Positions 1 through 64,000 of a DNA stretch of 64,000 nt are shown here, one piece after another. The DNA comes from Moraxella sp. K1664 (GTDB lineage Bacteria > Pseudomonadota > Gammaproteobacteria > Pseudomonadales > Moraxellaceae). Below the pieces are notes generated by a model. The model did not search any database. It was given only the letters and a program-made list of their open reading frames with translations, and was not told where the DNA came from. The translations under genes and the position numbers were made by a program. Location of the stretch: positions 868,001-932,000 of the forward strand of contig NZ_CP155576.1 in assembly GCF_039693965.1 (NCBI RefSeq), in the 5' to 3' direction. Within the stretch, counting starts at the first letter, position 1; each line of letters opens with the position of its first letter.

Positions 1-963
1 TTGTTTTTGGTTACGCTGTTTGTGGGCATGTTTCGCTTTGGTATGGGTTATATGGCGGTGTTATGGCTTGGCGTGCTAAGTATCATCATGACCACACTGC
101 TTGTGTTTGCCATAAAGCACATCCCATCTTTTGGTGCCATCATGGGTGGGGTAGATGGTGTGATGGTGCGTGTGTTTGGTGTGGCAAGCTTTCTTGGATT
201 GGTTGGCTTGTCCGTTTATAATGCTTATACGCCTGTGGTGCGACATTTATCCATACAAATTGACAAACCGATGAACCCTGTGAGAGTGGCTGTGGCGAGC
301 GACACCCATTTGGGCTACTTGGTCGGCAGTCGCCAGCTCAATCGTTTGGCGGATATTTTAAGACGTGAAAAAGCGGACATGCTACTCATGCCGGGGGACA
401 TCATGGACGATGACACGCACGTTTATCATGGCGAAAAGATGCACACCGCTTTTGACAACCTAGTCGCTTCGGTCAATGGCAATCTCATCGCCAGCCTTGG
501 CAATCATGACCTATACAACGCCAAAGAACGCCACGCCATCGTACAAGCGGTGCGTGATAGTGGAGCGATACTGCTTGATGACACCGCCCAAACGTTTGTC
601 ATCAATGGCACGCCGATGACGATTATCGGGCGGTATGATGACCATTATGCCGACCGCTTGCCCACGCACGAGCTGATGCATGGCGTGGATACTCGCCACC
701 CTGTGATACTGCTTGACCACCGACCAAGCCAGATTGACCAAAATACAGAGCTGCCCATTGACCTGCAAGTGTCGGGGCATACCCATAACGGGCAAGTTTT
801 CCCTGCCAATTTTATCGTCAAAGCCATTAACCGCGTGGCATACGGACACGAAAAAATCAACGGCACGCATGTGGTGGTGTCATCAGGCTATGGCTTTTGG
901 GGCGTGCCGTTTCGCTTGGGTTCACAAGCAGAAGTGTGGGTGATTGATATGCGTGGTAAATGA
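1..963 (+). CDS. Metallophosphoesterase, membrane-anchored, 5' end outside window
   Basis: Calcineurin-type metallophosphoesterase of the YkuE-like group, which hydrolyses phosphoesters with a two-metal centre. The metal motifs appear in order: SDTHLG near residue 100, PGDIMDD near 131, GNHD near 166 and SGHTHNGQ near 260. About 80 residues of hydrophobic membrane segments precede them, so the catalytic domain is tethered to the membrane. The frame is open at base 1 and the first codon is TTG, so the true start may lie to the left. It converges on secA with a shared hairpin between. The physiological substrate cannot be told from the sequence. Confidence 0.85.
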   Translation: MFLVTLFVGMFRFGMGYMAVLWLGVLSIIMTTLLVFAIKHIPSFGAIMGGVDGVMVRVFGVASFLGLVGLSVYNAYTPVVRHLSIQIDKPMNPVRVAVASDTHLGYLVGSRQLNRLADILRREKADMLLMPGDIMDDDTHVYHGEKMHTAFDNLVASVNGNLIASLGNHDLYNAKERHAIVQAVRDSGAILLDDTAQTFVINGTPMTIIGRYDDHYADRLPTHELMHGVDTRHPVILLDHRPSQIDQNTELPIDLQVSGHTHNGQVFPANFIVKAINRVAYGHEKINGTHVVVSSGYGFWGVPFRLGSQAEVWVIDMRGK

Positions 964-974
964 GAGTTTAAAAC

Positions 975-998
975 AAAAAGGGCATGACGCCCTTTTTT
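975..998. terminator. Bidirectional terminator between metallophosphoesterase and secA
   Basis: A perfect 9-bp stem AAAAAGGGC / GCCCTTTTT with loop ATGAC lies between two convergent genes. A-tract and T-tract flank it, so it can end transcription from both sides. Confidence 0.85.
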
Positions 999-1023
999 AA
1001 TGATTGCCTTTAAGTGTTAAATG

Positions 1024-3903
1024 CTAAATCTTACCATGACATTGTTTATACTTTAAGCCACTGCCACAGGGGCAGGGGGCGTTACGGTTGATGTTGGCAG
1101 GGATAAAGACATCATCGGTGTTTTGGGTTTCTGCGGTGTCGCCCACATCTGTCATGCTTTGGTTGGTGTCCATGCTGGTATTAGTGTTGGTATTGGCATG
1201 ACCGTTTGGCATAAGATTTGGCATGGACGGTACGGCACCGCCTAGACTGACCGTGATACGCTGGACATTTTGGGTGGCTCGTGGGCGACTCTCATCGGTG
1301 GCAATCCCACCTTCTAACCCCATGTCATTATGCTCAAAATGCAGTCGCATCATCTCGGCTTGACGGCGACGCTCTTCTTCCATTTGGGCAATCTCTTCTG
1401 GGGTGGCGATATGCACCCGTGCCAAGTCCTGCACCACGTCTGATTTAATTGCCCCAAGCATGGACTGGAACAAATCAAAAGATTCACGCTTATACTCTTG
1501 CTCGGGATTCTTTTGGGCGTAGCTACGCAAATGAATGCCTTTACGCAGCTGATCCATTTGGGTCAAATGCTCTTTCCAGTGGCGGTCAAGGTTGCGGAGC
1601 ATAAAATCACGCTCCAATCGGGCAGCGTTTTGTTCGCCCATGGACTCACGTTTTTTCTGATAATGAGCAATGGCAAACTCAATAATCTTAGCACGCAAAC
1701 CCTCTTCATCGAGACGGCGGTCAGCGTCCAGCCAGTCATTAATCGGCATATAATAGCCAAAGGCGTCCTCAATCTCATCTTCTAGCCCGTCAATGTTCCA
1801 CTGGTCATCGACCGAACCTACTGGCACGAACTGCGTGATAAGGGCGTTATACACCTCATGGTGCATGGCTTTGATAGACTCTTGTAAATCAATCTCTTCT
1901 AGCAAATCATCACGCTGTCCATAGATGACCTTACGCTGTTCGTTGGCGACATCATCGTATTTTAGCAGGCTTTTGCGAGCATCAAAATCACGAGCTTCTA
2001 CCTTGCCCTGTGCGTTCTCAATCGAGCGAGACACCATTTTATGCTCAATAGCTTCATCCTCTTTTAGCCCCATGGCACGCATCATTGACACCACACGGTC
2101 GCCTGCAAAAATCCGCATCAAGTCATCTTCTAGTGATAAGAAAAAGCGAGACTGACCGGGGTCTCCTTGTCGTCCTGCACGTCCACGTAATTGGTTGTCA
2201 ATACGGCGTGATTCGTGGCGTTCAGAGCCGATGATGTGTAGTCCACCTGCTGCTTTGACCGCCTCGTTACGAGCTTGCCATTGGCTTTGTAACTCGCTCT
2301 TTTGGGCATCGGTGAGTGCGTCCAAATCCTCTATCTCTGCCTGCCAGTTACCGCCTAGGATAATATCCGTACCACGACCTGCCATGTTGGTGGCAATGGT
2401 TACCGCAGATGGTCTGCCTGCTTGGGCGATGATTTCGGCTTCTCGTTCGTGCTGTTTGGCGTTTAGGACGTTATGTTTAATGCCAGCTTGGTCAAGCAAA
2501 TACGACAGCTCCTCACTTGCCTCAATGGTTGCCGTACCGACCAGTACAGGGGCTCCTTTGGCGGTGATTTGGCGAATCTCACGGATAATGCCTTGATATT
2601 TACCCAATTTGGATAAGAAAATTTGGTCGTTCAAATCCACACGAGCAATCGGACGGTGCGTGGGAATGATGACCACATCAATGTCATAAGTGGACTTAAA
2701 CTCCGCCGCTTCGGTGTCTGCCGTCCCTGTCATGCCAGAGAGCTTGTCATACAGACGAAAATAGTTTTGGAACGTGGTGGTTGCCATGGTTTGGTTTTCG
2801 GCTTGAATCTCCACACCCTCTTTGGCTTCTACCGCTTGATGTAGCCCCTCACTCCACCGTCTACCGGGCATGGTACGCCCCGTGTTTTCGTCCACGATGA
2901 CGATTTCATTATCATCAGAGATGATATAATGCACGTTTTTGATGAACAGATGATGAGCCCTAATCGCCGCCTGCACATGAGCAAGTAGGGGCAGACGAGC
3001 AGGGCTGTACAGGCTTTCTTTTTCGCCAAGCTCGCCCACTTCTATCAAGAATTTCTCAATTTTCTCATAGCCTTTTTCGCTAATCTCAATGGCTCGGTTT
3101 TTCTCATCAATCCAAAAATCCTCCGCCACATTGTTTTTATTATCCTCTTCGTTGTCGGATTTTTTTAGGCGGGGAATGATGTTATTAATCAAGGCATACA
3201 GATGAGCCGAGTCTTCGGCTTGCCCCGAGATGATGAGTGGTGTTCGAGCCTCGTCAATCAAAATACTGTCAATCTCATCGATGATACAGTAGTTTAAGGG
3301 ACGCTGTTTTTTCTCATCTTTGCTAAACACCATGTTATCACGCAGATAATCAAAACCGTATTCGTTGTTGGTGCCATAAGTGATGTCGGCACGGTAGGCA
3401 TCAAATTTCTCGTGGGGCGGCTGTTGGCTATAAATCACGCCCACCGTCAGCCCCAAGAAGCTAAACAGTCCACGGTTTAGCTCGGCATCACGCCCTGCCA
3501 GATAGTCGTTCACCGTTACAACGTGTACGCCCTTGCCACTGATGGCATTTAGGTACATGGCAAGGGTTGCCATTAAGGTCTTACCCTCGCCCGTTTTCAT
3601 CTCGGCAATCTTACCCTCGTGCAAGGTCATGCCACCGATGAGCTGAACGTCATAGTGTCTCATGCCGTTCACACGTTTGGACGCTTCACGGCACACGGCA
3701 AACGCTTCGGGCAAGAGCCTATCAAGGCTCTCGCCATTGGCATGACGGCTTTTAAACTCATCGGTTTTTTGGCGTAGCTCATCATCAGACAGTGCCGAGA
3801 TTGTGGGTTCAAGGGCGTTAATCTTGTCCACCTGCCTTTGCATACGCTTTAATTCACGTTCGTTTTTGGTGCCGAATACAGCACTGATGGCTTTTGTTAG
3901 CAT
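1024..3903 (-). CDS. secA: Preprotein translocase ATPase SecA
   Basis: Motor ATPase that drives unfolded preproteins through SecYEG. Visible landmarks are Walker A (MKTGEGKT, about residue 105), VNDYLAGRD, the DEIDS Walker B region near 215, [12 protein letters not shown] and [10 protein letters not shown] in the second helicase lobe, and a C-terminal zinc/SecB-binding motif [13 protein letters not shown]. The frame is also open for four codons upstream (to 3915), but [11 protein letters not shown] is the usual SecA start. At about 959 residues it is longer than E. coli SecA (901), mainly through an acidic segment before the second lobe and an Asn/Thr-rich linker before the zinc motif. Transcribed alone. 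Confidence 0.97.
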
Positions 3904-3996
3904 GGTTTTTTCCAAATTGCACAGGGCAAAAATATTTTATAACAGCAATTTTAATTAGCAATACAATCAAATTATATGGTAGTCAATTTTAAAAAA

Positions 3997-5289
3997 TCAA
4001 CCAATCAGCTCACCAAATGCCTTATCTGCACAAACAAGTGTCCGCTCAATGTCATCATCGGTGTGGGCAATAGACATAAAGGCAGCTTCAAAGGCAGATG
4101 GGGCAAGATAGACACCCTGTTCTAGCATGGCATGAAAAAACTGATTAAAACGCTTGGTGTCGGCGTGTGCCACATCATCAAAGTTTTTGGGTAACTCTTT
4201 GCTAAAAAACAGCCCAAACATACCGCCCACATAACAACTTGAAAAGTCTATGCCATGTTTATCCGCCAGTTTTTGTAAGCCATTGACCAATTTGGCGGTT
4301 TTGGCGGTTAATTGTTCATAAAAATCCGGACGGGTTAATTCATCAAACATTGCCTTACCTGCACGCATGGCCAAAGGGTTGCCTGAGAGCGTTCCTGCTT
4401 GATACACACCACCTAAGGGGGCGATACACTCCATAATCTCACGCTTACCGCCAAACGCCCCCACAGGCAAGCCAGCTCCGATGATTTTGCCAAAGGTGCT
4501 AAGGTCGGGGGTAATGCCAAAATGATGACTTGCCCCTTTTAGTCCCACACGAAAACCTGTCATCACCTCATCAAAAATCAACACCGCCCCGTGCTTGGTG
4601 CAAAGCTCACGCAGGGTGTTATGAAATTCTTGGCTTGGGATAACCATGTTCATGTTGCCCGCTATCGGCTCTAAAATCACGCATGCAAATTCATCACCAA
4701 ATTTGTCAAAGGCAGATTGTAGTGCTTGGGTGTCATTATAAGGTAGAGTAATGGTATGTTTGGCAAAGTCGGCAGGCACGCCCTTGGATGTCGGCTCACC
4801 AATATCTAGCATGCCAGAGCCTGCCTTAACAAGCAAGCTGTCTGAATGCCCATGATAGCACCCCTCAAATTTGACAATCTTGTCTCGCCCTGTGTAGCCA
4901 CGAGCCAGACGAATGGCACTCATGGTAGCTTCTGTGCCTGATGACACCATGCGAATGAGCTCAATGTGTGGCATGATATCGGCAATCAAATCCGCCATGG
5001 TCGTCTCAAATGGCGTGGGAGCCCCAAAAGACAAGCCGTCATCACAGGCGAGCTTTACCGCATCGACGACCTTGGGGTGAGCATGACCCAAAATCATCGG
5101 CCCCCACGAACCCACATAATCAATGTACTCACGCCCTTGGGTATCATACATATATGCACCCTTGGCACGGCTTATAAAAACAGGCGTACCACCCACACCT
5201 GCAAAGGCACGGACAGGCGAGTTTACACCCCCTGGGATACGGCGTTTGGCTTTTTCAAATAAGACTTGGTCGGCGGTAAGTGTCGTCAT
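3997..5289 (-). CDS. hemL: Glutamate-1-semialdehyde 2,1-aminomutase
   Basis: PLP enzyme converting glutamate-1-semialdehyde to 5-aminolevulinate, the second step of the C5 haem pathway in the cytosol. The PLP lysine sits in [18 protein letters not shown] (about residue 267). Other family motifs are [11 protein letters not shown] at the N-terminus, [16 protein letters not shown] for phosphate binding and [10 protein letters not shown] with the PLP aspartate. The length of 430 residues matches the family (about 426). It lies 80-odd bases upstream of secA on the same strand, and no operon partner in haem synthesis is adjacent. Confidence 0.97.
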
Positions 5290-5472
5290 GGGAGTTCCTA
5301 TGTTATCAATAAAAGAGAATGGATAAATCAGCCTATTTTATCATTTTTTGGCGTGGCTGTCTGATTTGATTTTGCTCGATAAATATTTGACATGAGATTG
5401 GAATCATTCCTTGATTTCACCCAAGACAGATGTTTACTACTGATGAATTTTACACAAAAATGCTATTTTTTA

Positions 5473-5501
5473 TTTAAATTTTTCAAAAAAACCGATATAA
5501 T
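5473..5501 (+). promoter_or_regulatory. Possible promoter for the small membrane protein
   Basis: A perfect -10 box TATAAT (5496-5501) lies 17 bases after a weak -35 (TTTAAA, 5473-5478) in the AT-rich gap upstream of hemL (minus) and the small protein at 5603 (plus). I see nothing else of note in this 313-base gap. Confidence 0.45.
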
Positions 5502-5602
5502 AGTACAACAAATAACACAAAAAATATTTATCGTAATATTTGATTACATAAAATTACAATAAATTGAGCAAAAAGCAAACATCAGTACCACGGAGATTTG
5601 AC

Positions 5603-5830
5603 ATGGTCATGAGTATGAACCCCAATGATTTTGTCAATGAGAAATCAGTTGCCCCCATGAACGATAACAAACACCCAGCCAAGCAAGAGCTTGACACGCT
5701 GACCGTCCACAATATGGACGACAAAGAGCAAGGCTCGCCCCTTGTGGCGTTTTTAAAAAAACACCAAACCTTTTTAATACTCCAATGTGTGCTACTCATT
5801 TTACTTGGGGTAAGTTTTTTGTTTTGGTGA
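5603..5830 (+). CDS. Small C-tail membrane protein, unknown function
   Basis: A 75-residue protein with a polar, charged N-terminal two-thirds and a single C-terminal hydrophobic helix (FLILQCVLLILLGVSFLFW), as expected of a tail-anchored inner-membrane protein. The frame runs upstream to a TTG at 5564, but GGAG (5592-5595) lies at the right distance from the ATG at 5603. A terminator follows directly. I do not recognise a family and give no function. Confidence 0.6.
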   Translation: MVMSMNPNDFVNEKSVAPMNDNKHPAKQELDTLTVHNMDDKEQGSPLVAFLKKHQTFLILQCVLLILLGVSFLFW

Positions 5831-5853
5831 TTTAACGCCAACAAATTTATCCG

Positions 5854-5878
5854 ACCCTGCCCAGTCGCAGGGTTTTTT
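5854..5878. terminator. Terminator after the small membrane protein
   Basis: A 7-bp stem ACCCTGC / GCAGGGT with loop CCAGTC is followed by a T run (5873-5878). Its right edge touches the stop codon of the convergent pseudouridine synthase gene. Confidence 0.8.
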
Positions 5879-6818
5879 ATAAATCCAGCTCCTGCCTTGA
5901 TGTAAATTCCCACCGCTCGCCTGTGATAGGGTCGTCAAATACAAGGTGTTTGGCAAGTAATTGTAAGGGACTAGTAAAGTCATCTTTGGGCTTATGACGG
6001 ACAGATGGATAATACGGGTCATGGCAGATGGGTGTGCCAAGATGGTTTAGATGAACTCTAAGCTGATGAAGTTTGCCGGTCGTGGGGCGAAGTTCGTACT
6101 TGGCAAGGTCGCCTTTGACCGCCAAAATATCAATGTGCGTGTGCGTATTGGCAGACTTGTCGGCATTGACACGCATGACATAAAACGGCTCGCCACGTTC
6201 CAAATGCAGGCGAATATCTGTCGGCATTGTTAAGTTATGATTAACAGTGGCGATGGCATGATACACTTTGGTGATGGCATGATGAGCAAATAAGGCTTGA
6301 TACTGATGGCGAGTGGCGACATTTTTACTGACGAGAATGAGCCCTGCCGTCTCTCTGTCTAGCCTGTGAATGGGGGATAAATCAGCGTTGCCCGTATCGG
6401 CTTTTAGGCGAGCAAGCAGGGTCTGTTTGACATAACTGCCCGATGGCGTTACCGCCAAAAAATGGGGTTTATCCACCACCATAAACTCATCATTTTCAAA
6501 CAAAATTTGATAATCAAATGGCACAACAACCTCACACGCTAAGCTACGGTAATAATAAATCGTCCGCCCATGTAGATAGGGTGCATCTGACATCAATGGC
6601 ACAAACCCACCCTCTGTTGTATCGCTCCACACATCACCATTCTCAAAACGTGCCCACCATTCATCAAAGCTGACATGGGGGAATTTTTGGCATAAAAATA
6701 CCAACAAATTCTTGGGTGTATTGTTTAATTTTTCTAAATAAATACGGCTTGGAGATACGCCGTCTTTCATGGGTGGTGCAGTTTGGAGCATGGTGTGGTT
6801 TTTATAAGATGTCAACAT
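5877..6818 (-). CDS. RluA-family RNA pseudouridine synthase
   Basis: Isomerises specific uridines in rRNA or tRNA to pseudouridine. The catalytic-aspartate motif is HRLDRETAGLILVSKN near residue 150, followed by KVYHAI and a C-terminal LRPTTGKLHQLRVHLNHLGTPICHDPYY, all typical of RluA-type enzymes. An N-terminal segment (SFDEWWARFENGDVW) replaces a full S4 domain. At 313 residues the length is normal. The start may instead be the Met at residue 10 (6791). Which RNA site it modifies cannot be told from the sequence. Confidence 0.88.
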   Translation of the reverse strand: MLTSYKNHTMLQTAPPMKDGVSPSRIYLEKLNNTPKNLLVFLCQKFPHVSFDEWWARFENGDVWSDTTEGGFVPLMSDAPYLHGRTIYYYRSLACEVVVPFDYQILFENDEFMVVDKPHFLAVTPSGSYVKQTLLARLKADTGNADLSPIHRLDRETAGLILVSKNVATRHQYQALFAHHAITKVYHAIATVNHNLTMPTDIRLHLERGEPFYVMRVNADKSANTHTHIDILAVKGDLAKYELRPTTGKLHQLRVHLNHLGTPICHDPYYPSVRHKPKDDFTSPLQLLAKHLVFDDPITGERWEFTSRQELDL

Positions 6819-6889
6819 GGTTTTATGTCATTTTATCACATTTATCATCTCATTTATCATCTCATGATTTTTGTGATATCACAATCATC

Positions 6890-6917
6890 TTGACATATCT
6901 AAATTTATAGATATAAT
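6890..6917 (+). promoter_or_regulatory. arsR-type gene promoter with embedded operator
   Basis: Consensus -35 TTGACA (6890-6895) and -10 TATAAT (6912-6917) are 16 bases apart. The spacer holds an inverted repeat, ATATCTA / TAGATAT (6895-6914), a likely operator for the regulator encoded just downstream. A 14-base copy of its left half occurs in the promoter of the next gene. Confidence 0.7.
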
Positions 6918-6952
6918 GATATATTGTTTATAAAATCACCTGCATTCAATTC

Positions 6953-7279
6953 ATGAAATCTACCGACATTTTTAAAGTGCTGGGCAACGATGTTCGCTAC
7001 CAAATTTTACTGTGGCTAAAAGACCCTGCCACACATTTTGGGGTGGATGCCTTGCGTTGTACAGAAACAGGATTTGATGGTGGGATTTGTGTGGGTGTGA
7101 TTGCCGACAAATCAGGACTTGCCCAATCGGTAATTTCAAGCTATCTAAACAGTCTGCAACAAACAGGGCTAATAGAGAGCAAACGCCTTGGCAAATGGAC
7201 GTATTACCGCTACTGCCCAAGCGGTGTGGACGGCTTTATCCGCCAAGTGCGTGATGAGATTGGCGGGTTGTCTGATTAA
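6953..7279 (+). CDS. ArsR-family winged-helix transcriptional regulator
   Basis: A 108-residue dimeric repressor of the ArsR type. The N-terminus (IFKVLGNDVRYQILLWL) matches the family, followed by the recognition helix (SGLAQSVISSYLNSLQQTGLIESKRLGKWTYYRY split over about residues 54-88). Two cysteines (in RCTETG and GGICVG) lie before the recognition helix and could sense an oxidant, metal or electrophile, but this is inference. It probably controls itself and the downstream luciferase-like monooxygenase, because both promoters share the motif ACATATCTAAATTT. Confidence 0.85.
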   Translation: MKSTDIFKVLGNDVRYQILLWLKDPATHFGVDALRCTETGFDGGICVGVIADKSGLAQSVISSYLNSLQQTGLIESKRLGKWTYYRYCPSGVDGFIRQVRDEIGGLSD

Positions 7280-7311
7280 CATAATTTGCCCTTTGTGGTG
7301 CGTTGATAATC

Positions 7312-7331
7312 GAGCAAATGCAATTCGCCCC
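7312..7331. repeat. Dispersed short palindrome, copy 1
   Basis: Degenerate copy of a roughly 20-25 bp palindrome with core GGGCGAAT...ATTCGCCC found at five intergenic places in the window (also 8521, 9755, 36862 and 49393). Confidence 0.5.
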
Positions 7332-7366
7332 CGCCTATCCATTTAATCAAATAACACCCAAAAATT

Positions 7367-7395
7367 TTGCCAAAACATATCTAAATTTTTATAAA
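7367..7395 (+). promoter_or_regulatory. Promoter of luciferase-like monooxygenase with ArsR half-site
   Basis: -35 TTGCCA (7367-7372) and -10 TATAAA (7390-7395) are 17 bases apart. The spacer contains ACATATCTAAATTT (7375-7388), identical over 14 bases to the left part of the ArsR operator at 6893-6906. This suggests regulation by that ArsR protein. Confidence 0.6.
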
Positions 7396-7414
7396 TGTAA
7401 AAGCGAGAAAACCC

Positions 7415-8398
7415 ATGACCGACTTATCTATTTTAAACCTTGCTCCCTTACGAGACGGCGAGACGTTCAATGATGCCATTGACAACCTTGTGGGCTTGGC
7501 ACAGCTTGCCGAACGCACAGGCTACGCTCGCTACTGGATTGCCGAACATCACAATATGCCCTATCTGGCAAGCTCCGCCACAAGCCTTTTAATCCAACGT
7601 GTGCTTGACAAAACAAGCACAATCCGAGTCGGCTCGGGTGGTGTCATGCTCCCCAACCATTCGCCCTTTGTCGTTGCCGAGCAGTACGGCACACTGGCAA
7701 GCCTATACCCCAACCGTGTGGATTTAGGGCTTGGGCGAGCCCCTGGTACAGACCCTGCCACCGCACGAGCCATTCGCCGTCATCGGGACGATTTTGCGAT
7801 GAGTTTTCCAAGCGACATTAAAGAGTTGCAGTTTTATTTTGGCAATGACGACAGCGACAAAGTGCGAGCCTACCCTGCCAAAGGGTTAAATGTGCCACTT
7901 TATATCTTAGGTTCTAGTCCTGAGAGTGCTTATTTGGCGGCGGAATTGGGTTTGCCTTATGCTTTTGCATCTCACTTTGCACCACGCTTTTTAACACAGG
8001 CGGTTGAGATTTATCGCAAAGAATTTAAGCCCTCTGATGTGCTTGACAAACCCAAGGTCATCGTTGGGCTAAATGCCATCGTTGCTGATACCGACAGCGA
8101 AGCGAAACTTTTGGCGACCACCAGTTTACAGTTTTTCCTAAATGTGGTAACGGGCGAACGCTCAGGCATGAAACCGCCAGTACCAGACATTGAAAGTCGT
8201 ATCCCACCGCACATCTTATCCATGGCAAAGAGCATGACGGCGTGTAGCGTGATTGGTTCACCAAAGACGGTCAAAGCCCAATTAGAGCAACTACAAAGCC
8301 AAGTCAATGCCGATGAATTTATGGCGGTAAGCTACATTTATGACAAAGACAAGCAGGCTCGCTCGTATGAGCTACTTGCTGATGTGGCAAAAGGTTGA
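7415..8398 (+). CDS. LLM-class flavin-dependent oxidoreductase
   Basis: A 327-residue luciferase-like monooxygenase of the single-subunit, MsnO8-like group: a TIM barrel that uses reduced FMN and O2. Family features are the N-terminal LSILNLAPLRDGETFNDAIDN split by the usual loop, RYWIAEHHNMPYLASSAT, VRVGSGGVMLPNHSPFVVAEQ-like text near residue 75, LGLGRAPGTDP, and SSPESAYLAAELGLPYAFASHF. It follows the ArsR regulator and precedes an Old Yellow Enzyme homologue. The grouping suggests a response to electrophiles or oxidants, which is inference. The substrate is unknown. Confidence 0.88.
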   Translation: MTDLSILNLAPLRDGETFNDAIDNLVGLAQLAERTGYARYWIAEHHNMPYLASSATSLLIQRVLDKTSTIRVGSGGVMLPNHSPFVVAEQYGTLASLYPNRVDLGLGRAPGTDPATARAIRRHRDDFAMSFPSDIKELQFYFGNDDSDKVRAYPAKGLNVPLYILGSSPESAYLAAELGLPYAFASHFAPRFLTQAVEIYRKEFKPSDVLDKPKVIVGLNAIVADTDSEAKLLATTSLQFFLNVVTGERSGMKPPVPDIESRIPPHILSMAKSMTACSVIGSPKTVKAQLEQLQSQVNADEFMAVSYIYDKDKQARSYELLADVAKG

Positions 8399-8520
8399 CT
8401 TGATGTTTTAATGGCGTATTGGAAATCATATTTACCCAAAAACCTGCCCAAAAGTAGGATAGATTAACAATAGCATATTGTTTTACTATGGTTAAAGAGC
8501 CTAAAACTTGATGCGTTTAC

Positions 8521-8545
8521 AAGGGCGAATGTGATTCGTCCCTAC
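8521..8545. repeat. Dispersed short palindrome, copy 2
   Basis: AAGGGCGAAT-GTG-ATTCGTCCCT with a trailing AC, in the gap between the two flavin oxidoreductase genes. It belongs to the same family as the copy at 7312. Confidence 0.55.
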
Positions 8546-8604
8546 CGTCCAATTTAACAATACCAATTTAGCAATCAACCCTTTTTATTTTAAAGAGAAA
8601 ATTT

Positions 8605-9738
8605 ATGACTGATACAACCCCACTTTTTACTCCGTTTACCCTAAATAATGGCGTGGAGATAAAAAACCGCCTTGTCGTTGCCCCAATGACCCACTATGCG
8701 TCCAATCCTGACGGCACGTTGTCCGATGAAGAGCGGGCGTTTTTGACAGGGCGGTCGGACGATTTTGGCTTATTTATCACGGCGGCGACTTTGGTACACC
8801 CAAGCGGTAAAGCCTTTGTCGGGCAACCGTCCGCTTATGATGAGAGCCATTTGGAAAGCCTAACCGAAATTGCAGGTATCATCAAGCAAGGCGGTGCAAA
8901 AGCGATTTTGCAAATTCATCATGGCGGTTATCAGTCGCTTGCCCAGTTTGGCGAAGTCATCGCTCCGTCTAATATGGACAACGGCAAGCAGTCTGCCCGA
9001 GCCATGAGCGTGGACGAGATACAGGCAGTCATCACAGGCTTTGGCGTGGCAACCGACCTAGCGATAAGAGCAGGGTTTGATGGCGTGGAGATTCATGGGG
9101 CGAATAATTATCTTATTCAGCAGTTTTTCTCGCCCCAAGCCAACAAACGAGATGATGAGTGGGGCGGAAGCCTACAAAACCGCTTGCGTTTCCCCAAAGC
9201 CGTCATCAAAACGGTCAATGATGTTAAAGCCAAGCACGACAAGGCGGAATTTATCGTGGGCTATCGCTTTTCGCCAGAAGAAGCAGGCGATGATGGCTTG
9301 ACGATGGCGGATGCGTTTGATTTGATTGACGCTTTGGTGGATGAGCCACTGCAATACCTGCACGTCTCGTTGTGGGATTTTTATAAAAAGGCAAGACGTG
9401 GGGCGAACACCAATTTGACTCGCATAGAACAGCTCCATGCCCGCATTGGTGGGAAACTGCCACTCATTGGCGTGGGCTGCCTTTTGTCTGCTGATGATGT
9501 GGTGCGTGCGTATGGCACAGGCTGGGCGGATTTTGTGGCGGTGGGTAAGGCGGTCATGATGAACCCCAATTTTGCCACGCTATTAAAGACAGGCGACACC
9601 GACAAAATCGCCACGCACATCGACCCTGAGCGTAACGACATCTACAAAATCCCAAGCCAGCTTTGGGCGTATCAGCAAAAAGGGCTTGCCTATCTACCGC
9701 CATTAAAGGGCAAAGAATGGCAACCTTTGGATATGTGA
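8605..9738 (+). CDS. Old Yellow Enzyme family NADH:flavin oxidoreductase
   Basis: A 377-residue FMN-binding TIM barrel of the OYE family, which reduces activated alkenes and similar electrophiles using NAD(P)H. Seen in order: LNNGVEIKNRLVVAPMTHYASN at the N-terminus (split here over residues 9-32), LQIHHGGYQS, and HGANNYLIQQFFSPQANKRD followed by WGGSLQNRLRF, the family's substrate and FMN loop. It ends PPLKGKEWQPLDM. It lies about 200 bases after the luciferase-like gene on the same strand with its own purine-rich leader (AAAGAGAAAA). Substrate unknown. Confidence 0.9.
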   Translation: MTDTTPLFTPFTLNNGVEIKNRLVVAPMTHYASNPDGTLSDEERAFLTGRSDDFGLFITAATLVHPSGKAFVGQPSAYDESHLESLTEIAGIIKQGGAKAILQIHHGGYQSLAQFGEVIAPSNMDNGKQSARAMSVDEIQAVITGFGVATDLAIRAGFDGVEIHGANNYLIQQFFSPQANKRDDEWGGSLQNRLRFPKAVIKTVNDVKAKHDKAEFIVGYRFSPEEAGDDGLTMADAFDLIDALVDEPLQYLHVSLWDFYKKARRGANTNLTRIEQLHARIGGKLPLIGVGCLLSADDVVRAYGTGWADFVAVGKAVMMNPNFATLLKTGDTDKIATHIDPERNDIYKIPSQLWAYQQKGLAYLPPLKGKEWQPLDM

Positions 9739-9754
9739 TGAGTATATTTCAAAA

Positions 9755-9773
9755 AGGGCGAAATGATTCACCC
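9755..9773. repeat. Dispersed short palindrome, copy 3
   Basis: AGGGCGAAATGATTCACCC, a degenerate member of the short palindrome family, between the OYE gene and the small acidic peptide gene. Confidence 0.4.
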
Positions 9774-9816
9774 AATCTAATTTTTTAATTTTATAAACCC
9801 CAACTAGGAGATACCC

Positions 9817-9969
9817 ATGACAAACCCACAAGCGATTGATTTGGACGATTTAAACCTTGATGAGCTGGATTTTGATACCATGCTTGGCGATTTGGCGGAC
9901 GTGAGCGTGGTCGGCGGATTTGATGGCGACAATGATGACGGCTGTGAAGGCGGTGCGTGTAAGATTTAG
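9817..9969 (+). CDS. 50-residue acidic peptide with two C-terminal cysteines
   Basis: A short gene with a good ribosome site AGGAG (9806-9810) six bases before ATG. The product is strongly acidic (IDLDDLNLDELDFDTMLGDLAD), then passes through VSVVGG to a Cys-containing tail ending DGCEGGACKI. The layout of an acidic leader, a GG pair and a short Cys tail resembles precursors of ribosomally made modified peptides, but no maturation enzyme of a known class lies next to it. A metal-binding peptide is an alternative. A hairpin follows, then the ISAs1 target site, so a former downstream neighbour may have been displaced. Function unknown. Confidence 0.55.
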   Translation: MTNPQAIDLDDLNLDELDFDTMLGDLADVSVVGGFDGDNDDGCEGGACKI

Positions 9970-9988
9970 ATTACCCAAATCTTTTGAC

Positions 9989-10027
9989 GATTTAATCAGG
10001 TCTTGGAATACAAGAGCTGATTAAATC
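9989..10027. terminator. Hairpin after the acidic peptide gene
   Basis: An 11-bp inverted repeat GATTTAATCAG / CTGATTAAATC encloses a second arm pair CTTG / CAAG. There is no strong T run after it, so it may be a terminator or an RNA-stabilising structure. Confidence 0.5.
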
Positions 10028-10044
10028 ACTTTAAAATCAACAAT

Positions 10045-10053
10045 CATTACTTC
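10045..10053. repeat. Left target-site duplication of split ISAs1
   Basis: CATTACTTC, repeated exactly at 16872-16880, just outside the two ends of the ISAs1 element. The 9-bp length fits the family. Confidence 0.75.
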
Positions 10054-10066
10054 CAGAGCAATCGCA

Positions 10067-10651
10067 CTACCCCTTACCAAACAACAACTGTTCAAGATAA
10101 GACTTATTCTGTGAAACTCTCATTTTACTGCGTTTCACAGAGAGTTTAGCATCCCCATTGGCTCGAATTAAGTTTAATGCGGTACGAGTCAGTAATGCTT
10201 TATTTGCTTTTTCATGACGTTCAAGACTTTTTTGGTCATCTTCACCAAAGATAACATCTAACACCCAATGCTGACTGTTTTCAATAGACCAATGGTTACA
10301 AATGGCATCAGCAATCATATTAACATCTGTCAGGGAGCTTAGGTAATAACGGCGTTCAGTGGTCACCTTATCTTTAACATCACGAATGGATTCTACCATG
10401 ACCACTGCATGAAGGTTAGTCCAATCATCTTTACCTGATAACCAATCAGGTTGTGTTGATGTCGCATAACGTCTTGTCTTAATACGACCGTGGTCTTTTT
10501 CGACAGTCTGTATGCTGGTCATGTTGTTATTATTAAGCTTGCTGTTTAACCACAGTACGATGTCTTCATACAAAGTTTTGTGGTTTTGCTTTAAGGCAAA
10601 GATGTACTTGGCTTTTGCTTTAATGATTTGTTTGCTGATGTCTTTTTGACA
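10067..10651 (-). pseudogene. ISAs1 transposase, C-terminal part
   Basis: The reading frame begins at GCQKDISKQIIKAKAKYIFALKQN (upstream of the first Met at 10573) and runs to the normal C-terminus. It includes DHGRIKTRRY, the Y-loop RRYYLSSL and NHWSIENSQHWVLDV, all typical of the ISAs1/H-repeat transposases. The N-terminal part of the same gene is at 16400-16798. Without it this fragment cannot act as a transposase. Confidence 0.85.
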
Positions 10652-10655
10652 GTAA

Positions 10656-10722
10656 AATGTCCTTTTTGCTCACATTTTATGATTTATTGTGGGTTTGTCG
10701 ATGGTTGTGGTGCGATTGCTCT
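10656..10722 (-). repeat. Second copy of the ISAs1 5' end
   Basis: 67 bases from AATGTCC to GCTCT match 16803-16870 apart from one inserted A. They include the inverted repeat (13 of 14 bases). This copy joins the truncated transposase directly to the ISAs1 outer end, so 10054-10722 alone looks like an internally deleted ISAs1. The IS1 remnant begins immediately after it. Confidence 0.75.
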
Positions 10723-11356
10723 AAATGGCAGACAACGCTATAAGTGCAAAGGTTGTAGTCATTACTTCTCTGTCAAAAAGCCTATTCGCCATAAAAGTAA
10801 TGAGACCAAACAAATGGCAATCAAGATGTACTTAGAAGGCTTAGGGTTTCGTACCATTGGTAGATTGCTGAATATTTCTCATCAAACAGTCTATAAATGG
10901 GTCAAACAGCTTGGAGAAGAACATCAAATCAGATTTGATGATAAGCAAGAAATTGACCTTGTAGAACTTGATGAAATTCACAGTTATACCAAACACAAAA
11001 AAACTACTGTTGGGCTTGGATTGCCATCAGCCGACACACAAAACGCATCTTAGGCTTTGTTTGCGGTAAGCAAGACACCAACACTTTTATGAAACTGTAC
11101 AACCCAACTAAACCCATACAACATCAAACTGTTTTGTTCTGACGGAAATCCTATCAAGAAATTATCCCAAGTCATCAACATTTACAAAGCAAAAAAGAGA
11201 CTTTTACCATAGAAGGTTATAACAGCTTGATTCGACATTACCTAGCAAGGTTCAAAAGAAGAACTAAATGCTATTCTAAATGTCAACATATGATAGAATG
11301 TTCTCTTAACCTACTCTTTGCTAAGTGGAATGGGTGTTTGAAGTTTGCGTTTTGAG
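10723..11356 (+). pseudogene. IS1-family transposase remnant (insA/insB)
   Basis: The insA part reads NGRQRYKCKGCSHYFS, then TIGRLLNISHQTVYKWVKQ and VELDEIHSYTKHKK. The A-rich slippery run before TACTGTTGG (about 11008-11015) matches the IS1 -1 frameshift site. The insB part continues as YCWAWIAISRHTKRILGFVCGKQD, then decays with stops, and ends with ETFTIEGYNSLIRHYLARFKR and MIECSLNLLFAKWN. The start of insA is missing because the ISAs1 end abuts it. An open frame from 10628 that appears to cover insA is a chimera of ISAs1 and IS1. Confidence 0.8.
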
Positions 11357-11390
11357 TTTACAATGCCAAAAATAAATAGCCACACAAGTT

Positions 11391-11419
11391 AAAATCCCCT
11401 TGCCAAACAAGGGGATTTT
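11391..11419. terminator. Terminator of the autotransporter gene
   Basis: A perfect 12-bp stem AAAATCCCCTTG / CAAGGGGATTTT with loop CCAAA, about 30 bases beyond the autotransporter stop codon. Confidence 0.75.
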
Positions 11420-11451
11420 GATTAACTATCACAATATCACAAAAAACCAAA

Positions 11452-14400
11452 TTACCAAGTATAGGACAATTTGACCCCTGCTTTGGTATGGTCAGCATCT
11501 TTGCCGTCAGTACGCATAAGCGACAACTGTGCCATAACTTGCCCTGTGCGTGCTGTCAGCCCAAACTCATTTGTCCACACAACAGGCGTATCTTGATCAA
11601 AAGCGTATCCATTGACAGACATAGGTTTGTTGCCACCGCCTTGGCGTAAACTGCTGTTTAAGCTCGACTCAATGGTAACCGCCCCTACTTGCATGGCTTT
11701 ACCAAGGCGTACGCCAACAAAACGGTCGTAGCGATTAGTCGTGGGATGATAGATTTTGGCATTGTCAAGCGTATAGCTAAGACTTGGCGTATGATACACT
11801 CTTGCCCCAATATAAGGCTTAACAAAAACATCACTTAACACCAAATCCGCCCCCACAGTCGCCCCAAGTTGGGTGCTGGTGCGTTTTAGTGTTTGGCTTT
11901 GCCCATTAAAATCAAGTTCGCTATTGCTATGAGCAATCGCCGTATCCACCGCCACAAAGCCTTGTGGTAAATGATATTTGGCATAGGCGGACAAGGCGTT
12001 TAGATCAGCTTTGTTTGTGCCACGCTCAAAATCAGCTTGTGCATTGGCGTGCGACAACGCCACACCAAAAATCGCATTTGGACTAATCGGTGTATCTATA
12101 CCCACTTGCACAAGCGTGCTTTTGGCATCATAACCACGATGTAAATCACTGTGGTGCTTACCAAGCTCATGCTCACTGGTCGCCCATACACGGCGGATGG
12201 ATGTATCAGTCAAATGACGAGTCAAGGCATCAGCATTTTGCGATAATAGCGTTTGGTGTAAAGTATTTTCAATCAAGCCAGCATTGCTATGACGGCTGAT
12301 AATATCCGCTTGTCTATATTTTTGGCGTTCGGCTTCAATTCTTGCTTGTTCTGCTTTTTCAGCTTCGGCTTTTTGCTTAGCAATTTCAGCTTGTTTTTGT
12401 TTTTCGGCTTCTGCTTTTTGGCGTTCGGCTTCAATTCTTGCTTGTTCTGCTTTTTCAGCTTCGGCTTTAATTTTTTCTTCCATTTTGGGATTGTATAAAC
12501 GATAATCGCCGTCATCATCAATCAATCTATACTGATATGCTCCTTTGTCCACCACTTGTCCGTCATTGGCTAAGCGAACTTGCAAATTATCTGCTTTTTT
12601 TACTGTCAAAAGCGACAAGCGGTCGGCGTGTGTTGGTTCTGCACCTGTATCTTTAACATTTAACAAAAAATCGCCTGTGGCATTATCAGCACTAACATGG
12701 TCTGCTTTTTTGCCTGCAATATCAGTCAAATAATAAAAAGTTCCACGCCCTAATAAATTACTGACAGTCAATTCATGATAATTGTCATTTTTGCCTGCAT
12801 CATAGCCGTCATTTAGCACGATGTTGGCATTATCCAGATTCAAACTGGGTATTTGGCTGTCTTCTATCAAAGTCCAAAAACTACCCGTATCCATGGTCAT
12901 ATGGCTTTGGTCACTAGCCTTAACACTGCCCGTCAAATGAGCTTTACTGCCAAGCTGTAAATGGGCGTTGTCGGTCATGGCGACATTGCCTGTAATTGAA
13001 GTGGTAGGCAATGTATCAAATATTGAATTATCAAGATTTTTGATAGCACAAGTGGTCAATCCTGTGCGGTCAGAACGCACGCACTCGCTGTCATTTTGGC
13101 TAAATCCTAATTTTGCGGTCGCTTGGTTAGACAGTTCAAAATCACCTGTTACGCCAGACACATTGCGACTGACGATAAGTTTACTGTTGTCTTGTGCCTT
13201 AAAGGTTTTTGCGTTAAATTGGCGGTTTTGCCAATCGTTGTCTTTGATGACTTCTTGGCGATTTTGATGGTCATAAGCGTGCGGTGTGGGGCGACCTGAC
13301 AAAACAAGCGTGCCGTTTTTGTGTGCTGATAGCGTACCATCTAAATCGCTACCACCTGACAACAACAAATACGCATTATCAATATGCGGATTAAATGCCA
13401 CATCTAACTTGCTATTTTTGCCGTGCGTTTGGTCATTTTCACCCAAAAAGCCATTAAAAGCGGTATGTTGGTTTTGAGCGTTTTTCTTGGCAAGCACTCG
13501 TGCTATCGCTTTTTGTTTGCCTTCTTCGCCTGAACCAATAAATTCCCAGTGATCATTTGAATTTTGATCTACTGGATAAAATGCCCCTGCTCGACCCTTT
13601 AACAAAAAATAATCTTTGCGATTATCACGCCAGTTATTGACATACTCATAAATGTCGCCACCTGCTTGACTCCATTTACCCCATTTAATCTCATCTGGGG
13701 TCATCGCCCGATTGCCTGCAATAGATACGGTCGCTTTGTTGTCATGATGATTGACAATTTGAGCACCTTCATCCATATTGGCAATACGGTTAAAGGCAAT
13801 ATCTTGCCCATTGACATCTAATCTACCGCCCCTAAAACCAAAATACAACTTATCCCAGTCCATTTGAGCATTATCGCCCACGACAACTGTGCCACGCCCT
13901 GAAACAATACCAACACTATTAAAGGCTTGTTTTTGGTTTTTGTTGTCGGCTTTTTGGTTTAACACAACCGTACCATCGCCAACACTAATATCGCCTTGGT
14001 TTATGCCTGTACCACCAACAACAAGCGTGCCTTTACCCAATTTGGATAAACGGTCATTTTTGGGATTTTTAATCTGCCAATCTACGCTTTTATCTTTGGC
14101 AACAACCACACCTGCTCCCACCCAAGTATGGTCAGGATTATCAGCGGTAACGGTCGCATTTTGAGCAAAACGCAACGCTCCTGCACCTTGATTTAAATTA
14201 TCCGTCAAACGCAAAGTATTGTTATTACCGTTAATAACTAAGGTCTTACCATGATTTAATTGAGCGTCAATTTGTTTTATGCGTGCTGGCGATTCACTGT
14301 TGAATACATCAAGCTCTTGATTTACTGTTTTGCCATTTTCTTGATAGCTAAGCTGTGCTTTACCTGCTTGTTTTGGACTAATAACAATGGCTTGGTTGTT

Positions 14401-15426
14401 TACATCAAGTGTTACACCAATATCATCATTCATCATTTGTTTGTTATAGTCAGAACGAGCTATTGACCAAGTGTTAGAATAGATGCCTTTGCCACGATCG
14501 GCTAAAAAATTTAAAGTCCCAGCTATTTTCCAAACTTTTTGCTCTTTATCATAAACCAAAATACCTGAACCGCTATCCCCCGGTAGTCCAAGCGTTACCA
14601 AAGCACCATGACGATTACCAAACAGATGTCCGCCTGCATCAAGCCAATCTTTGCGGTCGCCTGTGATTTCAACTGGCACACCCCCTGTCAAATACGCATA
14701 TGCACTTGAAATAGACTGTACATCACTGCCTTTAACACTCTCAGCACGCTGTGTACCTGACCCTGCCCTAGCAAAAGTATAGCGGTCAGGATTTTTGACC
14801 AACTCGCTAGTACTCACACCTTCTAGCGTAGGTATTGGTGCAACTTCGGTAACCATTTTATTCAGGCGTGGTAAATGATAATCCCAATTACCTGGATACT
14901 GTTTTTGAAATTCAGCAAGTTTTTGTTTGTCATTTTTGATATCATCGCTAGGCTTTGGATAGTTATTATTATCCACCAACTTATAATCATAATAGGGGTT
15001 ATCGGTGTGATTATCAGTACCACTTGCCCCAAAACGCATTGAAGCATAACCGCCATTATGTGCCACGCTTAACAAATACTGCTCATCAACCAAAGTCGCC
15101 ACGCCATTAGCACCCACAACCGCCAAATCAGGCATTGGGATATCTTCAAGCATCTTGCCAACTTTTTCGCCTTGCTTATTATAAATATCTACATTAGTCT
15201 CACCGATAACAAATTGTCCTTTGTTTTCGGCAAAATCACGAAAGTACTGGTAATCCACATCGTTACGCACGCTTGACGCATAGGCAGTAGAAGCATACAT
15301 AAGCCACGCTGTGAGCCACGCCAAAGTTTTCATGGGCGACAGCACGCTTTTAATAGGCGACAATATCGCAGGCAACGGATAAAAAGTTTTGGTAGATAAG
15401 CAATCTATGGATGGACGATTTGACAT
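11452..15426 (-). CDS. IgA-protease-type (peptidase S6) autotransporter
   Basis: A 1324-residue type Va secreted serine protease. A long signal region (MKTLAWLTAWLMYASTAYA, residues 32-50) leads into the S6 passenger, which opens VRNDVDYQYFRDFAENKGQF as in Neisseria and Haemophilus IgA1 proteases. Likely triad: His123 (SVAHNGG), Asp182 (NWDYHLPRLNK) and Ser285 (GDSGSG). A long beta-helical stalk follows, then a Lys/Glu/Ala coiled-coil linker with repeated AEKAEQARIEAERQK units, and a C-terminal beta-barrel of about 270 residues ending VKLSYTW. The start could be Met1 (15426) or Met32 (15333); neither has a clear ribosome site. The gene is flanked by IS remnants inside ISAs1, so it was probably acquired. 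The substrate is unknown and IgA is only one possibility. Confidence 0.9.
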   Translation of the reverse strand: MSNRPSIDCLSTKTFYPLPAILSPIKSVLSPMKTLAWLTAWLMYASTAYASSVRNDVDYQYFRDFAENKGQFVIGETNVDIYNKQGEKVGKMLEDIPMPDLAVVGANGVATLVDEQYLLSVAHNGGYASMRFGASGTDNHTDNPYYDYKLVDNNNYPKPSDDIKNDKQKLAEFQKQYPGNWDYHLPRLNKMVTEVAPIPTLEGVSTSELVKNPDRYTFARAGSGTQRAESVKGSDVQSISSAYAYLTGGVPVEITGDRKDWLDAGGHLFGNRHGALVTLGLPGDSGSGILVYDKEQKVWKIAGTLNFLADRGKGIYSNTWSIARSDYNKQMMNDDIGVTLDVNNQAIVISPKQAGKAQLSYQENGKTVNQELDVFNSESPARIKQIDAQLNHGKTLVINGNNNTLRLTDNLNQGAGALRFAQNATVTADNPDHTWVGAGVVVAKDKSVDWQIKNPKNDRLSKLGKGTLVVGGTGINQGDISVGDGTVVLNQKADNKNQKQAFNSVGIVSGRGTVVVGDNAQMDWDKLYFGFRGGRLDVNGQDIAFNRIANMDEGAQIVNHHDNKATVSIAGNRAMTPDEIKWGKWSQAGGDIYEYVNNWRDNRKDYFLLKGRAGAFYPVDQNSNDHWEFIGSGEEGKQKAIARVLAKKNAQNQHTAFNGFLGENDQTHGKNSKLDVAFNPHIDNAYLLLSGGSDLDGTLSAHKNGTLVLSGRPTPHAYDHQNRQEVIKDNDWQNRQFNAKTFKAQDNSKLIVSRNVSGVTGDFELSNQATAKLGFSQNDSECVRSDRTGLTTCAIKNLDNSIFDTLPTTSITGNVAMTDNAHLQLGSKAHLTGSVKASDQSHMTMDTGSFWTLIEDSQIPSLNLDNANIVLNDGYDAGKNDNYHELTVSNLLGRGTFYYLTDIAGKKADHVSADNATGDFLLNVKDTGAEPTHADRLSLLTVKKADNLQVRLANDGQVVDKGAYQYRLIDDDGDYRLYNPKMEEKIKAEAEKAEQARIEAERQKAEAEKQKQAEIAKQKAEAEKAEQARIEAERQKYRQADIISRHSNAGLIENTLHQTLLSQNADALTRHLTDTSIRRVWATSEHELGKHHSDLHRGYDAKSTLVQVGIDTPISPNAIFGVALSHANAQADFERGTNKADLNALSAYAKYHLPQGFVAVDTAIAHSNSELDFNGQSQTLKRTSTQLGATVGADLVLSDVFVKPYIGARVYHTPSLSYTLDNAKIYHPTTNRYDRFVGVRLGKAMQVGAVTIESSLNSSLRQGGGNKPMSVNGYAFDQDTPVVWTNEFGLTARTGQVMAQLSLMRTDGKDADHTKAGVKLSYTW

Positions 15427-15557
15427 AATTAGTTTTACAATTGATTAAAAGTCCGCTAGTATAATACAAAAAAACCAATAAATCACTATACTTGTGATTA
15501 TTTTTTAGTATCATTTCTTTGGTATAAATGATATAAATTTTTAAAAATTCTTTATTA

Positions 15558-16399
15558 GACTTCCTGCAAAACCCTTCCTATGCTAAAATACCCCAATGAA
15601 CTATGAAGCATCCACACACCTATCCGACACCAAATTCAAACGCTTAGTTGGCATTGAACGCAGGGTTTTAATGAAATGCTTGCTTGTTTAGAGCAAGCAC
15701 AAGCGACTGTACATCAAAGAGGCGGTAGAAAACTTAAAATCAGCATGCCCAATTTGTTAATGACAACCTTGCAGTATTTTAAAGAATATCGCACCTATGA
15801 GCAGATAGCCGCTGACTTTGGCATCCATGAAAGCACACTTATCCGTAAAAGCCATTGGATTGAAGACATACTAAGCAAGCAAGGCTTTGTCATTGCCACA
15901 CAAACACCCACCAAAGATGACATTGTCATTGTAGATGTGAGCGAAGTGCGTGTTAATCGTCCCAAAAAAAGCAAGAATTAAGTTATTCTGGCAAGAAAAA
16001 GTGTCATACCGCAAAGGTGCAATGTATCATCAATCACCACAAGGTCATCTTACAAGTAGATACCAGCATCATTCAAATGCATGACTTTAAGCTCTTTAAG
16101 CGAACAAACCCAAATTTAACAAATGCTAAGTTTATCCTAGCAGACAGTGGCTATCAAGGCATACAGCATTTATACAAGCAAGCCTTTACGCCACTAAAAC
16201 AAACTAAGAAATATCCACTTGTGCAAGAAGCCAAAGATTATAACGCATTATTGTCTAAAACACGGGTGAGAGTAGAACACATCTTTGCCAAGTTTAAGGC
16301 CTTTAAGATGTTTTCTACCACTTACCGAAAGTCATTAACAAGGTTTGAACTTAGAGTGAAATTGGTGTTTGGGTGGATTGGGTGGTTTTGCAGGATGTC
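15558..16399 (+). mobile_element. IS5-family element, decayed
   Basis: Ends are GACTTCCTGCAAAACC (15558-15573) and GGTTTTGCAGGATGTC (16384-16399), an imperfect 16-bp inverted repeat. No target duplication is visible: the left flank belongs to the autotransporter segment and the right flank to ISAs1. This fits a deletion or recombination at the element rather than a simple insertion. Confidence 0.75.
15596..16399 (+). pseudogene. IS5-family transposase, frameshifted
   Basis: The protein begins MNYEASTHLSDTKFKRLVGIER at 15596, loses one base near 15660, then continues as GFNEMLACLEQAQATVHQRGGRKLKIS. A second shift at the run of seven A (about 15963-15969) is the usual programmed -1 site and leads into SYSGKKKCHTAKVQ and MHDFKLFK, then LADSGYQGIQ and VRVEHIFAKFK. 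The frame runs through the right end into ISAs1 without its normal C-terminus. The early frameshift makes it inactive. Confidence 0.8.
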
Positions 16400-16798
16400 A
16401 ATGAGTTTTAACAGTTGGGGTAATGTGCTAATTTCGTTGTTTTTATCAGCAATGTCAACTTGAGCAAGAATGAGCTTGGTTTGACTGGCAAAGGCGGTAA
16501 CAAGCTGTAATGCGTTGTCATTTTTGTAGCCACCTTGGATGAATTTACCATCAATGGCGATGTGTGGATGATTGGCTTGGGTTTGATTCATCCACTCACT
16601 AAAGTATCGACTAAGTTCATCTTTGTTAAGGCGTTTAAAGACATTGCCAAAGTCTTCTATGTCTACCCAGTCATGATAACCACAGATAACTGCGGTTAAG
16701 GCAATGGTTAGAATGTTTTTAAGTGGGTGTAGCAGGTTTTTGTTTTGACGCCTTGGGTCATGAACCTGTGATAAATAGTCAATGGGGTTTGTGAGCAT
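16400..16798 (-). pseudogene. ISAs1 transposase, N-terminal part
   Basis: Starts MLTNPIDYLSQVHDPRRQ, preceded by AAGGA as ribosome site, and runs through HPHIAIDGKFIQGG to NNEISTLPQLLKLIDI, where the IS5-family end cuts it. Compared with typical ISAs1 transposases, the segment between DIEDFGN and VFKRLNKDELSRYF is shorter by roughly 25 residues without loss of frame, so this gene also had an internal deletion. The C-terminal part is at 10067-10651. Confidence 0.8.
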
Positions 16799-16802
16799 AA
16801 AG

Positions 16803-16870
16803 AATGTCCTTTTTGCTCACATTTTAATGATTTATTGTGGGTTTGTCGATGGTTGTGGTGCGATTGCTCT
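16803..16870 (-). repeat. ISAs1 5' end, outer copy
   Basis: 68 bases between the transposase start and the terminal repeat, duplicated at 10656-10722. Confidence 0.75.
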
Positions 16871-16871
16871 G

Positions 16872-16880
16872 CATTACTTC
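16872..16880. repeat. Right target-site duplication of split ISAs1
   Basis: CATTACTTC, identical to 10045-10053. Confidence 0.75.
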
Positions 16881-16948
16881 CAAATACGCTACCCAAATGA
16901 TAAAAACCTTGCTATACTAACCTTATGGCAATTATCATAACGTAAATC

Positions 16949-17353
16949 ATGAGCGACAACACCAATAATCAAAACTGGCAAGAATTTCAAGAACTTAGCA
17001 ATCAACGCATCTTATCAGAACAGCCTGATAATACAGTCACCACTAGCACAATCAAAACACACCAACTCACACCTTCGGAACAAAATACCGCAGTTTTTGA
17101 TACGCAAGGCATGGCACTCATCTTTGGCATTGGGGCTTTTATCATTTCGCTTATCTGTCTTTATACTGTTCTTAAAAACTCCAAAAACAACCAACAAGAC
17201 AAACCTAATAAACTAAGAATAAAACGCAAAAGCTCAGCTCCGTTTGGCATTCGCCCAGAATTTTTGGAAGAAGCCAAAAGTGAAAGACAACACCGAATTA
17301 CACAGCGTAAAAAATACGGAATATTTGACAAAGACGGCAAACGCTTAAAATAA
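16949..17353 (+). CDS. Hypothetical single-pass membrane protein
   Basis: 134 residues: a polar Asn/Gln/Thr-rich N-terminal half, one membrane helix (MALIFGIGAFIISLICLYTVL, about residues 55-75) and a basic C-terminal tail (KLRIKRKSSAPFGIRPEFLEEAK). The tail is probably cytoplasmic by the positive-inside rule. A -10-like TATACT lies at 16913-16918. It starts 70 bases outside the ISAs1 right end, so it may once have followed the acidic peptide gene at 9817. I do not recognise a family. Confidence 0.65.
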   Translation: MSDNTNNQNWQEFQELSNQRILSEQPDNTVTTSTIKTHQLTPSEQNTAVFDTQGMALIFGIGAFIISLICLYTVLKNSKNNQQDKPNKLRIKRKSSAPFGIRPEFLEEAKSERQHRITQRKKYGIFDKDGKRLK

Positions 17354-17485
17354 ATGCCTATTGTCACTTTTGATTGATTTTTCATTGATTATTTCCGTCA
17401 TAACCCACACAAACAGCAACAAGCAAAAAACAGTAAAACCCCCATAAATTTGTTATAATATTCTTTTAACTTGAAGAATAACAAC

Positions 17486-17980
17486 ATGAAACTGACCAAT
17501 TATAGCGATTATGCTCTACGTTCTTTGATTTATCTGGCGGTAACACCCAAAGATGGCGAGCTTGCCAACATTGACGACATCGCCCAAGCCTATGACATCT
17601 CAAAAAGTCATCTCACCAAAATCATTCATCAACTGGGTAAATTGGGCTACATCGAGAGCGTGCGTGGCAAAGGCGGGGGCATTCGCCTAGCCAAAGACCC
17701 AAGCGAGATTAACATCGGGCGACTCATTCGCCACACCGAGAGCGATTTTGGCATATTAGAATGCTTAGATGATAACTCTAAAAACACAGACGGTAAAATC
17801 AGCTTGGTCAATATCGGCGATGACACCAACAGCTGTGTCATCTCGCCTGCCTGCCGTTTAAAGGGGGTGTTTTATAAAGCCATGCTTGCCTTTGTGGCGG
17901 TGCTAGATGGCTATACCCTTGCTGACGTGTTGGTCAATGACAAAGAGCTATTGACACTTTTGGATAAAAACGCCGAATAA
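17486..17980 (+). CDS. nsrR: Rrf2-family regulator, NsrR-like
   Basis: Nitric-oxide-sensing Fe-S repressor of the Rrf2 family. The N-terminus MKLTNYSDYALRSLIYLAV and the winged-helix text SKSHLTKIIHQLGKLGY and VRGKGGGIRLAK match NsrR. The three expected cluster cysteines are present (Cys93, Cys117, Cys123 in SCVISPACRLKG), but Cys93 and Cys117 are separated by about 20 more residues than in E. coli NsrR. The start is the ATG at 17486, with GAAGAA upstream; the frame extends five codons further. No NO-detoxifying gene is adjacent in this window. Confidence 0.8.
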   Translation: MKLTNYSDYALRSLIYLAVTPKDGELANIDDIAQAYDISKSHLTKIIHQLGKLGYIESVRGKGGGIRLAKDPSEINIGRLIRHTESDFGILECLDDNSKNTDGKISLVNIGDDTNSCVISPACRLKGVFYKAMLAFVAVLDGYTLADVLVNDKELLTLLDKNAE

Positions 17981-17983
17981 GCA

Positions 17984-18005
17984 TTTGTAAGCAAATGCTG
18001 ACAAA
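17984..18005. promoter_or_regulatory. Palindrome upstream of short unit 1
   Basis: Imperfect 22-bp palindrome, TTTGTAAGCAA followed by ATGCTGACAAA, directly after nsrR. The paralogous unit at 21791 has a perfect version. It may be an operator of the downstream short unit. Confidence 0.5.
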
Positions 18006-18047
18006 ACTTTGCGATTTTTGCGTATTTTCTTATGGGTGCTATTTTGG

Positions 18048-18187
18048 CATAATACACACATCAGCAAGGAGATGGCAAATGGATAAGCCAACATGGATGA
18101 ACGCTGATATTATGGACAACCCAATGGAACACCGCAGGTAGCAAAACCCCATGACAAAAGCCACAAATGACCCCCATTTGTGGCTTT
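18048..18187 (+). ncRNA. Short transcription unit 1 (candidate sRNA or leader)
   Basis: A -10 CATAAT (18048-18053), a conserved leader ACACACATCAGCAAGGAG and a strong terminator make a transcript of roughly 125 bases. The segment is homologous to 21855-21984. The two share the region upstream of the -10, the leader and part of the body, but have different terminators. Two similar free-standing units point to a small RNA or a regulatory peptide gene rather than chance. Confidence 0.5.
18079..18141 (+). CDS. Possible 20-codon peptide in short unit 1
   Basis: ATG at 18079 lies seven bases after a perfect AAGGAG (18066-18071). It encodes MDKPTWMNAD followed by IMDNPMEHRR and a TAG stop. The twin unit encodes an 11-residue peptide at the same place (MVIPPRMTADT). 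The good ribosome site argues for translation, and the lack of length conservation argues against a functional protein. Confidence 0.4.
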   Translation: MDKPTWMNADIMDNPMEHRR

Positions 18188-18192
18188 GTTTT
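18157..18192 (+). terminator. Terminator of short unit 1
   Basis: A perfect 13-bp stem AAAGCCACAAATG / CATTTGTGGCTTT with loop ACCCC, then GTTTTT. Confidence 0.85.
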
Positions 18193-18246
18193 TACTGTTA
18201 CACCTAAAAAACTTTAAAATTACTACAAATACCATGATGTGTGGAC

Positions 18247-18312
18247 GTAGGGGCGTGCTGAGCACGCCTTGCACAATAATATCATCAAAAGGTGTGCTCA
18301 GCACACCCCTAC
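18247..18312. repeat. Long inverted repeat downstream of tex
   Basis: 22-bp arms beginning GTAGGGGCGTGCTGAGCACG and, on the other strand, GTAGGGGTGTGCTGAGCACA (20 of 22 bases equal), 22 bases apart. Each arm is itself nearly palindromic. It may end tex transcription or be a REP-like element. It lies in the 424-base gap between nsrR and tex. Confidence 0.6.
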
Positions 18313-18404
18313 AAACCCGTGGTAAATATCGAGTTTGTTAGGTGTAGATTTATACACGACAAAACAAAGGCAGGCAACCCCACCTTCATTCTCAATAACC
18401 CAAA

Positions 18405-20765
18405 CTATTTAAGCCCCGCCTGTTTCAACAACGCCCCAAAACTCCCCACTTTGGCAGGTTCGTTTTTGGCTTTGTTAAATTCACGTTTTGGCTTATTATT
18501 GGGCTTATTGCTTGGCTTGGCGTTTGTTTTGTCTTTAAATGCTTTATCCGATTTGTCAGACTTTGGCACTTCTTTTTTGTCAGGCGATTTCATAGAAAGC
18601 CCAATCCGCTTTCTTGGCTCGTCCACCGATAGCACACGCACTTTGACAATGTCTTGGGGCTTGACCACGTCCGCAGGGTCAGCCACAAAACTGTCGGACA
18701 GCTCAGAGATATGCACCAATCCGTCTTGGTGTACGCCAATGTCCACAAAACAACCAAACGCAGTTACGTTCGTTACCACGCCTTCTAGCTCCATGCCGAT
18801 TTGTAAGTGTTTGATTTCACTCACATCATCACGGAATTTGGCGGTTTTAAATTCGCCACGGGGGTCGTGAGCAGGTTTGGCAAGCTCGGCAAGCACCGTG
18901 GCAAGCTGACTAAAATTGTCCGTGCTGTCGTTTAGCGATTTGGCAAGGGTTTCATTGCCCAGTACGTCCGACAACGACTTGTCCGCCTTACGCAAAATCT
19001 CATACACCAGCCCATAGCTTTCGGGGTGTACGCCTGTTGCGTCCAGTGGCTCGGTGCCGTCTTTGATACGCAAAAATCCTGCCGACTGCTCAAAGGTCTT
19101 TACGCCCAAACGTGGCACGGCTTTTAGCTCTTCACGGTTTTTAAATGCTCCATTGGTACGGCGGTAGTTCACGATTTGTTGGGCGACATTTTTGTTGAGT
19201 CCTGCAATGTGAGCCAAAATGGCAGGGCTTGCCGTGTTCACGTCCACACCCACCGCATTCACGCAGTCTTCGGTAACTTTGTCAAGGCTTGATTCTAGCT
19301 CGGCTTGATTGACATCATGCTGATATTGTCCCACACCGATTGCTTTTGGTTCAACCTTGACAAGCTCGGACAAGGGGTCTTGCAATCGTCTGGCGATAGA
19401 CACCGCCCCACGCACCGACACATCAAGCTCAGGTAGCTCGCTACTGGCAATCTCACTTGCCGAATACACGCTCGCTCCCGCTTCCGATACCACCACCGCT
19501 TTGGCGGATAGGCTGTTCTCGCTAATGACCGCCTTGACAAGCTCATCCGATTCACGGCTTGCTGTGCCGTTGCCAATGGCGACAAGCTCCACACCATAAT
19601 CAGCGATAAGCTTGGCAATCACCGCCTTTGCCTTGTCGGTCGTGGGGTCGGTAAAGGGGTACACGGTGTCAGTCGCCACGACATCGCCTGTGCTGTCAAT
19701 CACCGCCATTTTTACGCCATGACGGATACCAGGGTCCACGCCTAGGATAACCTTGCGTCCAGCAGGGGCGGTCATGAGTAGGTGTTTTAGATTTTGGGCA
19801 AATACGCCAATGGCGTGCGTTTCAGCGTCCAGTCGTCTCTCGGTCAATAGGCGATGCTCAATCTGTGGTCGCCATTTGGCACTCCATAATCTATCTGCCG
19901 TCTCGCTCAAAAACTGCCCACGCTCGTCCGTATCGCTTGCCCCAAAAGTGGTTTTAATTTGAGCGACAAACGGCTCATCTTCGCCAAGCACGGATAGGAC
20001 AAGCACATTTGCCTGTCTGCCACGAAGCATGGCAAGTAGGCGATGATTGGAGAGCTTGGCAAAGGTTTCGGTATGGTCAAAATAGTCTTTGAATTTCTCG
20101 CCTGTCTCTCGTTTTTCTTCGCCCACAAGCTTAGCGTGAATGCTTGCTGTGGCGTTAAAGCCTGTCCGCACCTTGTCAAACAAATCTAAATTCAACGCCC
20201 ATTCATCAAGGATAATCGCTTGCACGCCTGCTAGTTGTAAATCACGAGTGCTATAATCCACATCAAAGCTCTCGCCTTGCTCATCCGTTACCGTGCTAAC
20301 AGGCGTGTAGTCCGATAGTGCCGTATCCAAGCTTTCCCCTGCCAAAATCCGCTCGGCAATCGGGCGAAGCCCTGCCAAAGTCGCCTTAGCCGACAAGGTA
20401 CGGCGTTTTGGGCGGTAGGGCTCATAAATCGCTTCAAGCTCCAACTTGCTCATGGCGTTTTTGACACGCAGGGTAAGTTCGTCCGTTAGGGCGTTTTGGG
20501 CGGTCAAAAGCTCAAGCACCTTGTTACGGCGAACCGCCAAATCCCGTTCGTGCGTTAGGGCTTTTTCTAGGGTACGAAGCATGCCATCATCAAGTCCGCC
20601 TGTTTTGTCCTTACGATAACGGGCGATGAATGGCACGCTCGCCCCTTCGTCCAGCAAATCAGCAAAGGCTTGAACCTGCTCGGCACGCACGGCATGGTCT
20701 GTGGCAAGTTTTTGGTAGATGGCGGTGTGGTTGATGGGATTAGGGCTTGTGGCTTGGGTATCCAT
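18405..20765 (-). CDS. tex: Tex family RNA-binding transcription accessory protein
   Basis: A 786-residue cytosolic nucleic-acid-binding protein of the Tex/YhgF family. In order: a helical N-terminal domain, a YqgF-like RNase H fold (ILGVDPGIRHGVKMAVID, about residue 340), helix-hairpin-helix repeats (NTASPAILAHIAGLNKNVA, about 510), and a C-terminal S1 domain (GMELEGVVTNVTAFGCFVDI, about 655). A Lys-rich tail follows, longer than in many homologues. It is monocistronic. Its role in transcription is known for the family, and its targets are not visible here. Confidence 0.95.
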   Translation of the reverse strand: MDTQATSPNPINHTAIYQKLATDHAVRAEQVQAFADLLDEGASVPFIARYRKDKTGGLDDGMLRTLEKALTHERDLAVRRNKVLELLTAQNALTDELTLRVKNAMSKLELEAIYEPYRPKRRTLSAKATLAGLRPIAERILAGESLDTALSDYTPVSTVTDEQGESFDVDYSTRDLQLAGVQAIILDEWALNLDLFDKVRTGFNATASIHAKLVGEEKRETGEKFKDYFDHTETFAKLSNHRLLAMLRGRQANVLVLSVLGEDEPFVAQIKTTFGASDTDERGQFLSETADRLWSAKWRPQIEHRLLTERRLDAETHAIGVFAQNLKHLLMTAPAGRKVILGVDPGIRHGVKMAVIDSTGDVVATDTVYPFTDPTTDKAKAVIAKLIADYGVELVAIGNGTASRESDELVKAVISENSLSAKAVVVSEAGASVYSASEIASSELPELDVSVRGAVSIARRLQDPLSELVKVEPKAIGVGQYQHDVNQAELESSLDKVTEDCVNAVGVDVNTASPAILAHIAGLNKNVAQQIVNYRRTNGAFKNREELKAVPRLGVKTFEQSAGFLRIKDGTEPLDATGVHPESYGLVYEILRKADKSLSDVLGNETLAKSLNDSTDNFSQLATVLAELAKPAHDPRGEFKTAKFRDDVSEIKHLQIGMELEGVVTNVTAFGCFVDIGVHQDGLVHISELSDSFVADPADVVKPQDIVKVRVLSVDEPRKRIGLSMKSPDKKEVPKSDKSDKAFKDKTNAKPSNKPNNKPKREFNKAKNEPAKVGSFGALLKQAGLK

Positions 20766-20905
20766 AATATCCTACTTATATGAGAATGATAAATGTGCTA
20801 TTATAACAAGTTTTAGGGGTGTTTGATAGGCACAAATCTACACCTGCATTTACCCGTTTTACCTATTTTACTTTTACCTATTTTACCCATTTTGTCAGAA
20901 GTGCC

Positions 20906-21784
20906 ATGACCGCCTTTACCCTTATCATCTTAACCTTTATCATCGCCAGTATCTTTCATGGGCTGACAGGCATTGGCGTAACACTCATCGCTACCACCGC
21001 TTTGGCAAGTAGCTATCCGATGTCGCACGTTTTGGTGCTGACGGTCATTCCTTGTTTGCTTATCAATTTGGTCGTGTTTTTGGACGGTGGACGGATTGTT
21101 TATTATCTTAAAAAGTACTGGCTCCTTGTGCTGACAAGTTTTGTTGGCAGTTTTATTGGCACAAAACTTGTTTTTATCATCGCATCTCATCATCTACTGA
21201 TTGCGTTAGGGCTACTCATTGTTGGCTATGTCGCCATGCAGTTTGTGGCGATGAGCGTGGGCAAAAATTTTAAACTGCCCAACACCACTCCAAGCCTTGT
21301 GATAAGCGGTACGATTGCAGGGGTGTTGGGCGGAGCCACCAACGCCATGTCGCCCCTGCTCGTGATGTATTTGCTCTCCGCCACCGAATACACCGATGAC
21401 CCAAAAACCGAGCTTATCAAGGCAAGTAACCTATGCTATGTCGTTGGCAAAATCGCCCAGCTTATCGTCTTGTGACAAGCTCTGACTGCCTTGCCCAAAA
21501 ATGACTGGCTGATGATTGGTGTGGCGAGTGTGATGTTTTTACAGCTAATAAAATTGAATTTTACTACGGAAACCGTTCGCCCTAAACTTGTCGAAGGGTC
21601 GGTTTCCGTTATGGTTCGACAGGCTCACCACGAACGGGAACCGTAGTACTTTTTCATTTTGTAGAGTGTATATTTGGGGTTTTATTTTCGGGATAAAATA
21701 TCCCAAGCAATGTTTAAAAAAATCGTGCTTGTCATTTTGCTGATATTGGGCGTGCGGGCGTTAATAAAGGGATTTGGGGCGTGA
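20906..21784 (+). pseudogene. TSUP (TauE/SafE) transporter pseudogene
   Basis: Multi-pass permease of the TSUP family, with the repeated motif pair FHGLTGIGVTLIATTAL and GGATNAMSPLLVMYLLS. The frame stops at an in-frame TGA (21473) after KIAQLIVL, reads on as QALTALPKNDWLMIGVASVMFLQLI, and is then cut by a roughly 110-bp inverted-repeat element. Beyond it the C-terminus resumes as YLGFYFRDKISQAMFKKIVL and ends GVRALIKGFGA. It carries one nonsense mutation plus one insertion, so the gene is dead. The start at 20906 (MTAFTLIILTF) is preferred over the upstream frame. Confidence 0.8.
21550..21660. repeat. Inverted-repeat element, copy A (about 110 bp)
   Basis: The outer ends are inverted copies (AAAATTGAATTTTACTACGG and, from the other strand, AAAATGAAAAAGTACTACGG). 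The core holds CTTGTCGAAGGG and TTATGGTTCGACAGGCTCAC-type text also found in copy B at 36990. It interrupts the TSUP gene. Confidence 0.75.
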
Positions 21785-21790
21785 TTTGCG

Positions 21791-21812
21791 TTTGTAAGCA
21801 TATGCTTACAAA
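21791..21812. promoter_or_regulatory. Perfect 22-bp palindrome upstream of short unit 2
   Basis: TTTGTAAGCAT followed by its exact reverse complement ATGCTTACAAA. The same place in unit 1 (17984) has an imperfect version. The symmetry suggests a dimeric regulator's operator, or the terminator of the dead TSUP gene. Confidence 0.55.
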
Positions 21813-21854
21813 ACTTTGCGATTTTTGCGTATTTTCTTACAGGCCAACTTTTGA

Positions 21855-21984
21855 CATAATACACCCATCAGCAAGGAAGACGGCACATGGTTATACCACC
21901 ACGGATGACCGCTGATACATGAACCATGGATGATGGACGGACTACAAAACCCATACGGTAAGCCCTAACGCAAGTTGGGGCTTT
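21855..21984 (+). ncRNA. Short transcription unit 2 (candidate sRNA or leader)
   Basis: Paralogue of 18048-18187, with the same -10 CATAAT (21855-21860) and leader ACACCCATCAGCAAGGAAG. A short frame of 11 codons (21887-21922, MVIPPRMTADT) follows, and a terminator with a GNRA tetraloop closes the unit. Predicted RNA about 120 bases. Confidence 0.5.
21960..21984 (+). terminator. Terminator of short unit 2
   Basis: A 10-bp stem AAGCCCTAAC / GTTGGGGCTT closed by the tetraloop GCAA, followed by a weak T-rich stretch. Confidence 0.75.
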
Positions 21985-22019
21985 ATCGTTTTTGAAACTT
22001 ACCATTTTTCACTCATCAT

Positions 22020-22112
22020 TAAATCTCTTTCCAAACTAAAAATAAACCTTTATAAGTATTGGGGTTGAAGTTTTTAAAAATCCACAAAAATCGGGGTTTG
22101 GAAAGAAGTCTA
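22020..22112. mobile_element. 89-bp MITE, copy 1
   Basis: Ends AATCTCTTTCCAAAC and GTTTGGAAAGAAGTC, flanked by TA on both sides. The inside is the reverse complement of the copy at 46617-46705 with two mismatches. The ends match those of the IS5-family element at 56380, which probably mobilised it. Confidence 0.8.
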
Positions 22113-22174
22113 TTTTTTCATTGATTTTTACAAATTTTACGTTAAAATTTGCCTTTTAGACATTTGATATACTC

Positions 22175-24103
22175 ATGACACGACACATCACTCGCCGTGA
22201 TTTTTTAAACGGCTCAGCCCTACTCATCACTTCCCTTGCCACAGGCACACTAACCGCTTGCAGTGATGATACTCCCACGCCACAGACAGATACACCCAAA
22301 GCCAGTGGCAACACCCCACCACCCACCGCCAAGACCAGCTCCAACTATCCGCCCGAACTGACAGGCTTGCGTGGCGACCATGCAGGCAGTTATGATGTCG
22401 CTCATGAGATGGCATGGAAAAAAGTACAGTTTGATGTCTCAGGCGAGAGTGTATCAGAGACGGTGGATTTGGTCGTGGTCGGGGCAGGCATTAGCGGGCT
22501 TGCCAGTGCCTATTTTTACCAAAAAAAGTTCCCTAGTGCCAAAATTTTGGTGCTAGACAACCACGATGACTTTGGCGGTCATGCCAAACGCAATGAGTTT
22601 AGTGAGAGTGTTGACGGCAAAGACATTTTTCGCATCAGCTATGGCGGTAGTGAATCCATCGATACCCCAAGCGATTATAGCGATGAAGCCATGGGACTGC
22701 TTAATGAGCTTGGCATTGATGTTCAAAAATTCTACACCTATTATGACCAAGATTATTTTAAAAATCTAGGCATGAACAAGCAGGGCGTGTTTTTTAACAA
22801 AGCCACCTTTGGACAAAGCGTGGTACTGCCCGATGAGCCGAATGCTGACAACGCTGCAGAGTTGTTTGCCAAAGCCCCCTTAGCGGATACAGACAAAAAC
22901 GCCCTGATAGAGCTATACACCACCCCCAAAGACTATTTGGGCGACATGGCACCGAGCGAGCGAGAAGACTACCTGCAATCCATCAGTTATGACAAATTTT
23001 TAAAAGACCACGTCAAACTCCCCCAAGGAGCGATGGCGTACATGGAAGAGATTTGTTTGGAATACTGGGGATTTAACATTGATGGTTTGTCAGCTTATGA
23101 CGCCTTTTATGAAGGCCATGCAGGACTTGAATTATCGGGGCTAGAAGCTGATGACGATGGCGAGAGCGAGCCTTATATTTTTCACTTTCCTGACGGCAAC
23201 GCCTCCATCGCTCGCCTACTGGTCAAAAAGATGATACCCGCAGTTGTCGCCAACCCCGACCACGCCAACGGCAAAAGCGAGATGGAAGCCATCGTACTAG
23301 ATAAATTTGACTACACCAAACTTGACATGCCCGAGCAGTCTGTCAATATCCGCCTAAATACCACCGCCGTCCAAGTCAAAAACATCGAAATCGACGGCAA
23401 AAAGGGCGTGATGATAGGCTACAAAAAGGACGGTAAGCTCTACCGTGTGAACGCTCATCACTGTATTCTAGCATGTCAGCATGGCATGATACCACTCATC
23501 GATAGCGACCTGCCCCAAACCCAAAAGGATGACCATCTACAAAACATCCGTGTACCCATGATTTATACCAAAATCTTGGTCAAAGACTGGCAAGCCTTTA
23601 AAAAGCTCGGTGCATGGCAGTTTTACGCCCCCAAAGCCCCTTACTGCTTTATCATGACCGACTATCCTGTAAGCATGGGCGGTTATCACTGCCCCAAAGA
23701 CCCGAGCGAGCCTATGGTCATTCACATGGTGCGTATCGCTGTGCCTTATGGCACAGGTAAAGATGTGCGTGAAGCCTGTAAAATCGGACGCTCCGAGCTG
23801 TACCGAGCCAGTTATCATGACTTAGAAAAACAAGCCCTTGACCAACTGCGTGAGATGTACGACGTGGCAGGGGAGTCTCTTGATGATAAAATTCTTGCCA
23901 TCACCATCAACCGTTGGGGTCACGGGTATAGTTATGAACAGAATACACTGTTTGATGACGATGATGTTGCTGGCAAAACACTGGACAGTGTCAAACAAGC
24001 TCATGACAATATCCACATGGCAAACTCTGACTCCGACTGGATGCCTTATGCCGATGGGGCAATAGACCAAGCATGGCGAGCCGTCCAAGAGATTAAGGCG
24101 TAA
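22175..24103 (+). CDS. Tat-exported FAD oxidoreductase, spermidine-dehydrogenase-like
   Basis: A 642-residue flavoprotein. The N-terminus has a twin-arginine signal (TRRDFLNGSALLITSLATGT) ending in a lipobox-like LTAC, so the protein is probably exported folded and perhaps lipid-anchored. After a Pro/Thr-rich linker come LTGLRGDHAGSYDVAHEMAW, the FAD-binding VVVGAGISGLASAYFY (about residue 95) and LDNHDDFGGHAKRNEF. This order resembles SpdH of Pseudomonas, which oxidises spermidine. The C-terminus (NRWGHGYSYEQNTLFDDD) is also typical. The amine substrate is inferred from similarity. A terminator follows. Confidence 0.8.
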   Translation: MTRHITRRDFLNGSALLITSLATGTLTACSDDTPTPQTDTPKASGNTPPPTAKTSSNYPPELTGLRGDHAGSYDVAHEMAWKKVQFDVSGESVSETVDLVVVGAGISGLASAYFYQKKFPSAKILVLDNHDDFGGHAKRNEFSESVDGKDIFRISYGGSESIDTPSDYSDEAMGLLNELGIDVQKFYTYYDQDYFKNLGMNKQGVFFNKATFGQSVVLPDEPNADNAAELFAKAPLADTDKNALIELYTTPKDYLGDMAPSEREDYLQSISYDKFLKDHVKLPQGAMAYMEEICLEYWGFNIDGLSAYDAFYEGHAGLELSGLEADDDGESEPYIFHFPDGNASIARLLVKKMIPAVVANPDHANGKSEMEAIVLDKFDYTKLDMPEQSVNIRLNTTAVQVKNIEIDGKKGVMIGYKKDGKLYRVNAHHCILACQHGMIPLIDSDLPQTQKDDHLQNIRVPMIYTKILVKDWQAFKKLGAWQFYAPKAPYCFIMTDYPVSMGGYHCPKDPSEPMVIHMVRIAVPYGTGKDVREACKIGRSELYRASYHDLEKQALDQLREMYDVAGESLDDKILAITINRWGHGYSYEQNTLFDDDDVAGKTLDSVKQAHDNIHMANSDSDWMPYADGAIDQAWRAVQEIKA

Positions 24104-24127
24104 TAAACAGGAAAGCCCAAATAAAAC

Positions 24128-24155
24128 AAAAGAGCTTGAATATCAAGCTCTTTTT
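24128..24155. terminator. Terminator after the FAD oxidoreductase
   Basis: A 12-bp stem AAAAGAGCTTGA / TCAAGCTCTTTT with loop ATA, followed by T. It lies between this gene and convergent recF. Confidence 0.85.
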
Positions 24156-24179
24156 ATCGCTTATGTTATCACACCCTTT

Positions 24180-24195
24180 TGTTTCACGTGAAACA
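24180..24195. promoter_or_regulatory. parS site 1 (perfect), at the recF stop
   Basis: TGTTTCACGTGAAACA, the full ParB consensus palindrome. The recF stop codon TGA lies inside it. Confidence 0.9.
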
Positions 24196-25329
24196 CTCAT
24201 CTGGTGTGATACCACCCTGTTTCACGTGAAACTTTTTAAAATTCTTTGGCTCATGCAGGGCTGATATTTTTTGGGCGACTATCCTTGCCGTCTCGTCTTG
24301 CAAACTGGTTATCATAAGCTGACAAGGCAGTGACAGTAGTGTATCAAGTAGCATATCCATCGCTCCCACATCAAGCTCCGCATCAATGTCATCAACAAGC
24401 ACCACAGGCTGTATCTGCTGATACGCACACATCACTTGTAGTTGCGAGAGTCTTAGGGCGATGATGAGCAGTTTTTTCTCGCCCCGAGAGAGCACATCCA
24501 CCGCCTGACTTTTGACTTGTCCGCCATCGCCAGACTGCTTTAACATCACCATCACATCGGCACGGTGAGCCCCCACACGAGTATAGCCCAGCTCCATGTC
24601 AGAGTCCAAGCGAGACGCCAGTACACAGAGCAGTCCTGCCTTATCATCAAAACCTGCCTGATAGGACAGATAAATATCGCCCTGATAATGTGGTAGCAGT
24701 CGCCCCATCATCTCATCAAAGCACACCTGCCACCGCTCAAAGACCGCCTGCCGACATTGGTGTAGCTTGTCTGCATGATACGCCAGCTGACTGTCCCATG
24801 CCCGCACTTCACCGCCTCGCTCACGCACACGGGGCGATTTTAGTAATAGATTTCGCTGTTTGAGCAGTCGCTGATAGGCAAGCCATTCTCCATAAAACTC
24901 CTGTTTCACGTGAAACGTCAGCCAATCCAACATCTGCCGTCTGGCATGACTGCCCTCTTCTAGCACCGCCATGCCGCTAGGGTCAATGGGTAACACTGGT
25001 AAGGCATAAGTCAGTGGACTTTGAGTGGCTACGGTTTGCCCATTGAGTTTTAACACCGTCGTTGCCAGCTGTCGCTCATCCAGATTTTTTTGCACTGCTA
25101 GCATGTCAGACTCTGTCATCGCCCACACCGTGCAGGATTTTTGATGATGACTGATGTAGCGTTTGGGCTCGTGATGACGAAAAGTTTTACCCCGAGACAA
25201 CAAAAACACCGCCTCTAAAAGCGATGTTTTGCCACTGCCATTACGCCCCACGAACACATTACAGTCAGCGAGTGTCAGACTTATCTGAGCTAGGTTGCGT
25301 ACATGGGTGATTTGAAGCTGTGTGATCAT
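24184..25329 (-). CDS. recF: Recombination/replication repair protein RecF
   Basis: SMC-like ATPase that loads RecA at gaps. Start MITQLQITHVRNLAQISL, 10 bases after dnaN; the open frame extends 19 codons into dnaN but the family start is here. Walker A is VGRNGSGKTSLLEA, the signature region is VLSRGEKKLLIIAL and Walker B is VVLVDDIDAELD. Three parS sites lie in or at the gene, encoding LTFHVKQ in mid-protein, KFHVKQ near the end and the final CFT plus the stop. The C-terminal tail is thus partly written by parS sequence. It follows dnaN in the conserved dnaA-dnaN-recF order, but gyrB is not next. Confidence 0.95.
   Translation of the reverse strand: MITQLQITHVRNLAQISLTLADCNVFVGRNGSGKTSLLEAVFLLSRGKTFRHHEPKRYISHHQKSCTVWAMTESDMLAVQKNLDERQLATTVLKLNGQTVATQSPLTYALPVLPIDPSGMAVLEEGSHARRQMLDWLTFHVKQEFYGEWLAYQRLLKQRNLLLKSPRVRERGGEVRAWDSQLAYHADKLHQCRQAVFERWQVCFDEMMGRLLPHYQGDIYLSYQAGFDDKAGLLCVLASRLDSDMELGYTRVGAHRADVMVMLKQSGDGGQVKSQAVDVLSRGEKKLLIIALRLSQLQVMCAYQQIQPVVLVDDIDAELDVGAMDMLLDTLLSLPCQLMITSLQDETARIVAQKISALHEPKNFKKFHVKQGGITPDECFT
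24218..24233. promoter_or_regulatory. parS site 2, within recF
   Basis: TGTTTCACGTGAAACT, 15 of 16 bases of the consensus, 38 bases from site 1. Confidence 0.85.
24902..24917. promoter_or_regulatory. parS site 3, within recF
   Basis: TGTTTCACGTGAAACG, 15 of 16 bases. It encodes FHVKQ, where other RecF proteins have a similar Phe-His segment. Confidence 0.85.
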
Positions 25330-25339
25330 GCCCTGCCCA

Positions 25340-26482
25340 TCACACACGCATGGGCATGACGACATATTGATAATTGTGGTCATCACCCACTTGATAAATG
25401 CGTGTCGGACTGGTCGGGTGTACCATTTCTAGGCGGATGTCGCCCTCTAACACATTTAGCACAGCACGCAAATAGGACTCATTAAATGAAATCTCAATCG
25501 GCTCACCTGTGTAATTGACCGCCACCTCTTCTCTGGCTTCGTCTTGCTCACGGTTGGTGGAGATGACATCCACCGTCTCGCTTTTGGCAAAGTGCAGTAG
25601 CACGCCAGGGGAGTCTTTGGTGTTCACCACCGCCACCCGACGCAAGACCTCAACCATGCTGTCTTTATTAAAAATGGCGATTTTATCGTTATTGGTTGGC
25701 ATGACACGGCGGTAGTCGGGGAATTTACCCTCAATTAAACGGGCGGTCAAAGATATCATCATCTGCCCACCAAAGTTTAAACTGACGGTCAAAAAGTCGC
25801 TATCTAATCCCAAAGTTACCATGTCGCCATTTTCTTCGGCGGTTTTTAGTAGGTCGGTCAAGAGCTTTTCTAGACCACTGACCGCCTTACCGGGGATAAT
25901 AACTTTGGTTTCATCATGACTGTCCGCCAAGGTTTGATACGCCACTGCCAAACGATGTCCATCGGTTGCCACCGCGGTCAGTTTGTCGCCCTCAATCTCA
26001 AAGAGCAGTCCCGTCAAGTAGTGGCGTACGTCTTGGGTCGCCATGGCAAAGCGGGTGTGCTTGATGAGATTAAATAGGGTATCACGCCCGATTTTGACCA
26101 GCTTTTCTGAACGTGGCTCGCCAATGCTTGGATAATCCTGAGCAGGTAGCGTGCTAAGCATGTATTTACCCTTGCCACTGGTGATGTGACAGCGACTGCC
26201 TGCCACTTCAATGCTGACCATATTATCAGGCAGAGCCTTGCAAATGCCAAAAAACTTATCCGCAGGAATGGTTACCGCCCCTGCTGTCACGCACGCCCCC
26301 TCGGGCAGACTGATGACATTGGTTAGTTCCACCTCCAAATCGGACGCGGTCATCGTCAGGCTTTGTGGTTCTAGCACCAGTTTTAGGTTGCCCAAAATCG
26401 CCATTTGGTGATGATTATCCACCGCCTCAATGATGAGCGTCATGGCTTTGATGAGTAGGGCTTTATCAATGACTAACTTCAT
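25340..26482 (-). CDS. dnaN: DNA polymerase III beta sliding clamp
   Basis: 380-residue ring-forming processivity clamp. It starts MKLVIDKALLIKAMTLIIEAVD, carries the central VATDGHRLAVAY motif near residue 175 and ends YQYVVMPMRV, the usual VMPMR(V/L) C-terminus that completes the partner-binding pocket. The length is close to E. coli (366). It lies 80 bases after dnaA and 10 bases before recF and is probably cotranscribed with both. Confidence 0.97.
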   Translation of the reverse strand: MKLVIDKALLIKAMTLIIEAVDNHHQMAILGNLKLVLEPQSLTMTASDLEVELTNVISLPEGACVTAGAVTIPADKFFGICKALPDNMVSIEVAGSRCHITSGKGKYMLSTLPAQDYPSIGEPRSEKLVKIGRDTLFNLIKHTRFAMATQDVRHYLTGLLFEIEGDKLTAVATDGHRLAVAYQTLADSHDETKVIIPGKAVSGLEKLLTDLLKTAEENGDMVTLGLDSDFLTVSLNFGGQMMISLTARLIEGKFPDYRRVMPTNNDKIAIFNKDSMVEVLRRVAVVNTKDSPGVLLHFAKSETVDVISTNREQDEAREEVAVNYTGEPIEISFNESYLRAVLNVLEGDIRLEMVHPTSPTRIYQVGDDHNYQYVVMPMRV

Positions 26483-26562
26483 AAAAATCCTTAATGTTTA
26501 CAAAAATTTAACATGGCCTATTATAACAAACTTCACACCGCATTTCATGATGGCTGTTACCA

Positions 26563-28134
26563 TCAAGCAAATTCAAGCGTGGCAAGCAAAGCCTGATAGT
26601 CTTTTTCTACCGATGAATCTTCGGCTCGCAGTTCACTAATTTTCTCACAAGCATGCATGACCGTGGTATGGTCTCGTCCGCCAAACACTTGTCCTATCTC
26701 AGGAAAGCTATCTTGGGTCAGCTCACGCACCAATGCCATCGCCATCTGACGGGGACGAGCGATGTTGCGAGCCCGCTTTTTACCAATCAAATCTTTGACC
26801 GACACACCATAATACTCCGCCACTAGGTCACGGATATTCTCTGCATTGACCGCCCTTGCTCGTGCCTCAATACGGTCTTTGATGGCATGACGCACCAGCG
26901 AGAGTGTTACCTCACCGCCCACCAACAGGGCATTGGCACGCACTTGGTTTAACGCCCCTTCTAATCGGCGAACATCTGGGGGCATGTTTTGTGCCATAAA
27001 AATCGCACAGTCTTTGGGTAGTTCCATGCCAAGCAACGTCGCCTTTTTTTGCAAAATTTGCATACGCATTTCAATGTCAGGCGGTTCGATGGCAAGCGAC
27101 AACCCACCCTCAAAGCGAGACAAAAAGCGTGTGTCAAAATCCTGCATTTGTGACGGTGGTCTGTCAGACGCCAAAATCAGCCGTTTGTCGCCTTTGGTAA
27201 ATTCGCCAAATAGCGTCATCAAAAACTGCGAGACTTTCGGGCCGTTTTTGTTGTTAATCATGTGCACGTCATCAACAATGAGCAAATCCGCCTGACAAAT
27301 CCGCCGAAGCAAAGAATCCGCCCCACCCTCGCCCCCACGCAGGGCATTAATGGTCACCTTAAAAAACTGGTCTTTGCTAAAATAACACACCAAAAGCCCA
27401 GCACGTTCATAGCGGTGAGCCACCGCATGCATGAGATGGGTCTTGCCCAGCCCTGATGAGCCGTAGATAAAATACAAATGCGTGTCATGCTTGGCGGTTT
27501 TATCGGTCAGGTTTTTGGTCAGCTCTTGGCAGGCGTTATATGCCAGTGCATTGGACTTACCCTTGACAAAATTTTCAAAGGTAAACCGCTCTTCTAAGGG
27601 CTGGCTCTCTTCAATGCTCGTCGGCTTTTTGGGTGATTTGGGCTTTTGCTTTTTGGGAGTTTTGTCTACCTTGTCGCTTTTTGGCACAAGGGGCATGACC
27701 CGCAGGGCAACACTTGACACATGCCGACCACCACCATCTGCCAGACGTGTCACCACCGCACAGATTTTGTCATAATAATGCGTCTCAATGCGGCGGATAA
27801 ACACATCATTAATGGCGAACAATACCAGCGTCTCATCCGCAAATACAGGCTTCAAAGAGCGTAGCCATTGGTTCAGCTCGCTCTCTTTTAACTCATGTTT
27901 TAGTTCAGACAGGCACGACTGCCAAAACAGCTCAGCATCGGCATCATGTTTTTGAACATCGCCAATCACACCATCATCGCCCACTCCAACACCTGCCGAG
28001 TCTTTATCGCCGACGACAGGGGCATCACCCTTATAATTAGCATCATAACTGACATTTGTATCCATGCCCACATCCGTCTTATCAGACGGTAGGTGTTCCG
28101 GCATGGTTTCATCAAACAGCGATATGTTTTGCAT
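26563..28134 (-). CDS. dnaA: Chromosomal replication initiator DnaA
   Basis: AAA+ initiator that binds DnaA boxes and opens oriC. An acidic N-terminal extension precedes domain I (ELFWQSCLSELKHELKESELNQWLRSL is the domain I helix, split here by its loop). A Lys/Pro-rich linker leads to domain III with Walker A YGSSGLGKTHL and Walker B LLIVDDVHMI. Domain IV ends with GGRDHTTVMHACEKI, the box-binding signature. At 523 residues it is longer than E. coli DnaA (467), through the first 45 acidic residues. It reads away from oriC. Confidence 0.97.
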   Translation of the reverse strand: MQNISLFDETMPEHLPSDKTDVGMDTNVSYDANYKGDAPVVGDKDSAGVGVGDDGVIGDVQKHDADAELFWQSCLSELKHELKESELNQWLRSLKPVFADETLVLFAINDVFIRRIETHYYDKICAVVTRLADGGGRHVSSVALRVMPLVPKSDKVDKTPKKQKPKSPKKPTSIEESQPLEERFTFENFVKGKSNALAYNACQELTKNLTDKTAKHDTHLYFIYGSSGLGKTHLMHAVAHRYERAGLLVCYFSKDQFFKVTINALRGGEGGADSLLRRICQADLLIVDDVHMINNKNGPKVSQFLMTLFGEFTKGDKRLILASDRPPSQMQDFDTRFLSRFEGGLSLAIEPPDIEMRMQILQKKATLLGMELPKDCAIFMAQNMPPDVRRLEGALNQVRANALLVGGEVTLSLVRHAIKDRIEARARAVNAENIRDLVAEYYGVSVKDLIGKKRARNIARPRQMAMALVRELTQDSFPEIGQVFGGRDHTTVMHACEKISELRAEDSSVEKDYQALLATLEFA

Positions 28135-29103
<969 letters not shown>

Positions 29104-29180
29104 TCTGATAGATTATAAAACTAAGCACTCTTTGAACCGCACCCCAAAAGTTAGACACACTAACCTTTGGGGTGCTTTTT

Positions 29181-29717
29181 ATGGCAAAATACACAACCGA
29201 CTTTAAACTGTCTGTGATTGGGTATTATCTTAATCATCATGGCTACAAACAAACCGCCAAACACTTTAATCTAAACCACACAACCGTAGAGCTATGGGTT
29301 AAACTCTATCAAGCACATGGCATTGATGGCATAAAAAGACGACACACAAAGGCTGTCTATGACACAGATTTTAAGCTTAATGCCGTTCAAGCCATACAAC
29401 AGGGCAAATCGCTTACACAACTTGCCATAGAGCTTAATCTGCCACAACCTTCTTTACTGTCAACTTGGTTAAAGTCCTACCAAGCCTTTGGTATAATGGG
29501 ACTAATACCCAAACCCAAAGGCAAAAAAGCAATGTCAAACAAACACAACGCTAATAAAACCAAATCAACTTGGAAAACCAAACAAGACCACGAAAAAAGT
29601 GTGGATGATTTGCTTGATGAACTTGCCTATCTTAGAGCAGAGAATGACTATCTAAAAAAGCTAGATGCCTTAATTCGTCAAAAGGAACAATCAGTACAAA
29701 CAAAGAACAAGTCCTGA
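29181..29717 (+). CDS. IS3-family transposase OrfA
   Basis: 178-residue DNA-binding protein with two helix-turn-helix units (KQTAKHFNLNHTTVELWVK and LTQLAIELNLPQPSLLSTWLK) and a leucine-zipper-like C-terminal segment (DDLLDELAYLRAENDYLKKLDAL, split by register). The start is the ATG at 29181 (MAKYTTDFKLS). The sequence A-AAA-AAG at 29654-29660 is the classic -1 slippery site used to make the OrfAB fusion. Confidence 0.85.
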   Translation: MAKYTTDFKLSVIGYYLNHHGYKQTAKHFNLNHTTVELWVKLYQAHGIDGIKRRHTKAVYDTDFKLNAVQAIQQGKSLTQLAIELNLPQPSLLSTWLKSYQAFGIMGLIPKPKGKKAMSNKHNANKTKSTWKTKQDHEKSVDDLLDELAYLRAENDYLKKLDALIRQKEQSVQTKNKS

Positions 29718-29758
29718 TCATCCAAGAATTAAGGCATAAGCACAAACTTGCTGACTTA

Positions 29759-30640
29759 TTGGCAGTGTCAAACTTGCCAAGAAGTGTGTTTTATTACCAC
29801 ATTCGTCAAAGTACAAAGCCTGACAAAGACCTTGACTTAAAAGAACACATTAACCACATCTACCACCAACACAAGGGCAGGTATGGTTATCGTAGAATCA
29901 CATCAGAGCTTAACAATCAGCTTGCCCAAAAAGGCATGGTCATTAATCATAAACGAGTGCAACGACTGATGGCTAAACTTGGACTCAAAGCATTGGTTCG
30001 TCGTCAACGTAAGTTTAATACTTACAAAGGCACAATGGGCAAAGATACCATTCAGGACAATATACTCAAAAGAGACTTTAAAGCAGACAAACCCAATCAA
30101 AAGTGGGCAACAGACATCACAGAGTTTAAAGTACAAGACAAGGCAAATGATGGCAGTGTCATTCAAAGAAAACTCTACCTATCGCCCATCATCGACTTGT
30201 TTAATGGTGAGATTGTCAGTTATACGATGAAGGACAGACCAACGTATGAGTTGGTCAAAGAGATGTTAAATGATGCCCTATCCAAGCTAAGCCAAGAAAA
30301 GATGGATGACAAACCCATCATTCATTCAGACCAAGGCTGGCACTATCAAATGCACCAGTATCAACAAACCCTAAAAGAACAAGGCTTAACCCAAAGCATG
30401 TCAAGAAAAGGCAATTGTTTGGATAATGCTGTGATAGAGAGCTTCTTTGGTACGCTAAAACAAGAGATATTTTATGAGACAACCACATTTACATCAACAG
30501 ATGAACTTAAACAAGTGATTGATGAGTACATACACTACTACAATCATGATAGAATAAAGAGCAAATTAAAAGGACTAAGTCCTGTTAAGTACAGAAACTT
30601 AGTCCAATTAGGGTTAATACAACCACTTGCAACAACCTAA
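29759..30640 (+). CDS. IS3-family transposase OrfB (DDE integrase)
   Basis: Catalytic half in the -1 frame. It is normally made by frameshifting at 29654-29660, since its frame is open upstream of 29759 (KEQVLIIQELRHKHKLADLL). DDE residues lie in WATDITEF, IHSDQGWHYQ and NAVIESFFGTLKQE. The HTH_21 segment HKGRYGYRRITSELN is present. It appears complete. Confidence 0.87.
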   Translation: MAVSNLPRSVFYYHIRQSTKPDKDLDLKEHINHIYHQHKGRYGYRRITSELNNQLAQKGMVINHKRVQRLMAKLGLKALVRRQRKFNTYKGTMGKDTIQDNILKRDFKADKPNQKWATDITEFKVQDKANDGSVIQRKLYLSPIIDLFNGEIVSYTMKDRPTYELVKEMLNDALSKLSQEKMDDKPIIHSDQGWHYQMHQYQQTLKEQGLTQSMSRKGNCLDNAVIESFFGTLKQEIFYETTTFTSTDELKQVIDEYIHYYNHDRIKSKLKGLSPVKYRNLVQLGLIQPLATT

Positions 30641-30802
30641 CCTTTAATCTTATGTCTAAGATTTGGGGGTCGGTTCAATTTTGGGGTGCTTTTTATTTGC
30701 TCAAATTTTGGCTTATGTTTTGGCTTATGATTGTAAGTCGGATAAGCCATTGACGAAACACGCCAAGCCTTGTATGATAGCCTGATTTAATATAGCTTTA
30801 TC

Positions 30803-31216
30803 ATGACAAATCCACAATCTGCTACTCCTGCCCCGCCATTTTGTTTTACCAAAGCCCAGCGTCTGCTTAGCCCCAATGACTTTAAACGGGTGTTTGATAA
30901 TCCTATCAAAAAAATTCACTCAGAGCATCTGCTCCTATTTGTCCAAACAGGCATGCCAGAGCAAACGCACGCCCGCTTAGGGCTTGCCATTACCAAAAAA
31001 AAGGTCAAACTGGCGGTCATGCGTAACCGCCTAAAACAACTTACCCGTGAATACTTTCGCCATACTGCCCCCACGCTTGGGGCGGTGGACGTGGTGCTGA
31101 TTGTTAAGAAAAACTACACAAAAGAGACTGACCTGCATGATGAGCTGATTCATATTTTTGAAAAATTAGCCATGCTGTTTCCTAGCGATTTATCTAAAAT
31201 TAATCAGTCATGCTAA
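30803..31216 (+). CDS. rnpA: Ribonuclease P protein component
   Basis: 137-residue basic protein that helps the RNase P RNA mature tRNA 5' ends. Family text: FTKAQRLLSPNDFKRVF, ARLGLAITKKKVKLAVMRNRLKQ (with the RNR motif) and DVVLIVKKNYT. It overlaps yidD by seven bases, as is common. It is separated from rpmH by the IS3 element, so it now depends on sequence in 30678-30802 or on the IS for a promoter. Confidence 0.95.
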   Translation: MTNPQSATPAPPFCFTKAQRLLSPNDFKRVFDNPIKKIHSEHLLLFVQTGMPEQTHARLGLAITKKKVKLAVMRNRLKQLTREYFRHTAPTLGAVDVVLIVKKNYTKETDLHDELIHIFEKLAMLFPSDLSKINQSC

Positions 31217-31524
31217 CCAAACTTTTACTACGGCTTGTCAGATTTTATCAAAAAGCAATCAGCCCGCTTGTCCCTGCTCGCTGTCGCTATTACCCCACTT
31301 GCTCGGCGTATGCCCATACCGCCTTAACAACCCACACCACGCCAAAGGCTCTGATACTTGTTATTAAAAGAGTGTTGTCTTGTCAGCCTTTTGGTGGTTC
31401 GGGCATTGATTTTGTGCCGGTGCCGTTATACCGCTACGCCTTTGTGCCAGCGATGATTCTGCACCGCTACCCCTTAAAAGACCGCCATTCTTATCAAGCT
31501 CGTCAAAACCATTTGGTAAAATAA
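31210..31524 (+). CDS. yidD: Membrane protein insertion efficiency factor YidD
   Basis: 104 residues with the family start LLLRLVRFYQKAISPLVPAR followed by CRYYPTCSAYA, then VLSCQPFGGSGIDFVP. It works beside YidC at the inner membrane. Start overlaps the rnpA stop, so translation is probably coupled. Confidence 0.93.
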   Translation: MLTKLLLRLVRFYQKAISPLVPARCRYYPTCSAYAHTALTTHTTPKALILVIKRVLSCQPFGGSGIDFVPVPLYRYAFVPAMILHRYPLKDRHSYQARQNHLVK

Positions 31525-31683
31525 TTGTTTACCAATGATTTTACAGTGTTTTAAGTAAATTGATATTCCAAAATTGGTGATAATCCTTGGGTTTATTTAC
31601 AAAAAAATGGGGTAATTTTTGTTATTTTATTGTAAAATAGCCTATTTTGTTTTCTATTTTAAACATTGCAAAGGCTAAAACTT

Positions 31684-33342
31684 ATGCAAAAGATTTTACG
31701 GACCCTAATTATTATTGCCATGCTCATCACGTCTTATCTGCTCGTGTTGGCGTGGCGAGATGATTATGCCAATAAGCCTGTAACAGCGACACAGCCTGTG
31801 GCAGTGCAAGGGGCAAGTGATGTGCCAAGTGCCGGCGGTGGCGATGTGCCAGTGGTGGGCGGAGCCACGCCTGTGATGACACCAAATGTCAGCAGTGGCT
31901 TGATTAGCGTCTCAACCGACCGCTATGACATCAAGATTAACCCTGTGGGTGGGGACATCGTTTATGCAGGGTTGAAGCAATATGATGCCACGCTTGGCAG
32001 TAGCGAGCGTTTTGTGCTGTTAGAGAGTGAGCAGGGTCGCACCTATGTCGCTCAGTCGGGACTGGCAGGGCAAGACGGCATTGACACCAATGCAGGGCGT
32101 GCCATTTATCAAAGCCCCAGAACCAGCTATGACATGGCAGGCACGGCGGTGCTAACCGTGCCACTCATTCATGAAAAAGACGGCGTAACCATTACCAAAA
32201 CCTACACCTTTAACGCCGGCGAGTATCCCATTAACGTGGCGTATAACATCAATAACGCGTCCGACAAGGTGTGGCAGGGCAATATGTACGCCCAGCTAAA
32301 ACGTGATGGCTCTGCCGACCCTGGTCTTGATGATAAGGGCATGATGGGCATGGCAACCTATCTGGGCGGTGCGTGGGGCGTGCCAAGTGAGCCTTATAAT
32401 AAGTTAAAATTCAAAGACTTCAACAGTGGCGAGCTTAACGCCGTCAGCAGTGATGGCTGGGTGGGCGTGGTTCAGCACTACTTTGTCTCGGCATGGACAC
32501 CAGGTAATTTTGATGGGCAATTTTATGCCCGTGAAAGCGGTGGCGAGCATTTTATCGGCTTTAATAGCCCTGCCGTTGTTGTCCCTGCCGGCAAACAAAT
32601 GACCATAGATGCCACACTCTATGCTGGCCCTAAGGTGCAAGATGAGATGGCAGGGGTGGCAACAGGGCTTGAAAAAGCGGTAGATTATGGCATATTTTGG
32701 CCAATCTCAAAGCCAATGTTCCTAATCCTTGAAGCCTTGCACAAAATCTTGGGCAACTGGGGCTGGGCGATTGTCGGCTTGACTTTGATTGTCAAAATTG
32801 CTCTGTTTTGGCTATCCAACAAAAGCTATGTGTCGATGGCAAAAATGCGTGCCATTGCCCCCAAATTAGAAGCCCTAAAAGAAAAACACGGTGATGACCG
32901 CATGGCGATGAGTCAGGCGATGATGCAGTTGTATCGTGATGAAAAAGTCAATCCGATGGCGGGCTGTTTGCCGATTTTGCTACAAATGCCGATTTTCTTG
33001 GGATTATACTGGTGTTTGGTGGAGAGTGTGGAGCTACGCCACGCCCCTTGGATTTTGTGGATTAAAGACTTGTCCGCCATGGATCCGTGGTTTATTTTGC
33101 CGATTATCATGATGGCGACCATGTATTTTCAACAACTTCTAAACCCACAGCCCACCGACCCCATGCAGGCTAAGATGATGAAAATCATGCCACTCATTTT
33201 CGGGGTGTTTATGCTGTTTTTCCCCGCAGGTTTGGTGCTATACTGGACGGTAAACAACCTATTTAGCATGGCTCATCAGCAGTTTGTCAATAAACGAGTT
33301 GAAAAAGCCTACAACAAACCTGTCAAAGTGTTGTCCGACTGA
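31684..33342 (+). CDS. yidC: Membrane protein insertase YidC
   Basis: 552-residue inner-membrane insertase. An N-terminal helix (ILRTLIIIAMLITSYLLVLAW) leads to a large periplasmic beta-domain (about residues 60-340). Five C-terminal membrane segments follow, including KVNPMAGCLPILLQMPIFLG and the MFFPAGLVLYWTVNNLFS region. The ATG at 31684 is preferred over the TTG at 31666. A terminator follows at 33362. Confidence 0.96.
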   Translation: MQKILRTLIIIAMLITSYLLVLAWRDDYANKPVTATQPVAVQGASDVPSAGGGDVPVVGGATPVMTPNVSSGLISVSTDRYDIKINPVGGDIVYAGLKQYDATLGSSERFVLLESEQGRTYVAQSGLAGQDGIDTNAGRAIYQSPRTSYDMAGTAVLTVPLIHEKDGVTITKTYTFNAGEYPINVAYNINNASDKVWQGNMYAQLKRDGSADPGLDDKGMMGMATYLGGAWGVPSEPYNKLKFKDFNSGELNAVSSDGWVGVVQHYFVSAWTPGNFDGQFYARESGGEHFIGFNSPAVVVPAGKQMTIDATLYAGPKVQDEMAGVATGLEKAVDYGIFWPISKPMFLILEALHKILGNWGWAIVGLTLIVKIALFWLSNKSYVSMAKMRAIAPKLEALKEKHGDDRMAMSQAMMQLYRDEKVNPMAGCLPILLQMPIFLGLYWCLVESVELRHAPWILWIKDLSAMDPWFILPIIMMATMYFQQLLNPQPTDPMQAKMMKIMPLIFGVFMLFFPAGLVLYWTVNNLFSMAHQQFVNKRVEKAYNKPVKVLSD

Positions 33343-33361
33343 TGATGATTAGTCCCAAGCC

Positions 33362-33387
33362 AATCCGCCTATCTGGGCGGATTTTTT
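33362..33387 (+). terminator. Terminator between yidC and mnmE
   Basis: Stem AATCCGCC / GGCGGATT with a 6-base loop and a T run. Confidence 0.75.
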
Positions 33388-33443
33388 GTGGGCAAAGTTG
33401 GCTAAATAATGGTAAAATGACAAAAATTTTATCAACTACCACT

Positions 33444-34949
33444 ATGCCAACTCTATCTCAACAACCCACCATTGTCGCCATAGCAAGCCCTATCGGTCAA
33501 GGCGGTGTGGGCGTGATTCGCTTATCAGGTCGCACCGCCCACGCTATTGGCTGTGCCATATCGGGCAAATCGACTCTCACCCCACGCCACGCCCATTTTG
33601 CCAAATTTAAGGACAATACGGGGGCGGTTATCGATGAAGGGGTCATCATCTACTTTAACGCCCCACATTCGTTCACAGGCGAAGACGTGGTGGAACTCCA
33701 AGGGCATGGCGGTATGGTCTTGCAAAACTTGCTCCTTGCTCGCTGTTTTGAGCTTGGGGCAAAGCAGGCAACCGCAGGGGAATTTTCAATGCGTGCCTTT
33801 GAAAATGACAAAATTGACCTTGTGCAAGCCGAAGCGATAGCGGATGCAATTTCTGCTACGAGTGTCGCTCAGGCAAGCAGTGCCATGCGTTCGCTGTCAG
33901 GGGAATTTTCCAAAAAAATCAATGAGTTATCTGAGAAAATCGCCAATATCCGCCTGTATGTGGAAGCGAGCATTGATTTTCCTGATGAAGATGACGTGGA
34001 ATTTTTGTCGGACGGGGTGATTGAGTCAAAAATTGATGAGATTTTGCGTGCCATTGATGACATTTTGGTAACCGCCAAACAAGGTCAGCTCTTGCGAGAC
34101 GGGGTGCAGGTGGTGCTGGCAGGTAAGCCTAACGCTGGCAAATCAAGTCTGCTAAACCGCCTAGCAGGGGTGGAGCGTGCCATTGTTACCGACATTGCAG
34201 GGACGACACGAGATACGCTGTCCGAGACGCTCGTGCTGGACGGCTTGACCGTGCATTTGACCGACACCGCAGGGCTTCGAGATACGTCCGATAAGGTGGA
34301 GAAAATCGGCATTGACCGTGCCAAATCTGCCGTCAAACAAGCCGATATTTTGCTGTTTGTCTATGATGTGAGTAGTGAGAGCGAGCCATTTATCCTTGCC
34401 AAAGAGCTGTTTGCCGATATCATTGATGAGATTGGCATGGAGAATTTTGAGCGTAAGCTCGTCATGATTGCCAATAAAGCCGATTTATTGGGCAATGTTT
34501 CACGTGAAACAATGGCTGATTTTAACCCTAATAATAACCACAATGATAACCAAAATGGCGAAAATGTTCCACGTGAAACCATACAAAATAGTTTAAACAA
34601 CTTAAACAACCAAGATGATTCTAATGTTCCACGTGAAACAATCAGCCAAATCCGAGTTTCTTGCACCACAGGGCAAGGGCTTGATGACTTGGTGGGTTTA
34701 TTAAAAGACAAAGTGGGCTTTCATCCGCCAGAGAACAGTCTCATCGCTCGTACTCGCCACATTGATGCCCTAAAACGTGCCAAATCACACGTCACAGACG
34801 CTCACACTCAGCTTGTCGTCTATCAGGCAGGGGAGCTGGTGGCGGAGAGTTTGAGGCTGTCGCAAACGGCATTGGGCGAGATTACGGGGCAGATGACGGC
34901 AGATGAACTGCTTGGGCGGATTTTTTCAAGTTTTTGTATCGGAAAATAG
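33444..34949 (+). CDS. mnmE: tRNA modification GTPase MnmE with parS-bearing insertion
   Basis: GTPase that, with MnmG, makes the wobble-uridine cmnm5 modification. N-terminal TIVAIASPIGQGGVGVIRLS, P-loop GKPNAGKSSLLNRL, DTAGLRDT, G4 motif NKAD and the C-terminal CIGK are all present. Between NKADLLG and the next conserved text (ISQIRVSCTTGQGLDDL) is an Asn/Asp-rich insertion of about 50 residues with three NV(S/P)RET units, each encoded by a parS site. It is therefore about 501 residues against 454 in E. coli. Start chosen at 33444; 33417 is an alternative. Confidence 0.95.
   Translation: MPTLSQQPTIVAIASPIGQGGVGVIRLSGRTAHAIGCAISGKSTLTPRHAHFAKFKDNTGAVIDEGVIIYFNAPHSFTGEDVVELQGHGGMVLQNLLLARCFELGAKQATAGEFSMRAFENDKIDLVQAEAIADAISATSVAQASSAMRSLSGEFSKKINELSEKIANIRLYVEASIDFPDEDDVEFLSDGVIESKIDEILRAIDDILVTAKQGQLLRDGVQVVLAGKPNAGKSSLLNRLAGVERAIVTDIAGTTRDTLSETLVLDGLTVHLTDTAGLRDTSDKVEKIGIDRAKSAVKQADILLFVYDVSSESEPFILAKELFADIIDEIGMENFERKLVMIANKADLLGNVSRETMADFNPNNNHNDNQNGENVPRETIQNSLNNLNNQDDSNVPRETISQIRVSCTTGQGLDDLVGLLKDKVGFHPPENSLIARTRHIDALKRAKSHVTDAHTQLVVYQAGELVAESLRLSQTALGEITGQMTADELLGRIFSSFCIGK
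34496..34511. promoter_or_regulatory. parS site 4 (perfect), within mnmE
   Basis: TGTTTCACGTGAAACA, encoding NVSRET at the left edge of the MnmE insertion. Confidence 0.9.
34565..34580. promoter_or_regulatory. parS site 5, within mnmE
   Basis: TGTTCCACGTGAAACC, 14 of 16 bases, encoding NVPRET. Confidence 0.75.
34625..34640. promoter_or_regulatory. parS site 6, within mnmE
   Basis: TGTTCCACGTGAAACA, 15 of 16 bases, encoding NVPRET. Confidence 0.85.
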
Positions 34950-34958
34950 GAGAGCGAT

Positions 34959-35447
34959 GTGCATTGTCCGTTTTGTAGTGCCATAGACACCAAAGTGATT
35001 GACTCACGCCTTGCTGCTGAAGGGTCGCAGGTTCGCCGTCGTCGCCAATGTACCGAGTGTGGCGAGCGGTTTACCACCTTTGAAGTTATGGAAGTGGTCA
35101 TGCCCCGTATCATCAAAAGCAATGGCTTGCGTGAGCCTTATGATTATAATAAACTTCGCCGTTCTATGGCATTGCCCCTGCAAAAACGCCCTGTGAGCAT
35201 TGACGAGATAGATACAATCGTACACCGAATAGAGCAACGCCTACGCCAAACAGGCGAACGTGAAGTATCCAGCAAGGTGCTTGGCGAGATTGTCATGGCG
35301 GAGTTAAAGGCGATTGACGATGTGGCGTATGTGCGTTTTGCCAGCGTATATCGGGATTTTCAGGACATAGAAGCCTTTAAAGCCGAGCTTGAAAACTTCG
35401 CTCCCAAAGTGTGTCATGATAACCTACAAGGACAAGGTCATGAGTGA
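34959..35447 (+). CDS. nrdR: Transcriptional repressor NrdR
   Basis: 162-residue repressor of ribonucleotide reductase genes. The N-terminal zinc ribbon (HCPFC...CTECGERF) is followed by an ATP-cone domain ([22 protein letters not shown]). The start is GTG at 34959; an ATG two bases earlier is out of frame. AGGAGAG precedes it. It overlaps ribD by eight bases, a common nrdR-ribD arrangement. Confidence 0.95.
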
Positions 35448-36570
35448 TAGTTTTGCTGATATTTGGTCTGACAATATGTTGTCTGATAGTGTCAAGTCTC
35501 GCCTAAGCCCTGCCCTGCCTGATGATGAAACATTCATGCTTATGGCATTAAATGAAGCCAAAAAAGGCGAATTTACCACTCGCCCCAATCCTGCGGTGGG
35601 CTGTGTCATTGTTAAGAATAACTTAATAATAGGCAAGGGTTTTCACCCCAAAGCAGGCTATCCCCATGCCGAAGTATTCGCCTTAACTGATGTCAAAAAT
35701 AGCGGTCAAGACACAAAGGGGGCAACCGCCTATGTTACCCTAGAACCGTGCAGTCATACAGGCAAAACACCACCTTGTGCGGACGCTCTGATTCGCTCAG
35801 GGGTGGCTCGGGTGGTGGTGGCGTGTGCCGACCCCAATCCACAGGTGGCAGGGCGTGGCTTACAAAAGCTCCTAGATGCTGGCATATCGGTATCGCTTGG
35901 GGTGTGCCAAAAACAGGCGTATGAGCTAAATGCAGGCTTTTTAAAGGCAATGGCGACAGGTTTGCCCTTTGTCCGCCTAAAAATGGGTATCAGTTTGGAC
36001 GGTCGCATTGCCATGCAAAATGGGCAGTCTAAATGGATAACGGGCGAATTATCTCGCAAAGACGTGCAAAACTTGCGTGCCAAAAGTGGGGCGATTATTA
36101 CAGGCTCAAATACGATTATCGCTGACAACCCTGCCCTAAATGTGCGTTTGCCCGATGTGGAGCTTGATAATATCGGCACAACCGCCATACCACAGCCCAA
36201 AATCGTGGTGGTGGATAGACGGGGCAAGTTGTCGCTTGATGATGATTTTACGGTGTTTAAAAACCCTAATACGCTAATTTGGCAAGATGATTTACCTACG
36301 CTTTTAAAAACGCTTGTGGTACAGTATCAATGCCACGATGTACTGGTGGAGACAGGGGCAACGCTTGCCACGAGTTTTTTAAGTCAAAATTTGGTGGATG
36401 AGCTTATTATTTATCAAGCCCCTTGCCTTTTGGGAGCGACTGCTCGTCCGATGTTTGGGGGGCAGTTTGAGCGATTGCAGGATAAGCTAGATTTTACGCT
36501 TGTGGATGTAGAACGACTTGGCGATGATGTTAAGATGATTTTTCGCCCAAAAAACTTATCCACAGCTTGA
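35440..36570 (+). CDS. ribD: Bifunctional riboflavin deaminase/reductase RibD
   Basis: Catalyses two successive steps of riboflavin synthesis. N-terminal deaminase domain: zinc ligands in PHAEVFAL and [19 protein letters not shown]-terminal reductase domain: [24 protein letters not shown] (split by loop) and [14 protein letters not shown]. The ATG at 35440 follows an AAGGACAAGG leader and overlaps nrdR. A perfect DnaA box (36556-36564) lies in its last codons. Confidence 0.95.
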
Positions 36571-36605
36571 TTACTTAAATAGTTGAGCAAAAATTTGGCA
36601 AAAAA

Positions 36606-36621
36606 TGTTCCACGTGAAACT
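36606..36621. promoter_or_regulatory. parS site 7
   Basis: TGTTCCACGTGAAACT, 14 of 16 bases, intergenic ribD-ribE. Confidence 0.75.
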
Positions 36622-36698
36622 GTGGAAAACTTTTTAAAAATTGACGATTTTAATTCAAAATGGGGTTTGATAGCACGCCATAAGCCTTGATTTTAAAG

Positions 36699-36714
36699 TG
36701 TTCCACGTGAAACC
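36699..36714. promoter_or_regulatory. parS site 8
   Basis: TGTTCCACGTGAAACC, 14 of 16 bases, intergenic. Confidence 0.75.
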
Positions 36715-36729
36715 AAAAACGACTAACCG

Positions 36730-36745
36730 TGTTCCACATGAAACA
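36730..36745. promoter_or_regulatory. parS-like site 9, degenerate
   Basis: TGTTCCACATGAAACA, 14 of 16 bases, with a change in the central CACGTG. Confidence 0.55.
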
Positions 36746-36861
36746 TATTTAGGTTGTGGATAAGTTAATCGGATTATTTGTAAAGGGTTAATGATTAAAA
36801 AGTTATCCACAGTCGATTATCAAGGCTAATTGGTGTTAATTGGCGATGTTTTGGGTGGATT

Positions 36862-36885
36862 GTAGGGGTGAATTACATTCGCCTA
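36862..36885. repeat. Dispersed short palindrome, copy 4
   Basis: GTAGGGGTGAATTACATTCG followed by CCTA, a member of the short palindrome family. Confidence 0.5.
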
Positions 36886-36989
36886 TTAAGAATTAAGAAC
36901 GGTGTTTTGTTAAAGGTTTGCGATGATTGTATTTAGCTAAGTTAAATGGCAAGCCAACGGCACATAAGATTAAATATTGGTGGTAGTCT

Positions 36990-37102
36990 AAAAAAGTATG
37001 CTGAACTAGGTTTTCCGTTCACCCTGAGCTTGTCGAAGGGTAGGAAAACCGTTATGGTTCGACAAGCTCACCACGAACGGTTTTCCTTGTAGCATACTTT
37101 TT
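36990..37102. repeat. Inverted-repeat element, copy B (113 bp)
   Basis: Outer ends AAAAAGTATGCT and AGCATACTTTTT are perfect inverted repeats. The inside has CCGTTCACCCTGAGCTTGTC followed by GAAGGG, and TTATGGTTCGACAAGCTCAC followed by CACGAACGG. It shares its core with copy A at 21550 but not its outermost bases. MITE-like. Confidence 0.75.
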
Positions 37103-37251
37103 GAACCAAAGCCTAAATATTAAATAAAATTCAACTTAACAAATAAAGGTTTATGATAAGTAATTGATTTTTATAAAATTATCATAGATTAGTTTTTTAA
37201 ATCATTAAGAAATTTTAAATCATTTAAAAAACCAATCATAAAAGGTAAGCC

Positions 37252-37914
37252 ATGTTTACAGGTATCATAGAGGCGACAGGCACGCTGACCGCCATTACGC
37301 CCACGGGGGGCGATGTGCGATTGACCATTTCTGCTCCTGATTTGGATTTTGGCGATGTCAAATTGGGCGATTCCATTGCGTCCAACGGCATTTGCCTGAC
37401 GGTGGTGGCGATAGACGGCAACAGCTATGCGGTAGATGTTTCACGTGAAACATTAGCCATTTCCGCCCTAAATGTTTGGAAAGTGGGCGACACGCTCAAC
37501 CTAGAAAAAGCCATGCTTCCAACCACACGTTTTGGCGGGCATATCGTGGCAGGTCATGTGGACGGCGTGGGCAAAATCGCCAAAATTGCCAAAGACGCTC
37601 GCTCGGTCTATATCGAAGTCGCCCTACCGTCCGAGCTGATGAAATACACCGCCGACAAAGGCTCAATCACGGTGGACGGCATCAGTCTGACGACCAACCG
37701 CATAAAACCGTCTGAAAATATCGTCTGCCTAAATATCATTCCGCACACTGCCGAGATGACCAACATCGCACGGCATTGGACGGTGGGGCGAGCGGTAAAC
37801 ATTGAAGTGGATTTGGTGGCACGGTATTTGGAACGGCTTATCGGGGCAAAAACCGACACGCCACAAAGCAGGATTACCGAAGAGTTGTTGATAAAAAGTG
37901 GGTTTTTTAAGTAG
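37252..37914 (+). CDS. ribE: Riboflavin synthase alpha chain
   Basis: 220-residue trimeric enzyme that dismutates lumazine to riboflavin. It has the invariant MFTGIIEATG start and two lumazine-binding repeats, each with a GDS(I)ASNGICLTV-like or KGSITVDGISLT segment and an HIVAGHVDGVG motif. VDVSRETL, a family-conserved stretch, is encoded by a perfect parS site. Confidence 0.96.
   Translation: MFTGIIEATGTLTAITPTGGDVRLTISAPDLDFGDVKLGDSIASNGICLTVVAIDGNSYAVDVSRETLAISALNVWKVGDTLNLEKAMLPTTRFGGHIVAGHVDGVGKIAKIAKDARSVYIEVALPSELMKYTADKGSITVDGISLTTNRIKPSENIVCLNIIPHTAEMTNIARHWTVGRAVNIEVDLVARYLERLIGAKTDTPQSRITEELLIKSGFFK
37437..37452. promoter_or_regulatory. parS site 10 (perfect), within ribE
   Basis: TGTTTCACGTGAAACA, encoding VSRET in a stretch conserved in the family. 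Confidence 0.9.
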
Positions 37915-38004
37915 ATTTAATGAACTCAATATTTAACGCACGTCCCTACGTTTACGTTATTAAATTGGATTGCGGTAATTTAAAAATATATATAAAGGTA
38001 AAAA

Positions 38005-39006
38005 ATGAACCAAAAATTACGCCTAATTTTCGCAGGCACACCAGAATTTGCCAAAGTCGCCTTACAAGCCCTAATTGACCGCCAAGACGGGCTAAATCTT
38101 GACATTGTGGCGGTTTATACTCAGCCTGACCGCAAGGCAGGACGTGGGCAAAAATTGACCGCAAGCCCCGTTAAAGAGCTTGCCCTTGCTCATAATATCC
38201 CTGTGGAACAGCCGATAAGTTTTAGCTTAAAGCATGAAAACGGACAGGTTTCACGTGAAACACTTGCCAATTATCGCCCTGATGTGATGATTGTGTGTGC
38301 GTATGGCTTGATTTTACCGCTTGGCGTGCTAAATACTCCGACTTATGGTTGCCTAAACATTCACGGCTCGCTACTGCCTAGGTGGCGTGGCGCGGCTCCT
38401 ATTCATCGGGCGATTTTGGCAGGCGATACGACCACAGGCATTACGATAATGCAGATGAATCAAGGGCTTGACACGGGCGATATGCTTTACAAACTTCCTT
38501 GCGACATTACCGACACCGACACGACCCAAACGCTTCACGACAAACTTGCCGAGCTTGGTGGTGTGGCGATGATAACCGTGCTAAAAGATTTGGCAACTTA
38601 TCAGGCTAATGCCGAGCCACAAGATGACCGCCTTGCCAATTATGCCGAAAAAATCAGCACCGATGAAGGGCAAATCAACTGGCAAAATTCCGCTCATCAA
38701 ATCAATCGCCAAATCCGTGCGTTAAATGCGTTTGCTTTTTTAAATGGCGAGCGTATCAAGGTGCTAGAATGTACGCCCATAAAGCCTGACCAAACCACGA
38801 CCGAGACGGCAGGTAAGATTGTGAGTGTGGGGCGAAAGGCGGTGCTGGTGGCGTGCGGTGCTGATGAAAATGGCGATAAGCATTTGATAAATATCACAAA
38901 AATGCAATGGGCGGGGGGTAAGCCTTTGACTGCTGAACAAATTGCGGTGGGCGATAAATTAAAAGACGGACAAGTTTTTGATAATTACGCTGACAATGGG
39001 CAATAA
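38005..39006 (+). CDS. fmt: Methionyl-tRNA formyltransferase
   Basis: 333-residue enzyme that formylates initiator Met-tRNA with 10-formyl-THF. It has LRLIFAGTPEFAKVALQAL at the start, the catalytic segment NIHGSLLPRWRGAAPIHRAI, and GLDTGDMLYKLPCDI. The C-terminal anticodon-side domain runs to residue 333. A parS site (38247) encodes QVSRET in a loop before YRPDVMIVCAYG that is longer than in E. coli. rsmB starts two bases after its stop. Confidence 0.96.
   Translation: MNQKLRLIFAGTPEFAKVALQALIDRQDGLNLDIVAVYTQPDRKAGRGQKLTASPVKELALAHNIPVEQPISFSLKHENGQVSRETLANYRPDVMIVCAYGLILPLGVLNTPTYGCLNIHGSLLPRWRGAAPIHRAILAGDTTTGITIMQMNQGLDTGDMLYKLPCDITDTDTTQTLHDKLAELGGVAMITVLKDLATYQANAEPQDDRLANYAEKISTDEGQINWQNSAHQINRQIRALNAFAFLNGERIKVLECTPIKPDQTTTETAGKIVSVGRKAVLVACGADENGDKHLINITKMQWAGGKPLTAEQIAVGDKLKDGQVFDNYADNGQ
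38247..38262. promoter_or_regulatory. parS site 11, within fmt
   Basis: GGTTTCACGTGAAACA, 15 of 16 bases, encoding VSRET. Confidence 0.8.
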
Positions 39007-39007
39007 T

Positions 39008-40336
39008 ATGCAAATCAATCCACAATTACCCGTCCGAGCCAATATTATTTTAACCCTTGAAAAAATCAATCAAGGGCAATCCTTAGCATTATTATTGGAC
39101 GATTTATTAAACGCCGTCAAAGATAATGAAAAAGGCTTCGCCCACGAATTATTATTAGGCACGCTTCGCCATTGGCACGCCATTAGTCGCATTGGTGAGA
39201 GTTTGATAAAACAGCCCCCAACCGATATTGGTATTACCTGTGCTTTAAATATGGGCTTGTATGAACTTTTATATATGAACACGCCTGATTATGCCATTAT
39301 CAACGAAACATTAAATGCGGTCAAATCTTTAAATAAAAATTATGGCGTAGGGCTAATTAACGCCATATTGCGAAAAGTGGCAGACAAAAAAGAAAAATTC
39401 GCCAAAAAGGTAAATAAAAATCACAGTCTGCCTAATTGGCTTGCCAAAGAATTCAAGCAAGATTGGGGCGAATATTATGAAAATTTGGGGCAAAATTTGC
39501 GAAAGTCTGCTCCGATATTTTTGCGTGTCAATGGTAAATTTAGCACGCTTACATATTATGCCGATTTGTTAAATTCTGCCGATATTGCCCATGAAATTCT
39601 ACCACTTGGCGTGGCGGATGAGTGTGTGATTAAGCTGACCACTTCGCAAAAAGTGCAATCTTTACCGCATTTTCAAGACGGTTTTGTGAGTGTGCAAGAC
39701 CGCCATGCCCAGCTTTGTGGGCATATTTTAAAGGCGTTAAACCTATCCAAAAATCTAAGATTATTGGACGCTTGCACCGCCCCTGGGGGGAAACTCGCCC
39801 AACTGCTTGAACTGTCAAACGATGTGTTTCACGTGGAACATATCACGGCACTGGATAATGACGAAAAACGCCTAAATCATGTGCATGACAACTTGGCTCG
39901 CTTGGGGTTGGCGGGCAAGGCGGACGTGATTTGGGCGGACGGCACGAGCTATCGCACGGATACGCCCTTTGATGTCATTGTGCTTGACGCTCCGTGTACT
40001 GCCACAGGGGTCATCAGGCGACACCCTGACATTGCCCTACTTCGCACCGAGCAAGATGTCGCCCAAACGGTCGCCTTGCAAGCGGAAATTTTACAAAATC
40101 TGTGGCAAAATCTGGCGGTGGGCGGGTATTTGCTGTATATTACTTGCTCCTTGTTAAAGGTGGAAAACGAACATCAAATGACAAATTTCCTTGCCAGTAC
40201 GCCAAACGCCAAAGCGGTGGAATTTAAATTGACCTTACCCAATCAAATCAAGCAAACGGTGGGTTATCAATGTTTGCCGTTAAATGACGATGACGGAGAC
40301 GGGTTTTATTATGCGTTGCTACAAAAAGTGGATTAA
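39008..40336 (+). CDS. rsmB: 16S rRNA (cytosine-967 C5) methyltransferase RsmB
   Basis: 442 residues: an N-terminal NusB-like RNA-binding domain (about 1-135) and a C-terminal SAM methyltransferase with LDACTAPGGKLAQLLEL, the catalytic DAPCTATGVIRRHPDI and ITCSLL. The start at 39008 is chosen over the upstream frame that overlaps fmt. parS 12 encodes VFHVEH just after the SAM loop, where the family has a shorter text. It follows fmt in the usual order. Confidence 0.95.
   Translation: MQINPQLPVRANIILTLEKINQGQSLALLLDDLLNAVKDNEKGFAHELLLGTLRHWHAISRIGESLIKQPPTDIGITCALNMGLYELLYMNTPDYAIINETLNAVKSLNKNYGVGLINAILRKVADKKEKFAKKVNKNHSLPNWLAKEFKQDWGEYYENLGQNLRKSAPIFLRVNGKFSTLTYYADLLNSADIAHEILPLGVADECVIKLTTSQKVQSLPHFQDGFVSVQDRHAQLCGHILKALNLSKNLRLLDACTAPGGKLAQLLELSNDVFHVEHITALDNDEKRLNHVHDNLARLGLAGKADVIWADGTSYRTDTPFDVIVLDAPCTATGVIRRHPDIALLRTEQDVAQTVALQAEILQNLWQNLAVGGYLLYITCSLLKVENEHQMTNFLASTPNAKAVEFKLTLPNQIKQTVGYQCLPLNDDDGDGFYYALLQKVD
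39825..39840. promoter_or_regulatory. parS site 12, within rsmB
   Basis: TGTTTCACGTGGAACA, 15 of 16 bases, in rsmB. Confidence 0.75.
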
Positions 40337-40488
40337 AGGCAAAATAAATGATAATATGAACATTATTTGTTTAATGAAATAGATAACCAACCGCCAAAAT
40401 CATTTGTCAAGATTATATCAATTTAGACAGATAGGTGTTTGAAGAAAAATATCAGATGTATTATGATTGATAAATAATAGGAGTTGTT

Positions 40489-40719
40489 ATGGATATTAAG
40501 CCAATACAAACCATTGAACAAGCTGTTCAATATATACAATCCATTCCAGTCCAAAGACAGCAAGGTATTTTTGATTATTTGTATGCGGATATGATTGATT
40601 ATCAAAACAGGTCAAAAACAAATCAAGAAAAACGCCAATTTGGATTATATCAAGGTAAAGGCAGTTTTAAGTTGTCTGATGATTGGGAGATGAGCGAAGA
40701 AGAACTATTGGGATTATAA
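40489..40719 (+). CDS. Antitoxin of VapBC-type pair (DUF2281-like)
   Basis: 76 residues. The C-terminal text RQFGLYQGKGSFKLSDDWEMSEEELLGL, a glycine-containing arm before an acidic end, resembles the antitoxin partners of PIN toxins. It ends one base before the PIN gene starts, so the pair is translationally coupled. AT-rich compared with rsmB and thrC around it. Confidence 0.65.
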   Translation: MDIKPIQTIEQAVQYIQSIPVQRQQGIFDYLYADMIDYQNRSKTNQEKRQFGLYQGKGSFKLSDDWEMSEEELLGL

Positions 40720-40720
40720 C

Positions 40721-41125
40721 ATGAAAAATCGGTACGTTATAGATACGCATATTTTTCTATGGTTGGTTTTTAATCCTAATAAAATCAATGATAAAATCAG
40801 ACGTTTATTGGAAGATAAAAATAATCAAGTTTTTATCTGTAATACCAGTTTTTGGGAAATTTCCATTAAATATAATCTGGGTAAATTGGATTTAAATGGC
40901 GTATCGCCCAAAGAATTGCCTAATATTGCCATAAAAATGAGTATTGAAATTATACAAGTTAATCATGATATTATGGCAAATTTTTATCAATTACCAAAAG
41001 TAGAAAAACACAAAGACCCATTTGATAGAATTATGATTTATTATTGTATTTATCATAAATTAACATTGGTTTCTATTGATGATAAGTGCAATGAATATCA
41101 AAAGTTTGGTTTGGATTTAATATAA
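40721..41125 (+). CDS. PIN-domain toxin, VapC-like
   Basis: 134-residue predicted Mg-dependent ribonuclease. Acidic PIN residues: Asp in YVIDTHIFLWL, Glu in FWEISIKYNLGKL, Asp in HKDPFDRIMIYY and Asp in LVSIDDK. This HIFLWL/WEI version is the PIN type often paired with DUF2281-like antitoxins. The pair sits between rsmB and thrC and is AT-rich, which suggests recent acquisition. RNA target unknown. Confidence 0.8.
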   Translation: MKNRYVIDTHIFLWLVFNPNKINDKIRRLLEDKNNQVFICNTSFWEISIKYNLGKLDLNGVSPKELPNIAIKMSIEIIQVNHDIMANFYQLPKVEKHKDPFDRIMIYYCIYHKLTLVSIDDKCNEYQKFGLDLI

Positions 41126-41149
41126 TTTTTTAATTTAAAAGGTACTTTT

Positions 41150-42562
41150 ATGAACTATATCAGCACTCGTGGCAATACCGCCCCCATGCAATTTAGCGAT
41201 GTTTTGCTTATGGGGCTTGCCCCTGACGGCGGTTTGATGCTCCCTGAAACCTACCCACAGATTGACCGTGCGACTTTGGATAAATGGCGTTCGCTGTCTT
41301 ATACCGAGCTTGCTTTTGAGATTATGTCGCTATTTGCCACCGATATTCCAAGCGATGATTTAAAGGTACTCATTGACAAAACCTACACCAAAACCGCCTT
41401 TGGCACGGACGAGATTACCCCTGTTCGCACGCTAAAAGACGGCATTAAAATTTTGGAATTATCCAATGGTGTAACGCTTGCTTTTAAAGATATGGCAATG
41501 CAATTTTTGGGCAATGCCTTTGAATATGTCCTAAAACAAAAAAACAAACGCCTAACCATTATCGGAGCAACGTCTGGCGATACAGGCAGTGCTGCTGAAT
41601 ATGCCTTGCGTGGTAAAGATAATATTGATGTCTTTATGATGTCGCCACACGGCAAAATGAGCGAATTTCAGCGAGCTCAAATGTATAGCCTTATGGACGA
41701 TAATATCCACAATATCGCCATTGACGGTATGTTTGATGATTGCCAAGACATTGTTAAAGCCATTCAGCAGGATAAAGCATTTAAAGACAAATATCAAATT
41801 GGCACGGTTAATTCTATTAACTGGGGTCGTATTTTGGCTCAAATTGTTTATTATTTTAAAGGCTATTTTAATGCCACCAATAATAATGACGAGTGGGTAA
41901 GTTTTTGCGTGCCGTCTGGTAATTTTGGTAATGTCTGTGCAGGTCATATTGCCCGTGAAATGGGATTGCCAATTCATCGCTTAATTGTGGCGACCAATGA
42001 AAATGATGTATTAAATGAATTTTTTAAAACAGGCAAATACATTCCAAGAAAAGCAAGCGAGACTTATGTAACGTCAAGCCCTTCTATGGACATTTCAAAA
42101 GCGTCTAATTTTGAGCGGTTTATTTATTTGCTCATTGGCAAAAATGGTAATGAATTAAATAATCTGTGGCAAGATGTCAATAGCGGTAAGGGATTTGATT
42201 TGTCGCATTTATTAAATGATGCCAATGACAAATACGGCTTTGTGTCGGGTAAATCCACGCACGCTGACCGCATTGCCACGATTAAGGCGGTGTGGCAGAG
42301 CGATAAGGATTTGCTAGACCCGCACACGGCAGACGGTGTTAAGGTCGCCCGTGAAGTGCGTCTGGCTGATGAAGTGATTGTCGTTGCCGAGACTGCCTTG
42401 CCTGCCAAATTTGCCGAGACCATTATAGAGGCGGTTGGGCAGATTGACATTCCACGTCCTGATCATACCAAAGACATTGAAAGCCTACCGCAAAAAGTCG
42501 TGGTGCTTGATAATAAAGCGGAGCTGGTTAAAGAGCAGATTGAGAAGTTTGTGAAGTTGTAA
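41150..42562 (+). CDS. thrC: Threonine synthase
   Basis: 470-residue PLP enzyme converting O-phosphohomoserine to threonine. N-terminal YISTRGNTAPMQFSDVLLMG, PLP lysine in LAFKDMAMQFLG, and GATSGDTGSAAEYALRG mark it as the longer, E. coli-like class. A 25-base gap and AAAGGTAC leader separate it from the toxin gene. A terminator follows. No other threonine gene is adjacent. Confidence 0.96.
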   Translation: MNYISTRGNTAPMQFSDVLLMGLAPDGGLMLPETYPQIDRATLDKWRSLSYTELAFEIMSLFATDIPSDDLKVLIDKTYTKTAFGTDEITPVRTLKDGIKILELSNGVTLAFKDMAMQFLGNAFEYVLKQKNKRLTIIGATSGDTGSAAEYALRGKDNIDVFMMSPHGKMSEFQRAQMYSLMDDNIHNIAIDGMFDDCQDIVKAIQQDKAFKDKYQIGTVNSINWGRILAQIVYYFKGYFNATNNNDEWVSFCVPSGNFGNVCAGHIAREMGLPIHRLIVATNENDVLNEFFKTGKYIPRKASETYVTSSPSMDISKASNFERFIYLLIGKNGNELNNLWQDVNSGKGFDLSHLLNDANDKYGFVSGKSTHADRIATIKAVWQSDKDLLDPHTADGVKVAREVRLADEVIVVAETALPAKFAETIIEAVGQIDIPRPDHTKDIESLPQKVVVLDNKAELVKEQIEKFVKL

Positions 42563-42567
42563 AATAA

Positions 42568-42597
42568 AAAAGCCATTTTAGAAATGAAATGGCTTTT
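42568..42597 (+). terminator. Terminator after thrC
   Basis: An 11-bp stem AAAAGCCATTT / AAATGGCTTTT with an 8-base loop. Confidence 0.8.
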
Positions 42598-42625
42598 GAT
42601 TATTTAAAGTTATATTTGAAAAACT

Positions 42626-42952
42626 ATGTCTGCTACGTCTTATTTAATTAACCATACAAAGAAACAGGTATTAAGCTTTTGTCATCTACCTGTTTCAACA
42701 ATTGGCGAGATAATGATGAATCATGTCGCCAGTGCAATGGTTGTCTGTTATGTTAATGACAATAAAAGTGATGAAATTTGTTTTGTCAATGATTACGATG
42801 ACGATATGTCCTTATATCAAGATTATCAAGAAATCACCAATGCTCTCATTGATAAAATGATAGCTCAAGATATTTTGATGTATCACAACCCAAAACAAAC
42901 TTGGATAGATGATGAGATATGGTTTTGGAGTTTGGCGGTAAAATCAGATTAA
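42626..42952 (+). CDS. Hypothetical protein, 108 residues
   Basis: A soluble, acidic protein with no signal peptide or membrane helix. Text such as ICFVNDYDDDMSLYQDYQEITNALIDKMIAQDI gives no family I recognise. It lacks an obvious ribosome site (TATATTTGAAAAACTATG). It lies just after the thrC terminator. The 322-base gap that follows (42953-43274) shows only a possible -10 (TAAAAT) near 43165. Confidence 0.5.
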   Translation: MSATSYLINHTKKQVLSFCHLPVSTIGEIMMNHVASAMVVCYVNDNKSDEICFVNDYDDDMSLYQDYQEITNALIDKMIAQDILMYHNPKQTWIDDEIWFWSLAVKSD

Positions 42953-43274
42953 ATTAAAACCCATTAAACGCCGTGATGTTCACTGTTTGTCATGAGATGT
43001 GTGATAAAGCTTGCCTAAGTGCGACAATGGTAAGGTGTGAGCAGTCTTTGTAAGGTGTGCCAGTCTAGATTTTTAAAGTTTGTTCGAGATGGGCTTGCTG
43101 CCAGATTGGCTAAATTTTTTTAGAAGTTGTATTTTTGTCGGAAAGTTGCCGCCAAATAATGATAAAATAGTTAATATTTTTTTACATTTTGTGGTATGCT
43201 AAGCAAGATTTTAGCAAGTTCGTGTTTTGATGTCTAAAAAGACACACTTGTTGCCTTTAATAATGGATAATGAT

Positions 43275-44366
43275 ATGAAGCTAACAGCCCTAAAAAGCCT
43301 GATGACTGCTTGCCTGATCGGTGGTGTGATGATGTCATCAGCCCATGCAAATAACCCTGCTCCAACCATCAAAGCAGATGCCCCTAACCGCTACACCGTC
43401 AAAAAAGGCGACACGTTGTGGGACATCTCTGGCAGATACCTAAATGCACCGCACAGATGGCGTGAGATTTGGGCGACCAACAAACAAGTCAAAAACCCAC
43501 ACCTTATCTATCCCGGCGATATCCTTATCATGTGTATCATCAAGGGTCAGACTTTGGTTGGTGTGGATACAGGCGAAGGCTGTGCAGGCATTGAACGTCA
43601 GATGCAAGAGACACCGGCCAATGATGCCCCTGTACAGCTTAACTCATCAGAAGGTAGTGTGCCTACCATCCCATTATCAAACATCCGTCATTGGCTTGAC
43701 CGTTCGGTGATTGTCAACCCTGATGATTTTGAGACGACCCCTTATGTACTGGCATCTAAAAAAGGCAATCTCATCACCGCAACAGGCGATAAGATTTATG
43801 TCAAAGGTGCACTACTCACCCTAGGTCAGACTTATGGTGTTTATCGCAAATCTGAGCCTTATGTGGACGTAAGAACTGGTGCGGTCATGGGGTTAGAAGC
43901 CATCCAAGTGGCTCGTGGTATCGTGACTGATGTGGCAGGTAATGGCGTATCAAGCATTCAGATTACCCAATCATTTGATACTGAGATTCGTGAAGGCGAC
44001 CGTGTATTCTCTGAGATTCACACCCAGTTGCCTTTGGTGTTCTATCCTGCTCCTGCTGAAGTGACCCGTGGTGGTGGTATTGCTCGCGTGATGGGCAGTA
44101 TTGGTAGTGCCGCCAAAGGTAGCGTGGTTGCCATTAATATCGGTGCTGCTCAAGGGGCAAGAGCGGGTCACGTTCTTGATGTCTATCGCAAAGGGGCATT
44201 AGTGCGTGATGTTCATGACAACGACACGCCGGTTCGTCTGCCCAGCGAAAAAGCAGGTCAAGTCATGGTATTTAAAGTATTTGACCACATCAGCTATGCT
44301 TATGTTCTCTCGTCAGAGTTGCCACTTAACAAAGGTGACCAGTTGGTGCCACCTGACTATCTGTAA
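43275..44366 (+). CDS. Secreted LysM-domain protein
   Basis: 363 residues with a signal peptide (MKLTALKSLMTACLIGGVMM followed by SSAHA) and one LysM domain directly after it (YTVKKGDTLWDISGRYLNAP then HRWREIWATNKQVKNPHLIY), which binds peptidoglycan. The rest is a beta-rich domain of unknown role. The start is the ATG at 43275; the frame extends 16 codons upstream. Next to dprA, as in many proteobacteria. Periplasmic. Confidence 0.88.
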   Translation: MKLTALKSLMTACLIGGVMMSSAHANNPAPTIKADAPNRYTVKKGDTLWDISGRYLNAPHRWREIWATNKQVKNPHLIYPGDILIMCIIKGQTLVGVDTGEGCAGIERQMQETPANDAPVQLNSSEGSVPTIPLSNIRHWLDRSVIVNPDDFETTPYVLASKKGNLITATGDKIYVKGALLTLGQTYGVYRKSEPYVDVRTGAVMGLEAIQVARGIVTDVAGNGVSSIQITQSFDTEIREGDRVFSEIHTQLPLVFYPAPAEVTRGGGIARVMGSIGSAAKGSVVAINIGAAQGARAGHVLDVYRKGALVRDVHDNDTPVRLPSEKAGQVMVFKVFDHISYAYVLSSELPLNKGDQLVPPDYL

Positions 44367-44378
44367 GTTTTTATTTTC

Positions 44379-44409
44379 AAATTGCCAGTACACTGTATTG
44401 GCAATTTTA
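44379..44409 (+). terminator. Terminator after the LysM gene
   Basis: Stem AAATTGCCA / TGGCAATTT with an 11-base loop, then TTATTTT. Confidence 0.7.
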
Positions 44410-44475
44410 TTTTGTCAATGAAATTTTACAAAAAAGGCGGTGGTGGTATAATGCCATCTAAGATAAAAACAAGTA

Positions 44476-45639
44476 ATGATTATGAGATACCAATCACTAA
44501 ATGAGACATCCGCCACACTTGCCTTGTGGTATGTGGTAAACACATCTTTGACTGCCTTTTATAAATTGACCGAACAATTTGGTGATGCAAAACAGGCGCT
44601 GTTAGCAGAGCTTGGGGCGTGGCAAGAGCTTGGTGTGCATAATGCCCACATCAAAAGATGGCAGGATGCTGATGATGTTATGGCGATGGTGGATAGACTG
44701 CATGACGAAGCAGGGCGTGGGACGTACGGGATGCTTTTGATGGATGATGAGCGTTATCCTGAGATGCTAAGACAGATGTATGACCCGCCACCAGTGCTGT
44801 TTTATCGTGGAGATTTGGCACGCTTGTCAGATAGGCAGGTGGCAATCGTCGGCAGTCGTCAGCCCACCGAATTTGCCTATCAGATGACTTTTAATATGGC
44901 AGAATATCTGGCTTATCAGGGGCTGACTGTGACCAGCGGATTGGCAGGCGGTGTTGATAAGGCGGCACATTTGGGTGGGTTGTCAGGTGGGCGTGGGCAG
45001 ACAGTTGGGGTAATGGGAACAGGCATTGATGTGTGCTATCCTAAGAACCACAACGCTCTGTATGCTCAGATTGTCAATGATGGCGGTTGTCTCATCAGCG
45101 AGCTATTGCCTGCCACACCTGCCACCAAGCACAACTTTCCACGCCGTAACCGTCTGGTGGCAGGATTGTCATTTGCCACACTGGTCACCGAAGCTGCCAT
45201 TGCCAGTGGTTCACTCATCACTGCACGCCTGACCGCCGAACAAGGCAAGCAAGTCTTTGCCGTGCCCAGCTCCATTGATAATGTTAATGCCGAAGGTTGT
45301 CATCATCTCATTCGTGAAGGGGCGACCCTTATCTACCACCCCAGTCAGATTATCGATGAGCTAAGTGAGAGCGTGACAGGTTATAATGCCCTGCCCAAAA
45401 CCTTCTCTCGGGGTGTCTTAGCACTTGATAATACTCATGAAAAACCCCCTGTACCCGCACCAGTTGTTATCCCATCTCATCTACAAGGCGTGTTTGATAA
45501 GCTCTCTGGTCAGCCCGCAGACTTAGATACGCTTGTTATGGCGACGGCACTAGATGTTGGGACGTTGCTGGCGTCTTTGTTGGAGCTTGAAATGCTTGGC
45601 GTGGTAAAGGTGGTTGGGGGTCGTTATGAGCGGGCGTGA
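44476..45639 (+). CDS. dprA: DNA-processing protein DprA
   Basis: Loads RecA on incoming single-stranded DNA during natural transformation. The Rossmann-type core is clear: VAIVGSRQPTEFAYQMTFNM, TSGLAGGVDKAAH, GTGIDVCYPKNH, FPRRNRLVAGLS and ASGSLITARLTAEQGKQVFA. A C-terminal winged helix (residues about 330-387) follows. The start may be 44476 or 44482. Overlaps tsaC by 14 bases. Confidence 0.95.
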   Translation: MIMRYQSLNETSATLALWYVVNTSLTAFYKLTEQFGDAKQALLAELGAWQELGVHNAHIKRWQDADDVMAMVDRLHDEAGRGTYGMLLMDDERYPEMLRQMYDPPPVLFYRGDLARLSDRQVAIVGSRQPTEFAYQMTFNMAEYLAYQGLTVTSGLAGGVDKAAHLGGLSGGRGQTVGVMGTGIDVCYPKNHNALYAQIVNDGGCLISELLPATPATKHNFPRRNRLVAGLSFATLVTEAAIASGSLITARLTAEQGKQVFAVPSSIDNVNAEGCHHLIREGATLIYHPSQIIDELSESVTGYNALPKTFSRGVLALDNTHEKPPVPAPVVIPSHLQGVFDKLSGQPADLDTLVMATALDVGTLLASLLELEMLGVVKVVGGRYERA

Positions 45640-46237
45640 GTATGTCACCGATAGCGTTGATGTGGCGTATGAATGGGTCAAGCAGGGTAGGATTTTGGCT
45701 TATCCCACAGAGAGTGTATGGGGGCTAGGCTGTCATGCTTTTGATGTGCAGGCGGTAAACAGACTGCTTGCTCTAAAACAACGCCCTGCCGAAAAAGGCG
45801 TGATTGTACTGACTTCTGACAAATCATACATTGATGTATTTTTAAAAAATCTACCAAAGGCTCGCCAAGATGACATCATCAAAAGCTGGGCGTGTGTCGA
45901 TGACAGACAGCAGGCGAGTACATGGCTGTTTGATATTCCCGATGGGGTTTATATCCCCCCGTGTGTGCGTGGCAAGCATGAGAACCTTGCCATTCGGGTG
46001 ATACATCACGCCAAAATCGCCAAGTTGTGTGATTTGTTTGCCACCGCTGATAATCACAATCCTTTTGGTTTTTTGGTGTCCACCAGTTGTAATATTGGCG
46101 GGCAAGCCCCCGCCCCTGATTTTGACACGGCATGGGAATATTTTGGTGATGGTATCTGTTATCTGCTTGGCGATACCCTAGGTTATGACAAGCCCAGCCA
46201 AATCATTAACGCCAATACAGGGCAAGTGGTGCGGTAG
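45626..46237 (+). CDS. tsaC: L-threonylcarbamoyladenylate synthase TsaC
   Basis: 203-residue YrdC-domain protein making the TC-AMP intermediate for tRNA t6A. It has ILAYPTESVWGLGCHAFD near the N-terminus, ALKQRPAEKGVIVL, and FLVSTSCNIGGQAPAP. The ATG at 45626 lies inside the end of dprA, preceded by GGGGG, so the two are probably coupled. Confidence 0.93.
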   Translation: MSGREYVTDSVDVAYEWVKQGRILAYPTESVWGLGCHAFDVQAVNRLLALKQRPAEKGVIVLTSDKSYIDVFLKNLPKARQDDIIKSWACVDDRQQASTWLFDIPDGVYIPPCVRGKHENLAIRVIHHAKIAKLCDLFATADNHNPFGFLVSTSCNIGGQAPAPDFDTAWEYFGDGICYLLGDTLGYDKPSQIINANTGQVVR

Positions 46238-46256
46238 TTTTGATGATAGTCATAAA

Positions 46257-46285
46257 AAAACCCTTTGTATGACACAAAGGGTTTT
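46257..46285. terminator. Bidirectional terminator after tsaC
   Basis: A 12-bp stem AAAACCCTTTGT / ACAAAGGGTTTT with loop ATGAC. It serves tsaC and the convergent small gene. Confidence 0.85.
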
Positions 46286-46308
46286 GACTTTAAAAATAGT
46301 CAGACTGC

Positions 46309-46491
46309 TTAGATGCCAGCAGCGGCTTTAAAGGCAGCTTCATCAAAGTCATCACCGTGAGTGACAACCACAGTGCCTTTTTCAACGTTGATATTGACAA
46401 ACTTAACACCAGCGATATTTTCGGTTTTGGCAACCAAAGCATCAGCGGCAGCTTGGTCAGCAACAGTTAGGTTAAATTGAGATTGAGACAT
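46309..46491 (-). CDS. 60-residue protein, HMA-like fold without CxxC
   Basis: MSQSQFNLTVADQAAADALV begins a small protein whose size and beta-alpha-beta pattern resemble heavy-metal-associated domains, but the metal-binding CxxC is absent and there are no cysteines at all. GGAG lies eight bases before the ATG at 46491; the frame extends four codons further. A copper-chaperone role is therefore unlikely. Function unknown. Confidence 0.6.
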   Translation of the reverse strand: MSQSQFNLTVADQAAADALVAKTENIAGVKFVNINVEKGTVVVTHGDDFDEAAFKAAAGI

Positions 46492-46614
46492 AAGATACTC
46501 CATGGATTAAATGATGGGTGGATGGTAATGATATAGATTAAGCATGGTATGAGTGTGTTTAAATTAAGATTTAAATCAACTCATCGTTTATTTAAAACCA
46601 AAACAAATTGATAT

Positions 46615-46707
46615 TAGACTTCTTTCCAAACCCCGATTTTTGTGGATTTTTAAAAACCTCAACCCCAATACTTATAAGGGTTTATTTTTAGTTTGGAAAG
46701 AGATTTA
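46615..46707. mobile_element. 89-bp MITE, copy 2
   Basis: GACTTCTTTCCAAAC ... GTTTGGAAAGAGATT flanked by TA, inverted relative to copy 1 at 22022-22110. It lies in the 590-base gap between the small gene and the AbgT transporter. Confidence 0.8.
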
Positions 46708-46930
46708 CTAAACTTATTCTAGCTGATATCAGGTCTTATGCAATAAAATACAGATGAAATGTCATAAACTAAGCATCAACAGCATTGATTTTACAAGTCA
46801 TTACAATGTAAGCTAATGTAATCCAAAAGTTAAGTATTCATCGCAGATTTGGGATTGTGATGACATGATTCATCAGCATGTTTAAAAGTATGAATTTTTC
46901 TGTGATTTTATCTTAGATTTTAAAAACTTG

Positions 46931-46975
46931 AAACAAACATTTTGATACAATATGTACCAAAATGTTTGTTTTTAT
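46931..46975 (+). terminator. Free-standing terminator upstream of the AbgT gene
   Basis: A 14-bp perfect stem AAACAAACATTTTG / CAAAATGTTTGTTT with a 13-base loop and a following T run. No gene is visible upstream on this strand, so it could end a small RNA made from about 46710-46930 or act as an attenuator of the transporter. Confidence 0.7.
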
Positions 46976-47081
46976 TACTAAATTGTGATTTAACAATCGT
47001 GCTAAATGATGGTACTTTTTATTTATTATCTAACTACTTGATAAGATTGCATTTTATTGGGTTTTTTAAAAAGGAAAGGTT

Positions 47082-48653
47082 ATGCAAGAAAAAGCAATAT
47101 CTTCTCAAATGCAGAGATTTTTAAGAGGTGTGGAATGGCTTGGCAATCTGTTGCCACACCCTGCCATTTTATTTGTATGGATGTCGGTCATTCTGCTTGT
47201 AGCGTCTGCCATTTTGTCAATGATGGGCGTGTCGGTGGTTGATCCACGTCCAGAGGGTGCTAAGGGGCGTGGCGAAGATGGCATGATTTATGTTGTCAAT
47301 CTCTTAAATGGTGATGGACTTGCTAAGATTGTTGAAAATCTGGTATCCAACTTTACAGGATTTATACCACTTGGGACGGTGCTTGTCGCCTTGCTGGGGG
47401 TGGGAATTGCTGAGCGTTCAGGCATGATTTCGGCGGCTCTTCGGGGGCTTGTCATGAACGCCCCGCCAAAGATGGTAACTTTTGTCATTGTTTTTGCAGG
47501 TATCATGTCAAACACCGCATCAGAGCTTGGCTATGTGGTGCTGATTCCGCTGGCGGCGATGATTTTTCATTCATTGGGCAGACACCCATTGGCAGGACTT
47601 GCCGCTGCTTTTGCAGGCGTGTCGGGCGGTTATAGTGCTAACTTATTGCTTGGCACGGTGGATCCGCTACTGTCGGGCATCAGCCAAGAAGCGGCACGCA
47701 TTATTGACCCTGATTATGTCGTGGGGGCAGAAGCCAACTGGTATTTTATGGCGATTAGCACGTTTTTGGTGAGTGGCATTGGCTACTTTGTTACCGAAAA
47801 AATCGTGGAGCCATCTTTGGGTAAATACAACCCCGATGATGCCGATGACCCAAGCGTGCTTGATAGCAAGGTGGAGCGACTGACTGCCCTAGAAAAGAAG
47901 GGACTGATTTGGTCGGGCGTGTCCATGCTGATTTTTTGTTTGCTACTGGCGTGGACTGTTGTGCCTGCGGACGGGATTTTAAGACATCCTGAGACAGGAC
48001 TTGTGGCAGGCTCGCCATTTTTGCATGGGATTGTGGTGTTTATCTTTGTGTTCTTTGCCATTCCAGGGATTGTGTATGGTAAGATTACAGGCACCATCAA
48101 GACCAATGATGACGTGGTGGATGCCATGAGTGCTGCCATGAGTTCGCTTAGTATGTACATCGTGCTGGTGTTCTTTGCCGCTCAGTTTACCGCCTTTTTT
48201 AATTGGTCAAACATCGGCTCGGTCATGGCGGTATCAGGAGCGAACTTCCTAAACGGCATTGGGCTGACAGGACCTTTGTTGCTCGTGGGCTTTATTTTGA
48301 TTTGTGCTTTTGTCAATCTTATGCTCGGCTCGGCATCGGCTCAGTGGGCAATTACCGCACCGATTTTTGTGCCAATGCTCATGCTGACAGGCTATGCGCC
48401 AGAGATGATTCAGGCGGCATATCGTATCGGCGATAGCAGTACTAACATCATCACGCCGATGATGAGCTACTTTGGGCTTATCATGGCGGTGGCGATTCGT
48501 TACAAAAAAGACACAGGGGTTGGCACGCTCATGTCGCTTATGATTCCGTACTCGCTCTTGTTCTTGGTGGGGTGGACGGTGCTGTTTTGTATTTGGGTGT
48601 TTGCCTTGGGCTTGCCTGTTGGTCCTGGGGCTGCAACCTATTATACTCCCTAA
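47082..48653 (+). CDS. AbgT-family transporter
   Basis: 523-residue multi-pass inner-membrane protein of the AbgT family (p-aminobenzoyl-glutamate importers; some members export sulphonamides). N-terminal RFLRGVEWLGNLLPHPAILFVW, GIAERSGMISAALR, SNTASELGYVVLIPLAAMIF and GDSSTNIITPMMSYFGL are family text. AAAGGAAAGG precedes the ATG. Transport direction and substrate cannot be told from the sequence. Confidence 0.92.
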   Translation: MQEKAISSQMQRFLRGVEWLGNLLPHPAILFVWMSVILLVASAILSMMGVSVVDPRPEGAKGRGEDGMIYVVNLLNGDGLAKIVENLVSNFTGFIPLGTVLVALLGVGIAERSGMISAALRGLVMNAPPKMVTFVIVFAGIMSNTASELGYVVLIPLAAMIFHSLGRHPLAGLAAAFAGVSGGYSANLLLGTVDPLLSGISQEAARIIDPDYVVGAEANWYFMAISTFLVSGIGYFVTEKIVEPSLGKYNPDDADDPSVLDSKVERLTALEKKGLIWSGVSMLIFCLLLAWTVVPADGILRHPETGLVAGSPFLHGIVVFIFVFFAIPGIVYGKITGTIKTNDDVVDAMSAAMSSLSMYIVLVFFAAQFTAFFNWSNIGSVMAVSGANFLNGIGLTGPLLLVGFILICAFVNLMLGSASAQWAITAPIFVPMLMLTGYAPEMIQAAYRIGDSSTNIITPMMSYFGLIMAVAIRYKKDTGVGTLMSLMIPYSLLFLVGWTVLFCIWVFALGLPVGPGAATYYTP

Positions 48654-48673
48654 TCTTATCTTATGATAATCTT

Positions 48674-48704
48674 AAATCTCTTGTTTTATAACAAGGGATT
48701 TTTT
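48674..48704 (+). terminator. Terminator after the AbgT gene
   Basis: A 12-bp stem AAATCTCTTGTT / AACAAGGGATTT (one G-U pair), loop TTAT, then a T run. Confidence 0.8.
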
Positions 48705-48862
48705 GATATTCTAAGCTAAAACTGTCTGATAATCCTCCGTTTTGATTTGTCAATATGGGTTTTATCAAGGTGGCATTTGGTGATATTTGATGGCAATTGA
48801 TGAATTTAATGGGGTGATTTTGATATTTTTTAAAAAATTTATCATAAAAAAATAAAAAACCC

Positions 48863-48890
48863 TTGCATTTTTGCCAAACTTTGCTATAAT
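48863..48890 (+). promoter_or_regulatory. Promoter of tRNA-Ser
   Basis: -35 TTGCAT (48863-48868) and -10 TATAAT (48885-48890) with a 16-base spacer. The palindrome TTGACAAATTTGTCAA follows between promoter and tRNA. Confidence 0.7.
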
Positions 48891-48928
48891 CATCGCCCAC
48901 AGCTTTTGACAAATTTGTCAATCAAAAC

Positions 48929-49018
48929 GGTGACGTGGGTGAGTGGCTGAAACCACATCCCTGCTAAGGATGCATACGGGAAACTGTATCGAGGGTTCGA
49001 ATCCCTCCGTCACCGCCA
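48929..49018 (+). tRNA. tRNA-Ser (GCU)
   Basis: The acceptor stem GGTGACG / CGTCACC is closed, with discriminator G and encoded CCA. Anticodon loop CTGCTAA gives GCU. A long variable arm (ATACGGGAAACTGTAT) and T-loop GGTTCGAATCC fit a class II serine tRNA of 90 bases. Confidence 0.96.
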
Positions 49019-49046
49019 TTTATTTTAAAAAATAAATAAAAAAGGC

Positions 49047-49074
49047 TTGACATCCTAAATTTTTGATGTATAAT
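49047..49074 (+). promoter_or_regulatory. Promoter of tRNA-Arg
   Basis: Consensus TTGACA (49047-49052) and TATAAT (49069-49074), 16-base spacer. Confidence 0.8.
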
Positions 49075-49122
49075 AGCCCACCACAACGAGTGGTAAAGAT
49101 TGACAATCACATCAGTTGTACT

Positions 49123-49199
49123 GCACCCGTAGCTCAGTTGGATAGAGCACTTGGCTACGAACTAAGGGGTCGGGAGTTCGAATCTCTCCGGGTGCGCCA
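49123..49199 (+). tRNA. tRNA-Arg (ACG)
   Basis: 77 bases with acceptor stem GCACCCG / CGGGTGC, discriminator G and encoded CCA. D-arm AGCTCAGTTGGATAGAGC, anticodon ACG in CTACGAA, and T-arm GAGTTCGAATCTC. The first anticodon base A is normally edited to inosine. Confidence 0.97.
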
Positions 49200-49206
49200 T
49201 ATACCG

Positions 49207-49240
49207 AACACCAAAACTTGATTAAGTTTTGGTGTTTTTG
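49207..49240 (+). terminator. Terminator after the tRNA genes
   Basis: A 13-bp stem AACACCAAAACTT / AAGTTTTGGTGTT, loop GATT, followed by T. Confidence 0.85.
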
Positions 49241-49243
49241 TTT

Positions 49244-49289
49244 GTGTGGATTTATCAAATGGATTAGTGTGGATTTATCAAATGGATTT
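49244..49289. repeat. Two-copy 23-bp tandem repeat
   Basis: GTGTGGATTTATCAAATGGA followed by TTA or TTT, twice in a row. The rest of the gap to 49654 holds one short palindrome (49393) and nothing else I can recognise. Confidence 0.6.
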
Positions 49290-49392
49290 ATAAAAATAAT
49301 TTGATGGTTTAGCGTGGCATGAATTTAGGGCTTGGCTTAGCTTTTGAGATTAAGTATGCCATTCTCAACTTTGTATAAATGATTGGTTTATC

Positions 49393-49419
49393 AAGGGCGA
49401 ATTGCAATTCACTCCTACG
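49393..49419. repeat. Dispersed short palindrome, copy 5
   Basis: AAGGGCGAATTGCAATTCAC then TCCTACG, with a symmetric core GAATTGCAATTC. Confidence 0.5.
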
Positions 49420-49654
49420 ACCCAAAAAATAATTATCAAATAATCAATAAGTTACCATTTTAAGTAATGAAGTATCAAGTATCAAATAGTCATTTATGTA
49501 AGACGGATGAAAGCGTGACATTTTGTCAAACGCCAATAAAATGGTATTAATGACAATCGCACCCTAAAACTTTAACACATAAAAGTGTCATAAAGGTTCA
49601 ACACACCCCAAAAGTCATGGTAAAATAAAGCCTATTTTGACTCTATTTATCATC

Positions 49655-50311
49655 ATGGCTAAAAAAAATAAAATCCCAAAACCCCGCCCATCACAGACAC
49701 ACAGCGAAGATATGCCCATGCAGGTGAACCCTGATGAGCTACCTGTCATCGCCAAGCCCTTGGTGCGAGTGACGGCACTGTTGTATGACGGTATGTTGAT
49801 ATTGGCGATGTTGTTTTTGGTGGGGACGATTGGGGCGGTGGTCGGCACGCTGTTATTTATGGAAGTGGGGACAGACTCGGCACATGCCCAAAGATTGCCA
49901 ACTTGGTATCAAAATGGGGTCATGACACCGCTGTTTGTGCTGACCTTGATAGGTTTTTATGGACTGTTTTGGCGAAAATCAGGGCAGACGCTCGGCATGC
50001 AGACATGGCGATTAAAGACAGTGGATAGTTCAGGACATCTGCTGACGTGGGTACAAAGCACTCGCCGTATCATCAGTGCCTGCCTACTGCCCATACTCTG
50101 TGCGACCATCGGTGGGGTGCTACACGGCTCACGACTGGCGGTGCTGATGAGTGCCATGCTGGGGTTTTTGTTTAATTATCTGTTTTGTGCGTTCAATACT
50201 CGGGGGCTTGCGGTGCATGACATGCTATCTAACACCATCACCTTAAAAGTTCCCAAAATCCAACATGAAAGCCTATGGCAATCATGGCGTAAAAAACAAG
50301 AAACTCCCTAA
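49655..50311 (+). CDS. RDD-family membrane protein
   Basis: 218 residues: a basic N-terminus, then the RDD domain with VRVTALLYDGMLILAMLFL (the Arg and Asp of the family near residues 42 and 48), and membrane segments near 50-75, 95-115 and 155-180. LGMQTWRLKTVD and RGLAVHDMLSNT are the other family motifs. Some RDD proteins move ions or solutes, but the role here is unknown. The ATG at 49655 is preferred over one six codons upstream. Confidence 0.85.
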   Translation: MAKKNKIPKPRPSQTHSEDMPMQVNPDELPVIAKPLVRVTALLYDGMLILAMLFLVGTIGAVVGTLLFMEVGTDSAHAQRLPTWYQNGVMTPLFVLTLIGFYGLFWRKSGQTLGMQTWRLKTVDSSGHLLTWVQSTRRIISACLLPILCATIGGVLHGSRLAVLMSAMLGFLFNYLFCAFNTRGLAVHDMLSNTITLKVPKIQHESLWQSWRKKQETP

Positions 50312-50332
50312 TAAACAAGAAATCTAAAAATC

Positions 50333-50360
50333 GCCCAGTCTGTATGGATTGGGCAATTTT
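50333..50360 (+). terminator. Terminator after the RDD gene
   Basis: Stem GCCCAGTC / GATTGGGC (one G-U pair), loop TGTATG, then AATTTT. Confidence 0.7.
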
Positions 50361-50418
50361 ATATAAGGGCTTTGATTTGTAAAGTTTGCCATATTATCAC
50401 TTTGATATCCAAATAAAA

Positions 50419-50449
50419 AACCTATTTACCAAAGGGTGGTAAATAGGTT
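50419..50449 (-). terminator. Terminator of the secreted hypothetical gene
   Basis: A 12-bp stem AACCTATTTACC / GGTAAATAGGTT. The T run is on the minus strand, which fits the gene at 50485-50892. Confidence 0.75.
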
Positions 50450-50484
50450 GGAGAAACAAAAACAAGTAAAAAATCAGCCATCAA

Positions 50485-50892
50485 TCAACGTGGGTTTACA
50501 ACCACATTTTGGTCGGTATTGATGATAATCTCAGAAGGTCTGTCCACAACGATACGTACTTCGTTAGGGTTTACTTCGTTGGCGTTACGATAGTTGTCAT
50601 AGGCTTCGGTACAGCCCACACAGCGAGAGAGTGCCGACCAAGGCTTGACAACCAAAGTCTCATAAGAACTCTCCACGCTACCTGATGCCATAGAAAATGG
50701 TAAGCCTACCGCATGAAGTGCTGTGCCTGCAACCGCACCAACCAACTGTAATGGTTTGGCAACGGTAATATCAAGTACCGCAGAACCATAGGTAGGACCA
50801 AAATGCTCTTCATCAATCTCGATGGCAGCGTGAGCGGTGGTGCTGATAAGGGCGGTGGCAGTCAGTGCCAATAGTGTGTGTTTGATTTTCAT
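50485..50892 (-). CDS. Secreted hypothetical protein, 135 residues
   Basis: A clear signal peptide (MKIKHTLLALTATALISTTA then HAA) is followed by a hydrophobic central stretch (PLQLVGAVAGTALHAVGLPF) and a polar tail ending NTDQNVVVNPR. Two cysteines (SRCVGCTEAY) could form a disulphide or bind metal. Probably periplasmic or outer-membrane associated. I do not recognise a family with a known function. Confidence 0.7.
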   Translation of the reverse strand: MKIKHTLLALTATALISTTAHAAIEIDEEHFGPTYGSAVLDITVAKPLQLVGAVAGTALHAVGLPFSMASGSVESSYETLVVKPWSALSRCVGCTEAYDNYRNANEVNPNEVRIVVDRPSEIIINTDQNVVVNPR

Positions 50893-51084
50893 GAGAGTAT
50901 CCTAATGGGGGCGATTTGCCCAAGATAGATTTATGCTATTATTAAAACAAGTTCCGCCCATATTATCAAGCCTATTTTGCCAGAAAGTGGGTGGACGGTA
51001 AAATTTTCCGACAAGGGGTAAACAAATCGGTAACATTTGGCGATGCCCAATGATTGCTAAAAACTAATGAATTAAACAGTTGAA

Positions 51085-51939
51085 TTAAACAGTGGGGTTA
51101 ACAGCTGGGTCAAGTGGCTGACAGCTCGGGCAGTACACACTGGCTCGCCCACCGATTTTAATGTTTTCCAAAATCTCTTGGCATGCCGTACATGGCTCAC
51201 CTGCTCGTCCATAAGCCAGTAGGATTTGTTGAAAATAGCCCGTTTTGCCCGCCCCTACGGTAAAGTCCCGAAGACTTGACCCGCCTTGTTCGATGGAGCG
51301 AGCGAGTATCGCCTTGATGTTATCGACCAGTACAGCCATCTTGTCTTTATCTATCTGATGGGCAGGCGTGGCAGGGTGTACGCCTGACATGAACAGGCTC
51401 TCCACGGCGTAGATGTTACCCACACCAACCACGATGGACTGCTCCATGATGACGGATTTGATGGGGCGGGCGATGGGGCGTTTGGGGTTTTTATGAATCA
51501 GCCCGTGCAGATAGTCAGCATCAAAGGCATCATCCAAAGGCTCTACCCCGAGTTTGTCAAGATAACGCTCGGCATCATCTGCCCACATCACCATGCCAAA
51601 ACGCCTGGGGTCATGATAATGCAGACGCACCGATGAGTCATCAAAGCCAAAGATGACGTGGTCATGCTTGCGTGAGGCAAGGGAGTCATGTTGTTGCAGA
51701 CTGCCTGACATGCCCAAATGAATGAGCAGACGCAGGGGCGAGCCGTTTTTGTTAAAATCAAGCAGTAGATATTTGGCACGGCGAACCACACGCACAAGTT
51801 TCGCCCCGACAAGCTCGTCTAGGTCGTCTGGTATCACTTCACGCAAGCGATGGGCGGACGTGTAAATGTCGCTGACACGCTGACCGATGAGTGGGGCAAG
51901 GCTGGCTTTGGTTGTTTCAACTTCGGGTAATTCGGGCAT
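51085..51939 (-). CDS. mutM: Formamidopyrimidine-DNA glycosylase MutM
   Basis: 284-residue bifunctional glycosylase/lyase removing 8-oxoguanine. Catalytic N-terminus after Met removal: PELPEVETTKASLAPL. LIHLGMSGSL, HDHVIFGFDD, YHDPRRFGMV and a C-terminal zinc finger (CTACQ ... YCPSCQ) are present. Monocistronic. Confidence 0.96.
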   Translation of the reverse strand: MPELPEVETTKASLAPLIGQRVSDIYTSAHRLREVIPDDLDELVGAKLVRVVRRAKYLLLDFNKNGSPLRLLIHLGMSGSLQQHDSLASRKHDHVIFGFDDSSVRLHYHDPRRFGMVMWADDAERYLDKLGVEPLDDAFDADYLHGLIHKNPKRPIARPIKSVIMEQSIVVGVGNIYAVESLFMSGVHPATPAHQIDKDKMAVLVDNIKAILARSIEQGGSSLRDFTVGAGKTGYFQQILLAYGRAGEPCTACQEILENIKIGGRASVYCPSCQPLDPAVNPTV

Positions 51940-52162
51940 GACTGTATTTCTGATAAATCTGGCAGGAGTGATAAGTGGTTATTTGCTTTTGTAGCTAGGT
52001 TTGTTATTATAGCTAATTTTGGGGTCTAAAACAGCTATTTTTGCATTCTTAAATTTGTAAGTAATTGAAAATTTAAAATTTAATTTTATTATGTGATTGC
52101 ATACAAAGCGTGAAATTTGTATAATAACTTCATTATTTTTTCCAAAAATTGGATTTATTAGC

Positions 52163-53344
52163 ATGATAATTACTCGCCTGTATGTGGATAATTTATATGG
52201 ATTTCAAGATTTTGAGCTTGACTTGACTTACCCAAGAAAGCATTCGCAACCCTTATTAGACTTTGAATATTTAGAAGATGTGCCAGCATTCAAATTTAAA
52301 CGAGTGTGCATTTTAATGGGAACAAATGCCAGCGGTAAAACGTCGCTAGGGAAAATTTTATTGGGTATTCAATGGATGTTAAATGGAAATTCTATTATTG
52401 TTCCTAGTATCTTGTATGATGCGGTTTGTAACATTGATAAGTCTGCACGGATTGAAATTGAATTTGTTTTTTCTAAAAGCAATCAATTTATCTCACTTTC
52501 TTTGGAGTTTTTGAAAAATGGTAAAATTGTCACCATTGAACATACCGCTATCACTTTAAATAAAAGTGATAGCAATATTACAGCAAAAAATCGCTTAGAA
52601 AATCAAAAAGAACAGGATAAACTTAGTAGGGATTTGCTCAATCCAATTGATAGCGAAAGTGATAAAATAGCTGAATATTATCAAGATAAAGAATTTTCAT
52701 TTTATTATGTATTTGCAGAAAATCATAATAATGAAATCAGACCAATTAGATTATCAACAGAGTATGATTTTAAAATTTTGTTAAAAATTTTAAAGTCTTT
52801 TGATTGTTCTATTATTGATGTAGCACCTTTAAAGACAACCAGAAAAGATGATGAGGATATCATTGAGGGTTACACAGTGTTTTTTGAAAATGGCGATTCT
52901 GTTAAAGTAACCGACAATGGCGAGACTTTTACACAAAGAAGTAAAAATCGCTTTTCAAAAGGCACTTATGATGTATTGAGCGTGGCGGATTTTATATTAT
53001 CTGTTATTAAAAATGACTTTTATAGCTCTATTTATTTTCTTGATGAAAAACTGTCATCAAGCCATTCTGAATTAGAGATTACTATTTTAAATTTGATTAT
53101 TCAAAAACTAAATAGATATTCGCAATTTTTTTATACAACCCATAATTACGATGTTTTGGACTTAAATCTACCAAGTCATAGCTTTGTTTTTCTACATAAA
53201 GAATATGGGTACTGTATGGCAGAACAGCCAGAAAAATTAGGTTTTTCAAAAAATGACAGAACATTAAAAGGTTATGTCAGAAATAATTATTTTAAAACCA
53301 TACCTTCTACACAATTTTTAGATGAATTGATTTGGGGGGAATGA
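52163..53344 (+). CDS. AAA ATPase of an ATPase-TOPRIM pair (OLD/RloA-like)
   Basis: 393-residue ABC/SMC-type ATPase. The N-terminus MIITRLYVDNLYGFQDFELD is typical of OLD, RloA and AbiL-type ATPases. Walker A is MGTNASGKTSLGKI (about residue 54). A large, divergent middle domain follows, then a weak signature region (RFSKGTYDVLSVADFI), Walker B SIYFLDEKLS and the switch histidine FFYTTHNYDVLDL. It overlaps the next gene at ATGA, so the two are coupled. It is much more AT-rich than mutM and ettA on either side. A defence or nucleic-acid-sensing role is inferred from the pairing. The start at 52163 is preferred over the upstream frame. Confidence 0.8.
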   Translation: MIITRLYVDNLYGFQDFELDLTYPRKHSQPLLDFEYLEDVPAFKFKRVCILMGTNASGKTSLGKILLGIQWMLNGNSIIVPSILYDAVCNIDKSARIEIEFVFSKSNQFISLSLEFLKNGKIVTIEHTAITLNKSDSNITAKNRLENQKEQDKLSRDLLNPIDSESDKIAEYYQDKEFSFYYVFAENHNNEIRPIRLSTEYDFKILLKILKSFDCSIIDVAPLKTTRKDDEDIIEGYTVFFENGDSVKVTDNGETFTQRSKNRFSKGTYDVLSVADFILSVIKNDFYSSIYFLDEKLSSSHSELEITILNLIIQKLNRYSQFFYTTHNYDVLDLNLPSHSFVFLHKEYGYCMAEQPEKLGFSKNDRTLKGYVRNNYFKTIPSTQFLDELIWGE

Positions 53345-53898
53345 TGTTAAAACCTAAAAAAATTCCTGAAATCGTTGTATTGGTTGAAGGCGAAAATGAG
53401 CAAAAATATTGGGATGCCATAAGATTTTTAGGTAAAACAAAAAAGTTTAATCTTTGGCAAGCTACAGAAGCTAAGATAAAATCACTATTGCGAACAATCA
53501 AGGTAAGCTCACAAATTGTCGTCATAGCCGATACCGACCAGTTACAGGAAATCAATAATTTTATTCATAATATCAGCAGTCTTAAAAAGCATTGTAAATT
53601 AGCACCAATTGTCATTTTACAATGTGAAAATTTTGAAGATGAGCTATGTTATTTTTGTAACTGTAAAATTAGTCATTTGTATTCTCATTTTGGAGCAACA
53701 GGTATTGACAATCTTAAAAGCAATATCAACAAAGAAAAGCATTTGATTAAAAAATTAGAAAAAATCAAGCACAATTCTTCATTAATGTGGTCAAGAAGTG
53801 GAAAAAATAGTCAAAAATCATTTGATGACATCAAAAATCTCATCGGTAATCACGATACTTTGATAGATAAAGGCATTCGGGTTGATTTTAACTCATAA
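53341..53898 (+). CDS. TOPRIM/RloB-like partner protein
   Basis: 185 residues. Near the start PEIVVLVEGENEQKYWDAI has the Glu of a TOPRIM fold, followed by IVVIADTDQLQEIN with the DxD, and ILQCENFEDELCYF, which resembles the NPCFELWLL stretch of RloB proteins. These suggest a metal-dependent nuclease acting with the ATPase whose stop codon it overlaps. At 185 residues it is compact. The C-terminal part (RSGKNSQKSFDDIKNLI) is unrecognised. Possible relatives by layout are AbiL, RloAB and PARIS, and I cannot tell which, if any, it belongs to. Confidence 0.7.
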   Translation: MMLKPKKIPEIVVLVEGENEQKYWDAIRFLGKTKKFNLWQATEAKIKSLLRTIKVSSQIVVIADTDQLQEINNFIHNISSLKKHCKLAPIVILQCENFEDELCYFCNCKISHLYSHFGATGIDNLKSNINKEKHLIKKLEKIKHNSSLMWSRSGKNSQKSFDDIKNLIGNHDTLIDKGIRVDFNS

Positions 53899-54015
53899 CC
53901 AAACACCTTGCCCCACCGCCCAAACCATGCGATAATAGGCGGTTAAATTGGCAAAAATTTGACAAGTTCTAAATCAGACCAATTTTTAAAAATCTCTTTT
54001 AATTCAAGGATTTGT

Positions 54016-55677
54016 ATGGCTCAATACATCTACACCATGAACAAAGTGTCAAAACTTGTTCCGCCTAAGCGTGAAATTTTAAAAGACATTTCATTGTCCT
54101 TTTTCCCAGGGGCAAAAATTGGCGTGCTGGGTCTTAACGGTGCCGGTAAATCCACCTTGCTACGCATTATGGCGGGCGTGGATACCGAATTTAGCGGGGA
54201 AGCTCGTCCGCAAGCGGGCATTAAGGTGGGCTATCTGCCCCAAGAACCCCAACTTGACCCCACCAAAGACGTGCGTGGCAACGTGGAAGACGGCGTGCGT
54301 GAAGCCCTTGATGCCCTAGAACGCCTTAACCAAATCTATGCCGAATATGCCGAGCCTGATGCCGATTTTGACAAATTGGCCGCCGAGCAAGGCAAAATGG
54401 AAGACATCATTCAGGCGTGGGACGCTCACAACCTAAACACCCAGCTTGAAAAAGCAGCGGACGCACTTCGTTTGCCACCGTGGGACGCTGACGTCTCCAA
54501 GCTGTCAGGAGGCGAAAAACGCCGTGTTGCCCTGTGCCGTCTGCTCCTGTCTAAGCCTGATATGCTCCTGCTTGACGAGCCGACCAACCACTTGGATGCA
54601 GAGTCTGTGGCGTGGCTAGAACGTTTCTTAAAAGACTACTCTGGCACGATTGTGGCGATTACCCACGACCGCTATTTCCTTGACAATGTCGCCGAGTGGA
54701 TTTTGGAGCTTGACCGTGGCTATGGCTACCCATACCAAGGCAACTACACCGAATGGCTAGAACAGAAAAACAAACGCCTAGAACAAGAGCAAAAGCAAGA
54801 AGAAGCCTTTGCTAAGGCTCTAAAACAAGAGCTAGAATGGGTTCGTAAAAACCAAAAAGGTCAGCAAGCCAAATCCAAATCTCGCCTTGAACGCTTTGAA
54901 GAGATGAACTCTCGTGAGTTCCAACAGCGTAACGAGACGGCAGAGATTTATATTCCACCAGGACCCCGTTTGGGCAATAAAGTGATTGAAGTTAATAACA
55001 TCTCAAAATCCTTTGGCGACCGTTTGCTGTACGAAAACCTATCGTTTAGCGTGCCACCCATGGCAATTGTGGGTATCGTGGGACCAAACGGTGCGGGTAA
55101 AACGACCCTATTTAATATGATTACGGGCAAAGACAAGCCCGACACCGGCACGGTAGAAGTGGGCGAGAGCGTCAAAGTCGCCTATGTGGGGCAGGTTAGA
55201 GATGAGCTTGACGACAACAAAACCGTGTGGGAAGAAGTGTCAGACGGACTTGACATGATTACCGTGGGCGAATACACCACGCCAAGCCGTGCCTATATCG
55301 GACGCTTTAACTTTAAGGGTCAAGACCAACAAAAACGTGTGGGCAGTCTGTCAGGCGGTGAGCGAAATCGCTTGCAACTTGCCAAAACCCTAAAACAAGG
55401 GGCGAACGTTATCCTGCTTGACGAACCGTCCAACGACCTTGACGTGGAGACCTTGCGTGCCTTGGAAGATGCGGTGCAGGTGTTCCCTGGTACGGTCATG
55501 GTGGTGTCCCACGACCGCTGGTTCTTGGACCGTATTTGTACGCATATTTTGTCGTTTGAAAACGAAACGCCAGAGTTCTTTGACGGCAACTACACCGAAT
55601 ACGAAAAATGGCGTAAAGAGCGACTTGGGGCAGATGCCACGCCTAAGCGGATGAAGTATAAGAAGATTGGGAGCTAG
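54016..55677 (+). CDS. ettA: Energy-dependent translational throttle protein EttA
   Basis: 554-residue ABC-F protein that binds the ribosomal E site. Two ATPase domains: GLNGAGKSTLLRI / LSGGEKRRVAL / LLLDEPTNHLDAES and GPNGAGKTTLFNM / LSGGERNRLQL / ILLDEPSNDLDVET. A charged linker (KNKRLEQEQKQEEAFAKALK) lies between them and the arm follows the first Walker A. N-terminal MAQYIYTMNKVSKLVPPKRE is typical. The ATG at 54016 follows AAGGA. Confidence 0.96.
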   Translation: MAQYIYTMNKVSKLVPPKREILKDISLSFFPGAKIGVLGLNGAGKSTLLRIMAGVDTEFSGEARPQAGIKVGYLPQEPQLDPTKDVRGNVEDGVREALDALERLNQIYAEYAEPDADFDKLAAEQGKMEDIIQAWDAHNLNTQLEKAADALRLPPWDADVSKLSGGEKRRVALCRLLLSKPDMLLLDEPTNHLDAESVAWLERFLKDYSGTIVAITHDRYFLDNVAEWILELDRGYGYPYQGNYTEWLEQKNKRLEQEQKQEEAFAKALKQELEWVRKNQKGQQAKSKSRLERFEEMNSREFQQRNETAEIYIPPGPRLGNKVIEVNNISKSFGDRLLYENLSFSVPPMAIVGIVGPNGAGKTTLFNMITGKDKPDTGTVEVGESVKVAYVGQVRDELDDNKTVWEEVSDGLDMITVGEYTTPSRAYIGRFNFKGQDQQKRVGSLSGGERNRLQLAKTLKQGANVILLDEPSNDLDVETLRALEDAVQVFPGTVMVVSHDRWFLDRICTHILSFENETPEFFDGNYTEYEKWRKERLGADATPKRMKYKKIGS

Positions 55678-55694
55678 ACGTTATATAGTAATAA

Positions 55695-55722
55695 AGACTC
55701 AAACAAAGGATTGTTTGAGTCT
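55695..55722 (+). terminator. Terminator after ettA
   Basis: A perfect 12-bp stem AGACTCAAACAA / TTGTTTGAGTCT, loop AGGA, then AATTTTT. Confidence 0.85.
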
Positions 55723-56379
55723 AATTTTTAATTTAAGAGCTTCAAAATGCCAAGAAAAGAATTGAAAGATGAAAATCCAATTTTGGAATCCAAAGAAGAA
55801 GTGGATTTTAATAAATTTTTGAACACTATCAATAATGGTAATATTGATAAAAAATATGATGATATAATAAATAAATTATTATCTGTCTTAGGTTTTTTGT
55901 AAAATTACTGCCCATTATTACTGTTTTTAGCATTGTAATAGGTTTTATAAATATAAGAATATATCTTGATATCATAGACAAATCTTTTTTATTTCCAGAT
56001 ATCATTTCAAAATCTTATAATTTGATAGCAATTATTAGTTTCTATTTACTAAATATTATGATATTGCTGTCATTATTTTTTATACCTAAACTTATCGGAC
56101 TTTTAAGTAATACGTTAAAAAATGACATATCAAAAAAACCGAATATTTCAACTTTTTTAACTATTTTATTTATATTTTCGTCCCTTTCTTTTTTGTGCAA
56201 TATAATACTAGGCTATATTTTATCAATATCTTTCATTGTTTTATTTTTTATATTAATCTCTATAATATCGGTAGGTGAAAAAAGTAATGTATTGAGTAAT
56301 TTGTTCAGTAATTTTGTGCTATCTTTATCTCTTTTAATATTATTCTCAACAGTTTTACTGTTTTATTTTTTTAATAATA

Positions 56380-57278
56380 GACCCCTTTCCAAACCAACAA
56401 CACATCATGTTATAATACCCATTTAACCTTAAAAAACCAAGACATGACACCCAAGCAAGCTGAAAAACTAAACGACAGTGAGTTTAAACGATACTTTGGT
56501 ATAAAAAGAACTACTTATCAACACATGCTTACAATACTACAAGAAGCCTACAATGAACAACATAAAAAAGGCGGTAGAAAAGCCAAAATTAGCCCAGAGA
56601 GTAAACTTGTCATAACCTTAAACTACTACAGAGAATACCGCAGTCAATTTCACATAGCCCAAGACTTTGGTATTACTAAAAGTGCTGTGTGCAAGGCAAT
56701 TAAATGGGTGGAAGGTATACTCATCAATCACAAAGACTTTGCCTTGCCAGGTAAAAAAGCCTTATGGCAAGACAACAACCTTGAAACTGTACTCATTGAT
56801 GCCACAGAAATCCCCATAGAGAGACCTAAAAAAAGCAAAGGCGACAGTACTCAGGCAAAAAGAAACGTCATACCTTAAAAGCACAAATTGTTGTTGATAA
56901 AAAGAGTAAGAGAATACTATGCACCCATGTTGGTAGAGGAGGCATGCATGACTTTAAACTCTACCAATCATCAAAAATAACCATCAAACAAAGTATTTTG
57001 ATTCAAGTAGATTCAGGCTATCAAGGCATACAACAAACTCATGCAAATAGCCAACTACCAAAGAAAAAGACAAAACTTAAACCTTTAACCAAAGCAGATA
57101 AAAAAGCAAATCGCAAGTTATCATCCAAGCGAGTAACCAATGAACATGTCATTGGGAAACTCAAGTGTTTTAAAATCTTATCATGTCGCTACCGCAATCG
57201 CAGAAAAAGATTTGGATTAAGGGTGAATCTAATTTCTGCGATTTATAATTTTGAGCTGGGGTAGTTTGGAAAGAGGTC
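56380..57278 (+). mobile_element. IS5-family element with TA target duplication
   Basis: 899 bp with ends GACCCCTTTCCAAAC and GTTTGGAAAGAGGTC, flanked by TA (56378-56379 and 57279-57280). These ends match the two 89-bp MITEs at 22020 and 46615. It is inserted in the membrane protein gene above. Confidence 0.9.
56444..57264 (+). CDS. IS5-family transposase made by -1 frameshifting
   Basis: OrfA (56444-56878) begins MTPKQAEKLNDSEFKRYFGI and has a helix-turn-helix (FHIAQDFGITKSAVCKAIKW) and the first acidic motif (TVLIDATEIPIERPKKSK). At the run of seven A near 56828 a -1 shift gives KKKQRRQYSGKKKRHTLKAQ, which continues as IVVDKKSKRILCTHVGRGG and MHDFKLY. The second motif is VDSGYQGIQQ, and the Glu motif is NEHVIGKLKCFKIL. 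The end is ISAIYNFELG. It looks intact and able to act. Confidence 0.85.
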
Positions 57279-58120
57279 TAATATCACATATCAATCATTA
57301 GAAATAAATAGTGATTTTGAAACTAATTTTTTTATCTATTTCTTGGGTTCCATTATTTTTATATTTTTAAATCTATTCTTTACATTTGATGATGTTATTA
57401 AAAAAGTAAAGGACAATAGAATTTTAAATACTATTTTATTGCTAGTAACCATTGGTTTTTATGTATTTTCTATAACGGTAAGTAAGGGGCATGTTATAAG
57501 CTCTTTATCCTTCCCTAAATTCATAGAAAAACCCCAAGACAGCTCTTGGTATCTTATTCATAATGGTAATACCACTTCTGAAAATATCAATGGCTTATCC
57601 AAAAGAGATATTTTGGCACAAAAAGATATTTTTAATGCTTACAATTGTACAGGTTTAAAAAATGAAGAGAGTAAAAAGAAATGCCAAGATGATAATAAAG
57701 ATATTTTTAATAATAGAGATAATGCCTTATATGGCTATATGGCATGGAATTTGGGTAGCACCAAAGTTTTCTGCCCTGTATCGGTAGATTTTTTCAAGTT
57801 TGCTACTGATGAAGAAGGTCGAATCAATCAGTCAAAAGACATTGCAAAAACAAAAACTAAAATACAACAGGAGAAATCCGCCAAATGTCTTGTGATTGAC
57901 GATAAATATTTACAGCCTGTTAGTGAGCATTATTTGGCCAAATGATGTTGTGTGAAAAACCCATGGAAATATATAAATTGGAGTTTAGTGGCGGTTTGTT
58001 TTGTCTTTTGCAGGTTATTTTTGATGACAAAAAGACTGCCAAACCACGATAACCCTAAATCCATTTTACCAAAACCCAATTTTCTGATATAATACCCCAA
58101 AACCAACGACAAGAGACATT

Positions 58121-58633
58121 ATGGCACTATTACCCATTTTACATTATCCTGACCCACGTTTGCGTACTGTGGCAAGTGAGGTTGGCGAAATTACCGATGA
58201 GATTAAGACCTTAATTAGCGACATGTTTGAGACCATGTATGATGCCAAGGGCATTGGACTGGCGGCGACACAGGTGGACAGGCATGTGCAAGTGGTGACC
58301 ATGGACTTAGCCAAAGAAGGCGAAGAGCCACAGCCCAAGGTGTACATCAATCCCAAAGTCACGCCACTGACCGATGAGCTTGTCCCTTATAAAGAGGGCT
58401 GTTTGTCCATTCCTGAGGTGTATGATGATGTCAGTCGCCCTGCCCGTGTGCAGATTGATGCTTTGGATGCTGACGGCAAGCCATTTAGCGTTGAGGCGGA
58501 TGGGCTGTTGGCGGTGTGCATACAGCATGAGCTTGACCATCTAAAAGGCATTGTGTTCGTGGATTATCTATCCCGCCTAAAACAAGACCGTGCCAGAGAA
58601 AAGGTGCGTAAAGTGGTCGCCAAAAAAGGCTGA
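58121..58633 (+). CDS. def: Peptide deformylase
   Basis: 170-residue metallo-enzyme that removes the N-formyl group from new proteins. All three motifs are present: [19 protein letters not shown] (metal Cys) and QHELDHLKG (metal His pair). fmt is far away here rather than adjacent. A shared terminator separates it from convergent ompR. Confidence 0.96.
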
Positions 58634-58669
58634 TGTGCAAGCGGTAATCCAAGACAAACATCCAGTAAA

Positions 58670-58701
58670 AAACCAAACAACAAAGCGTTGTTTGGTTTTT
58701 G
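58670..58701. terminator. Bidirectional terminator between def and ompR
   Basis: A 12-bp stem AAACCAAACAAC / GTTGTTTGGTTT, loop AAAGC, with A and T runs on either side. Confidence 0.85.
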
Positions 58702-58706
58702 TGTTA

Positions 58707-59453
58707 TCAGCTCTCTGCCCCGTCAGGGACAAAGACATAACCCACGCCCCACACCGTTTGGATATAGCGAGCCTGAGATGGGTTGTCTTCGATGAGTCGT
58801 CTTAGGCGTGAGACTTGTACGTCAATTGAACGCTCCATCGCTCCCCATTCACGCCCACGAGCCAGATTCATGAGTTTGTCACGGGTCAGTGGCTCTCTGG
58901 GGTGCTGAACGAGTGCTTTTAGAACGCTAAACTCGCCTGTGGTTAGGGTGACGACATTGCCGTCTTTTTTTAGGGTGCGAGTGGATAAATCAAGCGTCCA
59001 TGAGCCAAACTCCACCACTTCCATCTGCTGAGATGGGGCTCCGGGCAGCTCTCGGTTATGACGGCGAAGCACCGCTTTGATACGAGCCAGTAGTTCTTTG
59101 GGGTTAAAGGGTTTGGGTAGGTAGTCATCCGCCCCTGCTTCAAGCCCTGCGATGCGGTCGGTGTCGGAGCCTTTGGCGGTCAGCATGATGATGGGAATGT
59201 CGGCATTATCGGCACGCAGGCGTTTGCAGATGGCGATGCCGTCTTCGTCGGGCAACATCAAATCAAGCACGATGAGCGAGAACATCTCACGTTGCATGAG
59301 TTTGTCCATCTGCTTGCCATCATGGCACGCACGCACGGTAAAGCCATCATCTTCTAAAAATCGCTGTAATAAGGCACGCAGTCTGGCGTCATCATCAACG
59401 ACTAAGATACGATGACTGGCGTTTGGGTTTGGATTGGCGTTATCTTCGGTCAT
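58707..59453 (-). CDS. ompR: OmpR-family response regulator
   Basis: 248 residues: a receiver domain (ILVVDDDARLRALLQRFL, phospho-Asp in LIVLDLMLPDEDG, MLTAKGSDTDRI, DDYLPKPFNPKELLARI) and a C-terminal winged helix (REWGAMERSIDVQVSRLRRL, GVGYVFVPDG). The closeness of these motifs to E. coli OmpR supports the name. The partner kinase is not adjacent in the window, so envZ may lie elsewhere. The 371-base upstream gap (59454-59824) is AT-rich and I see no clear feature in it. Confidence 0.88.
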   Translation of the reverse strand: MTEDNANPNPNASHRILVVDDDARLRALLQRFLEDDGFTVRACHDGKQMDKLMQREMFSLIVLDLMLPDEDGIAICKRLRADNADIPIIMLTAKGSDTDRIAGLEAGADDYLPKPFNPKELLARIKAVLRRHNRELPGAPSQQMEVVEFGSWTLDLSTRTLKKDGNVVTLTTGEFSVLKALVQHPREPLTRDKLMNLARGREWGAMERSIDVQVSRLRRLIEDNPSQARYIQTVWGVGYVFVPDGAES

Positions 59454-59824
59454 GTGTCACCCCTGATAATTGTATGGCTCTTAGTTTACAACATTACACA
59501 AAAAAATGTAACTGTTTTTGTCATTATAAATAATATTTTAAGGCTAAACCATATCCAAGATATGTCAAATGGTTAAAAGATCTCTAAAATATGCTAAAAA
59601 ACTGATGAATTATCATACCACGATGAATACCAAAAGTCGGTAATATTTTGGTAAATGGGTTTGGTGAAATGATTTTGGTTTGTCAATGCACCTGATGTGG
59701 CATGCCATGTATAGCGGCAAGCGTATAAATAGGCTTTTGCCTTGATAAAATTTGTGTTAGCATAAGAGCAGTATTTTTAACTTTTAACTTTTAACCTTTA
59801 ATATCAACCATTAAGGACAGCCCC

Positions 59825-60100
59825 ATGACCGACATCATCCACAACCTTGCCACACAGCGTTTTGAAGTGACCATTGACGGACATACTGGCTTTTTAAGCT
59901 ATGAAGTCATCAATGATGATACCCTAGATTATAACCACACCATCGTTCCCAAAGAGCTGGGCGGGCGTGGACTGGGTACGGCATTGGTCAAACACGCCTT
60001 GGATTATGCTCGTGATAATGGCAAAAAAGTCGTGCCAAGCTGTTCCTTTGTGGCAAGCTACATCGACAGACGAGACGAATACCAACCGCTGTTGGCGTGA
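59825..60100 (+). CDS. Small GNAT-type N-acetyltransferase (YjdJ-like)
   Basis: 91 residues. The acetyl-CoA pyrophosphate loop is visible as VPKELGGRGLGTALVKHALD, followed by KKVVPSCSFVASYIDR. This is the minimal GNAT fold of the YjdJ/NATD1 group. AAGGACAGCCCC precedes the ATG. Substrate unknown. Confidence 0.85.
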   Translation: MTDIIHNLATQRFEVTIDGHTGFLSYEVINDDTLDYNHTIVPKELGGRGLGTALVKHALDYARDNGKKVVPSCSFVASYIDRRDEYQPLLA

Positions 60101-60259
60101 GCATGACTTAACACGTCTTATCATGATTGGGTAACAACTAAATTGTGATAATCGTTTACAAAAATATGGGTTAATTTGCCAAAAATCTTGCCGAAATTTT
60201 GAAGATTTTGGTAAAATGGCTTGGTGTATTTTTATCTTTTACCTAACCAAAGGAACATC

Positions 60260-60568
60260 ATGAGCAGTCTTACCGCAGACCAAGTCGCCTTACAACTAGA
60301 AAGATTGCAAGGCTGGGCATTGGATGGCAATAGCCTTGTCAAGACGTATGAATTTGCCAGTTTTGCTGACGTCATCGCCTTTACTACCCGTGTGGCGTTC
60401 TATTGCGAAGAGTTAGAACATTACCCCACGTGGGAGAATTACTATACTGTTTTAAAAGTACGCATTGGCGAGCCCGACCAATACGAAGTGCATGGGCGAG
60501 ACATTCAGCTTGCCAAACGCATGGAAATGGCAAACGGCGTGGTCTTTGACCAAAAAGAGAAAAATTGA
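60260..60568 (+). CDS. 4a-hydroxytetrahydrobiopterin dehydratase-like protein
   Basis: 102 residues. Size, ALQLERLQGWALDGNSLVKTYEF and the end EVHGRDIQLAKRMEMA resemble pterin-4a-carbinolamine dehydratases (PhhB). However, the catalytic EHHP...THD pattern reads EHYPTWENYYTVLKVRIGEPD, so two of the three usual histidines are absent. It may be a non-catalytic or altered paralogue. AAAGGAA precedes the ATG at 60260; the frame extends 13 codons upstream. Confidence 0.7.
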   Translation: MSSLTADQVALQLERLQGWALDGNSLVKTYEFASFADVIAFTTRVAFYCEELEHYPTWENYYTVLKVRIGEPDQYEVHGRDIQLAKRMEMANGVVFDQKEKN

Positions 60569-60875
60569 GTTTGGAGAGATAAAATGGGTGTCATCGCCCA
60601 TTTTTTTTGTGTTTTTGATTTGTGTTTTAAAGTTAAAAAACCGCTTTATAAATCTGCCAACTTCCCATTATACATAAAATCCCCAATCAAAGTAGGTCTT
60701 TTTACAAAGACTTACAAACCTTGTTATCAATCTTACACAGCCGATTTTTTGGCTACATTTTAACCATAAAACCGACCATTTCTTAACAGACAAATACCCA
60801 AAAACTCGCTACAATCATCATCAGATTTTAAATTTAGATTTTATAATCGGACGGTTAAATTTAATTAATTATGTG

Positions 60876-61087
60876 ATTAGGGCGTGCCTGCCTTTGGTAT
60901 TTGCAATGAAAAATGAGAAAAATCGCACGTTTTTCAAGGAAAAAACGCAGGTTGATAGTTATTCTATCAGACAAGTTTTTGACGATGAAAAACAAGATTT
61001 AGCCATTTTTCATGCAAAAATTGATTGAAATTGTCAATTTTTCATCTTATTTTATAAGAATGTTATCAATGGTAGGCACGCCCTAAT
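60876..61087. mobile_element. 212-bp inverted-repeat element (MITE-like)
   Basis: Ends ATTAGGGCGTGCCTGCC and GGTAGGCACGCCCTAAT are inverted copies over 16 of 17 bases. The inside has no gene but contains A/T-rich self-complementary stretches such as GTTGATAGTTATTCTATCAG. The right end lies 37 bases before the baeRF gene. The rest of the 556-base gap shows nothing I recognise. Confidence 0.6.
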
Positions 61088-61124
61088 GATTAGCCATTTA
61101 GCAATCAAGTTTAAGGAGTTTGTT

Positions 61125-62234
61125 ATGAAAGCAACATTAAAAAACCTAAAAGCCACCCGTGGCAATCCTGCCGTGAGTATCTTTGTCAAAACTCACCGCA
61201 CCCACCCAGAAAATGAGCAAGACCACATTGCCCTAAAAAATCAACTAAAAGTCGCCGAAGAGCGTATCACAAACGAACATGACAAACGCACAAGCGATGC
61301 CATCATGGAGCTTATCCATGCCAAGACGGACGAGCTTGACCATAATTATAACTTAGATACACTTGCCATTTTTGCCAATGAAAACGAAGCCCAAGTGTTG
61401 CGTTTGCCATTTGATGCCAAAGAGCGTGTGATTTTGGGCGAAAAGTTTGCCACCAGAGACTTGGTGCGTGATATGTCCGAAGCGGTGCATTATTATGTAC
61501 TTGTGGCAACAAGCGAACACGCTCGCTTGATTGAAGCGACCAACGACCGTGTGGTTAAAGAAATCGGTGGTGAGAGCGAACGTCAATCGCAAATGAGCGA
61601 GCTGACTTTCCCGATCAATAACACAACCCTACCCACAGGGGCAAAAGCCGACCGTACAGGCTCATCGGATGATGACCGTTATCTAAAAGAGTTCATGAAC
61701 CGTGTGGATAAGAGCTTACAAGAGTTTCGTAACATTGACCCATTGCCTGTGATTTTGGTGGGCGATAGCCGTACTTTGGGCTTTTATGAGCAGGTAGTGG
61801 ACAACGACAGCTTTATCATCGGTAAAGTGGAACACCTGCCCAACCTAAAAGACGGACGTGCCGAAGAGATTGTGGCAGGCGTGCAGGATGTGGTGGAGAC
61901 TCAGCGTGCTACTCGCTATGAGACCGCCCAAGGCGAGCTTGAAAAAGCCCGTAACGAGAAGATGGTACGCACCGATTTGCAACAAATCTACCGCTCAGCG
62001 GTTGAAGGCAATGCCGTCAAACTCTTAGTGCGTCAAGGACACATCGTGCCTGCGACCATTGATGAGACTGCCTTGACTTTGCTCGTATCAGACGATGCAA
62101 CAGCAGATGGCGTCACCGATGATGCGGTAAGTGAGATTATCGAGATGGTGAGCCACAACGGCGGTGAAGTGGTATTTGTCCCCAAAGACAAAATGGACGA
62201 AAAAGAGCCGATTGCTCTGATTACTCGCTACTAA
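61125..62234 (+). CDS. baeRF3-type protein (eRF1-like fold)
   Basis: 369 residues. The family text VSIFVKTHRTHPENEQDHIA and LKNQLKVAEERI near the N-terminus, and the C-terminal RQGHIVPATIDE, fit the bacterial archaeo-eukaryotic release factor family, group 3. These proteins share the eRF1/Pelota fold and are thought to act at ribosomes, perhaps in rescue or stress. The exact role here is unknown. AAGGAG at 61112-61117 selects the ATG at 61125. Confidence 0.8.
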   Translation: MKATLKNLKATRGNPAVSIFVKTHRTHPENEQDHIALKNQLKVAEERITNEHDKRTSDAIMELIHAKTDELDHNYNLDTLAIFANENEAQVLRLPFDAKERVILGEKFATRDLVRDMSEAVHYYVLVATSEHARLIEATNDRVVKEIGGESERQSQMSELTFPINNTTLPTGAKADRTGSSDDDRYLKEFMNRVDKSLQEFRNIDPLPVILVGDSRTLGFYEQVVDNDSFIIGKVEHLPNLKDGRAEEIVAGVQDVVETQRATRYETAQGELEKARNEKMVRTDLQQIYRSAVEGNAVKLLVRQGHIVPATIDETALTLLVSDDATADGVTDDAVSEIIEMVSHNGGEVVFVPKDKMDEKEPIALITRY

Positions 62235-62253
62235 TTAGCATGTATCAAAGCAC

Positions 62254-62280
62254 AAAAACCTGCCTACGGGCGGGTTTTTA
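62254..62280 (+). terminator. Terminator after the baeRF gene
   Basis: An 11-bp stem AAAAACCTGCC / GGCGGGTTTTT (one G-U pair) with loop TACG. Confidence 0.8.
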
Positions 62281-62308
62281 GTTTTGGGAGAAATTTATTT
62301 GGCATTAT

Positions 62309-63172
62309 TTAGGTCAAATAAAATTCGCCCCGCCCGACTTGCCTTACCTGTCCACCCATCTGTATGCCGTCATTAAGCTCCAAAAACAGACGGTTTGGGC
62401 GGTGTAGATGGTCGCCTTGATGAATGGTAAATTGTCTGTGGTTGGTGCCATTATCAAGCAGATACGCCCCCAAATTCACGCACGCCGAGCCTGTGCCACT
62501 GTCTTCTAAGATAATCCCATTTTGTTCAAAAAATAAGCGAACATGAATGGTATCATCATTCATGCACCACAGATATAGCGTGTGTTCAAGCGTTATGCCT
62601 TGGTTGATGGCAAGGGTTTTGTTATTATCAAAGATGTTTTTTAGGCTTGTCAAACACACCTTGGCACGCTCTAACGCTTGTGTATCTTTGACTTGCAAAA
62701 GAAGCTGGCACACTCCTGCATTGACAAAATATGCCTTATCCGCCAACATCTCTTGGGGCAAGGCGGTCAAGGTGCTAAGGGCGTGGCGGTCTGTTTGGGC
62801 AGGGCAAAGGGCGTAACTGTTGGTGGTTAGCGTGGTGCAAGATGGCATATGGTTGAGATGAACGGCGCGAGTTTGTGTACTGATGTCAAGTGCTGACAAG
62901 CCGTGCGTTGTCGCCAAATACCACCCCGACCCAATGGTTGGGTGCCCTGCAAAGGGCATTTCAATACTTGGGGTGAAAATGCGAATGCGTGCGGTGCGGG
63001 CTTGTTTGTCAAAATGGGTGATAAACACCGTCTCATTGAGATTGAACTGGCAAGCGATGGCTTGCATGGTGGCGTCATCAAAATTGGCGTGGGGAAAGAT
63101 TGCCAACGGATTGCCCCCAAAGGGCGTACCATCGGTAAAGACATTGGCAAGGATAAATGGGTGGGCGGTCAT
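62309..63172 (-). CDS. PhzF-family isomerase-like protein
   Basis: 287 residues with the diaminopimelate-epimerase-like two-domain fold of the PhzF family. FTDGTPFGGNPLAIFP, NLNETVFI (family catalytic Glu), EMPFAGHPTIGSGWYL and DSGTGSACVNLGAYL are conserved. No phenazine genes are nearby, so a phenazine role is unlikely. Substrate unknown. Confidence 0.9.
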   Translation of the reverse strand: MTAHPFILANVFTDGTPFGGNPLAIFPHANFDDATMQAIACQFNLNETVFITHFDKQARTARIRIFTPSIEMPFAGHPTIGSGWYLATTHGLSALDISTQTRAVHLNHMPSCTTLTTNSYALCPAQTDRHALSTLTALPQEMLADKAYFVNAGVCQLLLQVKDTQALERAKVCLTSLKNIFDNNKTLAINQGITLEHTLYLWCMNDDTIHVRLFFEQNGIILEDSGTGSACVNLGAYLLDNGTNHRQFTIHQGDHLHRPNRLFLELNDGIQMGGQVRQVGRGEFYLT

Positions 63173-63286
63173 GGGTATGCTTATGAATTGTCCAATATAA
63201 AATTATCCTGTTAATTTTACAATAATCTTAAAAACTTTTGTGGTAATTTGCTACAATAAGCATAACTTTTCTCATCCAATGTTGCC

Positions 63287-64000
63287 ATGCCAAACAAAAA
63301 ATCTTCCAAAAAATCCCCCCTAAAATGGCTCACTCTGGCTGTCGTACTAGCCTTGATTGCCCTGTGGGGTGCCATCGTCTATGTAACCGCCTTTGCTAAG
63401 ACCGACCGCCCCGCCCAGACTTTGACGGTGGATAAGGGCGACACTTATCATAGCCTACTTGTCAAGGACAAATGGCAGACCAGTCCGCTTGCGTCCAGCA
63501 CCGCCACACGACTGTATCTTAGATTCCACGCCAAAGGCAACCTAGAAACAGGGACATACCAAATCCCACAGGGGGCAAGCCTTGCCGATGTGGTCAAGAT
63601 TTTGGGGCAGGGGGGGCAAGTTGCCATGATAAAGGTGCAAATCATCGAAGGCAAAACGGTCAAAGACCTATACCACACCCTAAAAACGACCGATGGGGTC
63701 AAGCTTGAATTGCTCACGCCGCTCCTGTCGGACGCTGATGGGTATTCGTGGGCGGACGTGGCACGAGACAACGCCAAAGTTGCCAAAGCCCTAGATATCA
63801 GCACGCCTAACGGCAATCTGGAAGGACAATTTGTCCCCAATACCTACTTTTTTAATCAAGGCACAACCGACACTGTCATTTTAAAAAAACTGCACAGCGA
63901 CCAGATGGCGATATTGGGTAAGATATGGGCAGAACGTGATGAGGGTTTACCTTATAAAACGCCTTATGATGCACTTATCATGGCAAGCATCATAGAAAAA
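63287..64000 (+). CDS. mltG: Endolytic murein transglycosylase MltG, 3' end outside window
   Basis: The first 238 residues of a YceG/MltG protein that cuts nascent glycan strands. A basic N-terminus and one membrane helix (LKWLTLAVVLALIALWGAIV) precede the LysM-like part (LTVDKGDTYHSLLVKDKW), then GTYQIPQGASLADVV and GNLEGQFVPNTYFF. The window ends at DALIMASIIEK, right at the region holding the catalytic glutamate of the family. The start is the ATG at 63287. Confidence 0.9.
   Translation, partial: MPNKKSSKKSPLKWLTLAVVLALIALWGAIVYVTAFAKTDRPAQTLTVDKGDTYHSLLVKDKWQTSPLASSTATRLYLRFHAKGNLETGTYQIPQGASLADVVKILGQGGQVAMIKVQIIEGKTVKDLYHTLKTTDGVKLELLTPLLSDADGYSWADVARDNAKVAKALDISTPNGNLEGQFVPNTYFFNQGTTDTVILKKLHSDQMAILGKIWAERDEGLPYKTPYDALIMASIIEK

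Follow-up and report, generated by a model that had tools for sequence, protein, structure and literature searches.

Twelve parS-like sites packed into 15.7 kb near oriC of Moraxella sp. K1664 very probably make up the central part of a ParABS-type chromosomal centromere, judging from their enrichment near the origin, the presence of ParB, ParA, and SMC genes, the conservation of their positions, and the constraint on the codons that they occupy. The original prediction had taken these sites for near-origin ParB sites, and the genome-wide enrichment, the chromosomal ParB gene, the positional conservation, and the codon constraint all point the same way.

parS-like sites and segregation genes

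The window, meaning the whole 64-kb stretch of DNA that was analyzed, held 12 sites at up to three mismatches and no further matches at that threshold, compared to a mean of 0.50 and a maximum of 3 in 100 dinucleotide shuffles. All match the 16-bp palindrome TGTTYCACGTGRAACA or close variants of it; three are perfect, five have one change, and four have two. Each was confirmed where the original prediction had placed it, including the three perfect copies, as was the location of nine of them inside or at the ends of genes (three in recF, three in mnmE, and one each in ribE, fmt, and rsmB), and the names of these genes were confirmed as well. The remaining three are intergenic and lie in the ribD-ribE gap. 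Some of the window sites carry the core CACATG or two changes.

When the whole genome was searched with at most two mismatches, 16 matches were obtained, compared to one for a reversed control pattern. Fifteen of these lie within 232 kb around oriC, or 8.4% of the chromosome; besides the 12 packed into 15.7 kb, there are three beyond the window, at C1:800766, C1:839256, and C1:1033176. The match at C1:2422663, with the core CGCCTG, is probably a chance occurrence. Matches with exactly three mismatches numbered eight and were dispersed over the genome, and all matches with up to three mismatches came to 24 versus 27 for the control pattern; being at control level, the three-mismatch matches were excluded from the counts. 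The genome-wide count thus agreed with the prediction in finding enrichment near oriC, and a similar density was not seen elsewhere.

The chromosome encodes ParB at C1:64 kb (TIGR00180, 2.7e-50, over the cut-off) and a ParA-type ATPase adjoining rsmG at C1:2717 kb, which exceeds the PF13614 cut-off and whose best NCBIfam match, NF041546, falls under the model cut-off (116 of 180 bits). An SMC gene is also present. Adjacent parA and parB genes near oriC, an arrangement that is usual and not obligatory, were not found, oriC being located near C1:896 kb. The likely oriC is a cluster of DnaA boxes in the dnaA-rpmH gap (28466..28671) having five perfect copies of TTATCCACA, beside dnaA (26563..28134, minus strand, TIGR00362).

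Across 199 Moraxellaceae genomes, 0 to 21 matches with at most two mismatches were found per genome, and in group g9 there were 11 to 21; the 16 sites observed here therefore stand at the high end of the family and are not unique. One genome, G007, was considered as a control for ParB loss, having no parS, ParB, or MnmE, and was dropped as an artefact of masking, since 7,000 N were found in a 15,001-base stretch; it remains in the 199-genome tally as one of the zeros and was left out of the 21 Moraxella genomes compared below. We also considered a change in ParB specificity as the source of CATGTG variants, and found no obvious helix-turn-helix difference between the two groups when 20 ParB genes, drawn from 19 genomes within the genus, were compared, with groups assigned by eye and further ParB-like matches of G010 and G018 left out.

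The ribD-ribE gap

Three parS sites and four boxes, three of them perfect DnaA boxes and the fourth DnaA-like, make up the element in the ribD-ribE gap (36556..36811). The perfect boxes, all TTATCCACA, are at 36556..36564 (plus strand), 36755..36763 (minus), and 36803..36811 (plus). The parS sites, each with two changes and on the plus strand, are at 36606..36621, 36699..36714, and 36730..36745, the last having the core CACATG and being possibly weak. The first of these shares one base with the DnaA-like box TTTTCCACA, which has one mismatch (36621..36629, minus).

In the gaps of 19 other Moraxella, 63 perfect DnaA boxes were found, compared to 0.10 by base shuffling, and 44 of the 47 invariant columns of the gap fall inside DnaA boxes or parS. 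A DnaA box abuts or overlaps a parS in 21 of 26 parS-bearing gaps, whereas random placement gave an average of 5.4 of 26 and a maximum of 13 in 1000 rounds; 15 of the 21 abutting boxes, that of the window included, have one mismatch, and the 26 gaps are related rather than independent. The pairing of box and parS is not obligatory, because seven of 20 Moraxella gaps (G003, G004, G006, G017, G021, oculi, and S24M_Sa_22) are without parS, and six of the seven have boxes.

DnaA boxes outside oriC are also known from E. coli datA and the B. subtilis DnaA-box clusters, and a DnaA-box cluster of this kind, outside oriC, is present in the ribD-ribE gap. We know of no parS among the boxes of those clusters, whereas the boxes of the Moraxella gap are interleaved with parS. 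A shared second DnaA element with the Acinetobacter-like group g15 was rejected. Five g15 loci have, among the matches listed, a second DnaA-box pair approximately 7 kb from oriC, and it differs from the ribD-ribE element in that it is on the gyrB side and has no parS beside it; in many g15 genomes no second DnaA-box match was among the matches listed.

Our preferred, if tentative, reading of the element is that DnaA and ParB may both occupy it, linking initiation to segregation by analogy with the Caulobacter centromere. It is rather unlikely, from the sequence, that the boxes instead mark a DnaA-controlled ribE promoter region, in which parS would have settled only for lack of any coding constraint on the gap. 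The element does lie upstream of ribE, intergenic DNA tolerates parS, and the six Moraxella gaps with boxes and without parS would fit such an arrangement. Against this, boxes and parS are together the most conserved parts of the gap and are often in contact, and no Rfam element was detected at gathering cut-offs in the 24-41 kb part of the window. Less probable still is a role for these boxes as a second or bipartite origin module, in place of coupling or titration. In its favor, the three perfect boxes have a spacing that is fixed in part of the genus and lie 8 kb from the dnaA-rpmH boxes, with a local GC-skew minimum (31.5 kb) falling between the two sets; however, five perfect boxes are present in the dnaA-rpmH gap, and gene orientations diverge there and not at ribD-ribE.

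Sites within genes

The recF gene (24184..25386, minus strand; TIGR00611, 279 bits against a cut-off of 172) hosts three parS on the same strand. The perfect site at 24180..24195 supplies or overlaps the stop codon (TGT TTC ACG TGA), and the sites at 24218..24233 and 24902..24917, each with one change, encode the C-terminal peptide KFHVKQG and the internal peptide TFHVKQ, respectively. Among 95 gammaproteobacterial recF loci, 91 have at least one site and 81 at least two, with ten having one and four none. An equivalent site is present at the aligned internal place in 84 of the 95 and at the aligned recF end in 78. Three recF rows misread in their reading frame or alignment (G252, G275, and G308) were retained, as site counts were made on DNA; they scored as misses at aligned places where unreadable and also stand within the codon columns.

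It is very improbable that the intragenic sites are by-products of protein motifs kept by selection on amino acids, such as FHVE in RecF or DVS-ET in RibE, with no role for the DNA. The His, Val, and Glu codons of the recF sites are 95-98% uniform, above every one of 90 other conserved columns (at most 78%), and the Phe codon, at a position where parS accepts either C or T, is divided about evenly between the two forms. Exchanges of Glu and Lys coincide with the G or A allowed by parS, and in G294 the palindrome at the recF end is preserved in a different reading frame. Part of the recF conservation is nevertheless borne by the protein, since 92 of 168 recF sites still had at most two mismatches after synonymous codons were shuffled with the protein fixed. 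RibE likewise kept DVS-ET in 33 of 33 aligned Moraxellaceae, even where the DNA had drifted from parS (for example, in G020, G021, and oculi). On the other side, the MnmE and RsmB sites are in stretches of variable length, and the three sites of the gap are intergenic.

In E. coli K-12, which has no ParB and is the one species inspected in this way, recF encodes other peptides (CFHNEP and MFTVEKG), and the sole remnant is a three-mismatch match at the recF end. Co-occurrence of ParB with recF sites across families was considered as support and set aside: ParB was detected in 79 of the 80 genomes tested, so that its presence gives almost no contrast, and 15 of the 95 stood outside the test. The only tested genome without ParB, G305, is a 95% complete draft lacking the internal recF site and keeping the end site.

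Downstream of the gap, all on the plus strand, are ribE (riboflavin synthase, 37252..37914) with a perfect parS at 37437..37452 (peptide DVSRETL), fmt (38005..39006) with a site having one change at 38247..38262 (QVSRETL), and rsmB (39008..40336) with a site having one change at 39825..39840 (VFHVEH). The codon uniformity of the site peptides was near the top in ribE (V, S, R, and E) and fmt (V, R, and E).

The mnmE gene (33444..34949, plus strand; the frame is open from 33342, with the start assigned to 33444) carries three parS on the plus strand: a perfect one at 34496..34511 (peptide NVSRET), one with two changes at 34565..34580 (NVPRET), and one with one change at 34625..34640 (NVPRET). 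They fall in residues 351-398, numbered from that start, a predicted disordered loop with a pLDDT of about 30-40 (for folding, 14 of the first 23 submitted sequences were used). Loop length and parS number were correlated (Spearman 0.65, or 0.59 in an earlier extraction having several misread rows), with the loop recovered from 29 of the 46 loci that were scanned, which include two lacking mnmE; P-values mean little here because the sequences are related. In two g9 genomes, a single parS accompanies a loop of 56 residues.

An equivalent site was defined as TGTTYCAYRTGRAACA with at most two mismatches, and 21 Moraxella genomes, including that of the window, were compared, with coverage differing between genes. 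Such sites were present in 13 of 15 recF genes at the internal place and 13 of 15 at the end, in 21/21 MnmE loops, and in 17/20 ribE, 17/20 fmt, 15/19 rsmB, and 13/20 gaps, so that most Moraxella examined share the sites of mnmE, ribE, fmt, and rsmB. In g9, they were found at both recF places (6/6 each) and in the MnmE loop (9/9), ribE (9/9), fmt (1/9), rsmB (5/7), and the gap (9/9). Ten other loci of the family had the MnmE site in none of ten and the recF-end site in two of seven.

A different function of the palindrome, such as that of a DNA-uptake word in a genus whose species are known for DNA uptake, or of the site of another dimeric regulator, is scarcely credible, since an uptake word would be spread genome-wide while all but one of the 16 sites lie around oriC, and the word is the parS consensus.

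Known systems and a possible mechanism

The cited passages on Pseudomonas aeruginosa (PMC4368675, PMC3909081, PMC5521831) place nine of its ten parS in coding sequence and two of them, the ParB-bound parS1 and parS2, in recF; the best experimental sites differ from the parS consensus by two or three bases, and ParB bound least where a site had a divergent core in each of its two arms. As described there, parS1-parS4 resemble the Moraxella sites in palindrome class, clustering near oriC, mostly coding position, and use of recF. P. aeruginosa differs in having four sites, located at most 16 kb from the origin, where Moraxella has 12, and in having parAB approximately 7 kb from oriC, whereas the Moraxella parA and parB are apart and far from it. 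Caulobacter parS occur in essential or costly genes, the five strongest within 5 kb (PMC5815017, as cited), a tight clustering in important genes shared with Moraxella. In Myxococcus xanthus, 22 putative parS within 3 kb are reported in the portion cited (PMC3899335), many near oriC as in Moraxella and far denser. The original prediction had called both the density and the use of coding DNA unusual; as far as these passages go, and given the family range of 0 to 21, neither is.

Less ordinary are the parS predicted beside conserved DnaA boxes in the gap and the three parS in the MnmE loop that models as disordered in this clade. Neither the boxes among the intergenic parS nor the longer loop had been part of the prediction. 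Neither the Moraxella sites nor a DnaA-box/parS element of this type was found described in the open-licence papers searched. At the Caulobacter centromere, which is about 8 kb away from the origin, DnaA is bound according to the part cited of a review (PMC6399470), and predicted DnaA boxes beside parS are likewise found here; a conserved intergenic overlap of box and parS, known in Moraxella from sequence, is not described for Caulobacter in the cited passages of PMC5815017 and PMC6399470. On V. cholerae chromosome II, rctA/parS2-B similarly has parS adjoining an initiator site near the origin, and spreading of ParB2 was suggested to hinder initiator binding (PMC3688505, as cited); the initiator there is RctB on a secondary chromosome, in contrast to the DnaA boxes of the gap.

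By established ParB biology, ParB would load on parS as a CTP-bound clamp and slide into flanking DNA, its coverage would reach much of the 15.7 kb, and the covered domain would let ParA and SMC separate sister origins. Selection probably targets the DNA, the encoded peptides (FHVK/FHVE and VSRET/VPRET) accompanying the preserved palindrome. Intragenic parS are placed either where a protein motif was compatible with the palindrome to begin with (RibE DVS-ET) or in stretches that tolerate change (the MnmE loop, RsmB, and the recF end). Beyond our preferred reading that both proteins may occupy the gap, a more specific and doubtful proposal is that the gap acts as a replication-segregation switch, in which ParB loading on the newly copied origin would displace or reshape DnaA 8 kb from oriC and so time re-initiation, or DnaA would prime the centromere. 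The switch would occur through much of Moraxella, g9 (probable Psychrobacter), and the genus g7, and the surrounding gene-embedded parS would be one ParB domain gaining sites via tolerant loops such as that of MnmE.

The recF result is a warning that a conserved peptide, FHVEH being one example, can reflect selection on DNA and not protein function only. The expansion of centromere regions and its drivers are named as an interesting question in the part cited of PMC5815017, and the relatives display possible steps of it: equivalent in-gene sites, centers of CACGTG versus CATGTG or CACATG, and an MnmE loop that is longer where it contains a third parS. If functional, the DnaA-box/parS element would offer a compact system in the Gammaproteobacteria, making the link between initiation and segregation testable within a few hundred bases.

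A parS array around oriC

The twelve parS-like sites of the original prediction (three each in recF, mnmE and the ribD-ribE gap, and one each in ribE, fmt and rsmB) were present exactly as listed, with no others at up to three mismatches in the window. Shuffled versions of the window yielded a mean of 0.5 and a maximum of 3 such matches. The chromosome, a single contig (C1) of 2,780,008 bases, held 16 places with ≤2 mismatches, against one match for the reversed control pattern, and 15 of these lay around oriC. Twelve of the 16 fell in a 15.7-kb part of the window; together with three further sites at C1:800766, 839256, and 1033176, they occupy 232 kb that include oriC. The sixteenth place, distant and with a different core, is probably a chance match. 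All three extra sites are also within open reading frames, whose products we would identify from their sequences as a YigZ-like protein, Mpl, and FtsI. Twelve of the 15 sites are thus intragenic or at a gene end.

The genome encodes a single ParB family match, with a ParB/Spo0J-type core, as well as SMC and a ParA-type ATPase. The oriC, with five perfect boxes for the replication initiator DnaA, is near C1:896 kb (28.1-29.0 kb of the window). Usually parA and parB form an operon beside oriC. Here parB (C1:64439-64987, at 64 kb) has no parA alongside and is neighbored by genes that by eye are exbB/exbD-like, and parA (C1:2716822-2717346, at 2717 kb) adjoins rsmG. The two are about 128 kb from each other and each 0.8-1 Mb from oriC, whereas the par operon of P. 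aeruginosa is placed about 7 kb from oriC (PMC3909081). In four other genomes (G004, G006, G010, and G012) parB is likewise hundreds of kb from mnmE on the same contig.

The comparison comprised 21 Moraxella genomes including our own, with masked genome G007 excluded and counts made only where the gene was covered. Sites resembling parS recurred at equivalent places in most covered loci: recF internal, 13/15; recF end, 13/15; MnmE loop, 21/21; RibE, 17/20; Fmt, 17/20; RsmB, 15/19; and the ribD-ribE gap, 13/20. In nine loci of a probable Psychrobacter group (two from Psychrobacter records, seven grouped with them by arrangement), the counts were 6/6, 6/6, 9/9, 9/9, 1/9, 5/7, and 9/9 in the same order, and in four loci of another genus of the family 2/2, 1/2, 1/4, 3/4, 2/2, 1/2, and 4/4. 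Ten other family loci, one from Acinetobacter, had the recF internal site in 6/7, the recF end site in 2/7, and the MnmE site in 0/10; ribE, fmt, rsmB, and the gap were not found in their stretches.

Part of the genus has a CATGTG or CACATG core in place of CACGTG, as is frequent in a Moraxella subset (loci L134, L135, L137, L140, L144, L145, and others). C-to-T mutation at CpG would be expected to produce this change, and no matching change was seen in a comparison of ParB.

Coding location and selection on the recF sites

The density and coding location for which the array had been singled out are normal. In P. aeruginosa, nine of ten parS are in coding sequence according to PMC4368675, and PMC3909081 and PMC5521831 place two in recF. 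The array is a true parS array of a known kind, and parS sites in coding sequence are ordinary and old.

We searched 115 genomes of the class, of which 96 passed the recF cut-off; with our own left out, the set was 95 genomes from nearly all different families. At ≤2 mismatches to TGTTYCACGTGRAACA, two sites were found in 77 loci, three in 4, one in 10, and none in 4. The aligned place of the window's internal site was occupied in 84/95 and that of its end site in 78/95. The His, Val, and Glu codons of the sites were 95-98% uniform, compared to 78% at most in 90 other conserved columns, and variation occurred where parS permits it: the Phe codon was divided between TTT and TTC (C/T permitted), and the residue following Val was mostly Glu or Lys (A/G permitted). 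This near-uniformity and permitted variation argue for selection on the DNA of the recF sites and not on the peptide alone. When codons were shuffled with the protein fixed, 92 of 168 sites survived at the loose threshold of ≤2 mismatches; therefore, some of the similarity is due to the peptide.

The family of E. coli K-12 is described in PMC3909081 as lacking par genes. K-12 recF has different peptides at both places, the sole remnant being a 3-mismatch one at the recF end. Locus L275 (genome G294) retains the recF-end parS in another reading frame, with TCSTWN replacing FHVE, which points to selection on DNA. In the window, the perfect parS at 24180-24195 provides the recF stop codon, in a frame that does not allow read-through. 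A site is present at that place in M. caprae and M. lacunata as well.

In the ribE site the codons for V, S, R, and E, and in the fmt site those for V, R, and E, ranked with the most uniform in their class. The T codon of these sites did not; it ends in the outermost base of the palindrome, which is tolerant.

The MnmE loop

The MnmE loop, measured from the NKxD motif to the G.G motif, was found in 29 loci. Most loops had 29-43 residues and zero to two parS; loops of 56-69 residues with three parS were found in our genome, M. caprae, M. lacunata, and isolate S11M_Sa_26. Across these loops spacer lengths vary and parS one and three are constant; the middle parS is less constant, being decayed in S11M_Sa_26 and partly so in M. 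caprae. Residues 351-398 are probably disordered, since their AlphaFold2 pLDDT was about 30-40 (a modest model from 14 sequences, mean 73). Two genomes of the probable Psychrobacter group have a 56-residue loop with one parS, and therefore parS does not by itself explain loop length.

DnaA boxes beside parS in the ribD-ribE gap

In addition to its three parS, the ribD-ribE gap holds perfect DnaA boxes, which lie at 36556, 36755, and 36803. The 19 other Moraxella gaps contain 63 perfect boxes versus 0.10 by base shuffling, and spacings of exactly 199 and 48 bases recur in 7/20 gaps, our own counted. Eleven gaps (nine Moraxella and two of the probable Psychrobacter group), picked among parS-bearing ones, aligned with 47 invariant columns; 44 of these lie in boxes or parS, which make up 83 of the 321 aligned window bases. 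Seven of the 20 Moraxella gaps lack parS and six of those seven retain DnaA boxes, so that the gap is more constant in its boxes than in its parS.

A DnaA box with ≤1 mismatch abutted or overlapped a parS in 21 of 26 parS-bearing gaps (6 perfect, 15 one-mismatch). Random box placement over 1000 runs gave 5.4 such gaps on average and 13 at most, the gaps being related to each other. In the window, the one-mismatch box TTTTCCACA has a one-base overlap with the parS at 36606, and three gaps of the other genus have a perfect box directly before parS. Among the matches listed, our genome has a single case of two perfect boxes that face each other at a distance of 36-56 bases.

Visual inspection of the gap showed an inverted-repeat insert containing CACCCTGAGCTTGTCGAAGGG at 36960-37110. 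In M. caprae and M. lacunata the gap is shorter than the window's by about 300 bases.

We read the ribD-ribE element as a putative accessory site for DnaA that is incorporated in the centromere. In Caulobacter, DnaA was reported to bind the parS region and promote its movement (Mera et al. 2014, as related in PMC6399470), whereas here binding is predicted from box sequence. On V. cholerae chromosome II, spreading of ParB2 from a parS reaches a site for the initiator (PMC3688505).

At least five loci of an Acinetobacter-like genus (L277-L281) carry another pair of DnaA boxes at about 7 kb from oriC, beyond recF on the gyrB side. No parS adjoins this pair, which may be an accessory DnaA site of independent origin or role.

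The candidate DnaA-box/parS element and the MnmE loop make this parS array, otherwise of a known kind, a variant worth testing.
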